Positions 1-64,000 of a stretch of 64,000 bases of DNA are shown here, in pieces; within the stretch, counting starts at the first letter, position 1, and the number at the start of each line of letters is the position of its first letter. This DNA is from Stenotrophomonas rhizophila (GTDB taxonomy: Bacteria; Pseudomonadota; Gammaproteobacteria; Xanthomonadales; Xanthomonadaceae). The stretch covers positions 923,605-987,604 of the forward strand of contig NZ_CP007597.1 of assembly GCF_000661955.1 (NCBI RefSeq). The letters run 5' to 3'. The notes beneath the pieces are model-generated. The model searched no databases and was not told the origin of the DNA. It saw only the letters and a program-made list of their open reading frames with translations. The position numbers and the translations under genes were made by a program.

Positions 1-566
1 TCGGTGTCGCAGTCACTGTCTTCGGCGTAGTCCAGGTCGAGCACCGGGGTGCCGCGGTACACGCCCACCGACACCGCCGCCACCGCGCCGAAGATCGGGT
101 TGCGCTTGATGTCGCCGCGCTTGATCAGGAAGTTCACCGCGTCCACCAGCGCCACGTAGGCACCGGTGATGGCGGCGGTACGGGTGCCGCCATCGGCCTG
201 CAGGACGTCGCAGTCCAGGGTGATGGTGCGTTCGCCCAAAGCGCCGCGGTCGATGCAGGCGCGCAGGGTGCGGCCGATCAGGCGCTGGATTTCCAGCGTG
301 CGGCCGCCCTGCTTGCCGCGCGCCGCTTCGCGGTCGTTGCGGGTGTGGGTGGAGCGCGGCAGCATGCCGTACTCGGCGGTGACCCAGCCTTCGCCCTTGC
401 CACGCAGGAAGCCGGGCACGCGGTTTTCCACGCTGGCGGTGCACAGCACGCGGGTTTCACCGAAGCTGACCAGCACCGAGCCCTCGGCGTGACGGGTGAA
501 GGCGCGCTCGATGCGCACTTCGCGCAGCTGGTCGGCCTGGCGGCCGCTGGGACGGGTGTCGGACAT
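1..566 (-). CDS. rph: Ribonuclease PH (3' part missing, runs off window start)
   Basis: Phosphorolytic 3'-5' exoribonuclease that trims tRNA 3' ends in the cytoplasm. The first 188 codons are visible; the family is usually about 240 residues, so roughly the last 50 lie outside the window. The start is ATG at 566, giving [17 protein letters not shown], the usual N-terminus. Family motifs follow in order: RVLCTASVE, then [16 protein letters not shown], then [17 protein letters not shown] and [20 protein letters not shown]. It is divergent from yicC with a 124-bp gap, the same rph/yicC neighbourhood seen in other gammaproteobacteria. No frameshift is seen in the visible part. Confidence 0.95.
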
Positions 567-690
567 GCGTTGGGGTTCCGTGGAAGCTGGGGGAACGCGA
601 CCATGCCCGCACCCCGAGGGGGCAGGCAGGGAGGCTCGAATGAGACCGCTAGGGTACCATTCCCCCTTTGGGAACATCGGAAAACCCACC

Positions 691-1551
691 ATGATTCGAA
701 GCATGACCGCCTATGCCGGCGGCGAGCGCGCCACCCGCTGGGGCACGCTGGCCTGTGAGCTGCGCTCGGTCAACCACCGGTTCCTGGAGGTGGGCGTGCG
801 CCTGCCCGACGAGCTGCGTGCGTTGGAACCGCAGCTGCGCGAGCGCGTCGCTTCCCGCTGCAGCCGCGGCAAGATCGACCTGGTCATGCGCCTGCGCGCG
901 CCGGAGGTCACCGGTGCACTGGTGGTCAACGACGTGCTGCTGGCCCAGCTGGGCGAACTGGCCCGCCGTCTGGCGCCGGGCTTCCCCAGCCTGCAGGTGA
1001 GCTTCACCGAGCTGCTGCAGGTGCCGGGCGTGATGCAGGGCGAAGCGGTGGACGCCGCGGCGCTGCATGCCGAGGCGCTGGCCCTGCTGGATGCCACCCT
1101 GGACGGATTCGTGGCCGCGCGTGAGCGTGAAGGCGACAAGCTGGCCGCCGCCATCCAGGAACGCGTGGACGGGGTGGAGCGCATCGCTGCCGAGGTCACC
1201 ACGCTGATTCCGCTGATCCGCGAGGGCCAGCGCACCAAGCTGGCCGCGCGCCTGGCCGACCTGCCGCACCCGGTCGATCCGGGCCGTGCCGAGCAGGAGC
1301 TGGTGATGTGGCTGCAGAAGCTGGACGTGGATGAAGAGCTGGACCGCCTGGGCAGCCACATCGTCGAAATCCGCCGGGTGTTCACCCAGCGCGAGCCGGT
1401 GGGCCGCCGCCTGGACTTCCTGCTGCAGGAATTCAACCGCGAAGCCAACACGCTGGGCTCCAAGTCGGTGGACAGCCGTACCTCCAATGCCGCCGTCGAG
1501 CTGAAGGTGCTGATCGACCAGATCCGCGAACAGGTGCAGAACATCGAATGA
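691..1551 (+). CDS. yicC: YicC family endoribonuclease
   Basis: A 286-residue member of the YicC/YloC family (YicC-like N-terminal domain followed by the DUF1732 C-terminal domain), a family described as RNA endonucleases. The ATG at 691 gives [12 protein letters not shown], the characteristic family start; an in-frame upstream extension is possible but overlaps the rph promoter region. The C-terminal half carries ELDRLGSHI, then [20 protein letters not shown], typical of the family. The stop overlaps the gmk start by four bases (ATGA), so the two genes are translationally coupled. Confidence 0.93.
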
Positions 1552-2213
1552 GCAGCCAGCCCACGCCCGCCGGTGCGCCTGCGCGCGGCACCCTGTACAT
1601 CGTGGCCGCGCCCTCCGGGGCCGGCAAGAGCAGCATCGTCAACGCCACGCTGGCGCGCGACCCGCAGATCGCCCTGTCGATCTCGTTCACCTCGCGGGCC
1701 ACGCGCCCGGGTGAAATCAACGGCGAGCACTACCATTTCGTCAGCGCCGAGGAATTCGAGCGGATGATCGCCGCCGGCGATTTCTTCGAACATGCCTGGG
1801 TGCATGGCGACTGGAAGGGCACCGCGCGGCAGTCGGTGGAACCGCAGTTGGCCGCGGGCCAGGACGTCCTGCTGGAGATCGACTGGCAGGGCGCCCAGCA
1901 GGTCCGGCAGCTGGTGCCGGGCACGGTGACGGTGTTCATCCTGCCGCCGTCCAAGCAGGCCCTGCAGGACCGCATGCGCAAGCGCGGCCAGGACAGCGAG
2001 GCGGTGATTGCCCAGCGCCTGTCCGCCGCGCGTGAAGAGATGCTGCACTTCAACGACTTCGACTACGTCATCGTCAACGAGGTGTTCGAGACCGCAGTGG
2101 ACGAGCTGTGCGCCATCTTCACGGCCAGCCGGCTGCGCCGGGAGGCCCAGAAGGTCCGCCACGCGGGCCTGATCCAGGCTCTGCTGACCCAGGATGCGGC
2201 CTCAACTGACTGA
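1548..2213 (+). CDS. gmk: Guanylate kinase
   Basis: Phosphorylates GMP to GDP with ATP, in purine nucleotide synthesis and salvage. 221 residues, near the usual 205-210 plus a short N-terminal tail. The P-loop is PSGAGKS at residues 22-28. The GMP-binding segment SFTSRATRPGEINGEHYHFV and the LLEIDWQGAQQV segment follow, and the lid region is RMRKRGQDSEAVIAQRL. Expression is coupled to yicC by the ATGA overlap. rpoZ and spoT follow, the conserved gmk-rpoZ-spoT order that groups nucleotide and ppGpp metabolism. Confidence 0.97.
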   Translation: MSSQPTPAGAPARGTLYIVAAPSGAGKSSIVNATLARDPQIALSISFTSRATRPGEINGEHYHFVSAEEFERMIAAGDFFEHAWVHGDWKGTARQSVEPQLAAGQDVLLEIDWQGAQQVRQLVPGTVTVFILPPSKQALQDRMRKRGQDSEAVIAQRLSAAREEMLHFNDFDYVIVNEVFETAVDELCAIFTASRLRREAQKVRHAGLIQALLTQDAASTD

Positions 2214-2240
2214 TTCCAAACGGGGTGCTAGCGGGTTGGC

Positions 2241-2270
2241 TTGATTTTGTCCAGCCCCCGCCGGTACAAT
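2241..2270 (+). promoter_or_regulatory. Likely sigma-70 promoter of rpoZ
   Basis: TTGATT at 2241-2246 and TACAAT at 2265-2270 are separated by 18 bases, about 55 bases before the rpoZ start. Both hexamers are close to consensus. No experimental start site is implied. Confidence 0.55.
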
Positions 2271-2325
2271 CCGTCCCCTTTCCCTCATTCGATTGAGCAG
2301 CCCTCACCGGCTGCCGGGAGCCCGC

Positions 2326-2625
2326 ATGGCCCGCATCACCGTAGAAGATTGTCTGGAAGTCGTGAACAACCGTTTCGAACTGGTCATGATGGCGTCCAAG
2401 CGCGCCCGTCAGCTGGCCAATGGCGTTCAGGCCACCCTGGACAACAGCGAAACCGAAGACAAGCCGACCGTGCTGGCGCTGCGCGAAATTGCGGCCCGCA
2501 AGATCGACAACGCCCTGATCGACGAAGTCGAGAAGGCCGAACGCGAGCGTGCAGAGCGTGAAGCACTGGAATGGGCCGCTGCCGAAGTCGTCGCCGACGA
2601 AGACATGTCCAAGAACGACGACTGA
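2326..2625 (+). CDS. rpoZ: RNA polymerase omega subunit
   Basis: 99-residue omega subunit that helps fold and assemble the beta' subunit of RNA polymerase. The start was chosen at ATG 2326 because it gives the canonical MARITVEDC and has GGGAG about six bases upstream; a longer in-frame start at 2293 lacks this support. The conserved block [19 protein letters not shown] and the [10 protein letters not shown] segment are present. The C-terminus is acidic (DEDMSKNDD). It lies between gmk and spoT as in many proteobacteria. Confidence 0.96.
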
Positions 2626-2656
2626 TCGCCTCGCGCGAACCGGTTGTGGTTGCACG

Positions 2657-2683
2657 AACAGCCCGCCTTGGCGGGCTGTTCTG
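2657..2683 (+). terminator. Rho-independent-like hairpin after rpoZ
   Basis: Perfect 10-bp stem, AACAGCCCGC (2657-2666) with GCGGGCTGTT (2671-2680), around a CTTG loop, and only a short T run. It lies 31 bases after the rpoZ stop. Confidence 0.7.
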
Positions 2684-2775
2684 CGTCTGGGCCGCGGAAA
2701 CACCGGCACGCAACGACGCAGGGTGATCTGTCCAGGCAACGACCGTTGGCCATCGCGCCACCACCGTCCAACGCG

Positions 2776-2799
2776 GTAGACGACGACCGTTGGTCGTCG
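2776..2799 (+). repeat. GTAG-headed REP (SMAG-type)
   Basis: GTAG followed by an imperfectly spaced stem CGACGACC/GGTCGTCG. It is one of the dispersed GTAG palindromes of this window and sits in the rpoZ-spoT gap. A degenerate related sequence precedes it around 2740. Confidence 0.6.
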
Positions 2800-2862
2800 C
2801 AGCCCCCTCCGATCCCTGTTCAGATGTTTGCCGTTATCCCGCCGCTGGAATAGTCTTCCAGC

Positions 2863-5022
2863 ATGAACCCAGGCCCCACTGCCAAGGTCGCCTCGCCCCC
2901 CGGCGCGGCCGTACCCGACTATGTCCTCCAGCTCGAACGCGCAGCGCATTACCTGCCGCCCGAGCAACTGCCGTTGCTGCGCCGTGCCTGGGAAGTGGGT
3001 GCCTCCGCGCATGCCGGGCAGACCCGCAAGTCCGGTGAGCCCTACATCACCCATCCGGTGGCCGTGGCCCAGGTGCTGGCCGAGCTCGGCCTGGACGTGG
3101 AAGCGCTGATCGCCGCGATCCTGCACGACACCATCGAAGACACCCCGCTCACGCGTGAGGAACTGGCGGCCGAGTTCGGCGAAGCGGTGGCCGAGCTGGT
3201 CGACGGTGTGACCAAGCTGGACAAGCTGAAATTCCGCGACCGCCAGGAAGCGGCCGCCGAGAGCTTCCGCAAGATGCTGCTGGCGATGTCGCGCGACCTG
3301 CGCGTGATCATGATCAAGCTGGCCGACCGCCTGCACAACATGCGCACGCTGGGCGCGCAGAGCCGCGAAGCGCGCGGCCGCATCGCCCGTGAAACGCTGG
3401 AGATCTACGCCCCCATCGCGCAGCGGCTGGGCATGAGCCTGGTCAAAAGCGAGCTGCAGAACCTGGGCTTCAAGGCGCTGTACCCGTGGCGCCACGCCAT
3501 CCTGGAAAAGCACATCCGCAGCCAGCCGGTGGTCCGCCGCGAGGCGATGGCGCAGGTGGAAGTGCAGCTGTCCCAGCGCTTGGCCAAGGAAGGGCTGGAG
3601 CACCGTCTGGTCAGCCGCATCAAGACCCCGTGGAGCATCTACAACAAGATGCACGACGAGAACAAATCCTTCGACCAGGTGATGGATGTCTTCGGCTTCC
3701 GCCTGGTCGTGCGCAACGTGCCCAGCGCCTACCACGCGCTGGGCGCGGTGCATGCCACCTTCAAACCGCTGGACGGGCGCTTCCGCGATTTCATCGCGAT
3801 CCCCAAGGCCAACGGTTACCAGTCGCTGCACACGGTGCTGTTCGGGCCGTACGGGTCGCCGATCGAAGTGCAGATCCGCACCGAGGAAATGGACCTGATC
3901 GCCGAGCGAGGCGTGGCCGCGCACTGGACCTACAAGTTCGGCGGCGACTCGCCCAACAGCGCGCAGAGCCGCGCGCATGCCTGGATCGTGGAACTGATCG
4001 ATTCCCAGCGCGCCGCCGGTTCGTCGCTGGAGTTCCTGGACAACGTCAAGGTGGACCTGTTCCCGGACGAGGTCTACCTGTTCACCCCGAAGGGCAAGAT
4101 CCTGGCCCTGCCGCGCAACTCCACCGCGCTCGATTTCGCCTATGCGGTGCACACCGACGTGGGCAACATGGCCGTGGCCTCGCGCGTGGACAAGAAGCTG
4201 GTGCCGCTGCGCACCAAGCTGGTCAGCGGGCAGACCGTGGAAGTGATCACCGCGCGCTCGGCCACGCCCAAGCCGCAGTGGCTGGAGTTCGTGGTCAGTT
4301 CCAAGGCACGCACCGCCATCCGCCACCAGCTCAAACAGCTGGAGCACGAAGACGCGGTGCAACTGGGCCACCGCATGCTCGACCGCGCGCTGGAGGCGAT
4401 GGACAGCTCGCTCGAACGCCTGCCCAAGGGGCGCCTGGATGCGTTCCTGGCCGAACACCGGTACCCGCGCCTGGAGGCCCTGCTGGCCGAAGTGGCGCTG
4501 GGCAACTGGATGCCCAACCAGGCCGCGCAGGCGCTGATGGCCTACGCCGAGCTGCGCGGCGGCGCGCATTCCAAGCACTCGCAGGAAAAGATCCTGATCA
4601 ACGGCAGCGAGCGCGGCGTGGTCAGCTTCGCCAACTGCTGCCAGCCGATCCCGGGGGACGACATCATGGGTTACCACACCGCCGGCAAGGGCATCGTGGT
4701 GCACCGCATGGACTGCCCGAACCTGGCCGAACTGCGCAAGTCGCCCGAGCGCTGGGTGCCCATCGGCTGGGACACCACCGTGTCCGGCGACTACGACACT
4801 TCACTGGTGGTGGAAGTGGAAAACGGCACCGGCGTGCTGGCCCAGCTGGCCGCGGCGATCGCCCAGAGCCATTCCAACATCGAACGCGTGGACTACCTCG
4901 ACCGCGATTTCAACGCCGCGGTGCTGGCCTTCAACATCCAGGTCCGCGACCGCAACCACCTGGCCGAGGTCATGCGCAGACTCCGGCGGTTGTCGGTGGT
5001 GCAGTCGGTTCGTCGGCAGTAA
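2863..5022 (+). CDS. spoT: Bifunctional (p)ppGpp synthetase/hydrolase SpoT
   Basis: 719-residue RelA/SpoT homologue controlling the stringent-response alarmone. The N-terminal HD hydrolase domain keeps the catalytic pair in ILHDTIEDT (H88, D89) and the HAGQTRKSGEPYITHP motif. The synthetase domain follows (RIKTPWSIYNKM, then DVFGFRLVV and PKANGYQSLHTVLFG), then the TGS domain (DEVYLFTPKGKI) and a C-terminal ACT domain (VVEVENGTGVLAQLAAAIA). The intact HD motif argues for SpoT rather than a hydrolase-dead RelA. The ribosome-binding site is weak. It follows rpoZ after a REP-containing gap. Confidence 0.96.
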   Translation: MNPGPTAKVASPPGAAVPDYVLQLERAAHYLPPEQLPLLRRAWEVGASAHAGQTRKSGEPYITHPVAVAQVLAELGLDVEALIAAILHDTIEDTPLTREELAAEFGEAVAELVDGVTKLDKLKFRDRQEAAAESFRKMLLAMSRDLRVIMIKLADRLHNMRTLGAQSREARGRIARETLEIYAPIAQRLGMSLVKSELQNLGFKALYPWRHAILEKHIRSQPVVRREAMAQVEVQLSQRLAKEGLEHRLVSRIKTPWSIYNKMHDENKSFDQVMDVFGFRLVVRNVPSAYHALGAVHATFKPLDGRFRDFIAIPKANGYQSLHTVLFGPYGSPIEVQIRTEEMDLIAERGVAAHWTYKFGGDSPNSAQSRAHAWIVELIDSQRAAGSSLEFLDNVKVDLFPDEVYLFTPKGKILALPRNSTALDFAYAVHTDVGNMAVASRVDKKLVPLRTKLVSGQTVEVITARSATPKPQWLEFVVSSKARTAIRHQLKQLEHEDAVQLGHRMLDRALEAMDSSLERLPKGRLDAFLAEHRYPRLEALLAEVALGNWMPNQAAQALMAYAELRGGAHSKHSQEKILINGSERGVVSFANCCQPIPGDDIMGYHTAGKGIVVHRMDCPNLAELRKSPERWVPIGWDTTVSGDYDTSLVVEVENGTGVLAQLAAAIAQSHSNIERVDYLDRDFNAAVLAFNIQVRDRNHLAEVMRRLRRLSVVQSVRRQ

Positions 5023-5076
5023 ACCGCGTACCGCGCGGCGATGATGGGCGCCGACGCTCTTGGCGCACCACCGGGG

Positions 5077-5192
5077 GTAGAGCCGACCGTTGGTCGGCTG
5101 CTCGCGCACCGCACAACAATGATCGACATGGTCGGCCGGCCGACCAACCGTCTTCGTCATTTTCCGGCCAGCCGACCAACGGTCGGCTCTAC
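5077..5192. repeat. Inverted pair of GTAG REPs (REPIN-like)
   Basis: A plus-oriented REP at 5077-5099 (GTAG, then AGCCGACC/GGTCGGCT) is followed by a minus-oriented copy with the same arms at 5170-5192. Between them is a TCGGCCGGCCGA palindrome. Such inverted pairs are the mobile unit of REP elements in genomes with a RAYT transposase. It fills most of the spoT-ridA gap. Confidence 0.75.
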
Positions 5193-5290
5193 CAGGGATT
5201 TCGGCTTCGATGTCGGCTTCGGATGCGTCGTCGGGGAGGGCGAGTCCGGCGGTACAATGGTGGGCCCACTTTTGTTCCCCTGGAGCTCCC

Positions 5291-5683
5291 ATGTCCCGCC
5301 AGATCATCACCAGCGCCAACGCCCCGGCCGCGATCGGTCCGTATTCGCAGGCTGTGCGTGCCGGCAACACCGTGTACTTCTCCGGCCAGATCCCGCTGGA
5401 CCCGGCCACCGGTGACATCGTCGGCGCCGGCGACATCGAAGCGCAGGCCCGCCGCGCCTTCGACAACCTCAAGGCCGTGGCCGAAGAAGCCGGTGGTTCG
5501 CTGGACCAGATCGTCCGCCTCGGCCTGTACCTCACCGACCTGGCCGAATTCGCCAAGGTCAACGCGGTCATGCAGGATTACTTCAAGGCCCCGTTCCCGG
5601 CCCGTTCCACCATCGAAGTGTCCGGCCTGCCCAAGGGCGCCAACTTCGAGGTTGATGCGGTGATGGTGCTCGACCAGGCCTGA
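5291..5683 (+). CDS. ridA: RidA family enamine/imine deaminase
   Basis: 130-residue YjgF/RidA protein that hydrolyses reactive 2-aminoacrylate and related imines. The start ATG at 5291 gives MSRQIITSANAPAAIGPYSQA, the typical N-terminus, with GGAG at 5282-5285 as ribosome-binding site. The catalytic arginine region (PFPARSTIEVSGLPKGANFEVDA) is intact. A possible -10 (TACAAT, 5253-5258) precedes it. It is immediately followed by recG after one base, so they are probably co-transcribed. Confidence 0.95.
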   Translation: MSRQIITSANAPAAIGPYSQAVRAGNTVYFSGQIPLDPATGDIVGAGDIEAQARRAFDNLKAVAEEAGGSLDQIVRLGLYLTDLAEFAKVNAVMQDYFKAPFPARSTIEVSGLPKGANFEVDAVMVLDQA

Positions 5684-5684
5684 C

Positions 5685-7796
5685 GTGGCACGGTCACGGG
5701 CTCCTGCACCGGCACTGGCCGCGGCCGGGGAAGCATCGCTGTCGATGCTTCCCGGGATCGGCCCGGCGGTGGCCACCAAGCTGGAGGCCCGTGGCCTGTC
5801 CTCGTTGCAGGACCTGTGGCTGCACCTGCCCCTGCGTTATGAAGACCGCACCCGGCTGACCACCATCGCCCAACTGCAGCCCGGCGTGGCCGCGCAGGTG
5901 GAAGGGCGGGTCAGCGCGGTTGAACGCGGCTTCCGTGGCCGCCCGGTGCTGAAGGTCGCCATCGAGGACGACTCCTACGGCACCCTGGTACTGCGCTTTT
6001 TCCATTTCCGCTCGCAGCAGGTGTCGCAGTTCGCCGTTGGCGCGCGCATCCGCTGCTATGGCACCGCCAAGCCCGGCCATACCGGGCTGGAGATCGTCCA
6101 CCCCAGTTACCGGGTGATGGGCGTCAACGACGATGACGATCTCGGCGACAGCCTCGACCCGGTCTACCCGGCCATCGAGGGCGTCGGCCCGGCCACCCTG
6201 CGCAAGTTCATCGGGCTGGCGTTGGACCGGTTGCCGGAAGAATCCACGCTGGAACTGGTGCCGCCGGGCTGGTTGTCCGGCATGGGCCTGCCGTCGCTGC
6301 GCAGCGCGCTGCTGACCGTGCACCGGCCGCCGCCGAATGCCGACCTGGCCGCGCTGGCCGCCGGCCGCCACCCGGCACAACGCCGCCTGGCCATCGAAGA
6401 ACTGCTGGCCCACCACCTCAGCCTGCGCCGCCAGCGCATGGCACTGCAGGCGCACCACGCACCGTCGCTGCGGGGCCCGGGCGTGCTGGTCAGGCAGCTG
6501 CGCGACAGCCTGCCGTTCCAGCTCACCGGCGCGCAGCAGCGCGTGTTCGAACAGATCCGCAAGGACCTCATCAAGGCGCACCCGATGCTGCGCCTGGTGC
6601 AGGGGGATGTGGGGTCGGGCAAGACCGTCGTGGCCGCGTTGGCGGCGATGCTGGCAGTGGAGCGGGGCAAGCAGGTTGCGCTGGCCGCGCCCACCGAACT
6701 GCTGGCCGAGCAGCACCTCAACAACCTGCGCGCCTGGCTGGAACCGCTGGGCGTGCGCACTGCCTGGCTGGCCGGCAAGGTCACCGGCAAGGCGCGCACC
6801 AAGGTGCTGGCCGACGTGGCCTCCGGCGACGCACAGGTGGTGGTCGGCACCCATGCCCTGATGCAGGACAGCGTGGTGTTCAAGGACCTCGCCCTGGCCA
6901 TCGTCGACGAGCAGCACCGCTTCGGCGTGCATCAGCGCCTGGCCCTGCGCGACAAGGGGGCGGACGGGCGCAGCGTGCCGCACCAGCTGGTGATGACCGC
7001 TACCCCGATCCCGCGCACGCTGGCGATGTCCGAGTATGCCGACCTGGATGTGTCGGCCATCGACGAACTGCCGCCGGGGCGCACCCCGGTGCAGACCGTG
7101 GCGTTCAACAACGACCGGCGCCCCGAACTGATCCAGCGCATCGCCGTGGCCTGCGCCGAGGGGCAGCAGGTGTACTGGGTGTGCACGCTGATCGAGGAAA
7201 GCGAAGAGCTCGATGCCACCCCGGCCCAGGCCACCTTCGAATCGCTGCAGGCGCTGTTGCCGGGCGTGCGCGTGGGCCTGGTGCATGGGCGGCTCAAGGC
7301 CAGCGAAAAACTCGCCACGATGGTGGCGTTCAAGGCCGGTCAGCTCGACCTGCTGGTGGCCACCACCGTGATCGAAGTTGGCGTGGACGTTCCCAATGCA
7401 TCGCTGATGATCATCGAAAACGCCGAGCGACTTGGCCTGGCCCAGCTGCACCAGCTGCGCGGTCGGGTAGGGCGCGGCTCGGCCGTGTCGCGCTGCGTGC
7501 TGCTGTACCAGGCACCGCTGTCGGCCATGGCCCGCGAGCGGCTGGAAACCATGCGCCAGACCAACGACGGCTTCCTGATCGCCGAAAAGGATCTGGAACT
7601 GCGCGGCCCCGGCGAACTGCTCGGCACCCGCCAGACCGGCCTGGCCGCGTTCCGCATGGCCGACCTGGCCCGCGACGCCGACCTGCTGCCGGGCGTGCAC
7701 GACCTGGCCGAGCGCCTGCTGGCCGAAGCACCGGACGTGGCTGACAAGGTCGTGCGCCGCTGGATCGGCACGGCCGTGCGGTATGCCTCGGCATAG
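5685..7796 (+). CDS. recG: ATP-dependent DNA helicase RecG
   Basis: 703-residue branch-migration helicase that processes Holliday junctions and stalled forks. Start is GTG at 5685, one base after the ridA stop. The N-terminal wedge/OB region (residues about 1-270) is followed by the helicase core: GDVGSGKT P-loop at 307-314, the DEQH box in IVDEQHRFGVHQR, the TATPIPRTL motif, and C-terminal LHQLRGRVGRG and LLGTRQTG. Length matches the family (about 690). Confidence 0.96.
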   Translation: MARSRAPAPALAAAGEASLSMLPGIGPAVATKLEARGLSSLQDLWLHLPLRYEDRTRLTTIAQLQPGVAAQVEGRVSAVERGFRGRPVLKVAIEDDSYGTLVLRFFHFRSQQVSQFAVGARIRCYGTAKPGHTGLEIVHPSYRVMGVNDDDDLGDSLDPVYPAIEGVGPATLRKFIGLALDRLPEESTLELVPPGWLSGMGLPSLRSALLTVHRPPPNADLAALAAGRHPAQRRLAIEELLAHHLSLRRQRMALQAHHAPSLRGPGVLVRQLRDSLPFQLTGAQQRVFEQIRKDLIKAHPMLRLVQGDVGSGKTVVAALAAMLAVERGKQVALAAPTELLAEQHLNNLRAWLEPLGVRTAWLAGKVTGKARTKVLADVASGDAQVVVGTHALMQDSVVFKDLALAIVDEQHRFGVHQRLALRDKGADGRSVPHQLVMTATPIPRTLAMSEYADLDVSAIDELPPGRTPVQTVAFNNDRRPELIQRIAVACAEGQQVYWVCTLIEESEELDATPAQATFESLQALLPGVRVGLVHGRLKASEKLATMVAFKAGQLDLLVATTVIEVGVDVPNASLMIIENAERLGLAQLHQLRGRVGRGSAVSRCVLLYQAPLSAMARERLETMRQTNDGFLIAEKDLELRGPGELLGTRQTGLAAFRMADLARDADLLPGVHDLAERLLAEAPDVADKVVRRWIGTAVRYASA

Positions 7797-7919
7797 AACG
7801 CCGCCTGCCTGGTGGTGTCGGCCGTTGACGGGCGAACCGCGATACCGATCGCTCCGTCGGCTGACCAAGGCGCAGTATCCGACACACAAACTGGAGACTC
7901 CCGAAAGGGAAATTCTGAA

Positions 7920-8438
7920 ATGGACAAAGCAAGAAAAACCTCGACGGATACGCTCGTAACATCGGTGGGGGCTGACTCGCATTCCTCGCTGCTGAAACGA
8001 CTATTCGCTGAACTTGGCATCGGAGAGGATCGCTTGGAAAAGTATCCCCTGAATCTCCCAGGGCGGCGGCTATGGTCAGATGAAGCGCGGGGGCTGCAAC
8101 TGGATTTTAAGAATGCTTGGCTGCTGGGCGATGATCCTCGCCATGCACAACACGAGGGGCCTTGGATGCTTACGAAGGTCGTATTCTGGGGCGCACGAAA
8201 GAAGAAGATCCCATACAGCCATCCTCTGCCCTATGGGGTGAATTTCCAGATGTCGCGCGACGCAGCAAGGATGGCGTTGCTTGAAAGCGGATTCGGAGAA
8301 GCCAGGCAGATGGGCTTCTCGGACGAAGTGGACATGTGGACGCGTAAGGGCCTGGAGGTAACGATTGACTATTCCGGAGAAAAAGATGCCATTCGTTGCC
8401 TAACGGTAGGCGTCCCTATCAACCGCAATGACACGTAG
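7920..8438 (+). CDS. Unrecognised protein, lower-GC gene
   Basis: 172-residue cytoplasmic-looking protein with no signal peptide or membrane segment. I chose ATG at 7920 (MDKARKTSTD), because the sequence between 7812 and 7920 does not look coding and a purine-rich AAAGGG lies upstream. The middle contains WMLTKVVFWGARKKKIPY and PYGVNFQMSRDAARMALLE, and the end reads like a short beta strand with a proline. Base composition is visibly lower in GC than the neighbours and codon use is less biased, suggesting acquisition. The size and shape recall single-domain immunity proteins of contact-dependent toxins, but no toxin gene is adjacent, so this is only a guess. Confidence 0.6.
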   Translation: MDKARKTSTDTLVTSVGADSHSSLLKRLFAELGIGEDRLEKYPLNLPGRRLWSDEARGLQLDFKNAWLLGDDPRHAQHEGPWMLTKVVFWGARKKKIPYSHPLPYGVNFQMSRDAARMALLESGFGEARQMGFSDEVDMWTRKGLEVTIDYSGEKDAIRCLTVGVPINRNDT

Positions 8439-8759
8439 TCGTGTCTGGATATAGGTGGCGGATGACATCCACAGCATTGCTCGGCCCGTCATAGAGCGTT
8501 GCCTGGGTCCAGACTCGCTGGGTCTGCCCTTACAACTGGTGATTGAGGGAGTGGCGAAGTTGGAGGGGCTCGCACAACGCCCTCTGAAGCGATCTGCGCG
8601 AATTGGGTCAGGAATCTCCTTCCGCGCCTATTGCGCGCAGGCCGGCGCATGGGGCGGATGATGGGCGAACCGTAGGTCGGTCCGGATAGGCATCGCCCCC
8701 GCCTTGTATTTGTCATGACAGGGTGCGAAAGTCCCTTGCCGATTATCAAGACGGCAACG
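8439..8759. other. Intergenic stretch, nothing recognised
   Basis: About 320 bases between the unrecognised lower-GC gene and the nucleoside hydrolase gene. A 68-codon open frame at 8455-8661 has no ribosome-binding site and no recognisable product. No convincing hairpin terminator or promoter was seen. Confidence 0.5.
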
Positions 8760-9695
8760 ATGACCAAGAAGATTCCGCTGTTGATCGACACCGATCCGGG
8801 TGTCGATGACGCCCTGGCCCTGTTGATGGCCTTCGCCGATGAGCGCCACGATATCGTGGGCCTGACCATCGCCGCCGGCAATGTCGGCCTGGACCACACC
8901 GTGCGCAACGCGCTGAAGCTGTGTGAAGTGGCCGGCCGCGAAGACGTGCCGGTCTACGCCGGTACCGCCGACCCGCTGCTGCACCCCTCCGTCGACGCGG
9001 CCCACGTGCATGGCGCCGATGGCTTTGGCGATGTGAACCTGCCGGCCGCCAAGCGCCAGGCCGAAGCCGAGCACGCCGCCCTGGCGATCCTGCGCCTGTC
9101 GCACCAGTACGCCGGCGAGCTGTTCCTGGTGGCCCTTGGCCCGCTGACCAACCTGGCCCTGGCCCTCAAGCTCGACCCGAGCCTGCCGCAGCGCGTGAAG
9201 CGCTTCCTGGTGATGGGCGGGGCGGTGACCTGCCACGGCAACATTACCCCGGCGGCCGAGTTCAACATCGCCTTCGACCCCGAAGCGGCGCACGTGGTGT
9301 TCACCGGCTTCCCGCACATCGAAGTAGCCGACTGGGAGGCCACCGTCGCCCACGGCCTGCTGCACGCCGACGTCGAGAAGTGGCTGGCTGCCGACACCGA
9401 CAAGGCCCGCTTCTATGAGCTGATTTCGCGCCAGACCCGCCTGTGGTCCGAAGACAGCCGCGGCGAGCGCTGGTTCGCCGCCGATGCCCTGGCCATGGCC
9501 TGGGCGCTGCAGCCCGAAGGCGCCCTGCGGGTCGAATCGCGTCCGCTGAACGTCGAACTGGCCGGCGTGCACAGCCGAGGTGCTACCATTGTCGACTGGA
9601 ACCGCCAGACCGGGCAGCCGGATAACACCCAGCTGCTGATGGCCTACGACCAGGGGCGTTTTGAAGCCCAGGTCCGGGCGGCACTCGGCGTCTGA
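8760..9695 (+). CDS. Inosine-uridine preferring nucleoside hydrolase
   Basis: 311-residue nucleoside N-ribohydrolase that splits nucleosides into base and ribose for salvage. The N-terminal calcium/ribose-binding signature [12 protein letters not shown] is at residues 10-21. NPA-type motifs follow (VALGPLTNLALAL, FLVMGGAV, then ITPAAEFNIAFDPEAAHVV). Start ATG 8760 was preferred over an upstream in-frame ATG at 8715, since MTKKIPLLIDTDPG is the normal family start. Substrate preference cannot be read from sequence. It appears monocistronic. Confidence 0.92.
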   Translation: MTKKIPLLIDTDPGVDDALALLMAFADERHDIVGLTIAAGNVGLDHTVRNALKLCEVAGREDVPVYAGTADPLLHPSVDAAHVHGADGFGDVNLPAAKRQAEAEHAALAILRLSHQYAGELFLVALGPLTNLALALKLDPSLPQRVKRFLVMGGAVTCHGNITPAAEFNIAFDPEAAHVVFTGFPHIEVADWEATVAHGLLHADVEKWLAADTDKARFYELISRQTRLWSEDSRGERWFAADALAMAWALQPEGALRVESRPLNVELAGVHSRGATIVDWNRQTGQPDNTQLLMAYDQGRFEAQVRAALGV

Positions 9696-9739
9696 CGACG
9701 CCGCTGCGGCGGACCTTTCGCACGGTTGATGGTCCCGGC

Positions 9740-9768
9740 TTGCCCTTTGCGGCATCCGGGGCTATAAT
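9740..9768 (+). promoter_or_regulatory. Sigma-70 promoter of the L31 gene
   Basis: A perfect TATAAT at 9763-9768 with TTGCCC at 9740-9745 and a 17-base spacer, 40 bases before the start codon. A strong promoter suits a ribosomal protein gene. Confidence 0.7.
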
Positions 9769-9807
9769 GCCGCTCTTGATCACCAGCCCTTATTACGGTG
9801 CGCGCCC

Positions 9808-10050
9808 ATGAAGGCCGATACTCATCCTGTTTACCGCGACGTGGTTTTCCACGACGTTACCTCTGATTTCAAGATCCTGACCCGTTCGACCATGTCCGCC
9901 AAGGAAACGGTCAAGTGGGAAGATGGCAACGAGTACCCGCTCGTCAAGGTTGAAATCTCCTCGGCTTCGCATCCGTTCTACACGGGCAAGCACAAGGTGA
10001 TCGACACCAGCGGCCGTATCGACAAGTTCCAGAAGCGCTACGCGCGCTGA
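9808..10050 (+). CDS. rpmE2: 50S ribosomal protein L31 type B
   Basis: 80-residue L31, beginning [16 protein letters not shown] and containing [14 protein letters not shown] and [13 protein letters not shown]. It lacks the CxxC zinc-binding cysteines of type A L31, so it is the zinc-independent form, which in many bacteria replaces the zinc form under zinc limitation. No zinc-uptake-regulator site was identified upstream. It is flanked by its own promoter and a strong terminator, so it is a single-gene unit. Confidence 0.96.
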
Positions 10051-10070
10051 GTTGTCGCTGCAGTTGCACG

Positions 10071-10105
10071 AAAACAACGGTCGCCTTGGCGGCCGTTGTT
10101 TTTTT
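10071..10105 (+). terminator. Rho-independent terminator after L31 gene
   Basis: AACAACGG (10073-10080) pairs with CCGTTGTT (10093-10100), with an inner GCC/GGC step and a run of seven T. Confidence 0.9.
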
Positions 10106-10289
10106 GTGTCCGCTCCAGGGCCGTGAACTGAACGCAGGCCAAGCGATGCACGGGTGCCTGCGGAACGCTGTGTCCGGACGTTGTTGTCCGCATGCCGCGC
10201 GGAGCCTTGGCGCTGCTGGCAGGGCGCACCATACGCAGCCCCGTACCCGCGTCTACGACTTCCGTCCTAGGGCGGCAGAAATGTTGCTG

Positions 10290-10298
10290 TGCGATAAT
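10290..10298 (+). promoter_or_regulatory. Possible extended -10 promoter of gltA
   Basis: TGC directly before GATAAT (10293-10298) makes an extended -10 element about 90 bases before the gltA start. No good -35 is visible. Confidence 0.4.
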
Positions 10299-10386
10299 GG
10301 CGGGATCCACGGTAACGATCGTGGACTTCCTTCACGTGCCTGCCCCATGCGCTTGGGTGGGCGCCTTCCCTCGAGGAGCGCACACA

Positions 10387-11664
10387 GTGTCCGATCTTGA
10401 TCAGGTCACGCTCAACGCCGGCGAAAAGTCGGTTGTTTTGCCCGTCATCAAACCTACGCTCGGCAACGATTGCGTCGATATCTCGAAGCTGACCAAGGAA
10501 ACCGGTCTCTTCACTTACGACTCCGGCTTCACCGCCACCGCCAGCTGCAAGTCCGCCATCACCTACATCGACGGTGACAAGGGCGTGCTGCTGTATCGCG
10601 GCTATCCGATCGAGCAGCTCTCGGAAAAGTCCAGCTACGTCGAAGTGGCCTACCTGCTGATCAATGGCGAGCGTCCGAGCGCCGAGCAGTTGAAGGCCTT
10701 CACCGACGAGCTGGCGGCTGAAGCCAACGTCGATGCGTCGATCAACACCTTGATCGGCAGCTTCGCCAAGGATGCCCATCCGATGGCCATCCTGACTGCC
10801 GCCATCGCGCAGCTGTCGGGCATCTACCACGCCTCGCTGGACCTGTCCGACGCCGAACAGCGCCGCCAGGCCGCCGTGCGCCTGATCGCCAAGGTGCCGA
10901 CCCTGTCGGCGCTGATCTACCGCCACGGCAAGGGCCTGCCGGCCAACACGCCGGACACCTCGCTGGACTACGTCAGCCGCTTCCTGAAGCAGACCTTCGA
11001 ATCGGCCGACGGCCAGTACGAACTGAACCAGGACGTGGTCAAGGCACTGGACCTGCTGTTCATCCTGCATGCCGACCACGAGCAGAACGCCTCGACCTCG
11101 ACCGTGCGCCTGGTCGGTTCGACCGGTGCCAACCCGTACGCGTCGGTCGCCGCTGGCGTCACCGCGCTGTGGGGTCCGGCCCACGGCGGTGCCAACGAAG
11201 CCGTGCTGAAGATGCTGGAAGAGATCGGTTCGGCCGACAACGTCGAGTCCGCCGTGCTCAAGGCCAAGGACAAGACCTCCGGCTTCCGCCTGATGGGCTT
11301 CGGCCACCGCGTGTACAAGAACTTCGATCCGCGCGCCAAGGTCATCGGTGAGATGACCGGCAAGGTGCTCAAGCAGCTGGGCGTGCAGGATCCGCTGCTG
11401 GACGTGGCCGTCAAGCTGGAACAGGCCGCGCTGCAGGACGACTACTTCGTTGCCCGCAAGCTGTACCCGAACGTCGATTTCTACAGCGGCATCATCTACA
11501 AGGCGCTGCAGATCCCGACCGAAATGTTCACCGTCATGTTCGCCCTGGGCCGTACCTCCGGCTGGGTGGCCCATTGGCTGGAACAGCAGGTCGATCCGGA
11601 AATGAAGATCGGCCGTCCGCGCCAGGTCTACACCGGCAGCGACGTGCGCGACTACCAGGGCTGA
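10387..11664 (+). CDS. gltA: Citrate synthase (type II)
   Basis: Condenses acetyl-CoA and oxaloacetate to citrate, the entry step of the TCA cycle. 425 residues, as expected for the hexameric, NADH-regulated Gram-negative type. Start is GTG at 10387 (giving MSDLDQVTLNAG), supported by GAGGAG at 10373-10378. Catalytic histidines lie in ALWGPAHGGANEA and MGFGHRVYKNFDPRA, and the aspartate region is in KLYPNVDFYSG. Monocistronic, bounded by a clear terminator. Confidence 0.97.
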   Translation: MSDLDQVTLNAGEKSVVLPVIKPTLGNDCVDISKLTKETGLFTYDSGFTATASCKSAITYIDGDKGVLLYRGYPIEQLSEKSSYVEVAYLLINGERPSAEQLKAFTDELAAEANVDASINTLIGSFAKDAHPMAILTAAIAQLSGIYHASLDLSDAEQRRQAAVRLIAKVPTLSALIYRHGKGLPANTPDTSLDYVSRFLKQTFESADGQYELNQDVVKALDLLFILHADHEQNASTSTVRLVGSTGANPYASVAAGVTALWGPAHGGANEAVLKMLEEIGSADNVESAVLKAKDKTSGFRLMGFGHRVYKNFDPRAKVIGEMTGKVLKQLGVQDPLLDVAVKLEQAALQDDYFVARKLYPNVDFYSGIIYKALQIPTEMFTVMFALGRTSGWVAHWLEQQVDPEMKIGRPRQVYTGSDVRDYQG

Positions 11665-11688
11665 TCGTCCCGGTAACGCGTGTTGAAG

Positions 11689-11716
11689 AACGCCCCGCAC
11701 TGCGGGGCGTTTCTTT
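11689..11716 (+). terminator. Rho-independent terminator after gltA
   Basis: ACGCCCCGC (11690-11698) and GCGGGGCGT (11702-11710) form a 9-bp stem with a three-base loop, followed by TTCTTTT. Confidence 0.88.
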
Positions 11717-11782
11717 TGGTTCTTCTCCCATATGGGTGCAAGCAGAAACGTGCCTTGACGATTTGCAGGTGCAGTCGCCGGC

Positions 11783-11898
11783 GGGTCGGGCGCGGGGCCC
11801 CCATGCCCTTTCCGGCGAATGTCCTCCGGCGTCGGCCTGCGGCCGCCACCTCCCCCTTTATTTCGCCTCCAAGGGCATGGGGGCCCCGCGCCCGACCC
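11783..11898 (-). repeat. PAL-2 long palindromic element, copy 1
   Basis: A perfect 28-bp inverted repeat (11783-11810 with 11871-11898) encloses a 60-base core. Read on the minus strand, the core contains GCGAAATAAAGGGGGAGG and later GGACATTCGC. Both blocks recur in copy 2 although the arms share no sequence with that copy. GGCGAA and TTCGCC can pair and extend the stem inward. No coding potential; function unknown. Confidence 0.75.
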
Positions 11899-11946
11899 AC
11901 CGACAGCACCAGAAAAGCCTGGCGTCCCCTGCTTACCGCAAGCCGA

Positions 11947-12045
11947 GCCCCGTAGCGGCCGGTAGGCTCCTGGGCAAAATAAAGGAGGAGGCCGCCACGC
12001 GGCCGGGGGACATTTGCGCCAGGGGCCTACGGGCTGCTACGGGGC
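11947..12045 (+). repeat. PAL-2 long palindromic element, copy 2
   Basis: The outer arms GCCCCGTAGC (11947-11956) and GCTACGGGGC (12036-12045), and the inner arms at 11962-11977 and 12013-12030, form an interrupted long hairpin. The core contains GCAAAATAAAGGAGGAGG and GGACATTTGC, matching copy 1. The inner pairing GCAAAT/ATTTGC replaces the G-C pair of copy 1 with A-T, a compensatory change. Opposite orientation to copy 1, 48 bases away. Confidence 0.7.
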
Positions 12046-12224
12046 CCTCACGCTCGCGACCGGCCGGATCGAGACGCCAGCCGATCCAAACGGCGCCTGC
12101 ACCCCCGGCCATCCGCGTCGCGGCGTACTCACTCTGCGACGGCCGTTGCAACAAGACGCTCGCCGTACATGGGCGAAGAAGCTTGAGTCTTGCGCGGTGG
12201 CGCCGGTTGGTGTGGGCACCCCGT

Positions 12225-12245
12225 GCAGCCACCCATGGGGTGGTT
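12225..12245 (-). repeat. Truncated GTAG-type REP
   Basis: GCAGCCACCCATGGGGTGG matches the reverse complement of the REPs at 49924 and 52532 but lacks the terminal CTAC, so it is a remnant. Confidence 0.5.
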
Positions 12246-12381
12246 CCCCCCGTCATGACGATGAACGGTGTCTCCGCGCAGGCGCGCTGCGCTGACGTTT
12301 TCGTACTTATTGCATGGGTCTATCGGGCTCTGCGGATCAGGCTGGTCGCATCAATCGAGCCGTTCCCGAAGGAGACCAACC

Positions 12382-12744
12382 ATGAAGCGCTACCTGCTGA
12401 TTCCCCTGCTTGTTGCCCCCGTTGCCCTGCATGCCAGCGACGCCTTGGCCGGCTATACCGGGCCGGGCGCCTCCGCCGTCGCCACCACCGTAGCGCAGGC
12501 GCGCCAGCAGCGTGACGACCATGCGGTGCTGCTGCTGGGCCATCTGGTCGCCAAGGTCGGCGACGAACGCTACCGCTTCCGCGACGCCACCGGCGACATC
12601 GAGGTCGAGATCGACGACGAGGACATGCCTCACCCGCCCATTGGCGCATCTGCCACGGTGGAACTGCTGGGCAAGGTCGACACGCACCGCTTCAAGCCCA
12701 CTGATATCGAGGTGAAGCGCGTGCAGGTGCTGCCGCCGCGCTGA
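12382..12744 (+). CDS. YgiW/YdeI family periplasmic OB-fold protein
   Basis: 120-residue protein with a signal peptide (MKRYLLIPLLVAPVALHASDALA) and a bacterial OB-fold (BOF) domain. GYTGPG is followed by VAQARQQRDDHAVLLLGHLV, then YRFRDATGDIEVEIDDEDM and VELLGKVDTHRFKPTDIEV, all typical of the E. coli YgiW/YdeI stress-tolerance family. The start at 12382 is set by AAGGAG at 12369-12374. Acts in the periplasm; the exact ligand is unknown. Stands alone. Confidence 0.88.
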   Translation: MKRYLLIPLLVAPVALHASDALAGYTGPGASAVATTVAQARQQRDDHAVLLLGHLVAKVGDERYRFRDATGDIEVEIDDEDMPHPPIGASATVELLGKVDTHRFKPTDIEVKRVQVLPPR

Positions 12745-13361
12745 CCTCCCGCATGCCCGTTTGCGCACATCGCTGTATCTCTGCGCCAGCCCGGTGCGTG
12801 AATGTGAGAACACCGGCCGAACGGAACTGTGCGTACGCGCCCAGATTCAAATGTTGAATAGGGCATCACGTGATTCAGGCATCGACGCGCCCAATGGCCG
12901 GGCGGACGCTCTCGTCGCATCCTGCGGCCTGCCGTGCAGCGCGGGATGACCAGGACCGGGCTGGCGCAGGCATGGCGCCGACCCGCCGCCGATGCATGTG
13001 GCATCCGCAACGCAGGGGGGTGTGATGGGGATGAAGTCGCAACAGCGGTAACCGAACCGACCCGTGCCAACGCCTCGCAGACGCGCTGCACCGGACAGAC
13101 GAACTGGTGGAAGCAGGTGAACGATCGCGCGTCGTTGCGTACCGTCGTGGGCGATGGCACATCGCACGGCGACGCAGCACTGTCGCCGCCGTGCCCACCC
13201 CCCTCTGCGCAACGCACAGGTTGATGATGACGTGGCCGCCATGGGCGGACGCAGGACGCCGCGTGCCCTGCGCCCCTGCCCGGGGCGCATCGCCGGAAGC
13301 AATGCCCGCTGGACCACAGGCAGACGCTGCAGTTCCTTCCAACGGAAATGGAGACGCACAC
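12745..13361. other. Gene-poor stretch, nothing firmly supported
   Basis: About 620 bases after the OB-fold gene. Several overlapping open frames exist on both strands because of high GC, but none has a signal, a ribosome-binding site or codon bias that would support it. No clear hairpin terminator was found. Confidence 0.5.
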
Positions 13362-13856
13362 ATGGCCGGTCCAGCAGACCCCGCGCGGAGACCGCCGGCG
13401 ACTGCTGCGGCAGAGGTGTTGGCGCGCTACGCCCGCGAGGTGCTGCCGGTGCCGGTGCCGGCCGCGCGCGACTCGGCGATGGTACGGCGGGTGCGCGAAG
13501 AGATGTGGAAGGATGTCCAGGAGATGCTGCTGGATGAGCCGGTGTTGAGTGGGGTGTGGGCCGCAGGGACACGCGTCCAAGTGGCTGGAGACAGGAACAT
13601 GCGAAGGGCGGCTGCGGCCGTCCTTTGCGTATCCAACGCCTTCCCATACGAACCGATAGAGGCACGCTGCGTAGGAATTTCTGCAATGTTCCGGGAGTGC
13701 GCGTGTCGTCGCAAAATCGCACCCGCGCTGCGGTTTTTAGGAGTGGTTGAATGGGTAAATCACGCCTCCCTGACTAACCTGACTGGGCTGCTACACCCCC
13801 ACGCGGTGACGGCGGTGCTTCCTGCGGAAGCTTACTTTCGAAGTACCCAAAAATAG
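13362..13856 (+). pseudogene. Doubtful or truncated ORF upstream of the pilus operon
   Basis: ATG at 13362 follows GGAGACGCACAC. The first 65 or so codons (MAGPADPARRPP..., then REEMWKDVQEML) have the high-GC third positions of native genes and look coding. From about 13560 to the stop the composition changes, and the frame then runs through what is probably the pilus promoter region. This suggests a truncated 5' gene fragment whose frame stays open by chance. I do not recognise the product. Confidence 0.3.
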
Positions 13857-13868
13857 AGAGAGAACCCC

Positions 13869-14366
13869 ATGTCGAACATTCTCAAGAAGGCCGCGCTCGC
13901 TGCAGCGCTGGTCACCGCTTCGCTGTCGGCCAACGCCGCCGAATCCCATATCACCGTCTACACCAATGTCGATCCGTCCCTGGCGTTGATGAAGCAGGAT
14001 GGCACCGCGTTGCCGGACTCGATCGCACTGGACCACGTTCCGGGCCAGGGGTTGAATACGCACAACGAGCGCGTGCGTATCTACACCAACGATGAAGACA
14101 AGGATGTGGAAGTGCGGCTTGGACATGCGCCGTCGCTGGTACCCAAGAGCGGCATCGGCGCCGCCGTTCCACTCACCGTAAGCCTCAATAAGCGCGCCCT
14201 GACCGTTGCGTCACAGGATTTCCTGGCAGCGGACCTGTACGACGGTGCGCTCAGTGGTGCATCGATCGTCATGGACCTCGATATCGCCCAGACCACCCGC
14301 ACCCCGATCACGGTGCAGGGCGTGTACGAAGGGATCGTCAGCGTGGTTCTGACCCAGAAACCGTAA
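13869..14366 (+). CDS. CS1-type (alternate chaperone pathway) major pilin
   Basis: 165-residue major fimbrial subunit of the CS1/CFA-I/Cbl family. It has a signal peptide ending SLSANA and a mature start ESHITVYTNVDPSLALMKQDG, the typical alpha-fimbrial pilin N-terminus supplying the donor strand. There are no cysteines, unlike type 1 pilins. It is first in an operon pilin-usher-tip adhesin-chaperone and is likely the most abundant product. Preceded by GAGAGAG. The order differs from the Burkholderia cblBACD arrangement, where the chaperone gene comes first. Confidence 0.88.
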   Translation: MSNILKKAALAAALVTASLSANAAESHITVYTNVDPSLALMKQDGTALPDSIALDHVPGQGLNTHNERVRIYTNDEDKDVEVRLGHAPSLVPKSGIGAAVPLTVSLNKRALTVASQDFLAADLYDGALSGASIVMDLDIAQTTRTPITVQGVYEGIVSVVLTQKP

Positions 14367-14434
14367 CGGTTCAATCCTCGCGTTACCCCACGCCGGCCCG
14401 GACACCGGGCCGGCGGCCTCAGGCAGTACTCCCC

Positions 14435-17158
14435 ATGAAAGCTCACGCACCCGCCCTGACCCGGCTGGCGGTCGCGCTCGCCTTGTCGTTGGCCACACCG
14501 CTGGTCGCGGCGCGCGGCGTCCCCGTCGGTTTCGAAGATCTGGTCGCCGGCCAGACCGAGCACCTTGATGTGCGCCTGTTCGGCCGCACCGCCGGATTGT
14601 CGCCGGTGCGCGTCACTCTGGAGAACGTGCAGCTGGAAGATCCGGCGCGCGTGCTGCAGGCACTCGACCTTTCCGCCGAGGCCCAGGCTGCGTTGCTGCC
14701 CGCGCTTTCCCAGCCGCTGCCGCGCAACAGCCATCTTGCCTGCCGCTACGGCACCGGCAGCGCGGGCTGCGGCTATCTCGACCCGCCAGAGGACCCCAAT
14801 ACCGTGCGTGCACTTTACGACGAGGGCGAGGGCGCGGTGCGCCTGTTCGTCGCCCGCCAATGGATTACCGCCGAGCCGGCGGCCGACCGTTTCCACACGG
14901 TCAGCAGCAACGCCGACAATGCGTTCCTGCACCAGCAGACAGTGAACTTCAGTGGTGGCCGCGGCTACCAGGCGCTGACTGCACAGGGCGCAGGTGCGCT
15001 GGGTGTACTGCAGCGCGGCCACATTGCGGTGGATTGGAACTTCAACAGCCAGCAGTACCGCGGTGGCCAGCGCCGCCATGACGTCCAGTTCGACAACGCG
15101 TACTACCGCCATGACCTGGGCCAGCAGCACTATCTGCAGGCCGGGCGCATGGATCGTCGCAACCTGTCCAGCCCCCAAGGGGGCACCTTCAGCTTCAGCA
15201 TGCTGCCGATGGACCGCTTCGCCGGCCTCCGCGTGGGCACCACCCAGGCTTACGTGGATGCTGAGGCGGCGGTGCAGGCGATACCGCTGACCGTGCTGCT
15301 GGCGCGCGATGCGCGGGTGGATGCCTTCGACGGTGAGCGCCTGCTGCAGACCTTCTACCTGCAGGCGGGCATCAACGAACTCGACACCCGCCGCTTCCCG
15401 TTCGGCAACTACAGCGTGACCCTGCGCATCTACGAAGATGGCGTGCTGGTACGCAGTGAGGACGCGCCGTTCGACAAAGGCGGCGACTGGACCAACAGCA
15501 GCGTGCAGTGGTTCCTGCAGGGCGGCCGCCGCAACGAGCGCCGCAGCGACCGTTTCGACGGCGAGATGGCAGCCATGGCCGGCCTGCGCCTGCCGTTGGG
15601 ACGCGCTGCCGCCGTCACCGCTGGGGCCGCCGACCTCGGCGGCTTCAGCTATGGCGAGCTGCGCGTGGACCTGCGCCACGCCTTCGCCACCCAGGATATA
15701 CGCGCTACCTTCAGTGGCCTGCGGGGCAGTGATGGCAGCACCGGCCAGCAGCACCAGCTCTCCTACCGCCGCCATGCGTCCTGGAACCTGTACCAGCAGC
15801 GCATGCGCGGCAAGGCGTGCCAGTTCGAGGACGACGCCCGAGACCGGCTGGGCTGTGCCGATTCACTCAGTGCCTCGATGGCGCTGCCGCTTGCCGGTGG
15901 CAGTGCGTACGTGGCCTATACCCGGCGCCAGACCTGGAGCCGCGGGCGGCTGTTGGCAGGGGACATCGACGACCCGTTGGCCGCACTGGACCCGCTGCCG
16001 CCACCGTGGGAGCAGCGCTACAGCAGCGAGCCCAGTCTCACCCGCACCTGGCAGGCCAGCTACAACCGCGTGCAGCGCTGGCAGGAGTTCAGCATCTCCA
16101 CCCGTGTCGGCGTGTGGCAGCAGCAGAGCCACAGCAGCCTGCGCGACGGCCGGGACCGCGGCATTTTCCTCAACCTCAGCCTGACCCGCCTGCAGCGCGG
16201 CGACCGCGGCACCTCGCAGCGCCGCTACAGCCTGGACGTGCGCCAGCCGCAGCATGCGCGGCCGGAGATCAACTACAGCGCCGGGCAGACCCTGCGCCAG
16301 GACGTGGACGCGCAGTACCGCGAAGCCACCGTGGATCTGCGCGGCAACAACAGCGACCGCTACAGCGCCGCGCTCAGCGCGCAACTGCAGAACAGCATCG
16401 GCCACACCGGCGGCACCGTGGCCCACTACCAGCAGCGCGGCCGCACCGAGATGGCCTACAGCGCCACCCACAGCTCTGGCCTGGCACTGGGCCGGCACGG
16501 GTTCTACTGGGGCGGCGGGCTGGGGGCCGAGGCCGGTCTGGCCGTGCAGGTGGACGACACCGACGACCTGGAACTGACCGGCGTCGCCGCCGAACTGCAG
16601 GTGGGCGGCCTGCGCCGGCAACGGCTGGCACTCGGCGAGCGCCGACTGTTGCCGCTGCCGGCCTACCAGAGCCACCGCGCCGAAGTGCAGGACGCCAGCG
16701 CTCTGAACAGCGATGCCGCGATCCGCGTGACCGGCGTGGGCGGCTCGCGCCCGGTATTTCTGTCACCCGGTCGGCTGCTGCAGATGCCGGTGCCGATCGA
16801 GGTGACCTACACCTTTATCGGCAACGCGCGCGACATCGCCGGGCTGCCGTTGGGCGGCGCCCGCATCCTCAATGCGCCGGTGCCTGGCACCGGCAGCAAC
16901 GGCGGTTTCGTGGCCGATTTCCCGCGCCGCGAACGCACCCTGTACCTGCTGCAGGACGACCGCCTGTTGCAGTGCCCGCTCAGGGTGCGTGAGCGTCGCA
17001 GCGTGGTGATGCTGGTGGGCGCCGTGCAGTGCGAGCCGCTGGGCGTGGCGCAGTTGCCGGCGGAGATCCGCCAGCAGGCGCGGGTGACCCGGTTGTTGCA
17101 GGAACAGGCCCTGCTGGCGGCGACGCCGCAGACGGCTTCTGCTGGAGGTACGCCATGA
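14435..17158 (+). CDS. Outer-membrane fimbrial usher (CS1/Cbl type)
   Basis: 907-residue usher that secretes and assembles pilin subunits across the outer membrane. Signal peptide MKAHAPALTRLAVALALSLATPLVAARG. The N-terminal chaperone-binding region (GFEDLVAGQTEHLDVRLFG) is followed by the long beta-barrel region with AGRMDRRNLSSPQGGTFSF and a plug region, then C-terminal domains with YTFIGNARDIAGLPLGGARI and ERTLYLLQDDRLLQCPL. The length matches CooC/CblC ushers. The stop overlaps the next gene (ATGA at 17155). Confidence 0.9.
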   Translation: MKAHAPALTRLAVALALSLATPLVAARGVPVGFEDLVAGQTEHLDVRLFGRTAGLSPVRVTLENVQLEDPARVLQALDLSAEAQAALLPALSQPLPRNSHLACRYGTGSAGCGYLDPPEDPNTVRALYDEGEGAVRLFVARQWITAEPAADRFHTVSSNADNAFLHQQTVNFSGGRGYQALTAQGAGALGVLQRGHIAVDWNFNSQQYRGGQRRHDVQFDNAYYRHDLGQQHYLQAGRMDRRNLSSPQGGTFSFSMLPMDRFAGLRVGTTQAYVDAEAAVQAIPLTVLLARDARVDAFDGERLLQTFYLQAGINELDTRRFPFGNYSVTLRIYEDGVLVRSEDAPFDKGGDWTNSSVQWFLQGGRRNERRSDRFDGEMAAMAGLRLPLGRAAAVTAGAADLGGFSYGELRVDLRHAFATQDIRATFSGLRGSDGSTGQQHQLSYRRHASWNLYQQRMRGKACQFEDDARDRLGCADSLSASMALPLAGGSAYVAYTRRQTWSRGRLLAGDIDDPLAALDPLPPPWEQRYSSEPSLTRTWQASYNRVQRWQEFSISTRVGVWQQQSHSSLRDGRDRGIFLNLSLTRLQRGDRGTSQRRYSLDVRQPQHARPEINYSAGQTLRQDVDAQYREATVDLRGNNSDRYSAALSAQLQNSIGHTGGTVAHYQQRGRTEMAYSATHSSGLALGRHGFYWGGGLGAEAGLAVQVDDTDDLELTGVAAELQVGGLRRQRLALGERRLLPLPAYQSHRAEVQDASALNSDAAIRVTGVGGSRPVFLSPGRLLQMPVPIEVTYTFIGNARDIAGLPLGGARILNAPVPGTGSNGGFVADFPRRERTLYLLQDDRLLQCPLRVRERRSVVMLVGAVQCEPLGVAQLPAEIRQQARVTRLLQEQALLAATPQTASAGGTP

Positions 17159-18285
17159 ACCGGCGCGGTGTGTGGGCGGTGATGCTACTGATGACGCTGT
17201 TGGTGGTGATGCCGAAGGCGTGGGGGCAGCGGCCGCCGGAGACGCATCCGGTGAGTGCTACGCAGAACATTGTGATGTCGTGGGATCGGTCGGCGCTGCC
17301 GGGGGATATCGAACTTTGGGTGCCTGAAGTTGTCCTCGGATACAGCGCGAACCAGTCTCTGAAGTATGGCCAGCTCCATTTTACGTGCGCATCGGCAACT
17401 GACCCAAGAACGGGCGCTTGCCCCGTCACGGGCATTGCAACTATCGGCAGCGGTTCGGCAATGATCGAGGTGCAGGCCACAGAGCGGCGCTCGGGTCTAC
17501 GTACAAGCTTCTCAGTGAGAGGATGGATCAATCGGGGCATGGAGACGCGGATATGCGGTTCCTACTGGCTCGACCCCATTCGTCCACCTTGGATTGCAGT
17601 CAAGGATGACTGTGGAGGCGAACCTTCCGTTGGAACCCGAGCTGGCCTGCTGATTCCCGTGGAGGAGATATCCAAGCTTGTAGCCGGGCACTGGGATGCT
17701 GAACTCATTCTTACGTTGCGTGACGAGCTGTCGGGGCCGGCGGTTGCGACGCATCGCTTTACGTTTGATCTCACCATTACCGACCGCAACGCTGTCTCAA
17801 TCTACTTCCCGGCCTTTCACCACGTCACTCCACTGGTACAGCTCAACTCTGACTACGACCCTATACGCCAGACGGTAGGCGGCCGCACCGTACTCGAGAT
17901 GTGTCTGTACGACGGGCTCGGCTCCCAAGCCCAGTACCTCGGCGTGACCGTGCGTGACCGCAGTGGCAAGCCGCCCGGTCCGAGTGGCTATTCGCTCTGG
18001 CATACCGATGGTGGCAGCGACGATACCCGTCGCCTGGACTACACCGTCACCCTGGACCACAACGGCGCCCCGGTGCTCATGCCCAACGGCGTGGAGCAAC
18101 AGCTGCATGGCATCGACACAGCTTTGCTGCGCCTGGTGTTGTTGCCCGGCATGAGCCAACCGGTGTTCTGCGTCCCCACGCCGATCACCTTCGATATTCC
18201 GCGCGTCCCCATTTCCACCCAGCAGGCCGGCACCTACTTCGGCGAGCTGCAGGTGGAGCTGCGCGTCCCCACGGTCACGCCCTGA
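17155..18285 (+). CDS. CblD/CfaE-like minor pilin, tip adhesin
   Basis: 376-residue tip subunit of the alternate chaperone pilus. The signal peptide ends PKAWG. The N-terminal half corresponds to the receptor-binding domain and the C-terminal half (TVLEMCLYDGLGSQ, then VTVRDRSGKPPGPSGYSLWH and QPVFCVPTPITFDIP) to the pilin domain that caps the fibre; this end is clearly CblD-like. The ATG at 17155 overlaps the usher stop. DNA for about residues 50-225 (17300-17840) is noticeably less GC-rich than the rest, consistent with exchange of the adhesin domain. The receptor is unknown. Confidence 0.85.
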   Translation: MNRRGVWAVMLLMTLLVVMPKAWGQRPPETHPVSATQNIVMSWDRSALPGDIELWVPEVVLGYSANQSLKYGQLHFTCASATDPRTGACPVTGIATIGSGSAMIEVQATERRSGLRTSFSVRGWINRGMETRICGSYWLDPIRPPWIAVKDDCGGEPSVGTRAGLLIPVEEISKLVAGHWDAELILTLRDELSGPAVATHRFTFDLTITDRNAVSIYFPAFHHVTPLVQLNSDYDPIRQTVGGRTVLEMCLYDGLGSQAQYLGVTVRDRSGKPPGPSGYSLWHTDGGSDDTRRLDYTVTLDHNGAPVLMPNGVEQQLHGIDTALLRLVLLPGMSQPVFCVPTPITFDIPRVPISTQQAGTYFGELQVELRVPTVTP

Positions 18286-18301
18286 CCTTCCAGGAGCTTC
18301 C

Positions 18302-18997
18302 ATGAAAATTCCAGCCGTTGTTCTATTGTCCCTGTCGCTGCTGCTGGCGGCACCTGCACACGCCAATCTCACCGTGCACCCGATGCGCGCCGCGGTCGAT
18401 GGCAAGCGCAGCACGCAGATCCGCATCTATTCCCAGTCCACCCAACCGCAGTACATCCAGACCTCGGTCCGCCGTATCGTCGATGCCGCCGGCGAGCAGG
18501 AGCATGAGGTCGACGTGGACCCCAGCGAAGCGGCCATCGCGGTCACGCCGGGCAAGTTCGCCCTGGCCGGCGGTGGCAACCGCCTGATCCGCGTGATTCC
18601 ACTGCAGCCCGTGCAGGCCGAGACCGCCTACCGCATCTACTTCGAAGGGGTGCGCGGTCCGGACGAACGCGATCAGGACGCGGGCGAGGGCGCCCAGGCC
18701 AGCATCGGCGTAAACCTTGTGTGGGGGGCGTTGGTGAATGTACTGCCCGCCGACGGCTCGGTGGATATCCGTGTACAGGGTGACCAGCTGCGCAACGCCG
18801 GCACGTTGCGCCTGGGCATCACCAGCATCGCCGACTGCGATGGTAATCAATGCTCCGCCCACGATCTCTCGCGCAGCCTGTATCCCGGCAGCGCGCTGCA
18901 GCTGCCCTTCGCCATCCAGCCGGGCCACACCGTACAGCTGCGCTACCGGCTCACCCGCGACGGCCACCGAGAGCACGTGCAGACCCTAACCCCCTGA
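18302..18997 (+). CDS. Periplasmic pilus chaperone (PapD-like, CS1 class)
   Basis: 231-residue periplasmic chaperone that donates a strand to pilin subunits. Signal peptide MKIPAVVLLSLSLLLAAPAHA; immunoglobulin-like domain 1 with RRIVDAAGEQEHEVDVDPSE and LAGGGNRLIRVIPLQPVQAETAYRIYFEGV, where the conserved chaperone RVI/ETAYR signature is visible. Domain 2 ends TVQLRYRLTRDG. It is the last gene of the pilus operon, 16 bases after the adhesin, preceded by CAGGAGC. Confidence 0.88.
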   Translation: MKIPAVVLLSLSLLLAAPAHANLTVHPMRAAVDGKRSTQIRIYSQSTQPQYIQTSVRRIVDAAGEQEHEVDVDPSEAAIAVTPGKFALAGGGNRLIRVIPLQPVQAETAYRIYFEGVRGPDERDQDAGEGAQASIGVNLVWGALVNVLPADGSVDIRVQGDQLRNAGTLRLGITSIADCDGNQCSAHDLSRSLYPGSALQLPFAIQPGHTVQLRYRLTRDGHREHVQTLTP

Positions 18998-19057
18998 ATC
19001 ATCTGGGCACGACGGTTCGTGCCCGCCACCCATCGCTTCGCTTCCCAAGGAGTCTCC

Positions 19058-22000
19058 ATGAATAGGATTCATCGCCGTGTCTGGTCCACCGCCCACCATT
19101 GTTGGGTGGTTGCAAGTGAACTCAGTAAATCCCAAGGCAAGGCCAGCCAAGTGATCGGTGCCGGGGCGCTTGCTGCTGTTCTGATACTCGCTACATCGAC
19201 TGCCCATGCGGCAGACGAGGATCCGAAGAGCGATGTGTCGTTGGAGCAGTCCACGCAGCAGTGGGCAATCCAAGCTGCATTCGCAGCGACAGCGGCGGCG
19301 CCTGCGACGATGGCTGCACCACTTGCTGGTGTCATGGCGTCACCGATTACCCGACAGGTCTCACTGACAACGGACTACTCCTACCGGGATTCGACGGTGA
19401 GCGGCGATCTGCTGGTGGTCTTGGGCTCCCGCTCCACGCTGTCCGGGAATCGTTCAGTCGCCTATGGCAGCCTCATCACCAGCCGTGGCGACAACAACAC
19501 CGCAATCGGCAACGGGGTGCAGATCACCGGTGGCGGCTATGCTACCGGTGTGGGGGCAAGCGCCGTGGCTAGCGGCATTGGCGCTACCGCACTGGGAAAC
19601 GAAGCGCGCGCGTATAGCCAGAACTCCATCGCAGTAGGTAGTGGCTCGCGTACTCATGAGGATACGGGCGGAATCTCCAGGATTGCCATCGGTGGCGATG
19701 CATTTGCCGGTACCGCGGGATGGACCGGTGCGATTGCACTGGGCGGCGCGGCGGCGGCTTCCCACGACAGCGTAGCCGTGGGTTATGAGGCAAAAACTAC
19801 GGCGAGCGGAGCCGTGGCACTGGGTAGGGGCGCCCTTGCCAGCGAGGCAAACACGGTATCGGTGGGCAATGCGACCACCAAAAGACGCATCGTCAACGTG
19901 GCCGATGCGCGCCTGAGCAGCACCAGCACCGATGCAGTGAATGGCAGGCAGCTTCATACGGTAAGTCAGAATGCCGCCACCGCACTGAGCACAGCCAACA
20001 CGGCGTTGGCCAACACCCGGCTGGTCACCCAGACCTCGGCAAGCAGCACCATCCGCATTGGCATGGACAACACCGGCACGGTGCTGGACGTGTCCAACCG
20101 CAGCGGCACCCGGCGCCGCGTCCAAAACATCGCCAATGGCGTGCTCAGCACCACCAGCACCGACGCAGTCACCGGTCAGCAGCTGAACGCCACCAATACC
20201 AACGTGACGGCGGCGAGCACCACGGCAACCAACGCCCATACCACCGCAACCGCCGCCAAGACCGCCGCCGACAGCGCGCTGGCCAAGGCTACCGTGGCGA
20301 CGAACACCACTGCGACCGGCACCGCCATAACCAACGCCAACAAGGCTACAGCCACCGGCACCGGCGCACTGGCCAGCGGCACCTCGGCAAAGGCACAGGG
20401 CACGCATGCCACTGCGCTGGGCTTCAGTGCGCAGGCAACCGCCAACCAGGCCACGGCCGTCGGCCGCGAGTCGGCTGCCACGGGCAGCTATGCCACCGCA
20501 TTGGGAAACTTGGCCAAGGCCGGCGGCAACAGTGCACTGGCGCTGGGCGACCGCAGCAGTGCCACCCACACCAACGCGGTAGCGTTGGGCGCCGGCTCGG
20601 TGACCAACTCCGCCAACTCAGTGTCGGTCGGCAATGCCACTACCAAGCGCAAGATCCAGTACGTCGCGGACGGCACCATCGGCGCGGGCAGTACCGATGC
20701 GGTCACCGGCAGCCAGTTGCATGCTACCAACACCAACGTCAGCGCAGCACAGAGCGCCGCCACCACGGCGCAGACCGCTGCGACGGCCGCACAGCGAACC
20801 GCCGATGGGGTGGTGAGCCGTGCAACGGCACTGGAGGGCCTGGTCAGCCAGGTGTCGGCGAGCGGCAACCTGCGCCTGGGCGGGGAGAACACCGGCACCG
20901 TCCTGGACGTGCGCAACAAGTCGAACGCGGCGCGTAAACTGAGCGGTGTCGCCGATGGCACCCTCAGTGCCACCAGTACCGACGCGGTGACGGGCAAGCA
21001 GCTCAATGCCACCAACACCAACGTGACCGCAGCGCAGAATACGGCGACCACGGCGCAAGCGGCAGCGACCGCCGCACAGCGAACGGCGGACGGGGTCGCA
21101 ACCCGTGCGACGGCTCTGGAAGGCTTGGTCAGCCAGGTGTCAGCCAGCGGGAACCTGCGCTTGGGTGCTGAGAATACCGGCACCACGCTGGACCTGCGCA
21201 ACAGGTCCAATGCAGCGCGCAAGCTGAGCGGTGTGGCAGATGGCACCCTGAGTGCGACCAGTACCGACGTGGTTACGGGCAAGCAGTTGTTCGGTACCCA
21301 GCAGAAAGTGACGGCCAATGAAGGGATACTGGCGACACACTCCTCGCAACTGTCCGGGCAGGATGGGCGCATCACAGACAACCGTCGTGACCTGGACGAA
21401 CTGCGCACCGAGTTCGACAATTTCGATCCGGACCTAGAGGGGGTGGTGAAGTTCTCCGCTGACGGCGCCATCGATATGAACGGTGGTCGGGTGCGTGGAC
21501 TGGCAGCGGGGGATGTGAGCTCGGCGGCGAGTACCGAAGCGGTGAATGGTGGACAGTTGTTTGCCACCAATCATCGAGTTTCCTTGATGGAAAGCGCCAG
21601 GCGGTTTATTGCCGTGGCTTTTGATGAAATGAGCTCTCCTGCAAAAGCAGGTGATTTCTCCGTTGCTATTGGCGATAGCGCTGAGGCAGGTGAAGGCACC
21701 AATGGCGCTACCGCAGTCGGCGCTTACGCAAGGGCCAGAGCAAAGGGTTCAGTTGCACTGGGTCGAGCGTCGTTCGTGGACGAGGCTGCGGAGAACGGAT
21801 TTGCGCTTGGGACTGGCTCTACAGTTCTCAGTAAGAATGGCACTGCACTTGGTGGCTATTCCAGAGTAGAGGGCGGAGCGGAGAACTCAGTCGCGCTCGG
21901 GGCAGAATCAACGGCGACTGAAGAGAATGTCGTGTCTGTTGGAAACCTGACGAAGAAGCGACGCGTTGTGAACGTGGCCCGCGGCCGAGGCGCTGAAGAT

Positions 22001-22942
22001 GCAAGCACCGTTGCCCAGCTTGATGAGTCTCTCGCCCTGCTTGGCGGTGGCGCAGGCGTAGATGTGAACGGCAACATCATCAGTCCGACTTATAGCATGC
22101 AAGGAAGCACGCAGAGCACGGTCGCCGATGCACTAGCAGTGCTCGACGGCGCCGTGCTCACCAACGGCACCCGCGTCGACCGGGTGGAGCACCAGCTCAG
22201 CTCGGTCTTCCAAGACAGCCCCGCCCCCCGCACTGACGGCCTCAACCAGCTCAACCTGGCCGGCGCCAACGGCATGGTGCTCGGCAACGTGGCCAACGGT
22301 CTGATCGCACCCGGCAGCCGGGATGCGGTCAACGGCGGCCAGTTGCATGCCATGGAGCAGCGCCTGGATGGCCGCATCGACGGCCTGGAACAGCGCATTG
22401 ACACCCCGCTGCAGGGTCGCGCAATGGCGACCGCCAGTGCACCCACGCCGCCCGTGGCGGAGGAGGAAGGCAGTGGAGCGGTATCGGGTACGCCGGAGAC
22501 CGCCTCTGCCGGAGACGGTGGGGGTCGCATTGCAAGTGCCGACGACGGCGGCAAGCCGGCCAAGGCCGACGCACCCGCCCCTGCACCCACTCCCACGCCG
22601 CAGGTCAGCACCGCCGATCTGGAGAAGATGCTCGCCCGCGCCAACGAGTACACCGATGACGCGATCAAAGGGGTCGAACAGCGCCTGGACAAGATGGACA
22701 AGCGCTTCAACCGCATGGCGGCGATGAGCAGTGCGCAGACGGCGATGGCCATGAACACCGCCGGCTTGGCCACCTACAACCGCCTCGGCGCGGGCGTGGG
22801 CTACAGCGATGGCGAGTCGGCCATGGCGGTGGGCTACCAGCGCGTGCTCAACGAGCGCGGCTCGGCCACCTTCAGCCTCAATGGCGCGTTCACCAACAGC
22901 GGTGAGCAGAGTGTGGGCCTGGGCGTGGGTATCGGCTGGTAA
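19058..22942 (+). CDS. YadA-like trimeric autotransporter adhesin
   Basis: 1294-residue surface adhesin of type Vc secretion. ATG 19058 gives MNRIHRRVWSTAHHCWVVASEL, an extended signal peptide region (ESPR), with AAGGAG at 19047-19052; cleavage is probable after AHA at about residue 51. YadA-head repeats follow (GSGSRTHEDTGG, AVGYEAKTTASGAVALGRGAL and similar), with neck/stalk modules (SVGNATTKRRIVNVADARLS, STDAVNGRQLHTV). A 95-residue module is tandemly duplicated (DNA period 285 bases, compare 20841 and 21126). The C-terminus is a coiled-coil stalk and the four-strand anchor ending GEQSVGLGVGIGW. It lies 61 bases after the pilus operon in an adhesion block. The head near 21600-22140 is lower in GC, suggesting recombination. 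Confidence 0.95.
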   Translation: MNRIHRRVWSTAHHCWVVASELSKSQGKASQVIGAGALAAVLILATSTAHAADEDPKSDVSLEQSTQQWAIQAAFAATAAAPATMAAPLAGVMASPITRQVSLTTDYSYRDSTVSGDLLVVLGSRSTLSGNRSVAYGSLITSRGDNNTAIGNGVQITGGGYATGVGASAVASGIGATALGNEARAYSQNSIAVGSGSRTHEDTGGISRIAIGGDAFAGTAGWTGAIALGGAAAASHDSVAVGYEAKTTASGAVALGRGALASEANTVSVGNATTKRRIVNVADARLSSTSTDAVNGRQLHTVSQNAATALSTANTALANTRLVTQTSASSTIRIGMDNTGTVLDVSNRSGTRRRVQNIANGVLSTTSTDAVTGQQLNATNTNVTAASTTATNAHTTATAAKTAADSALAKATVATNTTATGTAITNANKATATGTGALASGTSAKAQGTHATALGFSAQATANQATAVGRESAATGSYATALGNLAKAGGNSALALGDRSSATHTNAVALGAGSVTNSANSVSVGNATTKRKIQYVADGTIGAGSTDAVTGSQLHATNTNVSAAQSAATTAQTAATAAQRTADGVVSRATALEGLVSQVSASGNLRLGGENTGTVLDVRNKSNAARKLSGVADGTLSATSTDAVTGKQLNATNTNVTAAQNTATTAQAAATAAQRTADGVATRATALEGLVSQVSASGNLRLGAENTGTTLDLRNRSNAARKLSGVADGTLSATSTDVVTGKQLFGTQQKVTANEGILATHSSQLSGQDGRITDNRRDLDELRTEFDNFDPDLEGVVKFSADGAIDMNGGRVRGLAAGDVSSAASTEAVNGGQLFATNHRVSLMESARRFIAVAFDEMSSPAKAGDFSVAIGDSAEAGEGTNGATAVGAYARARAKGSVALGRASFVDEAAENGFALGTGSTVLSKNGTALGGYSRVEGGAENSVALGAESTATEENVVSVGNLTKKRRVVNVARGRGAEDASTVAQLDESLALLGGGAGVDVNGNIISPTYSMQGSTQSTVADALAVLDGAVLTNGTRVDRVEHQLSSVFQDSPAPRTDGLNQLNLAGANGMVLGNVANGLIAPGSRDAVNGGQLHAMEQRLDGRIDGLEQRIDTPLQGRAMATASAPTPPVAEEEGSGAVSGTPETASAGDGGGRIASADDGGKPAKADAPAPAPTPTPQVSTADLEKMLARANEYTDDAIKGVEQRLDKMDKRFNRMAAMSSAQTAMAMNTAGLATYNRLGAGVGYSDGESAMAVGYQRVLNERGSATFSLNGAFTNSGEQSVGLGVGIGW

Positions 22943-22943
22943 G

Positions 22944-22980
22944 GGCCGGGGCAGGGCGCCGACGAGGCGCCCTGCCGGCC
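22944..22980 (+). terminator. Strong hairpin after the autotransporter gene
   Basis: GGCAGGGCGCC (22950-22960) pairs with GGCGCCCTGCC (22966-22976), extended by outer GGCC/GGCC. There is no T run, so it may stabilise the mRNA or only partly terminate before the TIR cassette. Confidence 0.55.
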
Positions 22981-22999
22981 TCCATAGAAGGGGATCGTC

Positions 23000-23440
23000 A
23001 TGGAGAACGTCAGTAACCAGATCGCCTTGCGGCTGGGGTATCTCACCATCCTGCAGGGGATCATCGCGCGCCTCGCCAACAGCGCGTCTGCGATGAAGGG
23101 CGGCAGCGTGGCGGTGATGACCGCCCTGCTGGCCTGTTCGGTTGGCGAACAGACGCCGTTTCATTGGGCGTTGTTCGTGCTGCCCGGCGGGCTGTTCATG
23201 GGCTTTCATGCCTTCTTCCTGCAGCAGGAGCGCGCCTTCGTGCAGCTGTACAACGCCGCCAGCGACGCACCGCTGGCGCAGGTGCTTGCCTTCCGGATCG
23301 ATGCGACTCGGCTCGCCTTGGTACGCGAGCCGCTGTGGAAGGTGATGTGCCGGCCGACAGTGCTCGCCTTCCATCTCTCCTTGGTGGCCGCGGTCCTGCT
23401 GGTATACGGGGTTGTCGAGGAGGCACGCCGATGCTGCTGA
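23000..23440 (+). CDS. Small multi-pass membrane protein of the TIR cassette
   Basis: 146-residue protein with about three hydrophobic segments: SVAVMTALLACSVG, then HWALFVLPGGLFMGFHAFF, and near the end AFHLSLVAAVLLVYGVV. The N-terminal IIARLANSASAMKGG followed by a helix pair and FFLQQERAFVQLYNAAS resembles a widespread uncharacterised family of small membrane proteins (I-R-A-NS-KG, then a dimer of helices, then LRQERLFR-LY), often seen beside TIR genes. AAGGGG at 22988-22993 serves as ribosome-binding site. It overlaps the next gene by 10 bases, implying co-expression. It could anchor, regulate or execute membrane effects of the TIR pair; this role is inferred. Confidence 0.8.
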   Translation: MENVSNQIALRLGYLTILQGIIARLANSASAMKGGSVAVMTALLACSVGEQTPFHWALFVLPGGLFMGFHAFFLQQERAFVQLYNAASDAPLAQVLAFRIDATRLALVREPLWKVMCRPTVLAFHLSLVAAVLLVYGVVEEARRCC

Positions 23441-24240
23441 AACTGCGCATCCGGAACTTCGCCGCAGACAGGTTGAAGGTGGACACCTTGGCCATCGCGG
23501 CCTTCCAGGCACGGTGCAGGCCCGCCTCGCACGACATTGCCGCCTACCTGATGGACAGCAACAATCTGCTGGATGCCGAGTCGGTGCAGCAGGCCTTGTT
23601 ACCTGCGCCCCGGGCGGATGTTTTCCTCTCCCATGGTGCCGTCGATCGAGAGCAGGTACTGCAACTGGCGGTGATGCTGGAGGCGTTGGGGCTGACGGTG
23701 TTCGTGGACTCCTGCCTCTGGCGCAACGTGTATGCGGTGCAGCAGGAGATGGACGACATGCTCTCCGCGCGCCGCGATTCTCCCGGTACGCATCATTTTC
23801 ACTACTTCAAGGTGGCGCGTACGTCGGCCAGCGTCTGCATGGTGCTCAATGCAACGCTGCAGCGACTGATCGATGGCTGCGAGCTGTTCCTCCATCTGGA
23901 GGGCGAACCTGCCCGGGTACACGCATGCGTGGAGGACAGTCGCCATGTCGGCGCACCGTGGGTGTTCTCCGAGCTCATGTTCGCCCGCCATCTGCCACGA
24001 CGTGGCCGTCCCCGACTGGGCCTGGAAGCACTGAAAGCCATGCAGCCCACACGGCCTGCGGCATTCGCTGCGCCCGAAGCGACGCACGTTATGGAGTGGG
24101 ACGTTCTCCAGCGTGCCATCGCCGATACCACGGGATTTCCAGCTGCGTCCTACTGCCACGACCATCCGGTGTTCCTGGATCACCTGTACGGAAAGCTGCC
24201 CCTGAGTGAGCAGGAACGAGGCCTGCTGGGCTGGATATGA
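23431..24240 (+). CDS. TIR-domain protein 1
   Basis: 269 residues, start ATG 23431 with GAGGAGG seven bases upstream, overlapping the membrane-protein gene. TIR hallmarks are ADVFLSH at 62-68 (strand A box), TVFVDSCLW at 89-97, and GAPWVFSELMFA at 174-185, where E181 occupies the place of the catalytic glutamate of NAD-cleaving TIR domains. In the first TIR segment 28 of 52 residues are identical to TIR protein 2. Both end with a shared YGKL...ERGLLGW motif. A cytoplasmic NADase or nucleotide-signal enzyme in defence or stress signalling is likely, but activity is not shown by sequence alone. Confidence 0.82.
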   Translation: MLLKLRIRNFAADRLKVDTLAIAAFQARCRPASHDIAAYLMDSNNLLDAESVQQALLPAPRADVFLSHGAVDREQVLQLAVMLEALGLTVFVDSCLWRNVYAVQQEMDDMLSARRDSPGTHHFHYFKVARTSASVCMVLNATLQRLIDGCELFLHLEGEPARVHACVEDSRHVGAPWVFSELMFARHLPRRGRPRLGLEALKAMQPTRPAAFAAPEATHVMEWDVLQRAIADTTGFPAASYCHDHPVFLDHLYGKLPLSEQERGLLGWI

Positions 24241-24299
24241 AGTCTGCGAGGGAACGCCATGCCCCGCGAAAACACCCCCATGAATGAGAAGGAACGAAC

Positions 24300-25130
24300 A
24301 TGCTTCTGGATGCAAGAATCACCAATTTCGATGCGCTGGCGATCGATGCCGATCGCAGCGCCATCGACACGTTCAAGAGCCGCAACGAGCACCGCTTGGT
24401 GAAGATCAAGGAATACATCCTCAATGATGACAACCTGATCGACGCCGATACCATCGCCAAAGACCTGTTTCCAACCGAGAAGGCCGATGTCTTCCTGTCG
24501 CATACCCACCAGGATCACGATGCGGTGGTTGCCCTTGCCGTGCACCTGGAGGGCCTGGGATTGGAGATGTTCGTGGATTCCTGCGTATGGGGCGACGTGT
24601 ACACGCTGCTTCAGGACGTCGACAAGATCCGCTCGATTATTCCCCACAAACCGAACACGTACTACTACGAGCGTGTAACACGCACTGCGGCGAGCATGTA
24701 CATGATCTTGAATGTGGCCCTGCAACGCATGATCGATCAGTCCGAATTGCTGCTGTTCCTGGACAGCAAGGCGGTGAGGATCGAGGACTACGTGGAGGGG
24801 CGCGACTACATCGGCTCGCCGTGGATATTCTCGGAGTTGATGTTCGCGCAGATGGTGCGGCGTCGCCCGCGCAAAACCGCATCGTTGGAGTCGTTCACCG
24901 AAGCGGTGGCCAGGACCATGGACAGCGCGCTGCCACCGACGGCACGCTTCTCCCTGCCAGGCAGCTCGTATGCGATGGCCGCTGAAGACCTGTGGCAGGT
25001 GATTGATGATGTCCGTGTTCCGGCGGCCGCCGCGATAGTGGAGGGGAAGCCGGACGGTACGATCTTCCTCGATGCGTTCTACGGAAAGCTCAAACCCGGT
25101 GCATTCGAGCGTGGCTTGCTGGGCTGGTGA
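24300..25130 (+). CDS. TIR-domain protein 2 (paralogue)
   Basis: 276 residues, start ATG 24300 with AAGGAA five bases upstream, 59 bases after TIR protein 1. Same layout: about 60 residues of N-terminal domain (MLLDARITNFDALAIDADRS, similar to paralogue 1), ADVFLSHTHQDHD at 62-74, EMFVDSCVW at 89-97, and SPWIFSELMFAQ with E179 at the catalytic position. It ends FYGKLKPGAFERGLLGW. The two genes have diverged but kept the same key residues, which argues for a hetero- or homo-oligomeric pair rather than a decaying duplicate. No ThsA, SAVED or cyclase gene is adjacent. Confidence 0.82.
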   Translation: MLLDARITNFDALAIDADRSAIDTFKSRNEHRLVKIKEYILNDDNLIDADTIAKDLFPTEKADVFLSHTHQDHDAVVALAVHLEGLGLEMFVDSCVWGDVYTLLQDVDKIRSIIPHKPNTYYYERVTRTAASMYMILNVALQRMIDQSELLLFLDSKAVRIEDYVEGRDYIGSPWIFSELMFAQMVRRRPRKTASLESFTEAVARTMDSALPPTARFSLPGSSYAMAAEDLWQVIDDVRVPAAAAIVEGKPDGTIFLDAFYGKLKPGAFERGLLGW

Positions 25131-25211
25131 GACCGTAGGCGCGCAGCATTCCCGACGCGTGACGCCCGGTCCATCGCGTTGGCGGGGGCGGTCATGCCGT
25201 ACTACGCAGCA

Positions 25212-25859
25212 CTACCCCGTCTGCAGGTAGCCGGCCATCTCCGCTTCGGCCAGCATTTGGCGAACCTGCGCCGCCGACGCCCGCCGCATCGGCTTCTCAT
25301 CGATGGCCGACAAGGGCGGCTGGCGCAGCGCGTCGTACGGCAGTACTGCGATGTCGAAGGTCAGTTCCTCCGCGCTGAACACCCACACCGGCACGTCCAG
25401 CACGCGCTCGCGGTCCAGCCGCAGGCGGCGGGTACGCAACTCGGCCGGAATGCCGTGCTCGTCGAAGTAGCGTTGCACCGCATCGGGGTCGTCGCTGTGC
25501 ACCTGAAGCTGCACCGGGCTGTTGGCGTCGGCGGTGCCGTCCAGCACCGGGCCGCACAGACGCGGGGCGAACTGCCCCAGGAACTCCATCGCGCGCAGGG
25601 CCGCCTCGCGGCGCTGGCGCAGCTGCGCGCCATGATCGGCGCCGGCGAACAGACGCTGGTACTCGCGCAGCGCGTCCTCGATTTCGGCATTGCGGGGCAG
25701 GGAGGCGTCGTCGTGGATGTCCAGCCGGGCCGCCGCCTTGAGCTTGGCCTGGTGGTAGTCGCGGATGCCACCCTCGGCCATCAGCCGGGCGGCTTCATGG
25801 GCAAGCCGGTGGCGGCGCTCGCGGGTCTGGGTGGCTGCATGCTGGCGGGCTCGATGCAT
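25212..25859 (-). CDS. Conserved hypothetical protein
   Basis: 215-residue soluble protein of a kind I associate with Xanthomonadaceae but cannot assign. The N-terminal half is basic and helical (RERRHRLAHEAARLMAEGGIRDYHQAKLKAAARL, quoted in part: AARLMAEGGIRDYHQAK). The C-terminal half has beta-rich LQVHSDDPDAVQRYFDEHGI and LTFDIAVLPYDALRQPPLSA. A nucleotidyltransferase-like fold is possible from the arrangement LDGTADAN but unproven. Convergent with the TIR cassette; an inverted REP pair lies upstream. Confidence 0.75.
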   Translation of the reverse strand: MHRARQHAATQTRERRHRLAHEAARLMAEGGIRDYHQAKLKAAARLDIHDDASLPRNAEIEDALREYQRLFAGADHGAQLRQRREAALRAMEFLGQFAPRLCGPVLDGTADANSPVQLQVHSDDPDAVQRYFDEHGIPAELRTRRLRLDRERVLDVPVWVFSAEELTFDIAVLPYDALRQPPLSAIDEKPMRRASAAQVRQMLAEAEMAGYLQTG

Positions 25860-25915
25860 GACCGGTACTCCTGTGCGACCTGCACGGCAATGTACACCGG
25901 CGATGTGACATACGT

Positions 25916-25986
25916 GTAGAGCCGGGCTCTGCCCGGCTGGCCGACATGGCCGACATGGCAGGCAGCCGGGCAGAGCCCGGCTCTAC
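25916..25986. repeat. Inverted pair of GTAG REPs (REPIN-like)
   Basis: GTAG plus AGCCGGGC/GCCCGGCT at 25916-25938 is mirrored at 25962-25986, which ends in CTAC. The whole 71 bases can fold as one long hairpin. A direct repeat GGCCGACAT lies in the spacer. Confidence 0.8.
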
Positions 25987-26008
25987 GTGACGTGGGGGCG
26001 GTGGCAAC

Positions 26009-26038
26009 GAAAAAGGCCGGGCAATGCCCGGCCTTCCT
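26009..26038 (-). terminator. Rho-independent terminator of the PBP1A gene
   Basis: On the minus strand, AAGGCCGGGC and GCCCGGCCTT form a 10-bp stem followed by a T run (26009-26014 read in reverse). It begins about 20 bases after the stop at 26058. Confidence 0.88.
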
Positions 26039-26057
26039 CGTCATCCTGCCGTCGACA

Positions 26058-28478
26058 TCAGAAGATATCGAACGCGGCGTCGTCGGCCTGCTGCACATGG
26101 GTATCGAAGCTGTACTCCTCGATCTTGTCCATGTCCTCCACCTTGACCCACTCGGTGGCGCCGTTGAGCGTGGCCTGGACCATCCCGGACGGCGGCTCGT
26201 TCTGCGCGATCGGGGTGTCCTTCAGCGCGGCGCGCATGTAGTCGATCCAGATCGGCAGTGCAGCCTTGCCGCCGTACTCGCGGTAGCCGAGCGAGCGGAA
26301 GTCATCGCGACCCACCCAGACCGTCGTGGCGTAAGGACCGCCGAAACCGGAGAACCAGGCGTCGCGGTGGTCGTTGGTGGAGCCGGTCTTGCCGCCCACG
26401 TCCTCGCGGCCGAGGACCTTGGCCGCAGTGCCGGTGCCGCGCTGAACCACGTCGCGCATCATCGACACCAGCTGGTAGGCGGTGCGTGCGTCGATGGCGC
26501 GCGGGGCGACCTTGGCGTCCGGGTTGACCGGCTTGGCCGGTTCAGCCGCCTGCTGCGGCTTGGCCGCCGCGGCGGTGGCCGGGGCAGGCGGTGCGCCAAA
26601 GTTGAAGCCGTCCACCACCTGGCTGACCGGCGCGCCGCCGCTGGTGCCGGCGCAATCGCGGCAGGCCATCGCCGGGTTTTCCTTGAACACCACCACGCCG
26701 TCACGGTCGGTCACCTGGTCGATCACCCAGGTATCCACCCGCGAACCGCCATTGGCGAACACGGCGTAACCGCGCGCCACCGACAACGGGGTCACCGAGG
26801 CGGTACCCAGCGACATCGACAGGTTGGGCGGCAGCTCGGCCTCGGCAAAGCCGAACTCGCTGATGTACTTGCGTGCGTAGTCCACGCCCATGCCGTCCAG
26901 CAGGCGCACCGAGACCAGGTTGCGCGACTGCACCAGCGCCTCACGCAGGCGCATCGGGCCACGGAAGCCGCCGCCGTCGTTCTGCGGCGACCAGGTCTTG
27001 CCGCGGCGGTCGCGGAACACCACCGGGGCATCCAGCACGATCGAGGCGGGGTTGAAGCCCTTGTCGAACGCGGCCGCATAGATGAACGGCTTGAAGCTCG
27101 AACCCGGCTGGCGGCGCGCCTGGGTGGCGCGGTTGAACTTGTTGCCGGAGAAGCTGAAGCCGCCCACCAGTGCCTTCAAGGCGCCACTTTCAGCATCCAG
27201 CGAGACCAGCGCGGACTGGCCGCGCGGGATCTGGTCGATCAGCCACTCGCCTTCCTTCTCGCCGGCGCGCACCCGCACCAGGTCACCCCGCGTCAGCAGC
27301 TTGGCCGGGGTTTTGTTGACCCAGCGGCTGGCCGCGACGGGCAGCACCAGCTCGCTGCGGTTGGCCAGCACCACGGTGGCGCTGCCATCGGCGGCGGTGG
27401 ACGCCACGATCGCCGGCAGCAGCCCGGACTGGGCCGGAATGCCGACCAGCTTGGCCGCCAGCGCCTTGGCATCGGCATCGGCCGGCACCTCGAAGTGCTG
27501 CTCCACGCCATGCCAGCCATGCCGGTGGTCGTACACGCGCAGGCCATCGCGCACGGCGATGTTGGCCGCCGTCTGCAACTCGGCGTTGATGGTGGTGGTC
27601 ACGTGGTAGCCCTTGTTGACCACGTCGCCACCGAAGCGGGCGATCATTTCCTGGCGGACCAGCTCGGCCACGTAGGGGGCTTCCACCTGCACCGGCGGCT
27701 CATGCGCGCTGGCGTGCATCGGCACCGCCTTGGCGGCGTCGGCCTCGGCCTGGCTGATGAAGCCCAGGCTGGCCATGCGCTGCAGCACATAGAAGTCGCG
27801 GCGCTCGCGGGCCCGCTCGGGGTTGCTGATCGGGTTGCCCGAGGACGGGAACTTGGGGATGCCGGCCAAGGAGGCCATCTCGTCCAGGTCCAGATCGCCC
27901 AGCTTCTTGCCGTAGTAGAACTCGGCCGCAGCGGCCACGCCGTAGGCGCGGTTGCCGAAGAAACTCTTGTTCAGGTACAGCTCGAAGATCTCGTCCTTGC
28001 TCAGCTCGGACTCGATCTTGCGCGCCAGCAGGATCTCGGCCAGCTTGCGCGTATAGCTGTATTCGGAGCTCAGGAAGAACTGGCGGGCGACCTGCTGGGT
28101 GATGGTGGACCCACCCGGCACGCGCTTGTCGTTGGTGGTGGCCAGCAGCCAGACCGCGCGGCCGATGCCCTTGTAGTCCACCCCGCCATGCTCGTAGAAG
28201 CGGGCGTCCTCGGTGGCCAGGAAGGCCTGCTTGAGACGTTCCGGGACCTCCTTCATGGTGATCGGTACGCGCCGCGACTCGCCGAACACGGCCATCAGCT
28301 TGCCATCGCTGGCATACACGTACATGGGCTCCTGCATCTCGATGTCGCGCAGGGTCTGCACGTCCGGAAGCTTGGAGGAAATGGCGTAGTACAGGCCACC
28401 TGCGACGGCGGCGCCGATCAGGCCCAGGACCAGGATGGCGACCAGCAACCAGCGCAGCCAGCGGCGAAAGCGTGTCAT
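26058..28478 (-). CDS. mrcA: Penicillin-binding protein 1A
   Basis: 806-residue bifunctional peptidoglycan synthase anchored in the inner membrane. A short cytoplasmic N-terminus is followed by a membrane segment (residues 11-32). The GT51 glycosyltransferase has catalytic E90 in [12 protein letters not shown] and [13 protein letters not shown]. The transpeptidase has SSFK at 460-463 (active serine S460), the SRN motif in [12 protein letters not shown], and KTGS at 697-700. A Pro/Ala/Lys-rich insert (about residues 630-655) precedes the KTGS region. It is divergent from pilM, the usual ponA/pilM arrangement of gammaproteobacteria. Confidence 0.96.
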
Positions 28479-28586
28479 CAGTGACAGATTCCGATTGCGA
28501 ATTTCGTGGCCGCAGAGTATAGATTACGCAAGGGAACGGCTGGGGTTGTTCCCGGGGAGCGCAGATCGACGACCGTCTGGGGAGCC

Positions 28587-28614
28587 GTGAAACGTGCGGT
28601 AGTGCACGTTTCAC
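28587..28614. promoter_or_regulatory. Perfect dyad in the mrcA/pilM divergent promoter region
   Basis: GTGAAACGTGC (28587-28597) and GCACGTTTCAC (28604-28614) are exact reverse complements separated by six bases. The spot lies between the divergent genes, so it could be an operator or an RNA hairpin in the 5' leader. No T run follows. The binding factor is not known to me. Confidence 0.55.
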
Positions 28615-28621
28615 TGCGTGA

Positions 28622-29760
<1,139 letters not shown>

Positions 29761-29761
<1 letters not shown>

Positions 29762-30597
29762 TGGCAAGAATCAATCTATTGCCGTGGCGCGCCGAGCGGC
29801 GCAAGCAACGCCAGCGCGACTTCTACGGCATGCTCGGCTTTGCGGCCATCGGCGGCCTGCTGCTGTCGTTGATGATCTGGTTCTACTACGACCGTCAGGT
29901 CAGCGGGCAGGGCGAACGCAATGCCTTCCTGCAGACCGAGATCGACAAGGTCAAGGAACAGAACAAGGAAATCGACCGCCTGGATCGCCAGAAGGAACGC
30001 CTGCTGGCGCGCAAGAAGGTGATCGAGGAACTGCAGGCCAAGCGTTCGCAGATGGTCCACCTGTTCGACGCACTGGTACGTACGATTCCGGACGGCGTGG
30101 TGCTGACCGCGCTCAAGCAGGAAGGGGACATCCTCACCCTGCAGGGGCGCACCCAGTCCAACGCCCGCGTCAGTGCGTACATGCGCAACCTGGAAAGCTC
30201 GGGCTGGATGAGCAAGCCGGAACTGTCGGTGATCGAGGCCAAGAAGCCTGAGGCCGGCAAGGATGGCCCCGGTCCGGTGACCGACATCAGCGCACTGCCG
30301 TACATGTTCGAGGTGAAGGTGACCCTGCCTGCGCAGAGTGAACCGGTCGGTGGCGTAGGCCCCGATGGCAGTGTGGTGGTACCGGCCGATGCCGCTGCCA
30401 TCCCGGCCGATCCGGCCGCCGCACCGGCACCGGCGGTCGCCCCGCTGTCGCCGGCCGCGACGCCTGCGTCGACCCCGCCGGCCGCTGCGCCTGCGCCGGC
30501 CGCCGAGCCGTCCAAGCCGTCGGGCAGCCGCATCGCCCCGCCCGCCGCACCCGCACAGCCGACGGCGTCCAGTACGCCGCAGAAGGGGGGCGCATGA
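29761..30597 (+). CDS. pilN: Type IV pilus assembly protein PilN
   Basis: 278-residue bitopic inner-membrane protein. The N-terminal ARINLLPWRAERRKQRQ is the PilM-binding INLLPWR motif, followed by the single membrane helix (residues about 23-43), a coiled coil, and a ferredoxin-like periplasmic domain. The C-terminus carries an unusually long Ala/Pro tail (residues about 205-278) not found in Pseudomonas PilN. The start overlaps the pilM stop and the stop overlaps pilO by four bases. Confidence 0.94.
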
Positions 30598-31271
30598 GCC
30601 AGAAAATGAACCTCAAAGAGCTGGACTTCAACAACATCGGCAACTGGCCGCAGCAGGCCAAAGTCGTGTTCTGCGTGCTGCTGTCGCTGCTGATCGTGTT
30701 CCTGGCGTGGTTTGCCCTGATCAGCGGCAAGCGTGAAGAGCTGGCGTCGCTGGAAAGCACCGAGACCAGCCTGCGTGCCGAGTTCGAGAAGGAACAGGGC
30801 CGCGCGGTGAACCTGGCGCCGCTCAAGCAACAGCTGGCCCAGATGGAGCAGGTGCTGCAGCAGATGCTGCGCCAGCTGCCCAGCAAGACCGAAATGCCGG
30901 ACCTGATCATCGACATCTCGCAGACCGCGCTGTCCAGCGGCCTGGTCAATGAGCTGTTCCAGCCTGGTGCCGAGCAGCCCAAGGAGTTCTACGCCGAAAA
31001 GCCGATCGCCCTGCGCATGGTGGGCAGCTACCACCAGTTCGGTGCCTTCGTCAGCGGCGTGGCTTCGCTGCCGCGCGTGGTCATCCTGACCATGCATGAC
31101 ATCAATCTGAAGCCCAAGGACCCCAAGACCGGCATCACCGCGCGCAGCGGTGCGCTGGAGCTGTCCGGTACGGTCAAGACCTACCGCTACCTGGACGAGC
31201 TGGAAATGGAAGCGCAGGAAAAAGCCGCCGCCGCCAATGACAAGACCGCCAAGTCCGGAGGCAAGCAATGA
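30594..31271 (+). CDS. pilO: Type IV pilus assembly protein PilO
   Basis: 225-residue inner-membrane partner of PilN. One membrane helix (VVFCVLLSLLIVFLAWFALI), a coiled coil, then a periplasmic domain with VNELFQPGAEQPKEFYAEKPI and RMVGSYHQFGAFVSGVASLPRVV, the conserved PilO core. Overlaps both neighbours by four bases. Confidence 0.95.
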   Translation: MSQKMNLKELDFNNIGNWPQQAKVVFCVLLSLLIVFLAWFALISGKREELASLESTETSLRAEFEKEQGRAVNLAPLKQQLAQMEQVLQQMLRQLPSKTEMPDLIIDISQTALSSGLVNELFQPGAEQPKEFYAEKPIALRMVGSYHQFGAFVSGVASLPRVVILTMHDINLKPKDPKTGITARSGALELSGTVKTYRYLDELEMEAQEKAAAANDKTAKSGGKQ

Positions 31272-31801
31272 GCCTGGGGATGACCGCACGGGTGTGTGGG
31301 CTGCTGGTGCTGGCGTTGCTGGCCGGTTGCGCGCGCGGGGTGAGCAGTACCCCGGGCGATGCGCCGAACCTGGCCAAGTGGGTGGAGGACGTGCGTGCGC
31401 GCCCGGCGCCGCCGCTTGAGCCACTGCCGGTGATGCAGCAGTTCGAGACGTTTGAATACTCCGCGCAGGGGATGCGCGATCCGTTCACCGATGCCTGGAC
31501 CAATCCACAGGGCGGCTCGGGGCTGCGTCCCGATCCGAACCGTCGCAAGGAGCCGCTGGAAGCCTTCCCGCTGGATGCCTTGGACATGGTCGGTTCGATC
31601 GGCAAGGGCGGCGGGCTGGTCGCGCTGGTGATGGCGCCGGACAAGGTCACCTATCGGGTGCGTCCGGGCGTCTACCTGGGGCAGAGCGACGGCCGGGTGA
31701 CCGGGGTCTTCGAAGACCGGATCGAACTGATTGAACTGGTGCCGGATGGCGCGGGCGGCTGGCTGGAACGGCCTGCATCGCTTGCGCTTGAAGATCAATG
31801 A
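31268..31801 (+). CDS. pilP: Type IV pilus pilotin-like lipoprotein PilP
   Basis: 177-residue lipoprotein; the lipobox is LLAGC at about residues 18-22. The periplasmic domain carries YSAQGMRDPF and EPLEAFPLDALDMVGSI, the conserved PilP homology region that links PilN/PilO to the PilQ secretin. Overlaps pilQ by four bases. Confidence 0.94.
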   Translation: MSLGMTARVCGLLVLALLAGCARGVSSTPGDAPNLAKWVEDVRARPAPPLEPLPVMQQFETFEYSAQGMRDPFTDAWTNPQGGSGLRPDPNRRKEPLEAFPLDALDMVGSIGKGGGLVALVMAPDKVTYRVRPGVYLGQSDGRVTGVFEDRIELIELVPDGAGGWLERPASLALEDQ

Positions 31802-33798
31802 ATGATTACGGGGATAGCACGATGACCTTTTCCAATGCCATGCGGCAGCGTCCCAACCGGCGCCCGAAGCTGATCCACCTGTGCGCGCTGGGAGTCGCGC
31901 TCATGGTGGCCAATGGCACGCTGTTGGCGGCCACGCCTGCCGCAGCGGCGCCGCAGCCTGCCGCCAGCGCCGCGCCGATCACCGCGCCGGCTTCGCTGTC
32001 GGTATCCAAGATCGATTTCAAGCGCAGTGAAGACGGCGCCGGGCGGTTGATCCTGCAGTTCGACGGCAAGGGCGCCAGCCCGGACCTGCGCACCCAGGGC
32101 AACAACGTGGTGATCGACGTCGGCAACGTGCGTCTGCCGGAAAACCTGCAGAAGTCGATCAACGTGACCGACTTCGCCACGCCGGTGCAGCGCATCGATC
32201 CCAAGCCTTACGGCGGCGGCACCCAGCTGGTGCTCAACACCAATACCGCGTTTGAATCGCTGGCCTACCAGACCGGCAACGAGTACGTGGTGGAGATCAG
32301 CCCGCGCAAGGCGGCCCCGGCTACCGGTGCGATCAACGCCACCGCGGTGACGCAGGCGGCCAGCGCGATCGCCCAGCGCGGCTACAGCGGCAAGCCGGTG
32401 ACGTTCAACTTCCAGGACGTGCCGGTGCGCACCGTGCTGCAGTTGATCGCCGAAGAGTCCAACCTGAACATCGTGGCCTCCGACAGCGTCGAAGGCAATG
32501 TCACCCTGCGCCTGGTCAACGTGCCGTGGGACCAGGCGCTGGACATCGTGCTGCGTGCCAAGGGCCTGGACAAGCGCCGTGATGGCGGCGTGGTGTGGGT
32601 TGCCCCGCAGCCGGAACTGGCCAAGTTCGAGCAGGACAAGGAAGACGCGCGGATCGCGATCGAGAACCGCGAAGACCTGGTCACCGACTACATCCAGATC
32701 AACTACCACAATGCCGCGCAGATCTTCAAAGCGCTGACCGAAGCCAAGGGCATCGGCGGTGGTGGCGGTAGTGGTGGTGGCGGTAGCGGCAACAGCGCGC
32801 AGGAAGACAGCGGGTTCCTGTCCTCGCGTGGTCGCATCGTCGCCGACGAGCGCACCAATACGCTGATGATCAGCGACATCCCGAAGAAGCTGGCGCGCAT
32901 GCGCGAGTTGATCAACGTGATCGACCGCCCGGTTGACCAGGTGCTGATCGAAAGCCGCATCGTCATCGCTACGGATACGTTTGCACGTGAGCTGGGTGCC
33001 AAGTTCGGCATCACGGGTAGTCGTGACAATGTGTTCTTCAGCGGCAATACCGACAATAATCACGAGAACATCACCGATCAGGCCAAGGTCAACAATGACT
33101 ACGCCAAGGCAGTCGCCGACTGGGATGCCGGTGGCCGGACGGGGGCGGTGCCGGTTCGCGCGCCGTACACGATTTCGCCCGGCAATCTGAACTGGAACCT
33201 GCCGGTCGCTGCGGCAAGCAACCCGGGTTCGCTGGCGCTGTCGATCCTCAATGCGGGCTATCTGCTGGACGTCGAACTGTCGGCGATGCAGCAGGAATCG
33301 CGCGGCGAAGTGATCTCCAATCCGCGCGTGGTGACCACCAACCAGCGTGAAGCGATCATCAAGCAGGGTAAGGAAATCGGCTATGTCACCATCACCGGTG
33401 GTGGTGCTGGCGGCGCTGCCACGCCCAACGTGCAGTTCAAGGAAGTGGTGCTGGAGCTGAAGGTCACCCCGACCATCACCAACGACAACCGCGTGTTCCT
33501 GAACATGGCCGTCAAGAAGGATGAAGTGGAAGGCTACATCCGCCTTGCCGGCTACGGCGAAGTGCCGACCATCAACCGTCGCGAAGTCAACACCGCGGTG
33601 CTGGTGGAAGATGGTCAGACCGTGGTGATCGGTGGCGTGTACGAGTTCACCGACCGCAACAGCGTCAACAAGGTGCCGTTCCTGGGCGACGTGCCGTTCC
33701 TGGGCAACCTGTTCAAGAAGCGCAGCCGCAACAAGGACAAGGCCGAACTGCTGGTCTTCGTCACCCCGAAGGTGCTGCGCGTGGCCAAGACCAACTGA
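31798..33798 (+). CDS. pilQ: Type IV pilus secretin PilQ
   Basis: 666-residue outer-membrane secretin through which the pilus passes. Signal sequence within the first 45 residues; an AMIN peptidoglycan-binding domain (SVSKIDFKRSEDGAGRL), an STN/N0 domain, N1 (VTFNFQDVPVRTVLQLIAE), a Gly-rich flexible insert (residues about 318-332), and the C-terminal secretin gate and barrel with RVVTTNQREAIIKQG and VLVEDGQTVVIGGVYE. Translation may begin at 31798 or at 31822 (MTFSNAMRQ). Last gene of the operon. Confidence 0.95.
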   Translation: MNDYGDSTMTFSNAMRQRPNRRPKLIHLCALGVALMVANGTLLAATPAAAAPQPAASAAPITAPASLSVSKIDFKRSEDGAGRLILQFDGKGASPDLRTQGNNVVIDVGNVRLPENLQKSINVTDFATPVQRIDPKPYGGGTQLVLNTNTAFESLAYQTGNEYVVEISPRKAAPATGAINATAVTQAASAIAQRGYSGKPVTFNFQDVPVRTVLQLIAEESNLNIVASDSVEGNVTLRLVNVPWDQALDIVLRAKGLDKRRDGGVVWVAPQPELAKFEQDKEDARIAIENREDLVTDYIQINYHNAAQIFKALTEAKGIGGGGGSGGGGSGNSAQEDSGFLSSRGRIVADERTNTLMISDIPKKLARMRELINVIDRPVDQVLIESRIVIATDTFARELGAKFGITGSRDNVFFSGNTDNNHENITDQAKVNNDYAKAVADWDAGGRTGAVPVRAPYTISPGNLNWNLPVAAASNPGSLALSILNAGYLLDVELSAMQQESRGEVISNPRVVTTNQREAIIKQGKEIGYVTITGGGAGGAATPNVQFKEVVLELKVTPTITNDNRVFLNMAVKKDEVEGYIRLAGYGEVPTINRREVNTAVLVEDGQTVVIGGVYEFTDRNSVNKVPFLGDVPFLGNLFKKRSRNKDKAELLVFVTPKVLRVAKTN

Positions 33799-33818
33799 GG
33801 TCGCGCCACCTGCTCCAA

Positions 33819-33847
33819 CGAAAGGGCCGCCACGTGCGGCCCTTTCG
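33819..33847 (+). terminator. Terminator after pilQ
   Basis: GAAAGGGCCGC (33820-33830) and GCGGCCCTTTC (33836-33846) form an 11-bp stem with a five-base loop. Confidence 0.82.
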
Positions 33848-33934
33848 CGTTCAGGCAATCTTGATGCCGATCCCCGGCGTGCCTGCCATCATGTGGATGG
33901 AACCTTCGCACGCCGCGCGGGTCACACGGACGCC

Positions 33935-34969
<1,035 letters not shown>

Positions 34970-34974
34970 TCCGG

Positions 34975-35901
34975 ATGGACGCCAACGTGGACAGCGCTGC
35001 AGGCGCGACCAACGGCGACGGCCTGCGCCCCAGCCTGGCCGAACTGGTCGCCTTGCGACGCAATGCGCACCGGTTGGCGCCGGCCCGGCGGGGCCGGCTT
35101 GGCCATGCCGGCAGCGCGCCCGCACCGATGCGCGGCCGCGGCATGGAATACGCCGAGTCGCGCGAGTACGTGGCCGGTGACGACGCCCGCCACATCGACT
35201 GGCGCGTCACCGCCCGCACCGGCCGTGCGCATACCAAGCTGTTCCAGGCCGAGCGTGAGCGTCTGACCCTGCTGGTCGCCGATACCGACCCGGTGCTGTA
35301 TTTCGGCACCCGGGTGCGCTTCAAATCGGTGCAGGCCGCGCGCGTCGGCGCGATTGCCGCCTGGTTGGCGCAGCGCCAGGGCGATCGCCTCGGTGCACTG
35401 CGCGGCAGTGCGGTCGAAGCGCCGGTGCCGCCGGCCGGTGGCACCCGGGGCGTCCTGCGCGTGCTGGATGCCTTGACCCGCTGGTACGCACAACCGCCTT
35501 CCGACGATGCCGGCCTGGACCGTGCACTGGAACATGCCGCCCGCCTGCTGCGGCCGGGCGCGCGCGTGGTGGTGCTGGCCGACCCCGGCCAGGCTTCCGC
35601 CATCAGCGTTGCACGCTGGACCGCCCTGGCGATGCACCACGAAGTGGTGGTGATGCTGCTGGTGGACCCGCTGGAACTGGCCCCGCCATCGGCACCGCTC
35701 GCGTTCCTGTCGCAGGGCCGACGCGTGATGCTCGACCTGGACCGGGCCGCTGTCCGTGAGCACTGGCGCGAGCGCTTCGTGGCACCGTTGGAAACGCTGC
35801 AGAAGCAGCTGTCGTCGCGCCGCATCCAGGTGCACGTGGTGGCCACCGATGACGCCAGCGACTGCTGGTTGACCCCGATGCCCTCGGCGGTGGTGGCATG
35901 A
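34975..35901 (+). CDS. DUF58 domain protein
   Basis: 308 residues, with the DUF58 signature GRGMEYAESREYVAGDD followed by ARHIDWRVTARTGRAHTK, about residues 45-85, then a von Willebrand A-like remainder. Partner of the upstream MoxR ATPase. The ATG at 34975 lies five bases after the preceding stop. The end overlaps the next gene by four bases. Molecular function is not established. Confidence 0.9.
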   Translation: MDANVDSAAGATNGDGLRPSLAELVALRRNAHRLAPARRGRLGHAGSAPAPMRGRGMEYAESREYVAGDDARHIDWRVTARTGRAHTKLFQAERERLTLLVADTDPVLYFGTRVRFKSVQAARVGAIAAWLAQRQGDRLGALRGSAVEAPVPPAGGTRGVLRVLDALTRWYAQPPSDDAGLDRALEHAARLLRPGARVVVLADPGQASAISVARWTALAMHHEVVVMLLVDPLELAPPSAPLAFLSQGRRVMLDLDRAAVREHWRERFVAPLETLQKQLSSRRIQVHVVATDDASDCWLTPMPSAVVA

Positions 35902-36359
35902 CCGCGGCCAGCAGCCTGCCGCTGCGCGATGTGCACCTGCCGCCGTCGCCGCCGTGGTGGCCGCCGGCCCCGGGCTGGTGGCTGGTGCTGGCGGCGCTGC
36001 TGGGTGTGGTCGCGCTGCTGTGGTGGTGGCGGGCGCGTCGCCGTCGCCGCGAACAGCGCTGGATGCGCACGTTCGACGACGGCGTGGCGCAGGCGGCCAC
36101 CCGGGTGGATGAAGTGGCCGCCATCGCCGCACTACTGCGCCGCGCCGCGCGCACCCATCAACCCGGTGCCGAGCTGCTGCAGGGTCAGGCCTGGCTCGAG
36201 TTCCTCGATGAGCCCGGCAGCCGCGCCTTCTCCGATGGCGATGGCCGACTGCTGCTGGACGGCGGCTACCGCCCCCAGGTGGAGGCCGAGGCCGCCACGC
36301 GGCTGCGGGTACTGGCGCGCCGGCGCTTCCTGGGGTTGATGGCGGGGCGTCGCCGATGA
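35898..36359 (+). CDS. DUF4381 membrane protein of the Bat operon
   Basis: 153 residues with one strong membrane helix (WWLVLAALLGVVALLWWW), preceded by LPPSPPWWPPAPG, the DUF4381 signature, and a cytoplasmic helical domain. Overlaps neighbours on both sides (ATGA), so tightly co-translated with the DUF58 and VWA genes. Confidence 0.87.
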   Translation: MTAASSLPLRDVHLPPSPPWWPPAPGWWLVLAALLGVVALLWWWRARRRRREQRWMRTFDDGVAQAATRVDEVAAIAALLRRAARTHQPGAELLQGQAWLEFLDEPGSRAFSDGDGRLLLDGGYRPQVEAEAATRLRVLARRRFLGLMAGRRR

Positions 36360-37387
36360 TCGCGATGCAGATACCCGAACACTGGGCCGCCTGGTTGCCC
36401 AGCTGGCTGGCGTGGTTGGACACGCTGGCGTGGCCATGGATGTTGGCCGCGCTGCCGTTGCCGGTGCTGATGCGCTGGTGGCCACAGCGCAGCGCCACCG
36501 CTGCCGCCCTGCGCGTGCCCTATGCGGCGGCGCAGTTGCAGGCGTTGGGCGTGGCAGCGGGCGGGCGTTCGTTGGGGCTGGGGCGGCTGGTGTTGTGGCT
36601 GGCCTGGGCCTGCCTGTGCGTGGCCGCCGCGCGCCCGCAGCAGCTGGGTGAGGCGGTGACGCCGCCGCAGCAGGGACGGCAGATGATGCTGGCCGTCGAT
36701 GTGTCCGGCAGCATGAGCGAGGCCGACATGCTGCTCGGCCACCAGGTGGTGGACCGTTTGACGGCCGCCAAGGCGGTGCTGGCGGATTTCCTCGACCGGC
36801 GTGCCGGTGACCGCGTCGGTCTGCTGATCTTCGGCGAACGCGCCTACACGTTGACCCCGTTGACCGGCGACCTGGCCAGCGTGCGCCTGCAACTGGGGGA
36901 CAGCGTGGTCGGCCTGGCCGGGCGTGAGACCGCCATCGGCGATGCGATCGCGCTGGCGGTGAAACGCCTGCGCGAACAACCGCAGGGGCAGCGCGTGCTG
37001 ATCCTGCTCACCGACGGGGTGAGCAATGCCGGCGTGCTCGAACCGCTGCGCGCAGCAGAACTGGCCAAGGCCGAAGGCGTGCGCGTGTACACCGTGGCCT
37101 TCGGCGGTGACGGCGGCTTCAGCCTGTTCGGCGTGCAGATCGCGCCGGGCGAAGACCCCGTTGATGAAGCCACCCTGCAGAAGATCGCCACGCTCACCGG
37201 CGGCCGCGCCTTCCGTGCGCGCAATACCGACGAGCTGGCCGGTATCTATGCCGAACTACAGCGGCTGGAACCGGTGGCATCGGCCGGGCCGGCGGTGCGG
37301 CCCCGCATCGAACGGTATGCATGGCCGTTGGCGCTGTCGCTGCTGTTGGCCGGCCTGGCGTGGTTGCTGCCAAGGCGGTGGGCATGA
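36356..37387 (+). CDS. VWA-domain membrane protein (BatA-like)
   Basis: 343 residues; membrane helices near residues 25-40 and 78-92, a VWA domain with the intact MIDAS motif DVSGS at 115-119, and a C-terminal helix near 320-338. TPLTGD and ILLTDGVSNAG complete the metal site. Periplasm-facing. Overlaps the second VWA gene by four bases. Confidence 0.9.
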   Translation: MIAMQIPEHWAAWLPSWLAWLDTLAWPWMLAALPLPVLMRWWPQRSATAAALRVPYAAAQLQALGVAAGGRSLGLGRLVLWLAWACLCVAAARPQQLGEAVTPPQQGRQMMLAVDVSGSMSEADMLLGHQVVDRLTAAKAVLADFLDRRAGDRVGLLIFGERAYTLTPLTGDLASVRLQLGDSVVGLAGRETAIGDAIALAVKRLREQPQGQRVLILLTDGVSNAGVLEPLRAAELAKAEGVRVYTVAFGGDGGFSLFGVQIAPGEDPVDEATLQKIATLTGGRAFRARNTDELAGIYAELQRLEPVASAGPAVRPRIERYAWPLALSLLLAGLAWLLPRRWA

Positions 37388-39117
37388 ACATCGACTGGAA
37401 TGCCCTGCACCTGGTGCGTCCAAACGCACTATGGCTGCTGCTGGCGCTGCCGCTGATCGCCGCGCTCTGGTACTGGCGCCGCCGCCGCGGCAGCGCCTGG
37501 CACAGCGCGGTGGATGCGCACCTGCTGCGCCACCTGCTGGTGGCCGGTGGGCAGCGTGCGTGGGGCGGCTTGATGGTGTTGCTGCTGGGGTGGACGCTGG
37601 CCGTGGTTGCGTTGGCGGGTCCCAGCTGGCGGCAGGTGGCGCAGCCCTTGTGGCAATCGCCGGCGCCGCTGGTGGTGGCGCTGGATCTGTCCTCTCGGGT
37701 GACGGCCACCGACCTGCCGCCCTCGCGGCTGCTGCAGGCGCGGGCCAAGTTGGCCGCGCTGCTGCGCGAGCGCAAAGGCGGGGAGGTTGCCCTGCTGGTG
37801 TACGCCGACGATGCGTACACCGTGGCGCCGCTGACGGCCGATACCGCCAATGTGGCGCTGTATCTGGATGCGCTCGGGCCGGACGTGATGCCGCGTGATG
37901 GCCAGCGCGCCGAGCGCGCACTGGACGCGGCCGTACTGCTGCTGCAACAGTCCGGCGCACGCAGCGGCGACATCCTGCTGCTCACCGATCGTGCCGACGC
38001 CGCCGCCAGCAGCGCGGCCACCGCGGCGCGCCGCCAGGGCGTAACGGTCTCGGTGCTTGGCGTGGGCACACCCACCGGCGCCGCCTACCGCAGTGGCGAT
38101 GGGCAGATTGCCCAGGCGCGTTTGGAAGAAGCGTCCCTGCGCGCGGTGGCCAGTGCGGGCGGCGGCCAGTACGCGCGGATGGCCAGCGACGATGGCGACC
38201 TGCGCGCCTTGGGCGTGCTGACCCCCAAGACGAGCATGGACGATCGCCGCGACGGCAATGGCATGGCCTGGCGCGATGAAGGGTTCTGGTTGCTGCCGCC
38301 GTTGATGCTGCTGTCGTTGTGGGCGTTCCGCAGACGCGGCCTGGCCGTGGTGCTGGTGACCTGCCTGTCGGTGCCCCTGGCGTTGCCAACCCCCGCGCAT
38401 GCTGCCGAAGGCACCTGGTGGACGCGTGCCGACCAGGTGGACCAACAGGCACTGGGCGCGGGTGTGGAGGCTTACCGGCGGGGCGATTTCAAGGCCGCGC
38501 AGGCGCAGTTCGACGGTATCGACAGCGACGTCGGCTGGTACAACCTGGGCAATGCGCTGGCGCGCCAGGGTCAGTACGACGCCGCGATCGAGGCGTATGA
38601 CAAGGCGTTGCGCAAGACCCCGGGCATGCCCGATGCGGTCGCCAACCGCGCGGCGGTGGATGCCGCCCGCAAGCGCAAGCCGCCGTCGGCGCCGCCCAAA
38701 GACGGCCAGGGCAAGCAACCGCCGACCTCGCCACCGTCGCAGGGCCAGGGCCAACCGGGCAAGGACGCCGGCCAGCCGCCGAAGCAGCCCGGGCAGCAGA
38801 CCCCTGGCCAGCCGCCGAGCACGCCGGCGCAGGGCAAGGACAAGGACACGCAGGACGCCGGCAACCCGGATCCCAACCCCGCCGCGCAGGCCCAGGCCGA
38901 TGCAGCCCAGCGCCAGCAGATGCAACAGGCCCTGCAGCGGCAGGGCAAGGACGGCAAGGACACCCCGGCGCAGCGGCAGGCCGCGGAAACCCCGCAGCAG
39001 CGCGAGCAGCGCCAGGCCGTGGAAGCCTGGATGCGGCGGGTGCCGGATGATCCGGGCAGCCTGTTGCGCGCCAAGTTCCAACTCGAAAACGAACGCAGGA
39101 AACGGGAAGGACGATGA
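37384..39117 (+). CDS. VWA-TPR fusion protein (BatB/BatC-like)
   Basis: 577 residues. Helices at about 15-30 and 62-78, then a VWA domain whose MIDAS reads DLSSR at 101-105 instead of DxSxS: the last serine is replaced by arginine, so metal binding is doubtful. After another membrane segment, TPR repeats (GVEAYRRGDFKAAQAQFDGI, then NLGNALARQGQYDAAIEAYD) and a long Gln/Pro/Lys low-complexity region follow. In Bacteroides these parts are separate genes batB and batC; here they are fused. ATGA overlaps at both ends. Confidence 0.9.
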   Translation: MNIDWNALHLVRPNALWLLLALPLIAALWYWRRRRGSAWHSAVDAHLLRHLLVAGGQRAWGGLMVLLLGWTLAVVALAGPSWRQVAQPLWQSPAPLVVALDLSSRVTATDLPPSRLLQARAKLAALLRERKGGEVALLVYADDAYTVAPLTADTANVALYLDALGPDVMPRDGQRAERALDAAVLLLQQSGARSGDILLLTDRADAAASSAATAARRQGVTVSVLGVGTPTGAAYRSGDGQIAQARLEEASLRAVASAGGGQYARMASDDGDLRALGVLTPKTSMDDRRDGNGMAWRDEGFWLLPPLMLLSLWAFRRRGLAVVLVTCLSVPLALPTPAHAAEGTWWTRADQVDQQALGAGVEAYRRGDFKAAQAQFDGIDSDVGWYNLGNALARQGQYDAAIEAYDKALRKTPGMPDAVANRAAVDAARKRKPPSAPPKDGQGKQPPTSPPSQGQGQPGKDAGQPPKQPGQQTPGQPPSTPAQGKDKDTQDAGNPDPNPAAQAQADAAQRQQMQQALQRQGKDGKDTPAQRQAAETPQQREQRQAVEAWMRRVPDDPGSLLRAKFQLENERRKREGR

Positions 39118-40808
39118 GCACCATTTCGACCACGCGACGCTGGATGCGCGGCTGCTGCTGGCTGCTGCTGGCGGCGAGCAGCTGGGCCCAGGCGCAGACC
39201 CGTGCCTGGCTGGACCGCGAGCAGATCAGCGACGGCGAAACGGTGACCCTCAACATCGAGAGCGATGCAGGCGGGGCACCGGACTACACGCCCCTGCGCG
39301 CTGATTTCGAGCTCAGCGCGCAGACCAGCAGCCGCCAGATGCAATGGGGCACGGGCGGTACCACCGCGCGCAATCTCTACGCGGTGGCCCTGTCGCCACG
39401 TCGCACGGGCACGCTGCAGATTCCCGCGTTGCAGGTGGGGGCCAACCGCACCGCACCGCTGCTGCTGCAGGTGGGCGCCAGTTCCGCTGCGCCGGCGGCC
39501 GTCCCCGGTAACGCGGCGGTCTTCATGGAAACCGAGGTCGACGACCTTACCCCCTACGTCCAGCAGAGCGTGGGCGTGGTGGTGCGTCTGTACTACGCCT
39601 CGCAGCTGGTGTCGGGCGAACTGCTGCTGGATACCCCAGCCGGTGCGTCGATGCAGCGGGTAGGTGAAGACCGCAGCCTGGTGCGCGAGGTCAATGGCCG
39701 CCGCTACAACCTGGTGGAGCGGCGTTTCCTGCTGATTCCCGAACGCAGCGGCCCGCTGCAGCTGCCGGCCGCCCAGTTCAACGGACGTGCCGCCGGTGGC
39801 TTCTTCGATGACATGTTCGGTGGCGACGGACGGCTGCGCGCAACGGCGCCGACGCGCACGCTGCAGGTGCAGCCGCAGCCGGCCAACGCGGCGCAGCCGT
39901 GGCTGCCGCTGCACGACCTGCGCCTGCGCTACACCGCCGCCCCCACCCAGGCGCGTGCCGGGGAGGCGGCCACGGTAGTGGTGGAAGCCGTGGCCCAGGG
40001 CGCCACCCGCGCGCAGTTCCCGGAACTGCCGGCGCTGGACGTCGGCCCCGACGCGCAGGTGTTCGCCGAACCGGCCCAGTTCGACGAGACCTTCAGCGGC
40101 AACACGCCCCAGCTCAAGCTGACCCGGCGCTACTCGATCGTGCCGCGCACGCCGGGCACCCTGCGCGTGCCCGGGCCGAGCATGCCCTGGTGGGACGTAA
40201 AGGCGGGCGAGGCGCGGACGGCCAGCTTGCCGGCACTGACCCTGCAGGTCGCCGCCGCGGGGGCGGGCAGTGCCGCCGCCGCGGTGCCGGTGGACACCCA
40301 GTCGGCGCTGCCGGGCGAGGCGCCGCCGGCCTCCAACGCGCTGCCATTGGCCAACCCGCCGGCGTCGGCGCGTCCCTGGGGCTGGATCGCGGCCGCCACC
40401 GGGTTCGCGGTGCTCTGGCTGCTGACGCTGTGGTGGGGTTGGCGCCGGGTGCAGCGCCGGGATACGGCCACCGCCCCGCAGCCGGGCCCGCCCGGTTCGC
40501 CCGCGGTCGTGGTGTCGCGCGCTGAACTGCGGCGCGCGCTGGAAAGCCAAGGGCTGGATGAGATCATCGCGCTGCTGGCCAGCATGGGCGGGGTAGTGGG
40601 CCTGGAGGCCCTGCTGGCACGGCTGGCCGACCCGGTCCAGCGCGAAGCGCTGCTGGCGATGCAGCGGGTGCGCTGGTCCGGCCAGGGCGGCGACGTGGCC
40701 GCCGCGCGCCAGGCGCTGCGCCGGGCCTTCCATGACGGACCGCACTGGCAGCTCGCCGCGGTGGCGGAAAACAATGGGCTGGCGCCTCTATATCCTTCGG
40801 GATCTTGA
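39114..40808 (+). CDS. BatD-like oxygen-tolerance protein
   Basis: 564 residues: signal peptide ending SSWAQA, beta-rich periplasmic domains (VTLNIESDAGGAPDYTPL, then VGVVVRLYYASQLVSGELLL and RRYSIVPRTPGTLRVP), one membrane helix (IAAATGFAVLWLLTLWWGW) and a cytoplasmic tail. Matches the BatD family that closes Bat operons. Last gene of the operon. Confidence 0.9.
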   Translation: MSTISTTRRWMRGCCWLLLAASSWAQAQTRAWLDREQISDGETVTLNIESDAGGAPDYTPLRADFELSAQTSSRQMQWGTGGTTARNLYAVALSPRRTGTLQIPALQVGANRTAPLLLQVGASSAAPAAVPGNAAVFMETEVDDLTPYVQQSVGVVVRLYYASQLVSGELLLDTPAGASMQRVGEDRSLVREVNGRRYNLVERRFLLIPERSGPLQLPAAQFNGRAAGGFFDDMFGGDGRLRATAPTRTLQVQPQPANAAQPWLPLHDLRLRYTAAPTQARAGEAATVVVEAVAQGATRAQFPELPALDVGPDAQVFAEPAQFDETFSGNTPQLKLTRRYSIVPRTPGTLRVPGPSMPWWDVKAGEARTASLPALTLQVAAAGAGSAAAAVPVDTQSALPGEAPPASNALPLANPPASARPWGWIAAATGFAVLWLLTLWWGWRRVQRRDTATAPQPGPPGSPAVVVSRAELRRALESQGLDEIIALLASMGGVVGLEALLARLADPVQREALLAMQRVRWSGQGGDVAAARQALRRAFHDGPHWQLAAVAENNGLAPLYPSGS

Positions 40809-40874
40809 TGCGCTGCCGGGCCTGACGGGCCGGCTTTGCTAAGCTCGTTCAATTCTTTACAGGAAAGCTGCTAG

Positions 40875-42197
40875 ATGACTGAGGCCGCAACGACCCGCAA
40901 GAAACTGCCCTTGCACTGGAAAATGGGCATTGGCTTCGCGCTGGGCCTGGTGCTGGGCCTGATCGTGCACGCCGCCGGCCCGGGCGTGCCCGGCCTGACC
41001 GACGTCGCCAGGGGCGTGATGGCCTGGGTGACCACGCCGCTGTCGGGCCTGTTCCTCAACCTGATCTTCATGCTGATCGTGCCGCTGATCTTCTCGGCGC
41101 TGATCATGGGCGTGTCGGAGATGGGCGACATCCGCGCGCTCGGCCGGATCGGCTGGAAGACCCTGGCCTACACGGTGCTGCTGTCGGGCATCGCGGTGGG
41201 CATCGGGCTGGTGCTGGTCAACGTGCTCAAGCCCGGCGCCGGGGTGGACCCGCATGTGGCCGCGCAGATGCTCTCGGAGAACGCCGAGCGCAGCAAGGAA
41301 ATCGTCGCCGGTATCCATGAAACCCCCAAGGGCATGGACATGCTGCTGTCGATCGTGCCCAGCAACGTGCTGCAGGCCGCATCGGACAATGGCGCGATCC
41401 TGTCGCTGATGTTCTTCGCGCTGATGTTCGGCATCGGTATGGTGCTCAGCGACGAGGAGAAGGTTGCCCCGCTGCGTCGCGCCGTGGAAGGCGTGTTCGA
41501 AGTGTCGATGACGCTGATCAACCTGGTCATCCGGCTGGCCCCGTACGCGGTGGCCTGCTTCATGTTCAACCTGGCCGCGCTGTTCGGCTTCGACCTGATC
41601 ATCCGCCTGGGCGCCTACGTGGGCGTGGTGGTGCTGGCGCTGGGCCTGCACATGGTGGTGACCTACGGCACCGCGGTGTGGCTGTCCGGGCGTTCGCCGC
41701 TGTCGTTCTTCCGCGACACCCAGGAAGCGACGGTGATGGCCTTCTCCACCGCCTCCAGCAACGCCACCCTGCCGACCGCGCTGCGCGTGGCCGACCAGAT
41801 GGGCCTGCCGCAGAAGGTGTCACGCTTCGTGCTGACCGTGGGTGCCACCGCCAACCAGAACGGCACCGCGCTGTTTGAAGGCGTGACGGTGATCTTCCTG
41901 GCCCAGTTCTTTGGCGTGGACCTGAGCATCGGCCAGCAGATCATGGTGATGGCGGTCTGCATCCTGGGCGGCATCGGCACGGCTGGCGTGCCGTCGGGCT
42001 CGTTGCCGGTGGTGGCGATGATCTGCGCCATGGTCGGGGTCAACCCGCTGGGCATCGGCCTGATCCTGGGCGTGAACCACTTCCTGGACATGTGCCGTAC
42101 CGCGCTGAACGTCACCGGCGACCTGGCCCTGACCACCTTGGTGGCCAAGGGCGAGACCGAGGACAGCCCGGTGCCGGAACAGGTCAAGCGCGACTGA
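40875..42197 (+). CDS. Dicarboxylate/amino acid:cation symporter
   Basis: 440-residue DAACS-family (GltP/DctA-like) transporter of the inner membrane, probably glutamate/aspartate or C4-dicarboxylates with protons or sodium. Multiple helices, the serine-rich loop (AFSTASSNATLPTAL), TVGATANQNGTALFEGVTVIFLAQ in helix 7, and LGIGLILGVNHFLDMCRTALNVTGD in helix 8. AGGAAAG precedes the start. Substrate cannot be decided by eye. Confidence 0.93.
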   Translation: MTEAATTRKKLPLHWKMGIGFALGLVLGLIVHAAGPGVPGLTDVARGVMAWVTTPLSGLFLNLIFMLIVPLIFSALIMGVSEMGDIRALGRIGWKTLAYTVLLSGIAVGIGLVLVNVLKPGAGVDPHVAAQMLSENAERSKEIVAGIHETPKGMDMLLSIVPSNVLQAASDNGAILSLMFFALMFGIGMVLSDEEKVAPLRRAVEGVFEVSMTLINLVIRLAPYAVACFMFNLAALFGFDLIIRLGAYVGVVVLALGLHMVVTYGTAVWLSGRSPLSFFRDTQEATVMAFSTASSNATLPTALRVADQMGLPQKVSRFVLTVGATANQNGTALFEGVTVIFLAQFFGVDLSIGQQIMVMAVCILGGIGTAGVPSGSLPVVAMICAMVGVNPLGIGLILGVNHFLDMCRTALNVTGDLALTTLVAKGETEDSPVPEQVKRD

Positions 42198-42235
42198 CCG
42201 CCCGGCGTGGCGCGGCCTGCCGCGCACCGCCCCCG

Positions 42236-42265
42236 AAAACGCCCCGCCCCGTGCGGGGCGTTTTT
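42236..42265 (+). terminator. Rho-independent terminator after the symporter gene
   Basis: AAAACGCCCCGC and GCGGGGCGTTTTT form a 12-bp stem with a five-base loop and a T run. Confidence 0.92.
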
Positions 42266-42359
42266 GTTCAGAAAGCCGACGCCCGGCCTGACCCCGCCGG
42301 AGGTCTGTGGGACAATTGGCTGCCCGCAGCTCCGCGGGAGCCTCCCGACTCTCAGAACC

Positions 42360-44360
42360 ATGACGCAGCCTACCCGCCGCCAGTTGGCCAATGCCATCCG
42401 CTTCCTTGCCGCTGATGCGGTCGAAACCGCCAAGTCCGGGCATCCCGGCATGCCGATGGGCATGGCCGATATCGCCGAGGTCCTCTGGAACGACTATCTC
42501 CGTCACAACCCCAACAACCCCAAGTGGTTCAACCGCGACCGCTTCGTGCTGTCCAACGGCCACGGCTCGATGCTGCAGTACGCGCTGCTGCACCTGAGCG
42601 GCTACGACCTGCCGATCGAACAGCTCAAGCAGTTCCGTCAGCTCGGCAGCAAGACCGCCGGCCATCCGGAGCACCATGAAACCCCCGGCGTGGAAACCAC
42701 CACCGGGCCGCTCGGCCAGGGCCTGGCCAACGCCGTGGGCTTTGCGCTGGCCGAAAAGCTGCTGGCCCAGCGCTACAACCGCCCCGAGTACGAGATCGTC
42801 GACCACCGTACCTGGGTGTTCCTGGGCGACGGCTGCCTGATGGAAGGCATTTCGCATGAAGCCGCCTCGCTGGCCGGTACCTGGGGCCTGGGCAAGCTGG
42901 TCTGCTTCTGGGACGACAACCACATCTCCATCGACGGCAACACCGACGGCTGGTTCACCGACAACACCCCCGAGCGTTTCGAAGCCTATGGCTGGAACGT
43001 GGTGCGCGGCGTCGATGGCCACGACGCGGACAGCATCAAGGCGGCCATCGACGGCGCGCTGGCGCAGTTCGACAAGCCCACCCTGATCTGCTGCCGCACC
43101 ACGATCGGCTTCGGTTCGCCGGGCAAGGCCGGCAAGGAATCCAGCCACGGCGCGCCGCTGGGCAAGGACGAACTGGAGGCCACCCGCAAGCAGCTGGGCT
43201 GGAACTACGGTCCGTTCGAAATCCCCGAAGAGATCTACGCCGGCTGGCGTGCCGGCGGTACCGGCACCCTGCGCCAGGCCGAATGGGAACAGCAGTTCGA
43301 CAAGTACGCCGCGCATTTCCCGGCCGAAGCCGATGAACTGACCCGTCGCTCGCACGGCGAACTGCCGGCCGACTTCGTCGCCAAGGCCGATGCCTACATC
43401 GCCCAGGTGCAGGCCGACGGCCAGACCATCGCCTCGCGCAAGGCCTCGCAGCTGGCCATTGAGGCCTTCGCACCGCTGCTGCCGGAACTGGTGGGCGGCT
43501 CGGCCGATCTGGCCCATTCCAACCTGACCCTGTGGAAGGCCAGCAAGTCGGTGGCCACCGACGACCCGAACGCCAACTACGTGTACTACGGCGTGCGCGA
43601 GTTCGGCATGACCGCCATCGCCAATGGCCTGGCCCTGCACGGCGGTTTCATTCCGTTCGACGCCACCTTCCTGGTGTTCAGCGATTACGCCCGCAACGGC
43701 GTGCGCATGAGCGCGTTGATCCCGGCGCACGCCATCCATGTGTACACCCACGACTCGATCGGCCTGGGCGAAGACGGCCCGACCCACCAGCCGGTGGAAC
43801 ACCTGGCCTCGCTGCGCTACATCCCCAACAACGATGTGTGGCGTCCGTGCGATGCGGTTGAGTCGGCGGTCAGCTGGAAGTCGGCGATCACCCGCACCGA
43901 CGGCCCGAGCTGCCTGGTGTTCAGCCGTCAGAACCTGCCGCACCAGCCGCGCAGCACCGAGCAGGTTGCCCAGATCGCGCGCGGTGGCTACGTGTTGGCC
44001 GACGCCGAAGGCGGTGTGCCGGACGTGATCCTGATCGGTACCGGTTCGGAAGTGGGTCTGGCCGTGGCCGCCAAGGCCGAGCTGGATGCCGCCGGGATCA
44101 AGACCCGCGTGGTGTCCATGCCGTCCACCGACGTGTTCGAGCGCCAGGACGCGGCCTACCGCGAGTCCGTGCTGCCCAACGCCGTGCGCAAGCGCGTGGC
44201 GGTGGAAGCGGGCGTTACCGGTTTCTGGCGCCAGTACGTGGGCCTGGACGGTGCGGTGATCGGTATCGACACCTTCGGTGCCTCGGCCCCGGCCGAAGCG
44301 CTGTACAAGCACTTTGGCATCACCACCGAACACGTGGTGGCGGCAGCCAAGGCGCTCTGA
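42360..44360 (+). CDS. tktA: Transketolase
   Basis: 666-residue thiamine-diphosphate enzyme of the pentose phosphate pathway. ATG 42360 gives [21 protein letters not shown]. Catalytic histidine regions [10 protein letters not shown] and [10 protein letters not shown]; cofactor motif [18 protein letters not shown] ending CFWDDN; the pyrimidine domain has [16 protein letters not shown] and [18 protein letters not shown]. Full length. A possible GACAAT -10 lies at 42311-42316. Confidence 0.97.
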
Positions 44361-44390
44361 CGCACAGCGTTCGATGATGTAGATGTAATC

Positions 44391-44419
44391 CAGAAGGCCG
44401 GGAATTCCCCGGCCTTCTG
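44391..44419. terminator. Bidirectional terminator between tktA and the NADAR gene
   Basis: CAGAAGGCCGG (44391-44401) and CCGGCCTTCTG (44409-44419) form an 11-bp stem; the genes converge here. Confidence 0.75.
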
Positions 44420-44429
44420 CATTTGACCG

Positions 44430-44451
44430 GTAGTGCCGGCCGCTGGCCGGC
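44430..44451 (+). repeat. GTAG-headed REP
   Basis: GTAG then TGCCGGCC/GGCCGGCA around CGCT. The same arms recur in reverse orientation at 54023-54048 inside the IS110 right end. Confidence 0.75.
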
Positions 44452-44468
44452 AACCCCAATGGCGCCGG

Positions 44469-45023
44469 TTACAACCGCGCCCGAACCTCCATCAGCGCAA
44501 AACCCAGCAGGTTCAGACCCTTCCAGCGTGCCGGGTTGCATGCATCGGCATGGTCCTGAGCCAGCCCGATTCCCCACACTGTGTCCACCGGGCTGGCCTC
44601 CACCAGCACCTGGTCACCGGTGCTGCGCAGGAAAGCACCCAACGCCGCGTTCTGGGTGAACTTGGCTAGGTTGCCTTGGACCACCACCGCATAACGTGCC
44701 TGCGCCCAGCGTGCATCGTCGAAGCCACGGATGCGCCGGCCCAGTGCTTTGACCTTGTCTGGTGTGTGGCAGGCCTGCACCTTGGCCAGGATCTCTTCGT
44801 CGCCGAACAGGCGCGCCTTGCCCGCCATCATGTAGTGCTCAGCCGTGGCGTAACGCACGCCATCGTGTTCGAAGCCGGCGTCGTACCACTGGCTGAAGCA
44901 GGACGCGCCTACGCCGGTGCGGGGAGGGCGATGGCCCCAGAAGCAGAGATAGGCCAGTGCGTCGCCTTCAGTCTGGCGGTGCTGCAGGTCATGCAGGAAG
45001 CAGGAGTCATTATTCATCGGCAA
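44469..45023 (-). CDS. NADAR family protein (YbiA-like N-glycosidase)
   Basis: 184 residues. NADAR signatures: YLCFWGH, then SCFSQWYDAGFEHDGVRYATAEHYM, MAGKARLF, KALGRRIRGFDDARWAQARY, and LVEASPVDTVWGIGL. Family members act on ADP-ribose derivatives: YbiA was linked to riboflavin-intermediate clearance, and other NADAR proteins remove ADP-ribose from guanine in DNA. No DarT-like toxin gene is adjacent, so a housekeeping YbiA role is as likely. Start 45023 or two codons later. Confidence 0.9.
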   Translation of the reverse strand: MPMNNDSCFLHDLQHRQTEGDALAYLCFWGHRPPRTGVGASCFSQWYDAGFEHDGVRYATAEHYMMAGKARLFGDEEILAKVQACHTPDKVKALGRRIRGFDDARWAQARYAVVVQGNLAKFTQNAALGAFLRSTGDQVLVEASPVDTVWGIGLAQDHADACNPARWKGLNLLGFALMEVRARL

Positions 45024-45074
45024 AGCGTAACCGGCACCAGGTGGTGCGTGCCAATACCGGGTACATCCGGTCGA

Positions 45075-45097
45075 GCAGCCGGGTCATGCCCGGCTGC
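45075..45097 (-). repeat. Hairpin after the acetyl-CoA hydrolase gene
   Basis: GCAGCCGGG and CCCGGCTGC form a 9-bp stem around TCATG, eight bases after the stop of the minus-strand gene. It may be a REP without its GTAG head or a weak terminator. Confidence 0.5.
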
Positions 45098-45104
45098 CCC
45101 ACGC

Positions 45105-47063
45105 TCACGCCACGGCAGTCCGCGCCAACGCCAACCGCACCAGCCGGGCTTCAATGCGTTCGCCAAACGTCTTCGGTGCATCCAGCCCCATCCGCTGCAG
45201 GTACACCGCGTCACCATCGCCGGCCGGCTGGCGCAGGGCGGCCAGCACCGTGCGCAGCTTGCTGCCGCGGGTCTGGGTGTTCTGCTTCAGCCAGCCCAAC
45301 GCTTTCACCAGGTGCTGTTCGACCTCGGTGAAGTCGCTGCCCAGCGGATAGTCCGGCAGCAGCCCCGACTGGCGGAACGGGGCCAGTGCGGCGCTCACCG
45401 CTGCGGCGGTGTTGCGCTGTTGCCAGTGCGCCGGTGCCACGAACGCGGCGTCCAGCTTTTTGGCGGCTTTCGCGGTCTGCAGCAGCGTGGCCTGGAACGC
45501 CGCATCGGTGATCGCGGTCATGCCGGTCACACAGTCCTCGTCGGTCAGGTTGCGCAGGTCGGCGATGCCGTACTCGTTGATGTAGATGTCGCGCAGGTGC
45601 CGCGGGATGGTGGTGTGCCCGTAGTTCCAGCGCACGTTCGACTGCACCTGGCCCTTGTCTTCACGCACTGCGCGGAACATCAGCGCGCTGCGGGCTTCAG
45701 GCAACGCGTGCGCCATCGCCACGAAGTTGTACTGCCCGCCCACGCCCGACACCACGCGGCCATCTTCCAGCGCGTCGGAGGCTGCCGCGCCCAGCGCGGT
45801 GGCGATCATGCAGGAGTTGAAGAAGCGGGCATGGCGGCGCTGCACGCGCTCCAGGGCCTCATTGCCCCCGTACAACTGGTTGATCTCACTGATCCGGCGC
45901 ATGCCGATTGCGCCGCGCTCGTCGTCGGGCAGGTCGCGCAGCCACTGGTAGAACTCCGGCGAGCCCAGGTAGAACGCGCCATGCAGGTATTCGCCTTCGG
46001 CCTCCAGCGTGGCGTGGTCGATGGTCAGGGTGCTGCCGTTCTCGATGCGCTGCATCAGTCCCAGATCGTCATGCACCTTGCGCCGGATCACGCCGGTCTG
46101 CACCAGCCGCCGGAAGCCCTCGTTGAGCATCTCGCTGCAGCCATACAGGCCGATCTCGAACGGGTCCAGGCCACCGCATTCGAGCACGGTGGGGTGGGTG
46201 GCCAGGCTCGGATCCAGCGCGTGCAGGATCTGCCGGTAGCGGGCATTGTCGGTATGCCGCAGCACCAGCGCCTGGCTGATCGCATCGGCCAGTGTGCCAA
46301 TGCCGATCTGCAGCGTGCCGCCATCCCGGACCAGCGCGCTGGCATACAGGCCGATGGCGTAGTCGGCATCCGTGACCGGTTGCCGCGGCAGCCCGAACAG
46401 AGCGGGGTAGGGCGGCGGCGGGGTGATCACCAGGTCGAAGAAGCTCACATCCACCGTCGCCGAGCCGCTCAGGTAGGGCAGCTGCGGGTCGATCTCGGCG
46501 ATCATCAGCGGACGCGGCAGGCCACGCGCGGCCATCGCATCCAGGGTGTCCTGGGTGATGTCGTTGTTGCACGACAGCGACAGCCGCCGATCGTCCGGCC
46601 GCATCGCCACCTTCTGCACGATCGCATGCGGTGCGCGCTGCGCCACCGCATCGGCGGCATGGGTGTAGTTGAGGCTGGTGTAGCTGCGCTGCGCCTGCGA
46701 GGAGCCGAGCAGGGCGCCGGACTGCATGTAGAACTCTTCCACCTGCACGTGCGCCGGCAGGCGGTCGCGGACCATCGCGTCGGCATAGGCCAGGCGCGGG
46801 AAGTCGTCGCCGAAATGGCGTTGCGCGAACGGCGCCATGAAGCGCGCTTCCAATCCACCCGCGGCGGGCTTGGGCGGGTTCAACGACAGCGCGGTGTAGA
46901 TCTGCAGCGGCCGTGCGGGATCGTTCTCCACGCGCGCATACAGGGCATTGAGCAGCCGATGCGGTTTGCCCAGGGCCAGCGGCGCGCCGATGCGCAGCGG
47001 GCCGTCCACCCGCTGCAGCAACCAGTCGGTGGCCGCGTCGAGGTCGGTAAGGTGATCGGTCAT
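45105..47063 (-). CDS. Acetyl-CoA hydrolase/transferase family protein
   Basis: 652 residues, longer than the usual 430-500, with extra N-terminal segments. The C-terminal AcetylCoA_hydro domain has DGRVVSGVGGQYNFVAMAH, DKGQVQSNVRWNYGHTTIPR and IYINEYGIADLRNLTDEDC, the conserved CoA-transferase core. The start at 47063 (MTDHLTDLDAATDWLL) was chosen because the upstream in-frame stretch is not protein-like. Probably a CoA hydrolase or CoA transferase of short acids; the substrate is undecided. Followed on the same strand by the NADAR gene and preceded by the flavin reductase gene. Confidence 0.88.
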   Translation of the reverse strand: MTDHLTDLDAATDWLLQRVDGPLRIGAPLALGKPHRLLNALYARVENDPARPLQIYTALSLNPPKPAAGGLEARFMAPFAQRHFGDDFPRLAYADAMVRDRLPAHVQVEEFYMQSGALLGSSQAQRSYTSLNYTHAADAVAQRAPHAIVQKVAMRPDDRRLSLSCNNDITQDTLDAMAARGLPRPLMIAEIDPQLPYLSGSATVDVSFFDLVITPPPPYPALFGLPRQPVTDADYAIGLYASALVRDGGTLQIGIGTLADAISQALVLRHTDNARYRQILHALDPSLATHPTVLECGGLDPFEIGLYGCSEMLNEGFRRLVQTGVIRRKVHDDLGLMQRIENGSTLTIDHATLEAEGEYLHGAFYLGSPEFYQWLRDLPDDERGAIGMRRISEINQLYGGNEALERVQRRHARFFNSCMIATALGAAASDALEDGRVVSGVGGQYNFVAMAHALPEARSALMFRAVREDKGQVQSNVRWNYGHTTIPRHLRDIYINEYGIADLRNLTDEDCVTGMTAITDAAFQATLLQTAKAAKKLDAAFVAPAHWQQRNTAAAVSAALAPFRQSGLLPDYPLGSDFTEVEQHLVKALGWLKQNTQTRGSKLRTVLAALRQPAGDGDAVYLQRMGLDAPKTFGERIEARLVRLALARTAVA

Positions 47064-47094
47064 CCAGCGCCATCCTGCAGAGTCATGCGGGCCA

Positions 47095-47652
47095 TTACAG
47101 CATTTCCGGTTTGAACAGACGGCGACGCGACACTTCGGCGCCGGACAGCATGAACTGCCCATCGCCACGGTAGTGCAGGGTTCGAGGCCGTTTGGGCACC
47201 GTCGCCACGTGCGCCTTGACCACCTCCCAGATGAAAAGGCCGTGCCGCTTCACCTGGCTGGCATCGTGCAGCCGGCACTCGAAGCTGGCCGGGCACTGCG
47301 CCAGCAGCGGGGCGTCCACGTCGTGGGCAGGGGTGGTGTCCAGCCCGAAGCGTTCGAACTTGTCCACCTCGGCGCCGCTGCAGTTGCCAATGCCCACCAC
47401 GGTGTCGAGCAGGTCGGCGGTGGGCAGGTTGATCACGCACTGGCGGCTGCGCCGGATCAGGTCAAAGCTGTGGTTTCCGCTGGAAATCATCGTCCCCAGC
47501 AGCGAAGGCGTGAACGCCAGCACCGTGTGCCAGCCCAGCGTCATCACGTTGCGCTGGCCCTTCCACGCCGAACTGACCAGCACCACCGGGCCGGGTTCCA
47601 GCAAGCGACGGACCTCGTCCACCGGGTAGTCCAGCTTTCGGTAGCGTTTCAT
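47095..47652 (-). CDS. Flavin reductase-like FMN-binding protein
   Basis: 185 residues; the FMN-binding split-barrel domain is visible in VVLVSSAWKGQRNVMTLGWH, PSLLGTMISSGNHSFDLIRRS and VINLPTADLLDTVVGIGNCSG. Start MKRYRKLDYP at 47652 with GGAG just upstream; the longer in-frame extension crosses the blaI operators and is rejected. Likely reduces FMN or supplies it to an oxygenase. 31 bases upstream of the acetyl-CoA hydrolase gene, possibly one transcript. Confidence 0.88.
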   Translation of the reverse strand: MKRYRKLDYPVDEVRRLLEPGPVVLVSSAWKGQRNVMTLGWHTVLAFTPSLLGTMISSGNHSFDLIRRSRQCVINLPTADLLDTVVGIGNCSGAEVDKFERFGLDTTPAHDVDAPLLAQCPASFECRLHDASQVKRHGLFIWEVVKAHVATVPKRPRTLHYRGDGQFMLSGAEVSRRRLFKPEML

Positions 47653-47715
47653 CGCAGGCTCCGCAGGCAATGCGCCGATCCTCGCAGCGGGTGCATGAAC
47701 CGACCGTCGAAGGGG

Positions 47716-47769
47716 TTGACATGCTGTTCGATTACGGGCGTAATCGGGACGTCGATTACGGATGTAAAT
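47716..47769 (+). promoter_or_regulatory. blaI promoter with two BlaI-type operators
   Basis: TTGACA at 47716-47721 is the -35. GATTACGGGCGTAATC (47730-47745) is a perfect dyad overlapping the -10 region, and GATTACGGATGTAAAT (47754-47769) is a second, imperfect copy touching the blaI start codon. Both follow the TACnnnnGTA pattern of BlaI/MecI operators, so autorepression is expected. Confidence 0.75.
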
Positions 47770-48136
47770 GATGAGCCAGATCAGCGAAGCCGAAGCGGTG
47801 GTGATGGACGTGTTGTGGCGCAGCCACCCGCTGGGCGCCGACGACGTGGTGGCCGCCCTGGCGGAGCGTGACTGGGCCGAGCCCACCATCAAGACCCTGC
47901 TCAACCGGCTGTTGACCAAGGGCGCGATCAGCGCCAGCCGCGATGGGCGTCGCTACCTCTACTCGCCGGTGCTGCAGCGCCAGGCCTGGGTGGCCGAGCA
48001 GAGCAGCGGCATGCTGGACAAGCTGTTCGACGGGCGGGTGGCACCGCTGGTGGCGCACTTCAGCCAGCGCGGAGCACTCAGTTCGCAGGATATCGCCGAG
48101 CTCAAGGCGCTGATCGAGGGGCTGGACCATGGCTGA
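47768..48136 (+). CDS. BlaI/MecI/CopY family repressor
   Basis: 122-residue winged-helix repressor: ISEAEAVVMDVLWRSHPLGADDVVAAL and PTIKTLLNRLLTKGAIS with the wing DGRRYLYSPV, then a dimerisation helix bundle. Start 47768, or 47771 one codon later. It overlaps the peptidase gene by eight bases. It binds the dyads directly upstream. In this family, cleavage by a partner M56 peptidase lifts repression. Confidence 0.93.
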   Translation: MMSQISEAEAVVMDVLWRSHPLGADDVVAALAERDWAEPTIKTLLNRLLTKGAISASRDGRRYLYSPVLQRQAWVAEQSSGMLDKLFDGRVAPLVAHFSQRGALSSQDIAELKALIEGLDHG

Positions 48137-49355
48137 GTCGCTCAACGCACTCCTGCAGGCCAGTGTGTGGCTGGCGATCACGGTGGTGCTGCTGGCCGCG
48201 CTGCGACCGCTGTTGCTGGCCTTGGGTGGGGCGGCGCTGGTGTATCGCAGTTGGTGGTGCGTGCCAGTATTGCTGGTGGCGCTGCACCTGCCGTTGCCGA
48301 TGGGGCCGATGGTCGATGCGTTGCCGGTGCTGGCCGCCGCTGTCGCCTGGACCGCCCCGGTCGTGGTGCCCGCTGCGCCCGCGTGGCCGTGGTTGCTGCT
48401 GCTGGCGTGGGCACTGGGGGCACTGGGCATGGGCGGTGCAAGCTGGCGCGCGCAACGCCGCTTCGAGCGGGCCATGGGCACGTTGCGGCCGCGCGCCGAC
48501 GGCACCTGGCAGGCCAGCGCCGACCCCGGCCTGCCGGCGTTGGTGGGGCTGTGGGCACCGCGCATCGTGGTGGGCCCGGCCTTCGAGGCAGATTTCAGCC
48601 CGGCCGAACAGGATCTGATTCTGCAGCATGAACGCAGCCATCGCCGCCATGGCGATCCCTGGGCCAACGCCGTGCTGGCGCTACTGCGCTGCGTGTTCTG
48701 GTTCCATCCGCTGCTGCCGTGGGCGGCGCGCCGGTTCCTGCGTGACCAGGAGCTGGCCTGCGACGCACGCACGGTCGACCCGCATCCGGCCCTGCGCCGG
48801 CTCTATGCCAACGCGCTGCTCAAGGCGCAGTTGGTTCACCCGGTTGCACCGATGGCCTGCCATTGGCGCAGCCAACCGATGTTGAAGGAGCGAATTGCCA
48901 TGTTGAAGGAACACAAGCGGAAAGCACTGCCGTGGATGACCGGGCAGGTGCTGGTGATGGGGCTGTGCGTGGGTATGGGAACGGTGGCGTGGGCCAGCCA
49001 GGGCGGCGCAGGCGCGGGGCCGTCGGCCAGTACCGGCCCGGCCGCGCAGGCCAACGCCGCCGCAGGTAACGTGGATGCCCAGGCGCGCACCACGACGCCA
49101 CCGACGTATCCCAAAGCGGCCTTCGACCAGGGCATCTCCGGCAAGGTGGTGCTGCGCGTGGAGGTGGACGCCAGCGGCAAGGCGAGCAACGTCCGCGTAC
49201 TCAGTTCGACCCCGGCCGGCGTGTTCGACGCGGCCTCGGTGGCGGCGGCGAAAGAATGGACCTTCGAGCCGGCACGCCGGAATGGAACTGCCGTTGCCTC
49301 GGCGTTGAAGATTCCGATGACGTTCGAGATGAACGAGAAGGCCCCGACGCAGTGA
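48129..49355 (+). CDS. BlaR1-like M56 metallopeptidase fused to a TonB C-terminal domain
   Basis: 408 residues. Several N-terminal membrane helices, then the cytoplasmic zinc protease site HERSH in LILQHERSHRRHGDPWAN and FHPLLPWAARRFLRDQELACDA. After another helix (GQVLVMGLCVGMGTVAWA), the periplasmic part is not a beta-lactam sensor domain but a TonB C-terminal fold (PPTYPKAAFDQGISGKVVL, then AAKEWTFEPA). This suggests that an envelope signal other than penicillin binding triggers repressor cleavage. Overlaps blaI and the lipoprotein gene. Confidence 0.9.
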   Translation: MAESLNALLQASVWLAITVVLLAALRPLLLALGGAALVYRSWWCVPVLLVALHLPLPMGPMVDALPVLAAAVAWTAPVVVPAAPAWPWLLLLAWALGALGMGGASWRAQRRFERAMGTLRPRADGTWQASADPGLPALVGLWAPRIVVGPAFEADFSPAEQDLILQHERSHRRHGDPWANAVLALLRCVFWFHPLLPWAARRFLRDQELACDARTVDPHPALRRLYANALLKAQLVHPVAPMACHWRSQPMLKERIAMLKEHKRKALPWMTGQVLVMGLCVGMGTVAWASQGGAGAGPSASTGPAAQANAAAGNVDAQARTTTPPTYPKAAFDQGISGKVVLRVEVDASGKASNVRVLSSTPAGVFDAASVAAAKEWTFEPARRNGTAVASALKIPMTFEMNEKAPTQ

Positions 49356-49927
49356 AGCAGGGACTGCGGGCGGTGACGCTGACACTGCTGGTGAGCGGCT
49401 GTGCCGCTCATCAGCCGCTGACCACGACAGACACGGTGGACACCCGCACGGAGAACGTAAACCTGCAGCGCCTGCGGAGTGATGGCGACGGCGGGGCGGG
49501 CGCGGTGCAGCCGTATCAGCTGCAGTCCAGCCAGGGCTACCGGATGCCGCAACTGTATGCCGCCCCCGACCCGGTATTGGGCGACCGCGATCCCCGCCGC
49601 GAGCTGGCCCCCACGATGGTCTGCCTGCAGGTGGTGGTGGATGCCGACGGCCAGGTGGAGCGCAGCATGGCGCTGCTTGACCGGGCCGAATGCAGGGCCG
49701 GCGGCATGCCCGAGAACGTACCGCTGGTGGAAGCGGCTCAGGCCGCGGTGGCGCAGTGGCGTTACTCGCCTGCGGCGGTGTGCCACTACCCGGCCGGTCA
49801 CGTGCCGGGGGACCGCAGTGACTGCACCGGTGCAGAACGCGTTGAACCGGTGCCGGTGAGCCTGCTGTATGCCTTCACCTTTGAGATCGTGAAAGGCAAA
49901 CAGACCGTGCATCGCCAGGGGCGGTAG
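49352..49927 (+). CDS. Lipoprotein with a TonB-like C-terminal domain
   Basis: 191 residues starting at GTG 49352, overlapping the peptidase stop. The signal peptide has a lipobox-like LVSGC (Cys17). The mature part resembles an energy-transducer TonB_C domain: PTMVCLQVVVDADGQVERSM and VEAAQAAVAQWRYSPAAVC. It probably reports on or interacts with the peptidase's periplasmic domain. The TAG stop is supplied by the GTAG head of a REP. Confidence 0.75.
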   Translation: MKQGLRAVTLTLLVSGCAAHQPLTTTDTVDTRTENVNLQRLRSDGDGGAGAVQPYQLQSSQGYRMPQLYAAPDPVLGDRDPRRELAPTMVCLQVVVDADGQVERSMALLDRAECRAGGMPENVPLVEAAQAAVAQWRYSPAAVCHYPAGHVPGDRSDCTGAERVEPVPVSLLYAFTFEIVKGKQTVHRQGR

Positions 49928-50100
49928 AGCCACCCCATGGGTGGCTGCGCTACCAACCGGGTAGAGCCACCCCATGGGTGGCTGCGCGGCGGCAGAGGAA
50001 GGCAGCGGGGCAGAGCCCCGCTCTACGTGACCGTTGAGGCAGCGGGGCAGAGCCCCGCTCTACGTGATCGGTGAGGCAGCGGGGCAGAGCCCCGCTCTAC
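49924..50100. repeat. Cluster of five GTAG REPs, three in tandem
   Basis: Two plus-oriented REPs with AGCCACCC/GGGTGGCT arms at 49924-49948 and 49961-49985, then three minus-oriented REPs with GCGGGGC/GCCCCGC arms at 50002-50026, 50039-50063 and 50076-50100. All follow a 37-base period. The first supplies the stop of the lipoprotein gene and the last the stop of the convergent gene. Confidence 0.9.
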
Positions 50101-50903
50101 GTTGGTGGGCCGCCTTGGATGTTGGCCTTCACCGAGGGGTGCATCAGCGCGGGCTCGGCCAGCGTTGCATCGCGTGCCTGTCGGGTGGCGACGAAGTCGG
50201 CTTCGCTGACGCCATCGCGCAGGTGGATGTTGCGCGCGCGCTGTTCGCTGATGGTGGTCTGGTTGGCTACCTCGCGCCCCCCGGGGCCGTAGTCGTGGCA
50301 GATGAACACGCGGGTGCCATCGGGGAGCGCCAGCAGGCGCTGGATCGACCGGTACAGCTGCGCCGCATCGCCGCCGGGAAAGTCGCAGCGGGCGGTGCCG
50401 CCATCGGGCATGAACAGCGAGTCCCCGGTGAACAGCGCATCGCCGATGCGGTAGGCCACGCTGTCGCTGGTGTGGCCGGGCACCGCGATCACCTCGGCAT
50501 CGATGCCGCCCAGTGCGAAATGCTCGCCATCGGCGAACAGGTGGTCGAACTGCGAACCGTCGGTCGGCACTTCCAGCGCGTAACGCGGCGCGAAGGTCTT
50601 CTGCACCTGCACGATCCCGTCGCCCATCGCCAGCGTGGCCTGTGGCCAGTGCTGCTTGAGCCAGCGGCCGGCACTGACGTGGTCGGCATGGGCGTGGGTT
50701 TCCAGCAGCCAGTGCACCTGCAGTGCGTTGCCCTGCACGTGGGCAAGCAGCGGCTGCAGCGGCCCGGCACCGAGCGCGTCGGTGTCCGGGTCGTAGTCCA
50801 GCACCGGGTCGATCACCGCAGCCTGCAACGTCGCCGGATCATGCACCACGTAGCTGAAGGTATGGCTGTCGGGGTGGAAGAAACTGGCGACGTGCAGTGA
50901 CAT
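50097..50903 (-). CDS. ETHE1-like MBL-fold hydrolase
   Basis: 268 residues. Metal motif THAHADHVSAG (HxHxDH), VIAVPGHTSDSVAYRIGDALFTGDSLF and ICHDYGPGG place it with persulfide dioxygenase/Blh-type metallo-beta-lactamase-fold proteins of sulfur metabolism. Start MSLHVASFFHPDSHTFSY at 50903. Its stop codon is the complement of the CTAC end of the last REP in the array, so the C-terminus may have been reset by REP insertion. Confidence 0.9.
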   Translation of the reverse strand: MSLHVASFFHPDSHTFSYVVHDPATLQAAVIDPVLDYDPDTDALGAGPLQPLLAHVQGNALQVHWLLETHAHADHVSAGRWLKQHWPQATLAMGDGIVQVQKTFAPRYALEVPTDGSQFDHLFADGEHFALGGIDAEVIAVPGHTSDSVAYRIGDALFTGDSLFMPDGGTARCDFPGGDAAQLYRSIQRLLALPDGTRVFICHDYGPGGREVANQTTISEQRARNIHLRDGVSEADFVATRQARDATLAEPALMHPSVKANIQGGPPT

Positions 50904-50913
50904 GGGGATTTCC

Positions 50914-51729
50914 TCAGCGTTTGCCCAGCGTAGCGTTGAGCAGCACGGCCAGGCGTTCGCCAGCCAGGCGCAGCTCTTGTTCCGCGACCGGGCGGTAGGT
51001 CGCGGCATACTCCGGGGCCAGCGTACGCTTGCCCGGGTAAACGCCAGGTGCAATGGCGATGCGGCAGCTGGCCTCGGCCCACTGCACGGCGTCGGTGTTG
51101 ATGCTGGAGCGCTTGCCCAGCTTGGGGGCGGGCAGGGCCATCAGGCGTTTGAGGTACTGGTCGTCATCGAGCTTGAGCTCGTTGAGCATGCCGCTGTCCC
51201 ACAGCGAGTGCAGGTTGGTGCCGCGGTTGTTGAACTGCACCTGGAAGTCGTTGCCGCCCTTGTCGTGGCCGTAACCGGCATGCATGGGCTGGTGGATGTC
51301 GCCGGTGAAATGCACCACGAACTTCAGCGCCTGGGCGCGCTCGGCATCGCTTTTGCTGCGGTCGCCGAGGATCGCGGTCTGCACCTTCAACGCGTCGACA
51401 ATGCAGTTGCCGCCCTTGCAGTGCTTCTGTGCTTCGTAGTGGCAGTTGTCTTCGCCGATGTTGACGTAATGCCAGCGCGCCGAGCGCTTGCCCAGGCCCG
51501 GGTCCTTGGCGCGCAGCTCGTCGGCCCAGGGGGCGATGGCGTGCAGGGTGGGGTCGGGCTCGCTGGCGAGCAGGCGGTCCACTTCGGCCTGGGCCGCCGG
51601 GGTGAGACGCGTTTCGGCGACGCGGGCGACCAGGCGGTGGCCTTGTGCGCCCCAGGCCAGGGCATCGGTGGAAACAAGGGTGAGGGCCAGGGCGAGGGCC
51701 GTGGCCGGAATCAGGGAGGCGATCTTCAT
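50914..51729 (-). CDS. S1/P1 family secreted nuclease
   Basis: 271 residues. The signal peptide ends DALA, and mature Trp1 (WGAQGHRLVARVAE) is the zinc-ligating N-terminus typical of S1/P1 nucleases. HFTGDIHQPMHAGYGHDKGGN and LHSLWDSGML carry further zinc histidines. Related to the exported S. maltophilia nuclease of this family, it degrades single-stranded DNA and RNA, probably for phosphate and nucleoside supply. Start at 51729, supported by GAGG five bases upstream, over 51738. Confidence 0.92.
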   Translation of the reverse strand: MKIASLIPATALALALTLVSTDALAWGAQGHRLVARVAETRLTPAAQAEVDRLLASEPDPTLHAIAPWADELRAKDPGLGKRSARWHYVNIGEDNCHYEAQKHCKGGNCIVDALKVQTAILGDRSKSDAERAQALKFVVHFTGDIHQPMHAGYGHDKGGNDFQVQFNNRGTNLHSLWDSGMLNELKLDDDQYLKRLMALPAPKLGKRSSINTDAVQWAEASCRIAIAPGVYPGKRTLAPEYAATYRPVAEQELRLAGERLAVLLNATLGKR

Positions 51730-51833
51730 CGGCCTCATTCTAGCGGGCCGCCTGCGGGGCGGCTTGGCCGGATCTGGCTGGCGGCACGCGCGGGCGATAG
51801 GCTGGGGCCTGGACGACTACGGGAGCAGCGGCA

Positions 51834-52535
51834 GTGCAGAAGGTCTTGGGCCTGATCGGCGGGATGAGCTGGGAAAGTTCGGCGCACTACTACCGGATGA
51901 TCAATGAGCAGGTGCGCGATGCTTTGGGCGGCATGCACTCGGCGCGCATGCTGCTGTGGTCGTTCGACTTCGCCGATATCGAGGCGATGCAGCGGGCGGG
52001 CGACTGGGCCGCCGCCACGGCGGCAATGGTCGATGTTGCGCGTCGGCTGCAGGGGGCCGGGGCCACGGCGCTGGTGATCTGCACCAACACGATGCACCTG
52101 ATGGCCGACGAGGTGCAGGCGGCGGTGGAGGTGCCTTTGCTGCACATCGCCGATCCGGCCGGGGAGGCGATCAGCGCGCTGGGGCTTGCGCGGGTGGGGT
52201 TGCTGGGCACGGCCTTCACCATGGAGCAGGAGTTCTACCGGGTGCGGCTGGCGCAGCGGCACGGGCTGGAGGTGCTGGTGCCCGACGCCGACGACCGTGC
52301 GCAGGTGCACCGGATCATCTACGAGGAGCTGGTGCAGGGGCGGGTGCTGGATTCATCGCGCGCTGTGTACCGCGCGGTGATGCAGCGGCTGGTGGACCGC
52401 GGTGCGCAGGCGATCATCCTGGGCTGCACCGAGATCATGCTGCTGGTGGGCGACGAGGATGCCACCGTACCGCTGTTCGACACGGCAGCGCTGCATGCGC
52501 AGGCCGCAGCCCGGCATCTTCTTGCACCGAGGTAG
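51834..52535 (+). CDS. Aspartate/glutamate racemase family protein
   Basis: 233 residues, GTG start at 51834 (MQKVLGLIGGMSWESS). The two catalytic cysteines are in VICTNTMH and ILGCTEI, as in the YgeA/aspartate racemase family. Broad-substrate amino acid racemase, cytoplasmic. Its TAG stop is within the GTAG head of a REP at 52532. Confidence 0.92.
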   Translation: MQKVLGLIGGMSWESSAHYYRMINEQVRDALGGMHSARMLLWSFDFADIEAMQRAGDWAAATAAMVDVARRLQGAGATALVICTNTMHLMADEVQAAVEVPLLHIADPAGEAISALGLARVGLLGTAFTMEQEFYRVRLAQRHGLEVLVPDADDRAQVHRIIYEELVQGRVLDSSRAVYRAVMQRLVDRGAQAIILGCTEIMLLVGDEDATVPLFDTAALHAQAAARHLLAPR

Positions 52536-52556
52536 AGCCACCCCATGGGTGGCTGC
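52532..52556 (+). repeat. GTAG-headed REP
   Basis: Same arms (AGCCACCC/GGGTGGCT) as the REPs at 49924 and 49961. Its GTAG provides the stop of the racemase gene. Confidence 0.85.
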
Positions 52557-52628
52557 CTTTCGATCCCCAAAAGGTCCTTCCCAAATGCGCGAGAGGCAGA
52601 AGCCTGACCCTGCTTGCACCGAGGCTGT

Positions 52629-52730
52629 GCCGGGGTGGGCGGGACCACGGGACACGCTGCAAGTACGTCCATGTAAGCTCCGTCGCGCCATCCATGGCGC
52701 TCAGGGTCCCGTGATCCCACCCACCCCGGC
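52629..52730 (-). repeat. PAL-1 element, copy B
   Basis: Arms at 52629-52653 and 52706-52730 pair over 25 positions with two mismatches, both of which are G-U in the family-sense (minus) transcript. The core, read on the minus strand, has inner hairpin GCGCCATGGATGGCGC, then CGGAGCTTACATGGACG and TACTTGCAGCGTG. Confidence 0.85.
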
Positions 52731-52904
52731 CCTCGACACTTGGCTGGTGGCCTAGGAGAGAGCCAAGGGCGCCCAACGACGGGCTCTGCACTTCTTTGCA
52801 TGCCGATAGCGTGTCCAAGGGCAGGTGCGGGTGGAGGGGCGGGACCCTCCACCGCATGGATGCGGTGGCGGAGCCTTATCTGACCGGAATCTGGCAGTTT
52901 AGGT

Positions 52905-53060
52905 GTCGAGAGCCGGCGTGGGCCGCCGTGTGAGCCTGGATCTCGACGATCGCCGTGTAGCTTGGCGCCCACGCCGGAATCTCCCTTGATCCGCCCGAAC
53001 AGTTGCTGGAGCTGTCACTCGAAGCGATAAGACTGGGCAAGCGGGGGAGCTCTCGACCCT
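52905..53060 (+). ncRNA. Bridge RNA of the IS110 element (both guide loops readable)
   Basis: Two stem-loops lie in the left end. Target loop: stem CCGGCGTGGGC (52913-52923) with GCCCACGCCGG (52967-52977). On its 5' side GAGCCT (52932-52937) equals the left target; on its 3' side CCGTGTAG (52953-52960) is the complement of CTACANGG at the right target with one mismatch. GATC/GATC closes the tip. Donor loop: ACAGTTGCT (52999-53007) is identical to the element's right end (54090-54098), and GATAAG (53026-53031) is complementary to CTTATC at the left end (52875-52880). Exact RNA ends are not determined. Confidence 0.82.
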
Positions 53061-53083
53061 TCCAGACTATACGGAGTCGGGCG

Positions 53084-53998
53084 ATGAACGGGATCGGGAT
53101 TGATGTAAGCAAGCGCCGGCTGGATGTTGGAACCTCCGACGGCCAAACCCTGCAGGTCAGCAATGACCCCTCCGGTTTCGCTGAATTGGACCTCTGGCTG
53201 AGGCAGCGCCCGAGTAACCAGATCGTGCTGGAGGCCACCGGTGGCTACGAACAGCCTGTGCTGGATTTTCTGCACAAGGCCGGTCATCCGGTGGTTCGGG
53301 CCAATGCCTTGCGGGCGCGGAAGCTTGCTCAGGGGCTGGGCCAGAGGGCCAAGACCGACCGCTTGGATGCCTATGCATTGGCACAGATGGCCACGCTGGT
53401 GAAGCTGCCGGCCTATCAGCCGTTGGAGGCTTGGCAGCAGAAACTGCGGGAGTTTGTGCGGGCACGTCGACAGATGATCCAGGCCTTGGCCGTCGCGCGA
53501 CAGCAGCAGGAAATGGTGGGTGATCGTGAACTGCGCCGGCTTTTGCAGGCCAACATCACCCACCTGAAGACACTGGTCAAACGCCTGGGAAAGCAGATTG
53601 CCGAGCAGCTCGCTCAACAGCCCCAGCTCACGGTTCTGAAGTCGATGAAGGGCGTGGGGCCGGTGGTACAGGCGGTGCTGGCCAGCTACCTGCCTGAGCT
53701 GGGCCATATCAGTGGAAAGGCCATCGCCAGCCTGGTGGGCGTGGCGCCGATGTCCCACGACAGCGGGACGATGCGTGGAAAACGAAGCATCCACGGCGGT
53801 CGAGCCGAGATCCGTCAGGTGCTTTACATGGCCGGCATGTCAGCCCTGCAGCACGAACCGCGCATACGGGACTTTTACCGGTCGCTACGGGCCCGCGGCA
53901 AGGAGGCCAAAGTAGCCATCGTGGCGGTAATGCGAAAGATGCTGGTGATCCTCAACGCCCGCGTGCGCGACGCTCAAAGCGGACCGATCCCCGCCTGA
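53084..53998 (+). CDS. IS110-family DEDD transposase/recombinase
   Basis: 304 residues. Start ATG 53084 (MNGIGIDVSKRRLDV) with ACGGAG seven bases upstream; a longer in-frame start at 53003 would lie in the bridge RNA. RuvC-like DEDD residues D7, E50 (VLEATGGYE), D92 and D95 (KTDRLDAYALA). The C-terminal Transposase_20 domain has SMKGVGPVVQAVLASYLPE and LASLVGVAPMSHDSG-like sequence (here IASLVGVAPMSHDSG), with the putative nucleophilic serine S253 in LYMAGMSALQ. Intact and likely active. Acts with the adjacent bridge RNA. Confidence 0.95.
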   Translation: MNGIGIDVSKRRLDVGTSDGQTLQVSNDPSGFAELDLWLRQRPSNQIVLEATGGYEQPVLDFLHKAGHPVVRANALRARKLAQGLGQRAKTDRLDAYALAQMATLVKLPAYQPLEAWQQKLREFVRARRQMIQALAVARQQQEMVGDRELRRLLQANITHLKTLVKRLGKQIAEQLAQQPQLTVLKSMKGVGPVVQAVLASYLPELGHISGKAIASLVGVAPMSHDSGTMRGKRSIHGGRAEIRQVLYMAGMSALQHEPRIRDFYRSLRARGKEAKVAIVAVMRKMLVILNARVRDAQSGPIPA

Positions 53999-54022
53999 AG
54001 CGCGCCCGGGCACATCTCCAAC

Positions 54023-54086
54023 GGCTGCCGGCCAGCGGCCGGCACTACCGTGCCCGTCTGCTGGAGGGGCCGAAGCCTCCTCCAGC
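54023..54086. repeat. REP and second hairpin within the IS right end
   Basis: A minus-oriented GTAG REP (54023-54048; arms TGCCGGCC/GGCCGGCA, ending CACTAC) lies between the transposase stop and the right terminus. It is followed by a hairpin CTGGAGGGGC/GCCTCCTCCAG with a CGAA loop (54061-54086), one bulged T. Confidence 0.75.
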
Positions 54087-54211
54087 AACACAGTTGCTAC
54101 AAGGACGTACTTGCGGCGTGTCCCGCCCCTCCACCCGCACCTGACCACACACGTACAGGCACGCACTCGCCGCTCTGGTTTTGGTGGCTATTGCGCAAAC
54201 GGGAGAAGAAC

Positions 54212-54243
54212 CAAAAAAATCCCCGGCCGAAGCCGGGGATAAA
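54212..54243 (-). terminator. Rho-independent terminator of ompW
   Basis: On the minus strand: ATCCCCGGC, TTCG loop, GCCGGGGAT and a run of seven T, about 45 bases after the ompW stop. Confidence 0.93.
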
Positions 54244-54288
54244 CGCTTGCTGCGAGGGGTGTTGCGCTTGTCAGTGCTGATCCGCCGA

Positions 54289-54918
54289 TCAGAACTTGAA
54301 CACGTAGGACACGCCGTAGGCCAGCGGGTCGATGTTGACGGTGCCGATCTTCTCGCCGTCGAGCTTCACCTTGCTGTCGATGTCCATCCAGCGCACATCG
54401 ACGCGCAGCGAGCCCTTGTCGTTGATCGCGAAATCCAGACCAGCATGGGCGGCCAGGCCCCAGGAGTCGTCCATCTTCAGCTTGCTGCCGGCCAGCGCGC
54501 CGCTGGTCTTCTCGCTGAAGAAAGTGGTGTAGTTGATGCCGGCGCCCACGAACGGGGACACCTTGCCCTTGCTGTTGAAGTGGTACTGCAGCGACACCAC
54601 CGGCGGCAGGTGCTTGGTGCTGCCCACGTTGCCCAGGCCGGCAATGTTGATGTCGTGCTTGAACGGCAGCGCGGCCAGGATCTCGATGCCCAGGTTGTCG
54701 GCAATGAAGTACTCACCGGTGATGGTCGGCTTGACGTCGTTGTCGACGTCCACCTTCAGCGTGCCGCCGGCCAGCGAGCCGTTGTTGGACTTCGGGGCGA
54801 CCTGGTGCACGCCGGCACCGATCGTCCAGTCGCCCTTGGACTGGGCCATGGCCGGGGCGGCAGCCAGCGCAAGTGCGGCGGCCAGGGCGGACAGCAGGAG
54901 GGGGGAGGTGTTGCGCAT
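54289..54918 (-). CDS. ompW: Outer membrane protein OmpW
   Basis: 209-residue eight-stranded beta-barrel. The signal peptide ends AAPAMA; the mature part starts QSKGDWTIGAGVHQVAPKS. Family features: ITGEYFIADNLGIEILAALPF, GLGNVGSTKHLPPVVSLQYHF, VSPFVGAGINYTTFF, and the terminal IDPLAYGVSYVFKF with final Phe for BAM assembly. Forms a small hydrophobic channel. Monocistronic. Upstream there is an FNR-type site. Confidence 0.95.
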   Translation of the reverse strand: MRNTSPLLLSALAAALALAAAPAMAQSKGDWTIGAGVHQVAPKSNNGSLAGGTLKVDVDNDVKPTITGEYFIADNLGIEILAALPFKHDINIAGLGNVGSTKHLPPVVSLQYHFNSKGKVSPFVGAGINYTTFFSEKTSGALAGSKLKMDDSWGLAAHAGLDFAINDKGSLRVDVRWMDIDSKVKLDGEKIGTVNIDPLAYGVSYVFKF

Positions 54919-54977
54919 GAGGGTGTCTCGTTGCGGGTGGAATGGGGCCAGTTTTCCCGTCCCGGGCCCGCCGCGCC

Positions 54978-54991
54978 TTGATCCGGATCAA
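54978..54991. promoter_or_regulatory. FNR/Anr-type binding site
   Basis: TTGATCCGGATCAA is a perfect match to TTGATnnnnATCAA. Its centre lies about 66 bases upstream of the ompW start codon and about 133 bases upstream of gapA. Known FNR activation of ompW in enterics makes ompW the likely target. Confidence 0.75.
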
Positions 54992-55055
54992 TCCAGGAAA
55001 TTCCACATGTAACCGGTTCCCATTCGCCTCCCGGGGACCGGGTCCGGTCTGGCCC

Positions 55056-55064
55056 TGCTAGAAT
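55056..55064 (+). promoter_or_regulatory. Extended -10 promoter of gapA
   Basis: TGC immediately before TAGAAT (55059-55064), 54 bases before the start codon; the -35 is poor. Confidence 0.55.
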
Positions 55065-55066
55065 GA

Positions 55067-56122
<1,056 letters not shown>

Positions 56123-56148
56123 GCGCGGCGCGTCATCGGTAGTCCCTG

Positions 56149-56175
56149 CGAACCCCGGCCCTGTGCCGGGGTTCG
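56149..56175 (+). terminator. Terminator after gapA
   Basis: CGAACCCCGGC and GCCGGGGTTCG form an 11-bp stem with a five-base loop; little T run. Confidence 0.75.
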
Positions 56176-56305
56176 TCGTTTCCGGGGTGCAACCGGTCCG
56201 GGCGGGCGACCGCCCGCAGCCGCCGCCGATCCATTAGCATGGCCGCGTGCCACCGGCATGGCGTTGGCAAGGGCCGCCGGGGCTTCCCTATGAGGATGGC
56301 GTGCA

Positions 56306-59002
56306 ATGGAAGCGTTGATTGCCTTGGTAGCGGTGGTGCTGCTGCTGATCCCGGTGCTGCTGATCGTGGCGCTGGTGATGATCGCCGGCCTGCGTCGGCG
56401 GGTTGCCGCGTTGGAACTGCAGCAGTTCGAGGGCCGGCCGGCCAACGTCGCTGACCCCGCACACGCCGACGCGCCGGAGGTGCGCTCGGTGCATTGGGCC
56501 GACCAGCCCTACCAGGCACGCGTCCCGGTTGCCGATGCTGCCCAACCGCCGGCCACCCTGACCCGGCCGGCCATGCCGGACGCATCGGCCGCGGCCGCAT
56601 CTGCCGCCGCTACTGACCCGGCCCCCGCCGCGCCCCCCAGCCGGCCGCCACCGCTGCCGCCGGCACCGAGCGCGCCGCCACCGCCTTCGGAGCCGGGCCT
56701 GGGCGAGCGCATTGTGGGGGCCATCAAACACTGGTTCACCGACGGCAACGTGCCGGTCAAGATCGGCATGCTGGTGCTGCTGGCCGGTGTCGCCGCGCTG
56801 CTCAAGTACGCCAGCGACCAGGGCTGGTTGAACGCACCGATCGAGCTGCGGCTGGCCGCCATTGCCGCTGCCGCGCTGGGCGGCCTGGTGTTCGGCTGGG
56901 TCCAGCGCGACCGCCGGCGCCTGTTCGCGCTGGCCCTTCAGGGCGGGGCGATCGGCGTGCTGCTGCTGACCGTCTTCGCCGCGTTCAAGCGCTACGACCT
57001 GATCGATGCCCTGCCGGCGTTTGCGATGAGCGTGCTGCTGATCGCCGGCATGGGCGTGCTGGCGGTCGTGCAGAATTCGCGCACGCTGGCGGTGCTCGGC
57101 ATCCTGGCCGGGTTCATGGCGCCGATCTGGCTGTCCACCGGCAGCGGCAACCACGTCGCACTGTTCTCGTATTACGCGGTGCTCAACGCGGCGATCCTCG
57201 CCATTGCCTGGTGGCGTCCGTGGCGGGTACTCAACCTGCTCGGGTTTGCCTTCACCTTCGGCATCGGCACTGCATGGGGCGTGCTGCAGTACAACGCCGA
57301 CAAGTTCAGCAGCACCGAGCCGTTCCTGCTGCTGTTCTTCGCCTTCTACCTGCTGATTCCGATCCTGTATGCACGCCGGCAGCCGGCGGAAAAGCGCGAC
57401 CTGGTCGACGGCAGCCTGGTGTTCGGTACGCCGCTGATCGCCTTCTCGCTGCAGGCCGGCATGCTGCATGACGACCGGCTTGCACTGGCCCTGTGTGCCC
57501 TGGGCCTGGCGGCGTTGTACGCGGTGCTCGGCTGGGCGCTGATCCGGCGCGCGCGCTACGCCGCATTGGGCCAGTCGCACGCGGTGCTGGCCGTGGGCTT
57601 TGCCACCCTGGCGGTACCGTTGGCGCTGTCTGCGCGCGCCACCGCCAGCGTGTTCGCGCTGGAAGGCGCCGGGCTGGTCTGGCTGGGCCTGCGCCAGAAG
57701 CGGTGGCTGCCCCAGATCGCCGGCGCGCTGCTGCAGCTGGGGGCGGCGTTTGGGTTCGTGGTCGGCGCCGACTACTGGCACACCGATGCCACCGCGATCG
57801 CCAACCCCACCTTCATGAGCGGGCTGCTGCTGGCCGTGGCCGGCTTCGCCTCGGCGTGGTGCTACCGGCGTGCACGCCAGGATTCGCCCGCCATCGTGTA
57901 TTACCTGTGGGGCCTGCTGTGGTGGCTGGGCGGCGTGATCCACGAGGTGGGCCGCTTCGTCGCGCGCGACAGCCGCCCGGACGCCCTGCTGATCGCGGTG
58001 GCCTTCAGCGCCTGGGTGGCGGCCGAAGTGCATCGGCGCGCGCCAGCCCGCGCGCTGGTGCTGACCACGCTGGCGATGCTGCTGGCCGCGTTCCCGCTGG
58101 CGCTGTGGCAGGCCGACGTGCACCAGCAGCCGTTCGCCGGCTACGGCGCGCTGGCCTGGGCCGTGTTCGCGGTGCTGGGCGTGCGCAGCCTGTGGTGCCT
58201 GCGCGGTGGGCAGGACCGGGTGGCGCTGGCCGCACAGTTCAGCTGGTGGTTGTTGTGGCCCAGCGTGGTGTCGCTGGCGTGCATGTGGCTGGCCGACCGC
58301 TTCGCGCTGGCGCAGGGCTGGTCGTTGGCGCTGGCGTTGCTGCCGTGGCTACTGGTGGCCGCCACCGCACTGCTGCGCTGGCCGTGGCTGGCGATGCCGC
58401 TGGGTGCACGCTTCGACGTGCTGCGCACCGCACTTACCGCCACGCTGTTCGGGGTGCTGGGCGTGAGCTGGCTATGTCTGCTGATACAACCGGCCTCGCC
58501 GGCACCGCTGCCGTGGCTGCCCCTGCTCAATCCGATGGAACTGGCGCAGCTGGCGGTGCTCGCCCTGGCGGCACGCTGGCTGTGGTCGGCACCGGCACCG
58601 GCCGGTCTGCGGGGCCGGCGCGTACCGGTGCTGGCCATCGCCGGCTTCGCCCTGCTCACCAGCACCACCCTGCACAGCGTGCACCACTGGGGCGCGGTGC
58701 CGTGGAACGACGCACTGTGGTCCTCGACCCTGGCCCAGACCAGCCTCACCGTGGTCTGGAGCGTGCTCGGCGTGATCAGCTGGGTGTGGGGCTCGCGCCG
58801 TGGCCAGCGCACCCTGTGGCTGGTGGGCGCGGTGTTGATGGGCGTGGTGCTGGCCAAGCTGGTGCTGATCGACCGCCAACACCTGGGCAACCTGTTGGGC
58901 ATTTCCTCCTTCATCGCCTACGGCCTGCTGTGCACGGTCGTGGGCTACCTCGCACCGGCACCGCCGCGCGCGCCGGACGCTACCGTGGAGTCTCAGTCGT
59001 GA
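56306..59002 (+). CDS. DUF2339 polytopic membrane protein
   Basis: 898 residues. An N-terminal helix, a Pro/Ala-rich linker (about residues 70-135), then some 20 or more membrane helices. DUF2339 signatures are GNVPVKIGMLVLLAGVAALLKY, LALQGGAIGVLLLTVFAAF, and HHWGAVPWNDALWSSTLAQ with VLMGVVLAKLVLIDRQHLGN at the end. Function unknown; usually paired with a DUF3999 gene as here. The stop overlaps the next start. Confidence 0.93.
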   Translation: MEALIALVAVVLLLIPVLLIVALVMIAGLRRRVAALELQQFEGRPANVADPAHADAPEVRSVHWADQPYQARVPVADAAQPPATLTRPAMPDASAAAASAAATDPAPAAPPSRPPPLPPAPSAPPPPSEPGLGERIVGAIKHWFTDGNVPVKIGMLVLLAGVAALLKYASDQGWLNAPIELRLAAIAAAALGGLVFGWVQRDRRRLFALALQGGAIGVLLLTVFAAFKRYDLIDALPAFAMSVLLIAGMGVLAVVQNSRTLAVLGILAGFMAPIWLSTGSGNHVALFSYYAVLNAAILAIAWWRPWRVLNLLGFAFTFGIGTAWGVLQYNADKFSSTEPFLLLFFAFYLLIPILYARRQPAEKRDLVDGSLVFGTPLIAFSLQAGMLHDDRLALALCALGLAALYAVLGWALIRRARYAALGQSHAVLAVGFATLAVPLALSARATASVFALEGAGLVWLGLRQKRWLPQIAGALLQLGAAFGFVVGADYWHTDATAIANPTFMSGLLLAVAGFASAWCYRRARQDSPAIVYYLWGLLWWLGGVIHEVGRFVARDSRPDALLIAVAFSAWVAAEVHRRAPARALVLTTLAMLLAAFPLALWQADVHQQPFAGYGALAWAVFAVLGVRSLWCLRGGQDRVALAAQFSWWLLWPSVVSLACMWLADRFALAQGWSLALALLPWLLVAATALLRWPWLAMPLGARFDVLRTALTATLFGVLGVSWLCLLIQPASPAPLPWLPLLNPMELAQLAVLALAARWLWSAPAPAGLRGRRVPVLAIAGFALLTSTTLHSVHHWGAVPWNDALWSSTLAQTSLTVVWSVLGVISWVWGSRRGQRTLWLVGAVLMGVVLAKLVLIDRQHLGNLLGISSFIAYGLLCTVVGYLAPAPPRAPDATVESQS

Positions 59003-60366
59003 TGACGTTGCGCACCCTGATCGCTGTGTTGTCCCTTGCCGCGGTGCCGTCGCTGGCGCAGGCCGCCGATGCGCGCCAGGACTACCGCCAGCAATGGCCG
59101 TTGCAGCTGTCCCAGCCGCAGGCCGGCGCTTACCGGGTGATGCTGGACGAGGCGGTATACCGCAGCGCGGTGTCGCCCAGGCTGGCGGATGTGCAGGTGT
59201 TCAACGCGCAGGGCCAGGCCCTGCCGACCACGTTGCTGAGTGCCGACCAGCCGCTGGCGCGTCCTGCGCAGTGGCAGGACCTGGCCTGGTTCCCGCTGCC
59301 GGCGATGGCCGGTGCCGGTGCCGATGACCTGCAACTGCTGACCGAACGCAACACCGACGGCAGCGTGCGCCGGGTGGAAGCGCGGCTGGGCCGCAGTGGT
59401 GCCGGCAGTGCGCAGGCCGCAGGGTGGCTGGTGGACGCAAGTGCGCTGAAAGTGGGTGTGCAGGCGCTGCGGCTGGACTGGCAGGCGCAGTCGTCGCTGC
59501 AGGCGCGGGTACGGGTGGAGGCCAGCGACGATCTTCAACAGTGGCAGCGCATTGCCGACGACGTACCGTTGGTGGACCTGCAGCACGATGGGCGGCGGCT
59601 GCAGCAGCGGCGCATCGAGATCGGCCGCCAGGCGCGCTATTTCCGCATCCTGCCGATCGGTGCCGATGCACTGCCGGTGCTGTCCAACGTGCAGGCGGAA
59701 CTGGCACCGGCGCTGGAGGCGATCAACTGGCGCTGGGAATCGTTGGGTGGCGCCGCCGGCAAGCCGGGCGAGTTCGAGTATCAACTGCAGGGGCGTTTCC
59801 CGATCTCGCAGGTCGACATCAGCACGGCCGACAACAGCGTCGTGCAGTGGACGCTGCTCAGCCGCGACGATGCCGCGCAGCCGTGGCAGGTACGCGCAGG
59901 CCCGTGGGTGGCCTACCAGGTGCAGGACGCCGCCGAACGCCGTCGGTCGCAGACACAATCGTTGCCGGTGCCCACGCGCGACCGCTACTGGAAGCTGGTG
60001 GCGGCGCAGGCCGAGCCGAACCAGGCGCCCACGCTGAAACTGGGCTACCAGCCCGAGGCCCTGGTGTTCCTGAGCCAGGGCGAGCCGCCGTACAGCGTGG
60101 CCGCCGGCAGCGTGCGCGCGCGCCGCAGCGATGCGCCGGTGGGCACGGTGATCGCGCAACTGCGCGAGCAGCAAGGCGCGCAATGGCAGCCGGCCGCCGC
60201 GACGCTGCAGGGGCAGGCGCAGGTCCTGGGCGGCGCCGCCGCCGTGGCCACGCAGCGCGACTGGAAGCGGTGGCTGCTGTGGGGGCTGCTGGTGCTGGGC
60301 GTGCTGATCGTGGGCGGGTTTGCGGTGAGCGTGCTGCGGCAGAAGCCTGGGGACGTTGCTGGTTGA
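59002..60366 (+). CDS. DUF3999 membrane-anchored periplasmic protein
   Basis: 454 residues; signal peptide MTLRTLIAVLSLAAVPSLAQA, a large periplasmic beta-rich domain (SLQARVRVEASDDLQQWQRI, ARYFRILPIGADALPVLSNV, FEYQLQGRFPISQVDISTAD), and a C-terminal membrane helix (WLLWGLLVLGVLIVGGFAVSV). ATG 59002 overlaps the DUF2339 stop; GTG 58999 is an alternative. Works with the DUF2339 protein; role unknown. Confidence 0.9.
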   Translation: MTLRTLIAVLSLAAVPSLAQAADARQDYRQQWPLQLSQPQAGAYRVMLDEAVYRSAVSPRLADVQVFNAQGQALPTTLLSADQPLARPAQWQDLAWFPLPAMAGAGADDLQLLTERNTDGSVRRVEARLGRSGAGSAQAAGWLVDASALKVGVQALRLDWQAQSSLQARVRVEASDDLQQWQRIADDVPLVDLQHDGRRLQQRRIEIGRQARYFRILPIGADALPVLSNVQAELAPALEAINWRWESLGGAAGKPGEFEYQLQGRFPISQVDISTADNSVVQWTLLSRDDAAQPWQVRAGPWVAYQVQDAAERRRSQTQSLPVPTRDRYWKLVAAQAEPNQAPTLKLGYQPEALVFLSQGEPPYSVAAGSVRARRSDAPVGTVIAQLREQQGAQWQPAAATLQGQAQVLGGAAAVATQRDWKRWLLWGLLVLGVLIVGGFAVSVLRQKPGDVAG

Positions 60367-60417
60367 TTGTTGTTGTTTTGCTGACGGCTAAGGCGGCGCT
60401 TTGGTTGTTCCTGCGGT

Positions 60418-60526
60418 GAGGTGGCCGGGTGGCCTTGCCCAGGACACGCCGTAAACCCGTCCTTGGGGGCTCGGTGTTGCCATCCATGGCAACACACGGT
60501 CCTGGGCAAGGCCACCCGGCCACCTC
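60418..60526 (-). repeat. PAL-1 element, copy D
   Basis: Perfect 28-bp arms at 60418-60445 and 60499-60526. The core, read on the minus strand, has inner hairpin GTGTTGCCATGGATGGCAAC, then CCGAGCCCCCAAGGACG and TTACGGCGTGTCC. It is the most diverged copy and keeps CATGGATG, GAGC, AAGGACG and GCGTGTCC. Confidence 0.8.
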
Positions 60527-60559
60527 CGGACGGTTCACCGCGTTGGCGGTGGGGGAAGA

Positions 60560-60670
60560 GCTGCCGGGCAGAGCCCGGCACTACGTGTCCGAGCGCCGCT
60601 TTGTGGACGTGCTTCTCACCATTCCTCCGCATTCATGACGATGAGGCTGCCGGGCAGCGCCCGGCACTAC
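60560..60670 (-). repeat. Two GTAG REPs in the DUF3999-pgk gap
   Basis: Minus-oriented REPs at 60560-60584 and 60646-60670, both with TGCCGGGC/GCCCGGCA arms and a CTAC end. The whole DUF3999-pgk gap (60367-60983) contains only these REPs, two PAL-1 copies and a promoter; no gene is supported. Confidence 0.8.
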
Positions 60671-60706
60671 CGGTGGGCTTTTGCATGCGCGCCGACCAAC
60701 TGTCGA

Positions 60707-60812
60707 GTGTGGGGGCCTGTGGGTTCACGGGACCCTGAGCCGCATGGATGCGGCGACGGAGCTTACAGGGACGTACTTGCAGCGTGTCCCGTGAACCCAC
60801 AGGCCCCCGCAC
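60707..60812 (+). repeat. PAL-1 element, copy A
   Basis: 27-bp arms (60707-60733 and 60786-60812) with a single mismatch that is G-U in the sense transcript. Core: GCCGCATGGATGCGGC hairpin, then CGGAGCTTACAGGGACG and TACTTGCAGCGTG. Confidence 0.88.
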
Positions 60813-60900
60813 AGCGCAGGAGCATCGGCCGTAGGGCTCTGGACTTGCACTTGGACTTGGACTCGGCTTTTGGCTTTTGGCTTCTGTTTCCACCCGAAAA

Positions 60901-60929
60901 TTTGCGATGCACCCGCGCAGCCGGGACAA
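60901..60929 (+). promoter_or_regulatory. Possible pgk promoter
   Basis: TTTGCG (60901-60906) and GACAAT (60924-60929), 17-base spacing, 54 bases before the pgk start. Both hexamers are only partial matches. Confidence 0.35.
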
Positions 60930-60983
60930 TGGGCGTCTGCGCCGTGCGTGGCGCCCTTTCCTTTTTCAGCCAAAGAGTTGCCC

Positions 60984-62159
60984 ATGTCCATCGTTCGCAT
61001 GACCGACCTCGATCTCTCCGGCAAGCGCGTGCTGATCCGCCAGGACCTCAACGTACCGATCGAGAATGGCCGCATCACCTCCGAACAGCGCATCACCGCA
61101 TCGCTGCCGACGCTGAAGCTCGCACTGGAAAAGGGCGCCGCCGTCATGGTCACCTCGCACCTCGGCCGCCCCACCGAAGGCGTCTGGAGCGAAGCCGAAT
61201 CGCTTGCCCCCGTGGCCCTGCGCCTCTCCCAGCTGCTCGGCGTCCAGGTCCCGCTCGTGCGCGACTGGGTCGACGGCGTCGACGTTGCCCCCGGCTCCAT
61301 CGTCCTGCTCGAAAATTGCCGCATGAACGTCGGCGAAGGCAAGGACGACGAAACGCTCGCCAAAAAGTATGCCGCCCTCTGCGACGTCTTCGTCATGGAC
61401 GCCTTCGGCACCGCGCACCGCGCCCAGGCCTCCACCCATGGCGTCATCCGCTTCGCCCCCATCGCCGCCGGTGGCCCGCTGCTCATGGCCGAACTGGACG
61501 CGCTCGCCAAGGCCCTGCTCGCGCCCGCCCAGCCACTGCTCGCCATCGTCGCCGGCAGCAAGGTCAGCACCAAGCTTGAACTGCTGTCCAGCCTCGTCGG
61601 CAAGGTCGACCAGCTCATTGTCGGCGGCGGCATCGCCAACACCTTCATCGCCGCCGCCGGCTACCCGGTCGGCAAGTCGCTGTACGAACCGGACCTGCTC
61701 GACACGGCGAAGAAAATCGTCGCCGACGCCAAGGCCCGCGGCGCCGACATCCCCCTGCCCACCGACGTCGTCGTTGCCAAGCAGTTCCTGCCCGACGCCG
61801 AAGCCACCGTGAAGGCCGTGGCCGACGTCGCCGAAGACGACCTCATCCTCGACATCGGCCCGGACACCGCCCAGCACTACGCCGGGCTCATCGCCAAGGC
61901 CGGCACCGTGGTCTGGAACGGCCCCGTCGGCGTGTTCGAATTCGAGTCCTTCAGCCACGGCACCCAGGCCTTGGCCCAGGCCATCGCCGCCTCCCCGGCG
62001 TTCTCCATCGCCGGTGGCGGCGACACCCTGGCGGCTGTCGACAAGTACGACATCGCCGACCAGGTCAGCTACATCTCCACCGGCGGCGGCGCGTTCCTGG
62101 AGTTCCTGGAAGGCAAAACCCTGCCGGCCGTCGCCGCGCTGGAAGCACGGGGCGCCTGA
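60984..62159 (+). CDS. pgk: Phosphoglycerate kinase
   Basis: 391-residue glycolytic kinase making ATP and 3-phosphoglycerate. Start [20 protein letters not shown] at 60984. [14 protein letters not shown] substrate loop, [24 protein letters not shown], and the nucleotide-binding [14 protein letters not shown] and [19 protein letters not shown] at the end. Complete. The stop overlaps the HAD phosphatase start (TGATG). Confidence 0.97.
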
Positions 62160-62824
62160 TGACCCTCGGTCGTCACGCCTTCGAACAGCGCCCAACGCTG
62201 TTCTTCGACCTCGATGGCACCCTGATCGACTCGGCGGTCGGCATCACCCAGTGCGTGGCCCATGCGCTCACCCAGATGGGCCAGCCGGTCCCGCCGCAGG
62301 AGGAACTGCGGCGCTGGATCGGCCCATCGCTGCGCACCAGCTTCGCGCCGCTGTTTGCCGACCCGGCCGATGTCGAACAGGCAGTCACCTACTACCGCGA
62401 GCGTTTCGACGTGGTGGGCTGGCGCGAGCACGAGGTGTATCCGCGCATCGGCCAGGTCGTGCAGGAACTGCACGGCCGCGGCCACCGCCTGGCCATTGTC
62501 ACCGCCAAAAACGAGCCGCACGCACGCCGCATCATCGACCACCTGCCGTTTGGCAGCTGCTTCGAGGACGTCATCGGGGCCACGATCGACGGCAGCCGCA
62601 GCGAGAAACCACAGCTGGTCGCCGAAGCCCTGCAGCGCCTGTCGCTGACCCCGCATCAGTGCTGGATGATCGGCGACCGGCGCATGGATATTGCCGGCGC
62701 GCGTCATCACGCCATGCGCAATATTGGCGTGTTGTGGGGATTCGGCGGCGCGGAAGAGCTGCAATTGGCCGGTGCGCAACATCTGGCAAACACGCCAGAC
62801 GACCTGCTCACGCTGCTCGCCTGA
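62159..62824 (+). CDS. HAD-family phosphatase (phosphoglycolate phosphatase-like)
   Basis: 221 residues. HAD motif I FFDLDGTLIDS with nucleophile D17 and D19, motif II IVTAKN, lysine in SRSEKPQ, motif III MIGDRRMDIAGAR. Cap type and size resemble Gph/PpaX. Translationally coupled to pgk, so it probably removes a phosphorylated side product of central metabolism; the true substrate is not evident. Confidence 0.88.
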   Translation: MTLGRHAFEQRPTLFFDLDGTLIDSAVGITQCVAHALTQMGQPVPPQEELRRWIGPSLRTSFAPLFADPADVEQAVTYYRERFDVVGWREHEVYPRIGQVVQELHGRGHRLAIVTAKNEPHARRIIDHLPFGSCFEDVIGATIDGSRSEKPQLVAEALQRLSLTPHQCWMIGDRRMDIAGARHHAMRNIGVLWGFGGAEELQLAGAQHLANTPDDLLTLLA

Positions 62825-63037
62825 GGCACGCGGCGGCGTCCCGTACGCCGCCGCATGTCCCGCGCAAAGCCAACCGGGTCGGGGCTTGTCGGCATTTCGG
62901 CGTCAACCGATGTCCGCCCGGCGGTCCGCCGGTGTCTGCAGGACAACAGCAAGAGCCAGCTGCCCCAAGGCTGTAAACGTATTCATGGGACGTGAAGGGT
63001 GTGCTAATTTCGATCCTTTCCCGGGAGCCCATTTACC

Positions 63038-64000
63038 ATGATTGAGCGTCAGCGTCGCACCAAGATCCTTGCCACCCTCGGACCGGCAACCGACCCGCCG
63101 GGCGTGCTGGAGGATCTCTTCCGCGCCGGCGTGAACGTGGTTCGCCTCAACTTCAGCCACGGTGACCCGTCCGGCCAGGCCAAGCGTGCCGCCGACGTGC
63201 GCGCCGCCGCGCAGCGCGTGGGCGTGGAAGTGGGCATCCTGGCCGACCTGCCGGGCCCGAAGATCCGCATCGAGCGTTTCACCGAAGGCAAGATCAAGCT
63301 CAAGGCCGGTGACCGTTTCGACCTGGTCGCCTCGGCCAACCCGCCCCCGGGCGATACCACCCAGGTGGGCGTGAGCTACCTCGGCCTGCCGCAGGACGTG
63401 GTGGCCGGTGACGTGCTGCTACTCGACGACGGCCTGATGCAGCTGCAGGTCCTGGAAGTGCAGGGCGAGCGCATCATCAACACCGTGCTCAACGACGGCG
63501 TGCTGTCCGACCGCAAGGGCCTGAACAAGCAGGGCGGTGGCCTGTCGCTGGGCGCGCTGACCGAGCGCGACAAGGAACTGATCGGCATCGTGGCCAAGAT
63601 CGGCGTGGATTTCATCGCTGTCTCGTTCTGCCGCAACGCGCAGGACATGAACGATGCGCGCGCCATCGCCGAATCGCATGGCTGCTACGCCGCGCTGGTG
63701 TCCAAGATCGAGCGCACCGAAGCCATCGAGAACCTGGAAGAAATCGTCGACGCCAGTGATGTGGTGATGGTGGCCCGTGGCGACCTGGGCGTGGAAATCG
63801 GCGATGCCGAACTGCCGGGCCTGCAGAAGAAGATCATCAAGGCCTCGCTGGCCCAGAACAAGGTGGTGATCACCGCCACGCAGATGCTGCAGTCGATGGT
63901 CGAAAGCCCGATCCCGACCCGTGCCGAAGTGCTGGACGTGGCCAACTCGGTCATCGACGGCACCGATGCGGTGATGCTGTCGGCCGAAACCGCCGCTGGC
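63038..64000 (+). CDS. pyk: Pyruvate kinase (3' end beyond window)
   Basis: The first 321 codons of a protein of about 485 residues. ATG 63038 ([20 protein letters not shown]) with GGGAG at 63023-63027. RLNFSHGD substrate motif, [15 protein letters not shown], the catalytic segment with [15 protein letters not shown] and [12 protein letters not shown], and [20 protein letters not shown]. It makes pyruvate and ATP. Independent from pgk by a 213-base gap. Confidence 0.96.

Follow-up and report, generated by a model that had tools for sequence, protein, structure and literature searches.

An IS110-group insertion sequence of Stenotrophomonas rhizophila with a predicted left-end bridge RNA and a possible antisense sX15 RNA

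Introduction

The closest described system is IS621, in which a DEDD recombinase acts with a bridge RNA of 177 nt, encoded in the left end of the element and bearing a 5' stem-loop; the RNA carries its target guides (LTG, RTG) and donor guides (LDG, RDG) in two loops, the core is CT, a promoter lies across the joined ends, and a palindromic repeat is targeted (PMC11208160; PMC11208158). The element analysed here, from a 64,000-nt stretch of S. rhizophila DNA (the window), appears to resemble IS621 in its recombinase, left-end RNA, core, two loops with guides in the same order and polarity, junction promoter and palindromic repeat target. In contrast to IS621, its RNA is inferred to be only about 153 nt long and has a stem closing the 5' and 3' ends in place of the 5' stem-loop, its guides and target are different, and an Rfam small RNA family matches the opposite strand.

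Two other groups of elements offer partial parallels. ISPpu9 likewise lies in REP sequences and has seven copies in its host, and its antisense RNA Asr9, which adjoins the ribosome-binding site and activates there, is a precedent for an antisense RNA in this position (PMC8450116). However, ISPpu9 also has a sense RNA, Ssr9, downstream of tnp and partly complementary to Asr9 (PMC8450116), whereas the antisense RNA considered here would be complementary to the bridge RNA at every base. ISEc21 and the IS1111-type seekRNA elements share RNA-guided target choice, and some of them target attC or REP sites, but the examples that do so, as described, belong to the IS1111 type and encode their RNA downstream of tnp (PMC11187229).

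The Rfam family, RF02234 (sX15), matches the same 158 bases at full length but on the strand opposite to the bridge RNA, and Rfam labels it as an sRNA without connecting it to IS110. The source of sX15 is reportedly a 2012 paper by Schmidtke and colleagues. A literature search found no role for sX15 (RF02234) in print; where the RNA is mentioned, it appears as a name in a list. Small RNAs of Xcv have been identified by dRNA-seq, and sX15 is not named in the available part of that report (PMC3771888).

Results and discussion

The element, its ends and its copies

Comparison with related sequences confirms that the window holds an intact IS110-group insertion sequence with a putative bridge RNA in its left end (Table 1), and the best overall explanation, in which we have high confidence, is an IS110-group element with a bridge RNA encoded in its left end. 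As read from sequence, the case consists of defined ends, a CT core, a single DEDD recombinase, and guides that fit the two ends of the element as well as the two halves of its target. Among relatives the guides vary together with the target and with the right donor, and the target is part of a repeat with 52 more unoccupied sites in the same genome.

The transposase matches PF01548 (DEDD_Tnp_IS110) and PF02371 (Transposase_20), scores 209.7 bits against NCBIfam NF033542 (‘IS110 family RNA-guided transposase’, cut-off 140), and has two sequence relatives in the PDB, IS621 (1e-28, the best) and ISCro4 (3.3e-28). It has the N-terminal DEDD domain, the C-terminal Transposase_20 domain and, by alignment, the catalytic serine of an IS110-group protein. 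Of the catalytic residues named in the original prediction, D7, E50, D92 and D95 stand and S253 does not: the residue that aligns with S241, the catalytic serine of IS621 named in PMC11208158, is S227, and S253 is a different serine that can be ruled out for this role.

The ends of the element had been called correctly from the window. In a genome of the same genus that has no sX15 match (G031), the window's flanks are joined at a single CT (...ggcggagcctacaaggacg..., locus L207), so both ends and the core are settled and insertion is scarless at the dinucleotide core. The S. rhizophila genome itself holds seven full copies, 98.9-100% identical and alignable over all 1222 bp, and in all seven the left flank terminates in GAGCCT and the element in ACAGTTGCT. 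The right flanks of the seven comprise three sequences that diverge from the first bases past the CT; the flanks are themselves repeat copies, and outside the shared bases the extent of their divergence varies. Two copies (L003 and L004) have the entire displayed 80-bp left flank in common and differ on the right past about 28 bp, a pattern that suggests recombination or duplication between copies.

Non-coding sequence amounts to 207 bp upstream of the transposase gene in the left end and to 100 bp in the right end, where it includes a stretch with dozens of short matches around the genome that we take to be a REP/SMAG-like repeat (Table 1). The right end of some relatives lies about 88 bp nearer, and these may be without that repeat. 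Fragments and compound arrangements occur as well. Elsewhere in the S. rhizophila genome (3105672-3105740; L008, 1521-1590), a solo 40-bp piece of right end gives a nearly perfect palindrome that has right-target sequence at either side (CCGTGTAGCAACTG...CAGTTGCTACACGG). In genome G405, a solo left end with its bridge RNA (L152) is cut at GGAGCTCT and fused directly to a class-1 right target, as though by deletion from an internal GAGCTCT to the flank, and in G395 a left end (L088) is placed 14 bp inside another (TATCTGTTCGGATT then CTTATCTG), a nested or tandem event.

Table 1. Features of the element, with positions numbered from the first base of the window.
Feature	Position	Strand	Basis or remark
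Left target GAGCCT, including core CT (52875-52876)	52871..52876	+	Sequence, copies, empty site
IS110-group insertion sequence, 1222 bp	52877..54098	+	Empty site in relative, own-genome copies
Right donor TATC	52877..52880	+	Sequence, covariation
-10-like hexamer CAGTTT	52895..52900	+	17 nt from TTGCTT after end joining
Rfam RF02234 (sX15) match, full model	52900..53057	-	183.6 bits, cut-off 55
Bridge RNA (extent inferred)	52905..53057	+	Promoter position, closing stem 52905-52912/53050-53057
Target-binding loop	52913..52977	+	Stem 52913-52923/52967-52977, apical stem 52939-52942/52948-52951
Left target guide (LTG) GAGCCT	52932..52937	+	Sequence, covariation
Right target guide (RTG) CCGTGTAG, reading CTACACGG	52953..52960	+	Sequence, copies, covariation
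Donor-binding loop	52993..53038	+	Stem 52993-52996/53035-53038, apical stem 53009-53011/53018-53020
Left donor guide (LDG) ACAGTTGCT	52999..53007	+	Sequence
Right donor guide (RDG) GATAAG	53026..53031	+	Sequence, covariation
-10-like box TAGTCT of antisense RNA	53064..53069	-	Last base 7 nt from sX15 5' end (53057)
DEDD transposase/recombinase, 304 aa; D7, E50, D92, D95, S227	53084..53998	+	Profile and structure-sequence matches
Genome-wide repeat within right end	54023..54050	.	Dozens of short matches to stretch
Left donor ACAGTTG	54090..54096	+	Sequence, relatives
Core CT (54097-54098) and right target ACAAGGAC	54097..54106	+	Sequence, copies, empty site

The predicted bridge RNA

All four guide segments read earlier in the left end are present, and they follow the order and polarity of IS621, where the 5' guide pairs with the left bottom strand and the 3' guide with the right top strand (PMC11208160). 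That two such loops would be unlikely by chance is borne out by shuffling the left end 20,000 times with its dinucleotides preserved: a target loop with an exact LTG and no more than one mismatch in the RTG turned up 20 times, and neither a donor loop with exact LDG and RDG nor the combination of both loops ever did. The type of protein, the polarity of the guides and their covariation with sites (see below) all support the reading of the locus as an IS110 element with a bridge RNA.

Single-sequence folds of the left end beat shuffles on both strands (z of -3.1 plus and -2.8 minus) and therefore do not choose between them. RNAalifold, run on 77 of the 87 aligned RNAs, recovered the two-loop structure only partly on either strand, with an energy lower on the minus strand (-42.8 vs -33.2 on the plus), so the stems used for pair counts were named by hand. 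As for the handshake bases, the one in the target loop is C in 80 of 87 RNAs (pairing with the donor G), and the second, in the donor loop, is complementary in 39 of 78.

Within the S. rhizophila genome, the right target agrees with the guide at eight of eight bases in four copies, seven in two and six in one: the four read CTACACGG exactly, the two, including the window copy, read CTACAAGG, and the last reads CTCCATGG. The seven-of-eight fit noted originally is thus that of a copy in a one-mismatch site, the guide being matched exactly in four of the seven. A search of the genome for the repeat pattern gave the 52 unoccupied sites (7 RAGCCTACA, of which six GAGCC and one AAGCC; 18 GAGCTTACA; 27 RAGCCTCCA) and none with the reversed control; the insertions fall 6, 0 and 1 into these classes. 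Six of the seven insertions are therefore in GAGCCTACA sites, vs 7 of the 52 empty sites of RAGCCTACA type (Fisher p = 0.0002, for classes, the first against the rest, that were picked after the list was seen).

Expression of the RNA would depend on the joining of the ends. The TTG of the left donor ACAGTTG would supply the -35 part of a junction promoter in the circle, and A2 and T6 of the -10-like hexamer are both kept at the 17-nt spacing from TTGCTT in 70 of 85 RNAs, the same test giving 5 at 16 nt and 2 at 18 nt. Promoters across joined ends are known for IS110 elements (PMC11208160), and the conserved promoter-like pair at the junction fits a circular intermediate. Once the element is inserted, target sequence stands in place of the -35 half, and sense transcription should therefore require the circle. 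By analogy with IS621, the recombinase would bind the bridge RNA and excise the element as a circle with its ends joined as ACAGTTG-CT-TATC, the joined ends would complete a promoter for bridge RNA and transposase, and the recombinase would then put the circle into GAGC-CT-ACACGG sites. A second RNA, sX15, is probably transcribed in the other direction, starting at a promoter inside the element.

sX15 on the opposite strand

The earlier reading of the left end had missed the minus-strand match to sX15. RF02234 is the only Rfam family that matches the region, and in this copy as in all seven it lies antisense to the bridge RNA. Within the genus, RNAs of the sX15 type occur in 25 of 91 genomes, with 21 above the cut-off of the Rfam family; in the bacterial family as a whole they occur in at least 88 of 395 genomes, with at least 70 above it. 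We analysed 157 loci, 100 of them taken among the matches listed, with two places counted twice (L056/L106 and L080/L107) and 40 further loci left out of the counts. A transposase match is absent from 41 of the 157, and at all 116 loci that have one the transposase lies downstream on the bridge-RNA strand, which makes sX15 antisense.

Whether this orientation reflects a transcript is a closer call, and from the sequence evidence we give slightly better than even chances to sX15 being a real antisense RNA. The chief alternative, that the match is a strand error in Rfam and the RNA originally detected was the bridge RNA, we also take seriously, at somewhat under an even chance: no convincing antisense -35 was found, the best candidates matching 1-3 of 6 positions in all 15 clusters tested. 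The asymmetry of wobble pairs is neutral with respect to an antisense RNA. Against such an error, 76 of the 85 RNAs with sufficient flanking sequence have a minus-strand TANN[CG]T box (A[GC]NNTA on the plus strand) 3-17 nt past the 5' end of sX15. The offset is 7 in 65 of these RNAs, and the box is present in 15 of 18 cluster representatives, vs 23 of 3,650 random coding 15-mers; it adjoins the ribosome-binding site and could owe its conservation to some other constraint there.

If sX15 is antisense, the likely arrangement combines an internal antisense promoter with a sense promoter whose two parts meet only in the excised circle. We hypothesize, tentatively and with somewhat less than even confidence, that sX15 is a conserved antisense to the IS110 bridge RNA with an anti-guide role. 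Integrated copies would make antisense only, since the two parts of the sense promoter then lie at opposite ends, and excised circles would make bridge RNA and transposase; antisense from resident copies would base-pair in trans with the guide loops, so that transposition would be tuned by copy number. The bridge RNA itself is of a known kind, and what merits testing is the antisense link: a truly antisense sX15 would be a natural regulator of a bridge RNA, and an Rfam family would gain a role.

It is far less probable that the structured RNA is minus-strand sX15 and nothing else, with no plus-strand bridge RNA and with DNA matches read from the wrong strand. Beyond the Rfam placement, such a view could draw on the wobble events counted by cluster and pair, which do not favour the plus strand (45 G-U vs 41 A-C; 31 vs 29 in intact elements), and on the second pair of the closing stem (52906/53056), which on the plus strand is C-A in 33 of 87 RNAs and on the minus strand would be G-U. 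However, guides read on the minus strand would have to pair with the bottom strand on the right and the top strand on the left, the reverse of what is seen in IS621 (PMC11208160), and the two promoter-like motifs conserved at a 17-nt spacing across the end junction face in the plus direction.

Guides and sites among relatives

The original prediction had staked itself on relatives sharing these ends and on guides covarying with insertion sites, and both were compared across 62 non-redundant element/site units from 36 genomes, overall in its favour. These units derive from an alignment of 87 distinct RNAs, each of at least 150 nt, and from 135 rows with a called left end, 93 of them also with a called right end and 42 without; rows without a called right end, sites with N and duplicates were dropped, as were, by hand, L104, L168 and L183, the ends of which were mis-called. 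Guides match 4.81 of 6 right-target positions (2.66 when shuffled) and 4.61 of 6 left-target positions (2.35 when shuffled), and in neither case was any of 10,000 shuffles, which count related elements as independent, as good; guides slid by 1-6 nt match only 0.9-2.1 of 6. All six right-target positions are matched in only 18 of the 62 units.

The covariation stands for all units, for class 1 alone (26 units, better than all 10,000 shuffles), for the 22 units outside class 1 and the attC-like class, and for the right donor; it does not stand for the attC-like class alone (14 units), where guides did no better than shuffled ones (5,096 of 10,000 as good for the right target and 639 of 10,000 for the left), because these units share almost one target. 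Among the class-1 units, 23 of 26 agree with their guide at the base right after the core and 13 of 26 at the fourth base (RT+4), a loose position at which the host repeat itself varies.

Positions 3-5 of the RDG and right donor covary, with none of 10,000 shuffles as good (n = 86, for ends set by a loose motif with at most two mismatches, so that a few may be mis-called): the guide reads CTTGT in 7 of 8 RNAs with CTTGTG ends and CTTCTC in both with CTTCTC ends. Non-matching pairs are included in these counts, the largest group being seven CTTATC with CTTACG (a G-U pair). The left donor allowed no covariation test because it is nearly invariant and served as the motif locating right ends.

Guide and site also change jointly among close RNAs, as in CCATGTAG with CTACATGG (L056), CCATGGAG with CTCCATGG (L059) and CCCTGTAG with CTACAGGG (L080), and very different classes of site, such as CTCTCCCG and CTGAATTA, match their own guides too. 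That the transposase instead recognises the repeat itself, in the form of DNA or of a hairpin, the guide matches being a by-product of shared ancestry, is very improbable, for although repeats make up many of the target sites and close relatives have sites in common, these joint changes, the fit of such different site classes to their own guides and the success of class 1 by itself all speak against it.

Under bridge-RNA guidance, a single RNA scaffold would serve several target classes: GAGCCT/ACANGG repeats, GGATCT and GGCTCT sites, TCCGCTCT/ACA, CTAACGCCT/GAATTAAG, and CCCCT/CTCCCG. At least two genomes (G060 and G437) hold two target classes each. With its near-invariant donor ends, at least five target classes including the attC-like one, and recent guide changes paired with site changes, this scaffold offers a natural test set for the rules of bridge RNAs. 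The CTAACGCCT/GAATTAAG sites are presumably attC-like. Such sites (CTAACGCCT/GAATTAAGCC) are occupied by a clade of these IS110-group elements (L070, L125-L127, L159-L161 and others) found in this and other genera of the family, a habit that has been described for IS1111-type elements (PMC11187229).
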